From Phyllobacteriaceae bacterium UBA1940 (GTDB lineage Bacteria; Pseudomonadota; Alphaproteobacteria; Rhizobiales; Rhizobiaceae), in NCBI GenBank assembly GCA_002336975.1, contig DDFA01000120.1, forward strand, positions 4,818-11,707: a DNA stretch of 6,890 nt. Reading direction: 5' to 3'. The notes under the pieces were generated by a model. It was not told the origin of the DNA. It did no database searches and saw only the letters and a program-made list of their open reading frames with translations. The position numbers were made by a program, and so were the translations under genes. Positions 1 to 6,890 of this stretch are shown here, one piece after another. Position 1 is the stretch's first letter. Each line of letters starts with the position of its first letter.

Positions 1-451
1 AGCCGAGGATGATGATCAGGAACATGAACGTCATCACCACTTCGGTGATCAGGGCCGACATCATCGAATATTTGCCCGGCGACGCATCGCCATAGCCATT
101 GGAGGCAAAGCCGCCGACGCCGGCGAAACCGGCCTTGCCGCTGACGATCAGGTACAGAACGCCGGCCGCAACGATGGCGGCGAGCACCTGCGCCACGATG
201 TAGGGAATGAGGTCGGACGGCTTGAGTTTTCCGGCCATCGCCATGCCGACGGACACCGCCGGGTTGAAATGACCGCCCGAAATTCCGCCCACGGCATAGG
301 CCATGGTCAGCACGGTGAGGCCGAACGCCAGCGCGACGCCGAGCAGGCCGATGCCCACATCCGGGAAGGCGGCGGAAATCACCGCCGAACCGCACCCTCC
401 CAAAACGAGCCAGAACGTGCCGAAAAATTCGGCGAAAAGACGTTTTTGCAT
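1..451 (-). CDS. aqpZ: Aquaporin Z, water channel (N-terminal 150 codons; C-terminus beyond window edge)
   Basis: This is an inner-membrane MIP-family channel for rapid osmotic water flow. The minus-strand translation begins [20 protein letters not shown] and closely tracks E. coli AqpZ along its whole visible length. It shows the first half of the fold: TM1 (about 7-28), TM2 (35-55), the half-helix loop carrying the first pore motif N63-P64-A65 within [11 protein letters not shown]3 (about 82-102), the [13 protein letters not shown] loop C, and the start of TM4. Phe43, at the position of the AqpZ aromatic/arginine filter phenylalanine, is present. The second NPA motif and the His/Arg filter residues lie off the edge, so about 80 of roughly 230 residues are missing. 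The start at 449-451 follows a GAGGGG ribosome-binding site. The gene is divergent from the helicase, and a LexA-like GAAC-N7-GAAC element sits 87-101 bases upstream of its start. AqpZ rather than GlpF is well supported by the overall match. Confidence 0.94.
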
Positions 452-537
452 GGTCCCCTCTCAAGGTTGAGCGAGCCGCCCGGCCGTGATCCCCCGGGCC
501 AACGAACTCGCAAGGCTGACTTTGGGGAAAACTGTAT

Positions 538-552
538 GAACCGAAGATGAAC
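538..552 (-). promoter_or_regulatory. LexA-type direct repeat (GAAC-N7-GAAC) upstream of aqpZ
   Basis: The plus strand reads GAACCGAAGATGAAC, an exact match to the GAAC-N7-GAAC (equally GTTC-N7-GTTC) core known for LexA in Alphaproteobacteria. It lies 87-101 bases upstream of the aqpZ start codon and next to a CATACA string on the minus strand that could be part of a -10 element. The sequence match is direct. Binding by LexA and any effect on aqpZ are inferred. Confidence 0.45.
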
Positions 553-683
553 GATCCGACGGATCGAGCCTGTTCCATTTCAGAACAATTTGGTTAACGC
601 CGCGCGCCGACGCCTCCGCGTCTCGACCGTCCCGGCATGGCCGCTATGCGTCGCCGCGGCCGGCGACCACAACATGTTGTGGC

Positions 684-698
684 GAACGGACCGGGAAC
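684..698 (-). promoter_or_regulatory. LexA-type direct repeat (GAAC-N7-GAAC) in module copy 1
   Basis: The plus strand reads GAACGGACCGGGAAC, an exact 8/8 match to the alphaproteobacterial LexA core. It is 14 bases from the start of the CAACATGTTG palindrome, the same offset as the near match in copy 2. The GC-rich spacer is less typical of a strong operator, so function is uncertain. Confidence 0.4.
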
Positions 699-711
699 CT
701 GGCGCGATCGC

Positions 712-733
712 TGATTCGTCGATGATTCGTTCC
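712..733 (+). repeat. Two tandem 11-mers containing GANTC sites
   Basis: The units are TGATTCGTCGA and TGATTCGTTCC in perfect tandem. Each contains a GATTC, a target of the CcrM-type GANTC methyltransferase of Alphaproteobacteria, so two potential methylation sites sit one helical turn apart. The pair recurs with a single mismatch at 995-1016. Confidence 0.7.
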
Positions 734-966
734 GGCTTTGAGCCGATCGTTAACGCAAACCGGGCGCCGCCGCCGAAAAGCCTTGGGAATATGCAAGGAG
801 TTGTAAACGAAGTCACAACCGCGCCGGCGCGCCGGCCTGGCCGTGGCCGCGGAACCTGGCCGGACGGCTGCAAAAGGTTAACGGCCACGCAAAAATCGCT
901 GCGGACGGCGTTGGAGCGATTCACGATCTGGTTGGTGAAAGCCGATTCAAATCAACATGTTGCGTG

Positions 967-981
967 GAACATAACATGAAT
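967..981 (-). promoter_or_regulatory. Near-match LexA-type repeat (GAAC-N7-GAAT)
   Basis: The plus strand reads GAACATAACATGAAT, 7 of 8 core bases, with an AT-rich spacer. It occupies the position in module copy 2 that corresponds to the exact match at 684-698 in copy 1. Confidence 0.3.
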
Positions 982-994
982 GTGGTCGAGTCAG

Positions 995-1027
995 TGATTC
1001 GTCGCTGATTCGTTCCAGACTCGTTCT
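995..1027 (+). repeat. Three tandem 11-mers with GANTC sites
   Basis: The units are TGATTCGTCGC, TGATTCGTTCC and AGACTCGTTCT, giving three GANTC sites at an 11-bp period (996, 1007, 1018). A further GAGTC lies just upstream at 988-992. The last two units together create the GTTC-N7-GTTC element at 1012-1026. An 11-bp period places each unit on the same face of the helix. Confidence 0.7.
1012..1026 (+). promoter_or_regulatory. LexA-type direct repeat (GTTC-N7-GTTC) upstream of the helicase
   Basis: GTTCCAGACTCGTTC is an exact match to the alphaproteobacterial SOS-box core. It lies about 37 bases upstream of the putative -35 element and 108 bases upstream of the helicase start. Two explanations compete: a true LexA operator, or a by-product of the 11-mer array in which it sits. 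It is a little far from the candidate promoter for classical repression. Confidence 0.4.
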
Positions 1028-1063
1028 GGTTGTTAATTGCAGCGCCGATTTCGCCGCGCGCCG

Positions 1064-1090
1064 TTGTCCCGCTGCCTGGACAGCCTATAT
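1064..1090 (+). promoter_or_regulatory. Candidate sigma70-type promoter for the helicase gene
   Basis: TTGTCC (1064-1069) is separated by 15 bases from CTATAT (1085-1090), which equals the -10 consensus often seen in rhizobia. The spacing is shorter than the ideal 17, and shifting the -10 to TATATG gives 16. A transcript starting near 1097 would include the AAGG ribosome-binding site and the ATG at 1134 but exclude the ATG at 1089, which falls inside this -10. Confidence 0.35.
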
Positions 1091-1133
1091 GGTTGGAACG
1101 CGCCAATGGCGGCTTTCGCGCCCAAGGCGACCA

Positions 1134-4100
1134 ATGTCGGACGACCTGCTTCGGATGAATGTTTCCCCCAGACCGAAAGACGCAATGATCTTGTCGGGCC
1201 GCGGCGTCACCGCCGTGCTGGGGCCGACAAATACCGGCAAGACCCACCTCGCCATCGAGCGCATGGTCGCCCATTCCTCCGGCGTCATCGGCCTGCCGCT
1301 GCGGCTGCTGGCGCGCGAGGTGTTCAACCGGGTGGTCGACAAGGTCGGCGCAGCCAATGTCGCGCTGGTCACCGGCGAGGAAAAAATCCAGCCGCCCGGC
1401 GCACGTTACGTCGTGTGCACCGTGGAGGCGATGCCGCGCGAGACCAAGGCGGCCTTTGTCGCGATCGACGAGGTGCAGCTCGCCAACGACCTGGAACGCG
1501 GCCACATTTTCACCGACCGCATCCTCAACCTGCGCGGCCGCGACGAGACGCTGCTGCTGGGCGCCGGCACGATGCGCGGCATTCTCGAGCAGACCTTGCG
1601 CGGCATTTCGGTGGTCAGCCGCCCGCGCATGTCGCATCTCGCCTATGCCGGACAGAAGAAGATGACGCGGCTGCCGCGCCGTTCGGCCGTGGTGGCGTTT
1701 TCGGCTGACGAGGTCTACGCCATCGGCGAACTGATCCGCCGCCAGCGCGGCGGCGTCGCGGTGGTGCTCGGCGCGCTGAGCCCCCGCACCCGCAACAAGC
1801 AGGTTGAGCTCTACCAGTCCGGCGACGTCGACTTTCTGGTCGCCACCGACGCCATCGGCATGGGCCTCAATCTCGACGTCGACCATGTCGCCTTCGCCCA
1901 GAACCGGAAATTCGACGGCTATCAGTACCGCGACCTGTCGGCGGCCGAACTCGGCCAGATCGCCGGCCGCGCCGGCCGCCATGTGCGCGACGGCACGTTC
2001 GGCGTCACAGGCCAGGCCCCGCCGCTCGACGAGGCGATGATCGAGAAGATCGAGGGACACGACTTCGATCCGGTGAGGGTGCTGCAATGGCGCACGCCCG
2101 ACTTCGACTTCTCCTCGCTCGACGCGCTGCGCCGCTCGATCGAAACCGTTCCGGTGGTCGAGGGGCTGACCAAGGCCCTGCCGGCGGTCGACCAGCGCGC
2201 GCTCGAGCATCTGGCCGGCGATCCCGCGATCAGCGCGCTGGCGACGAACCGCCGGCGCGTTGCGCTGCTGTGGGACGCCTGCGCCCTGCCCGACTACCGC
2301 CGCGTCGCGCCGGCGCAGCACGCCGAGCTGATCGGCTCGATCTTCCAGGACCTCGCCCGCCGCGGCCATGTCGACGAAACCTACATGGCCGAACAGGTGC
2401 GGCGCGCCGATTCAGCCGACGGCGACATCGACACGTTGTCGCATCGCATCGCCCAGATCAGGACCTGGACGTTTGTTTCCCATCGCCCCGGCTGGCTTGC
2501 CGATCCGTCACACTGGCAGGAGAAAACGCGGGAGATTGAAGATCGCTTGTCGGATGCGCTGCATGAACGGTTGACGAAACGCTTCGTTGATCGCAGGACA
2601 TCCGTACTTATGAGGCGCTTGAGAGAGAACTCGATGCTCGAAGCCGAAATCAGCCCAGCCGGCAGTGTCACCGTCGAGGGCCACCACGTTGGGGAGCTGC
2701 AGGGCTTCCGCTTCACCGTCGACGCCAGCGCCGGCGGCGAGGACGGCAAGGCCGTGCGCGCGGCCGCCCAGAAGGCGCTGGCCGCCGAATTCGAAAGTCG
2801 CGCCGACAGGTTTGCGGTCGCCGCCAATGGCGACTTCGCGCTCGCCCATGACGGCATCGTCCGCTGGCTCGGCCAGCCGGTCGCGACGCTGACCGACACC
2901 GACGACATTTTGAAGCCCCGCGCCATCCTGCTGGCCGACGAACAGCTGACCGGCCCGACGCGCGACAAGGTGGCCGAGCGCCTCGATCGCTATGTCGGCT
3001 ACCAGGTCGACAGCCAGCTGAAGCCGCTGGTGGATATGAGGAATGCCGATCAGTTGTCCGGCATCGCCCGCGGCGTCGCCTTCCGGCTGGTCGAGAATCT
3101 CGGCCTGATCGACCGGCGCGAGATCGCCGACGACATCAAGTCGCTCGACCAGGAATCGCGCGCCGCCTTGCGTCGCCTCGGCGTGCGCTTCGGCGCCTAT
3201 CACATATTCCTGCCCGCGCTGCTGAAGCCGGCGCCGGCCAATCTGGTGACGCTGCTGTGGGCGCTGAAGAACGACGGCAAGGACAAGCCGGGTTTTGGCG
3301 ATGTCGTCCACGCGCTTGCGGCGGGCCGCACCTCGGTCGTCGTCGACCAGAGCTTTGACCGCGCCTTCTACAAGCTCGCCGGCTATCGCACGCTCGGACG
3401 CCGCGCCGTGCGCGTCGATATTCTGGAGCGCCTGGCCGACCTGATCCGTCCCGCCCTGGCGTGGAAGCCCGGCGTCGGCGCGCGTCCCGACGGCGGCTAT
3501 GACGGCGGCGCATTCATGGTGACGCCGCAGATGATGTCGATCCTCGGCGCTTCGCCCGCCGACATGGAAGAGATTCTCAAGGGGCTGGGCTATCGCGGCG
3601 AGCCGAAACTGCCGGCCGAGATCGCCAGACGCATGGCCGATGTCGACGCCCGCGCCGAAGCGCAAAAGGCCGCGGCGGCCGCAGCAGCCGCCCCCATTGG
3701 GGAGACGCAGCAGCCGGCATCGGACGAGGCGGCGGCCGAAGAGACCACGGCGAATGAAATCGCCGAGGTCGTCGACACGGGCGTCGTGATTGCGGCGGGG
3801 CCGCTTCCCGAGGCGGCAATCGCCATTGCCCCGGTGACGTCGGACGAGGCGCAAGAGGCCGAAGACGCAGCAGGCGCCGACGATGCGGGCGCGAACGACA
3901 GCTCGCCGATGGCGGCGGACGCGATTGCGCCGGTCGCGGAAGCGATCACCGCCGAAACGCCGGCGGGCGAGGCGCCCGCAGTGACGGCCGAAGCCGCCGA
4001 GGAACCAAAGCCGGTGCTGATCTGGCGGCCCGGCCGCTTCGACGGCAATCGACGTCACGGCCGCGACCAGCAGCGCGGCGGTCGCCGCCGCCAGGGCGGC

Positions 4101-4454
4101 GAACAAAGCGAGCAGGCGGCGCAGGATGGCCAGCGCCCCGACGGGCAGAAAAAGGGCGGCCAGCGCCGCGGCGGCCGCAACGCCGGCAAGAAGGACGAGA
4201 CGCCGCAGGAGCCAAAGGTTCTGTGGCGCGCCAGCGATCCCCGGCCCGGCCGGCCGCCGCGCGCCGACGGCGACGGTCGTGGCGAACAGCCGCGCCGCGA
4301 AAACCGTGGTCCGCGCCGCGACGACAAGGGCCCGCGCAAGGACGATCGCGCGCCGCGCAATTTCGAGGCCGGGCCGAAGCGCGACGCCGGCAAGCTCGAC
4401 CCGGATTCGCCGTTCGCCAAACTGGCGGCGCTGCGCGACCAGTTGCGCAAATAG
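1134..4454 (+). CDS. SUV3-like DExH RNA helicase with long Ala/Glu- and Arg/Gly-rich C-terminal tail
   Basis: This is an ATP-dependent superfamily 2 helicase of the Ski2/SUV3 type, the family that gave mitochondria SUV3, an RNA-degradation helicase. In a 1106-residue product the motifs are: Walker A GPTNTGKT (30-37), PLRLLAREV (55-63), TGEEK (80-84), Walker B as D112-E113-V114-Q115, GAGT (143-146), motif V ATDAIGMGLNL (237-247) and motif VI QIAGRAGR (275-282). A helical C-terminal region follows, with a conserved-looking RFVDRRTSVLMRRLRE stretch (about 483-498). From about residue 836 the chain becomes Ala/Glu-rich, then from about 968 Arg/Gly-rich, ending in DPDSPFAKLAALRDQLRK. The tail carries two similar short motifs, VLIWRPGR (961-968) and VLWR (ending near 1032). 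The tail is probably disordered and RNA-binding, comparable in character to RNase E tails (inference). I chose ATG 1134 because AAGG at 1124-1127 precedes it; an in-frame ATG at 1089 would add 15 residues but has no ribosome-binding site. It is probably cytoplasmic, and its partners are unknown. Confidence 0.9.
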   Translation: MSDDLLRMNVSPRPKDAMILSGRGVTAVLGPTNTGKTHLAIERMVAHSSGVIGLPLRLLAREVFNRVVDKVGAANVALVTGEEKIQPPGARYVVCTVEAMPRETKAAFVAIDEVQLANDLERGHIFTDRILNLRGRDETLLLGAGTMRGILEQTLRGISVVSRPRMSHLAYAGQKKMTRLPRRSAVVAFSADEVYAIGELIRRQRGGVAVVLGALSPRTRNKQVELYQSGDVDFLVATDAIGMGLNLDVDHVAFAQNRKFDGYQYRDLSAAELGQIAGRAGRHVRDGTFGVTGQAPPLDEAMIEKIEGHDFDPVRVLQWRTPDFDFSSLDALRRSIETVPVVEGLTKALPAVDQRALEHLAGDPAISALATNRRRVALLWDACALPDYRRVAPAQHAELIGSIFQDLARRGHVDETYMAEQVRRADSADGDIDTLSHRIAQIRTWTFVSHRPGWLADPSHWQEKTREIEDRLSDALHERLTKRFVDRRTSVLMRRLRENSMLEAEISPAGSVTVEGHHVGELQGFRFTVDASAGGEDGKAVRAAAQKALAAEFESRADRFAVAANGDFALAHDGIVRWLGQPVATLTDTDDILKPRAILLADEQLTGPTRDKVAERLDRYVGYQVDSQLKPLVDMRNADQLSGIARGVAFRLVENLGLIDRREIADDIKSLDQESRAALRRLGVRFGAYHIFLPALLKPAPANLVTLLWALKNDGKDKPGFGDVVHALAAGRTSVVVDQSFDRAFYKLAGYRTLGRRAVRVDILERLADLIRPALAWKPGVGARPDGGYDGGAFMVTPQMMSILGASPADMEEILKGLGYRGEPKLPAEIARRMADVDARAEAQKAAAAAAAAPIGETQQPASDEAAAEETTANEIAEVVDTGVVIAAGPLPEAAIAIAPVTSDEAQEAEDAAGADDAGANDSSPMAADAIAPVAEAITAETPAGEAPAVTAEAAEEPKPVLIWRPGRFDGNRRHGRDQQRGGRRRQGGEQSEQAAQDGQRPDGQKKGGQRRGGRNAGKKDETPQEPKVLWRASDPRPGRPPRADGDGRGEQPRRENRGPRRDDKGPRKDDRAPRNFEAGPKRDAGKLDPDSPFAKLAALRDQLRK

Positions 4455-4487
4455 GCGGCGGCGTTCCGCTCTGTCCATGCGCGACCT

Positions 4488-4590
4488 GACGCCCCCGCCG
4501 TTTACCCGTCCTCACGAGAGGGGGAGAGGCGCGAGCATATCGGAATCCCCCTTCCCCTTCCGGGGAGGGGTACGGGGTGGGGGTAAGGCG
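4488..4590. repeat. Palindromic intergenic repeat (REP/RPE-like) between helicase and S4 gene
   Basis: The stretch is C-rich then G-rich and folds back on itself. The left arm at about 4488-4513 pairs imperfectly with 4562-4586, and the run at 4516-4529 (GAGAGGGGGAGAGG) can pair with CCCCCTTCCCC near 4547-4557. The most stable part is a hairpin with stem 4549-4557 / 4562-4570, 9 bp including one G-T pair, and loop TTCC. In translation it reads like the PYPSPEGEGG-type peptides that dispersed bacterial intergenic palindromes produce when annotated as protein. No U-tract follows, so it is not a classical terminator. The exact borders are uncertain. Confidence 0.6.
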
Positions 4591-4626
4591 GCACAATCCG
4601 CGACCACGAGAGGCAGGCGCTAGACA

Positions 4627-5004
4627 ATGGTCGCCGCCGGCAGCCAGCGCATCGACAAATGGCTGTTTTTCGCGCGCGTTGTGAAATCGCGTTCGCTCGC
4701 CCAAAAACTTGTCGCCTCGGGCGCCGTGCGCATCAATTCGGTCAAGACCGACCTGCCCGCCGCTACCGTCATGCTCGGCGACGGCGTGACCATCACGCTG
4801 GAGCGCCGCGTCATCGTCTACCGCGTGCTCGCCCCCGGAATCCGTCGCGGCCCCGCCGAGGAAGCGCGGAAACTCTATGAAGACCTGACGCCGCCGCCCG
4901 CGCCGGCGGAGCCCAAGCAAGCGGCGCGCGAACCTGGCGCAGGACGGCCGACCAAGCGCGAGCGCCGGGCGCTCGATCGCTGGCTGGAACCCGGCGACGA
5001 CTGA
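4627..5004 (+). CDS. S4-domain RNA-binding protein, Hsp15 (HslR)-like
   Basis: This small basic cytoplasmic protein (125 residues) has an N-terminal S4 fold. The S4 signature covers residues 8-58: R8-I-D-K-W-L at the start, [18 protein letters not shown] (20-37), and GDGVTITL (51-58). The C-terminal part has [14 protein letters not shown] (106-119), resembling the GRP-basic tail of Hsp15. E. coli Hsp15 binds 50S subunits carrying stalled nascent chains, so a ribosome-recycling or quality-control role is plausible here but inferred from homology. The product is close to the usual Hsp15 length of about 130 residues. The ATG at 4627 is preceded by GAGAGG (4608-4613) and AGG (4615-4617), both rather weakly spaced. 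It lies 172 bases after the helicase, with the palindromic repeat between them, and may be co-transcribed. Confidence 0.88.
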
Positions 5005-5020
5005 CGCGCGAGGGCGCAAA

Positions 5021-5039
5021 CTGGAATCCTGTTCTCCAG
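5021..5039. promoter_or_regulatory. Dyad symmetry upstream of fdxA
   Basis: CTGGA (5021-5025) and TCCAG (5035-5039) are inverted around a 9-base centre, directly after the S4 gene and 88 bases before the fdxA start. It could be an operator or a weak hairpin. The arms are short, so chance is a real possibility. Confidence 0.2.
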
Positions 5040-5126
5040 ATGCGGCAAAACGCGGCAATGCGCCCCTTGCGCCGCCAGCCCAATGAAGCTACGCCACGGT
5101 CGCTTTCGACTGCCCGGAGCCATCCG

Positions 5127-5465
5127 ATGACCTATGTCGTCACCGACAATTGCATCAAATGCAAATATATGGACTGCATTGAAGTCTGCCCCGTGGACTG
5201 TTTCTACGAGGGCGAGAACATGCTGGTCATCCATCCGGACGAATGCATCGATTGCGGCGTGTGCGAACCGGAATGCCCGGCCGACGCGATCAAGCCGGAC
5301 ACCGAGCCCGGGCTCGACCGTTGGCTGAAGATCAATGCCGACTTTGCGGTGACCTGGCCCAACATCACCCAGAAGGGCGTGCCGCCCGAAGACGCCAAGG
5401 AATTCGACGGCGAGACCGGCAAGTTCGAGAAATATTTCTCCCCCGAACCCGGCAAGGGTGACTGA
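5127..5465 (+). CDS. fdxA: Seven-iron ferredoxin FdxA ([3Fe-4S] + [4Fe-4S])
   Basis: This 112-residue soluble electron carrier is very similar to Azotobacter vinelandii ferredoxin I from its first residues ([16 protein letters not shown]). Nine cysteines are visible: 9, 12, 17, 21, 25, 40, 43, 46, 50. By analogy with ferredoxin I, C9, C17 and C50 bind the 3Fe-4S cluster, C21, C40, C43 and C46 bind the 4Fe-4S cluster, and C12 and C25 are non-ligand. The downstream WPNIT (77-81) and the extended C-terminal half are typical of the long FdxA class, not of short clostridial 2[4Fe-4S] ferredoxins. CGGAG at 5115-5119 stands 7 bases before the ATG and decides the start; the in-frame extension back to 5040 encodes nothing family-like. 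Its electron donor and acceptor cannot be told from the sequence. It sits between the S4 gene and carD. Confidence 0.95.
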
Positions 5466-5477
5466 CGTTAGACCCCC

Positions 5478-5498
5478 GGCGCGATTAACCGTCGCGCC
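5478..5498 (+). terminator. Possible weak terminator hairpin after fdxA
   Basis: GGCGCGA (5478-5484) and TCGCGCC (5492-5498) form a perfect 7-bp stem with loop TTAACCG, starting 12 bases after the fdxA stop. No T-tract follows, so efficient intrinsic termination is doubtful. It may instead protect the 3' end of the mRNA. Confidence 0.3.
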
Positions 5499-5507
5499 TG
5501 TCCGGCC

Positions 5508-5532
5508 GCCGCAATCCGTTCGCGGTTGCGGC
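5508..5532 (+). other. Second hairpin after fdxA, with TTCG loop
   Basis: GCCGCAA (5508-5514) pairs with TTGCGGC (5526-5532). Inside it, CCG and CGG close on a TTCG loop, with T5515 bulged, giving a compact 10-bp stem in RNA. It is followed by AAAACC and not by a T-run, so it is an RNA stability or processing element more likely than an intrinsic terminator. Confidence 0.35.
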
Positions 5533-5543
5533 AAAACCTTGAT

Positions 5544-5568
5544 TTGCGTACGAAATTATGTTACGCAA
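5544..5568. promoter_or_regulatory. Operator-like inverted repeat upstream of carD
   Basis: TTGCGTA (5544-5550) and TACGCAA (5562-5568) are exact inverted repeats around an 11-base AT-rich centre. Allowing a one-base bulge, the outer arms extend to GATT/AATC. The size and AT-rich middle are those of a dimeric regulator's site. I do not recognise the regulator, and it does not fit the RirA (TGA-N9-TCA) or FNR (TTGAT-N4-ATCAA) patterns. Confidence 0.35.
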
Positions 5569-5797
5569 TCATGACATGCCGGTAACACCACGCTCTTGAT
5601 GGCGCGAAGCCTCATTCACTGAAAGGTTTGTACTGCTTTCGAACCAGGTAACACTGGGTTTGACGCGGTTCTTTTGCTGCGCCTGACCGGTCCGCGTTCG
5701 ACGGCCGTATCTGTGTGACCGCATGGCGCCTGGCCCGCGACGAGGCCACTGGAAGCACCCCGATTCACAAGGGGAGCGATAAGGAGTTTGAAGCGTA

Positions 5798-6379
5798 ATG
5801 GCAACCCCGCAGAAGAAGTCCGCAGCGCGTAACGGTTTCAAGACCGGCGAGTTCATCGTCTACCCGGCGCACGGCGTTGGTCAGATCGTATCGATCGACG
5901 AGCAGGAAGTCGCGGGCCACAAACTCGAGCTTTTCGTGATCGATTTCCAGAAGGACAAGATGCGCCTCAAGGTTCCGGTCGCCAAGGCGACCTCGATCGG
6001 CATGCGCAAGCTGTCGGAGACCGATTATGTCGACCGCGCGCTGAAGGTTGTGCAGGGCCGCGCCCGCGTCAAGCGCACCATGTGGTCGCGCCGCGCCCAG
6101 GAATATGACGCCAAGATCAATTCCGGCGACCTGATCTCGATCTCGGAAGTCGTGCGCGACCTCTACCGCGCCGAGAACCAGCCGGAACAGTCCTATTCGG
6201 AACGCCAGCTCTATGAAGCGGCGCTCGACCGCATGGCGCGCGAGATCGCCGCCGTCAACAAGATGAGCGAGACCGAGGCAGTGCGCCTGATCGAGGTCAA
6301 CCTGAACAAGGGCCCCAAGCGCGGCGCCAAGGCCGATAACGAGGCCGAGGCCGATGCGGAGCAGGACGAAGCCGCCTGA
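5798..6379 (+). CDS. carD: CarD/CdnL family RNA-polymerase-binding transcription factor
   Basis: This 193-residue regulator binds the RNA polymerase beta subunit and the upstream fork of the open promoter, stabilising open complexes and supporting rRNA and biosynthetic transcription during growth. The N-terminal Tudor-like polymerase-interaction domain spans about residues 13-72 (FKTGEFIVYPAHGVGQI at 14-30, then the MRLKVPV strand at 55-61). The helical DNA-contact domain includes RARVKRTMWSRRAQEYDAKI (88-107). W96 is the counterpart of the CarD tryptophan that wedges into the -12 edge of the transcription bubble in mycobacterial and Thermus structures. The tail from about 172 is acidic and ends in Ala-Ala. 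The length is slightly over the usual 160-170 of the family because of this tail. AAGGAG at 5781-5786 is a strong ribosome-binding site, with a rather long 11-base spacer. A strong terminator follows, so carD ends its transcript. Confidence 0.95.
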   Translation: MATPQKKSAARNGFKTGEFIVYPAHGVGQIVSIDEQEVAGHKLELFVIDFQKDKMRLKVPVAKATSIGMRKLSETDYVDRALKVVQGRARVKRTMWSRRAQEYDAKINSGDLISISEVVRDLYRAENQPEQSYSERQLYEAALDRMAREIAAVNKMSETEAVRLIEVNLNKGPKRGAKADNEAEADAEQDEAA

Positions 6380-6404
6380 TACCGGGCAACCGCCGTCGGA
6401 AACC

Positions 6405-6433
6405 AAGGCCGCGTCGCCCGACGCGGCCTTTTT
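6405..6433 (+). terminator. Rho-independent terminator after carD
   Basis: AAGGCCGCGTC (6405-6415) pairs perfectly with GACGCGGCCTT (6420-6430) around a GCCC loop, followed by TTTTT (6429-6433, overlapping the stem base). It starts 26 bases after the carD stop and separates carD from the downstream ATPase gene. Confidence 0.9.
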
Positions 6434-6440
6434 CATTTCC

Positions 6441-6472
6441 AGACCTGTCTGAGCCCAGACCTGTTTGAGCTT
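6441..6472. repeat. Tandem 16-bp duplication
   Basis: AGACCTGTCTGAGCCC (6441-6456) is followed directly by AGACCTGTTTGAGCTT (6457-6472), 13 of 16 bases identical. It lies in the short gap between the carD terminator and the ATPase gene and probably reflects replication slippage. No function is evident. Confidence 0.6.
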
Positions 6473-6536
6473 TGCGGACTTGCGGCCCGTAGGCCGGCCC
6501 AATACTGTCCCGCCGGCAATGCACAAGGACCGAGAC

Positions 6537-6890
6537 ATGCGTTTTGAAGGAACCGACGCCTACGTCGCCGACAAGGATTTGATGGTGGCGGTCAATGCGT
6601 CGATCGCGCTGGAGCGGCCGCTGCTGGTCAAGGGCGAACCGGGCACCGGCAAAACCGAACTGGCGCGACAGGTAGCCTCGGCGCTAGGCCTCGACCTGAT
6701 CGAATGGCACGTCAAGTCGACCACCAAGGCGCAGCAGGGGCTCTACGAATATGACGCGGTTTCGCGCCTGCGCGACAGCCAACTGGGCGACGCCCGCTTC
6801 AACGACATCCGCAACTACATCAAGAAGGGAAAGCTGTGGGAGGCGTTCGCCGCCGGCAGGAAGGTGGTGCTGCTGATCGACGAGATCGAC
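6537..6890 (+). CDS. MoxR/CoxD-type AAA+ ATPase (N-terminal 118 codons; runs off window)
   Basis: This is a cytoplasmic AAA+ ATPase of the MoxR group, whose members often act as chaperones that insert cofactors or activate partner enzymes and are commonly encoded beside a von Willebrand factor A (CoxE-like) protein. The visible part starts MRFEGTDAYVADKDL, has Walker A GEPGTGKT (33-40) and reaches Walker B LLIDEID (112-118) exactly at the window edge. The WHVKSTTKAQQGLYEYDAV segment, about 62-80, is typical of this subgroup. Sensor motifs, the arginine finger and the lid are beyond the edge. The ATG at 6537 has AAGGA at 6525-6529; an in-frame ATG at 6519 would add 6 residues with no ribosome-binding site. 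It lies after the carD terminator, so it must have its own promoter. TTGCGG at 6480-6485 with TACTGT at 6503-6508 (17-base spacing) is a weak candidate. Confidence 0.85.
   Translation, partial: MRFEGTDAYVADKDLMVAVNASIALERPLLVKGEPGTGKTELARQVASALGLDLIEWHVKSTTKAQQGLYEYDAVSRLRDSQLGDARFNDIRNYIKKGKLWEAFAAGRKVVLLIDEID

Follow-up and report, generated by a model that had tools for sequence, protein, structure and literature searches.

NrdR binds pairs of boxes, with 14-17 or 24-27 bp between the 16-bp boxes (PMC12051234), and each box is marked by outer C/G bases and a central AT (PMC9110341). At Pseudomonas topA, a DNA-topology gene, a single NrdR box acts, and NrdR raised topA expression (PMC4409342). 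Two further motifs enter the comparison made here: the alphaproteobacterial LexA (SOS) box, GTTC-N7-GTTC, which stands singly in about 97% of Caulobacter SOS promoters and for which the accessible part of the report mentions no helicase (PMC12700426), and the CenR motif, TGA-N8-TGA (PMC9275681). These statements follow the accessible parts of the reports cited.

In this report, we describe a non-coding element that is present in two copies upstream of a Suv3-family helicase gene in a 6,890-nucleotide stretch of DNA (the window) from Phyllobacteriaceae bacterium UBA1940. Like the NrdR box pairs of reductase operons, the element has a 16-bp palindrome with outer C/G and central AT, and its proximal boxes are about three helical turns apart. 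Unlike those operons, its probable target is a helicase, its boxes are weaker than those at nrdJ, its distal and class-level copies are single-box, and its boxes lie inside a longer GATTCG element some 190-240 bp before the start codon. With Pseudomonas topA it shares the placement of one NrdR box at a non-reductase gene of DNA transactions; however, the topA effect was measured, whereas the helicase case is known from sequence, and the accessible part of the topA report describes no GATTCG element (PMC4409342). The proximal layout is also like the alphaproteobacterial LexA box, with ranks comparable to those of recA boxes, but this layout is lost in the distal copies. Many proximal left arms read TGAACAAANCNTGA, like the CenR motif, but the T before GA is dropped in distal copies and in other families, and CenR was rejected on that ground. 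Among the matches listed in the open-licence literature, none deals with the control of this helicase by NrdR or LexA.

Results

Two copies of one element

Both copies in the window belong to a single element of about 95 bp and are separated by 283 bp (Table 1); they match profile R1, which was derived from relatives with the window excluded. A first-pass annotation of the window had described two modules of matching order, with offsets of 0, 14, 42 and 79, the same separation and about 66% overall identity, and our recount bears this out: 57 of 86 positions (66%) agree between 670-755 and 953-1038, including 10/10 in the palindrome, 21/22 in the 11-mer pair and 5/5 in GTTAA. GTTAACG is present at 593 and 877, as had been stated. 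In 200 first-order Markov shuffles of 452-1154, no 86-mer match exceeded 46 positions, against the 57 observed. The left arm had been read as GAAC-N7-GAA(C/T). Its GAAC is indeed conserved, but its second half is loose: this arm is the weakest shared part of the window copies (9/15), and the base after the second GAA in 91 family proximal copies is T in 68, C in 11, G in 11 and A in one. The annotation had overlooked two features: an additional 11-mer, the third of the proximal copy, which begins at 1018, and another palindrome-like box, at 922-931, which precedes the box at 953 by 31 bp.

Table 1. Positions of the element copies, their component motifs and the helicase gene in the window
Feature	Position	Strand	Basis
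Distal copy	665..756	+	Profile R1 match, 69.5 bits, E 4.6e-20
Distal NrdR-like box CCACAACATGTTGTGG	667..682	.	Best single site of the window, nrdJ-box matrix, 10.6
Distal left arm GAAC-N7-GAAC	684..698	+	GAAC conserved, second half loose
Distal GATTCG core and 11-mer pair	712..733	+	Conservation in 70 aligned copies
Eight GANTC sites	713, 724, 918, 944, 988, 996, 1007, 1018 (span 713..1022)	.	Six from 918 on
Distal GTTAA	749..753	+	Sequence and family loci
NrdR-like box P0, proximal copy	919..934 (core 922-931)	.	Single-site rank fifth, 5.9
Proximal copy	949..1038	+	Profile R1 match, 74.5 bits, E 1.3e-21
NrdR-like box P1, proximal copy	950..965 (core 953-962)	.	31 bp from P0; single-site rank third, 6.2
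Proximal left arm GAAC-N7-GAAT	967..981	+	Family loci comparison
Proximal GATTCG core and three 11-mers	995..1028	+	Family loci and 70-copy alignment
LexA-like box GTTC-N7-GTTC	1012..1026	.	Exact in 95/96 family proximal copies
Proximal GTTAA	1032..1036	+	Sequence and family loci
Suv3-family helicase	1155..4454	+	Pfam DEXQc_Suv3 7e-26 and Helicase_C; Suv3 structures, best 7.5e-38

The helicase gene and its neighborhood

The window carries, in order, aqpZ (on the minus strand), the intergenic region, the Suv3-family helicase gene, and genes for an S4-domain protein, FdxA and CarD. The helicase frame opens at 1089, and similarity to relatives begins at the ATG at 1155. NCBIfam returned no match, and hence no name, for this protein; in Sinorhizobium meliloti a helicase named mgpS (SMc03877), which may or may not correspond to this one, is reported to be acid-induced in the accessible part of one study (PMC4941405).

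A search of 151 family genomes with the intergenic DNA matched 80, the source genome included. The family set comprises 112 loci, three of which are the source locus and some of which represent the same place twice. The 11-mer anchor occurs in 110 of the 112, the exceptions (L026 and L041) being contigs that end just short of the element, and it lies upstream of the helicase on the helicase strand save for one stray opposite-strand match in L079. In the family loci fetched by DNA similarity, the element is upstream of the helicase and on its strand in 30 of 30. Helicase loci were also fetched and named, as the best 80 of 175 confirmed; their flanks include aqpZ in 3/80, the S4 gene in 76/80 and fdxA in 76/80. 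Given the rarity of the aqpZ flank and the adjacency of the helicase in these loci, the element evidently travels with the helicase and not with aqpZ. The earlier statement that neither gene explains the modules thus holds for aqpZ but fails for the helicase.

A further sequence, ACAGCCTATATGGTTG at 1080-1095, lies 70 bp ahead of the helicase start; it is the window's second-best single NrdR-like site and also resembles a -10 promoter box.

Distribution and copy number

The first-pass annotation had called for a conservation check in relatives, and this was carried out: the element is kept in the family, the order and the class. Mesorhizobium and Phyllobacterium are among the genera that have it. 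Family counts were made on 96 non-redundant loci of 110, with near-identical loci dropped. Left out were L001 and L002 (the source locus), L149 and L150 (repeats of L119 and L122), L026 and L041; some counts also leave out copies exceeding 3 or 4 mismatches. Across the order, taken as Hyphomicrobiales from the named relatives, the anchor was found in 202 of 297 genomes at no more than two mismatches, chance matches included. The helicase was present in 14 of the 20 loci returned by the order search, the other six (L126, L128-L132) looking like chance matches, and in 18 of 20 more regions chosen by hand from the order list.

The class-wide search, with a profile built without structure from 70 diverse copies, gave a match (E<=0.01) in 36 of 288 genomes, one being the source genome, two from the order and 33 from outside it; 252 gave no match. 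With E<1e-6, the element occurs in 12 further alphaproteobacterial families outside the order. There the helicase lies downstream on the same strand, within the 1.5 kb fetched, in 25 of the 27 loci read. The class-wide matches in G454, G501, G502 and G563 are weak (E 2e-4 to 0.01) and not near the helicase, and were counted as chance; a further match, in G725, has E 2.7e-4. Four genomes with only a chance match do possess the helicase, and so the element is either not universal or has drifted past the reach of the profile.

Copy number differs with taxonomic distance. At least two copies are present in 74 of 87 family sources, a single copy in 13; L094 has five, the highest number, and three of the second copies in the family are weak (13.8-18.3 bits). 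In other families of the order, 28 of 30 sources have at least two copies, L151 and L179 having one. Outside the order, all 24 loci read have a single copy. The source genome yielded only the two window copies, both with a pattern search (no more than three mismatches) and with the profile (E<=10), which speaks against the suggestion of a dispersed regulatory element; the assembly (3.36 Mb in 144 contigs) is 81% complete, and its missing part may hold further copies. An arrangement that is tandem in the order and single outside it, with short conserved motifs amid unconserved spacers, agrees with the alternative suggestion of an old duplication with retained binding sites. The simplest reading of the copy numbers, on the sequences compared, would be an old duplication inside the order.

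Anatomy of the element

Ninety-six family loci and an alignment of 70 copies define the layout. From the 5' end it comprises the palindrome C.A.AT.T.G, then GTGAACRAA with GAA 11 bp on, and GTCAGY; the 3' part consists of GATTCG, GNTTCGTTC, a third half-site 11 bp on, and GTTAAC. In the 70 aligned copies, the G, A, T, C and G of GATTCG are invariant and its second T is kept in at least 90%; the A of the second GAA and the G-TC of CGTTC are likewise invariant. Across the order and the class, GATTCG and CGTTC vary least, and GATTCG, the most conserved part of all, is accounted for by neither NrdR nor LexA.

The 86 spacings between family copies concentrate at 271-274 and 281-285, with R 0.68 for a period of 10.5 bp, but these groups may represent two inherited states. 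Other families give R 0.27 with p of about 0.12 (29 intervals), and no phasing is seen when each value is counted a single time; DNA looping in helical phase is therefore not claimed here.

NrdR-like boxes

We take the palindrome C.A.AT.T.G to be the NrdR core. At least five of its six positions are matched in 92/96 family proximal and 83/85 family distal copies, in 18/26 and 19/25 copies of the other families of the order, and in 26/27 copies outside it. A partner box precedes the palindrome at 31 bp in 73 of 92 family proximal loci and at 30 bp in 11, with no other distance prominent. In other families of the order, it is found at 31 bp in 10/18 proximal copies and at 31 or 30 bp in 10/19 distal copies. 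Neither the family distal copies nor the copies outside the order have a partner at a fixed distance. The 30-31 bp from centre to centre in the proximal copy fits NrdR, because the published gaps are 14-17 or 24-27 bp between 16-bp boxes.

To score these boxes, we used a matrix of 24 boxes from 12 reductase (nrdJ) promoters of relatives, one pair being from the source genome; these boxes were picked with the C.A.AT.T.G core, and agreement in the core is therefore partly built in, while spacing and flanks are free. In the window, the pair at 922 and 953 scores 12.1, and the next-best pair 4.3. Of 95 family loci, 64 have the helicase pair in first place and 87 have it among the top five; a control place ranks first in none of the 95 and in the top 20 in nine. 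For other families, the pair is first in 11/29 and in the top five in 18/29. A single box ranks first in 58/88 family distal copies and in 19/27 loci outside the order. A genome-wide search of 41 genomes with an nrdJ-pair profile reached the helicase locus at E<=1 in only one (G012, E 0.48) of the 24 genomes whose helicase place is known, and the helicase boxes are therefore weak. Its top match is the reductase gene in the three genomes compared (G000, G015 and G030). An nrdR-type gene, as defined by TIGR00244, which presumably denotes NrdR, is present in 17 of 18 genomes; none was found in the 81% complete assembly of the source genome.

The reductase genes of relatives were located by PF02867, and that of L208 is named as a B12-dependent reductase (nrdJ). 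Their upstream regions have features of their own. NrdR-like boxes are 227-259 bp apart in 10 of 14 nrdJ loci listed, an echo of the helicase layout. In L202, L204 and L206-L212 they occur at two or three places upstream of the B12-dependent reductase gene, and the nrdJ locus of the source genome (L213; contig 2, reverse strand) has them at 481, 716 and 943. In several of these regions a DnaA-like TTATCCACA lies ahead of the first box, and there is a promoter-like GAATC-CTTGACG...GAGTC...TTTTAT stretch. Separately, in the AT-rich family f92 (L189, L195 and L197), a second strong NrdR-like box (14.9-20.6) is found 96-97 bp downstream of the first.

LexA-like boxes and other motifs

GTTC-N7-GTTC is found in 18/26 proximal copies of other families and in 6/27 copies outside the order, where 20/27 have it with one mismatch. 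The anchor used for collecting the loci includes two GATTC and the first GTTC, and so only the second GTTC tests the LexA layout freely. A matrix was built from recA loci, 10 of 15 of which have the exact pattern; eight boxes were used, L162 and L163 having been dropped by judgement. By this matrix, the proximal box is first in 70/95 family loci and among the top five in 92/95; the values for other families are 11/29 and 25/29. Distal copies are first in 0/88 family loci and 1/31 loci of other families. The left arm lacks a conserved second GAAC. Distal copies have the layout in 11/86 (family) and 0/25 (other families), and LexA as sole owner of the element was rejected on its absence from the remainder (75/86 and 25/25). 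On sequence grounds, LexA is a plausible ligand of the proximal copy only.

GANTC sites are clustered: family proximal modules have 4.22 on average and distal modules 1.87, against 0.36 expected by composition, with two of the sites belonging to the anchor. Such a cluster could be a target of CcrM-type methylation. The first site is always GATTC, which implies a constraint beyond methylation. DnaA-like boxes (one mismatch allowed) precede 24/88 family distal copies, against 0.65 expected, and 1/96 proximal copies, against 0.70. The CtrA site TTAA-N7-TTAA, present in only 7/81 loci, was rejected.

Loci in which element and helicase part

The small genome G489 has no helicase match and yet retains the element, at 9313-9401 of L262 (also seen in L182), where it precedes a LolA_like gene and an MMPL exporter gene, with fdxA and carD 5.6-6 kb downstream. 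In G620 (L177), the helicase is 4.7 kb from the element, with MerT and heavy-metal-domain genes in between. Three distal-type copies in G300 (L138) lie beside a DUF3108 gene, and the flanks fetched on the two sides, of about 15 kb and 12 kb, have no helicase match; the helicase and a proximal copy are together on a different contig. Two genomes of the same genus, G435 and G174 (L266 and L267), have three copies beside the same DUF3108 gene and no helicase match in 5 kb. Of the other loci of the order tested, 7 of 10 have a DUF3108 relative close to the array, as does 1 of 23 family loci. The relocated copies, which score 25.9-45.3 bits, therefore probably arose by a break between distal and proximal copies. 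Distal copies can thus outlive the link to the helicase, which a promoter reading does not predict.

Discussion

We propose that an old composite operator before the helicase gene was duplicated in tandem to give the two copies, with NrdR likely at the palindromes and LexA predicted at the proximal 11-mers; we give this proposal an even chance of being correct. At high dATP, an NrdR tetramer would occupy the proximal pair at 922 and 953, three helical turns apart, and would lower helicase output, and the single distal box would add to this repression. LexA would contribute a DNA-damage input through its predicted box, and the GATTCG core and GAACRAA arms would be recognized by a further factor. 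Binding could also be linked to replication if the GANTC cluster is methylated. Helicase output would thereby track replication, dNTP supply and damage. That NrdR and LexA would bind here, that expression would be lowered and that the distal copy would matter are points that we infer from sequence features.

A different view assigns the element to one unnamed DNA-binding protein that recognizes the GATTCG core and the GAACRAA arms, about 42 bp apart, that flank it, the NrdR and LexA boxes being side inputs or mere resemblances. The constancy of GATTCG and CGTTC across order and class argues for such a protein, as do the incompleteness of both the NrdR and the LexA layouts in the distal copies and the finding of one locus per genome by the profile outside the order. 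However, it makes coincidences of the spacing of the box pair and of the matrix ranks, and we regard it as rather unlikely. The retention of the element in G489, the three-copy distal arrays beside DUF3108 in G300, G435 and G174 and the DnaA-like boxes before the family distal copies raise the thought that the array is a chromosomal site, for instance for titration or replication timing, that stands before the helicase by happenstance. This strikes us as improbable given that the helicase is adjacent in nearly all loci outside the order and that the relocated arrays have low scores, as if decaying. Nor is the distance to hemE, our proxy for the origin, constant: it is 92-505 kb in 12 family genomes and 492-611 kb in six genomes outside the order. 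An element at oriC itself was rejected on the same distances, which were obtained in 12 of 13 family genomes (hemE is on another contig in G085; G033 has two hemE-like matches, the nearer of which was used).

The copies are tandem, co-oriented, intergenic and roughly 100 nt each, and their arms are able to pair in some genomes, all of which would suit tandem small-RNA genes or leader-RNA elements. Against this, RNAalifold found no consensus pairs in 70 copies, the two Rfam matches were both far under the curated score, no T-run follows the conserved part, and the pairing of GAACAAA with TTCGTTC has a mismatch in many family copies. We consider an RNA element very improbable.

The composite operator may also be part of something broader, in which an ancient site on the GATTCG core joins NrdR, LexA and replication-linked methylation on the helicase, bringing a supposed RNA helicase into a DNA-replication programme, while the distal array is separable and may stand free. 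This extension is possible, and we offer it tentatively.

It is unusual for about 95 bp of non-coding DNA to be recognisable across families throughout a bacterial class, and the invariant GATTCG core offers a clean bait for its regulator. If NrdR acts here, its reach extends past ribonucleotide reductase to a Suv3-family helicase. That would be a first testable clue that this helicase serves DNA replication or repair, in a class of bacteria that includes the ancestry of mitochondria, the home of eukaryotic Suv3.
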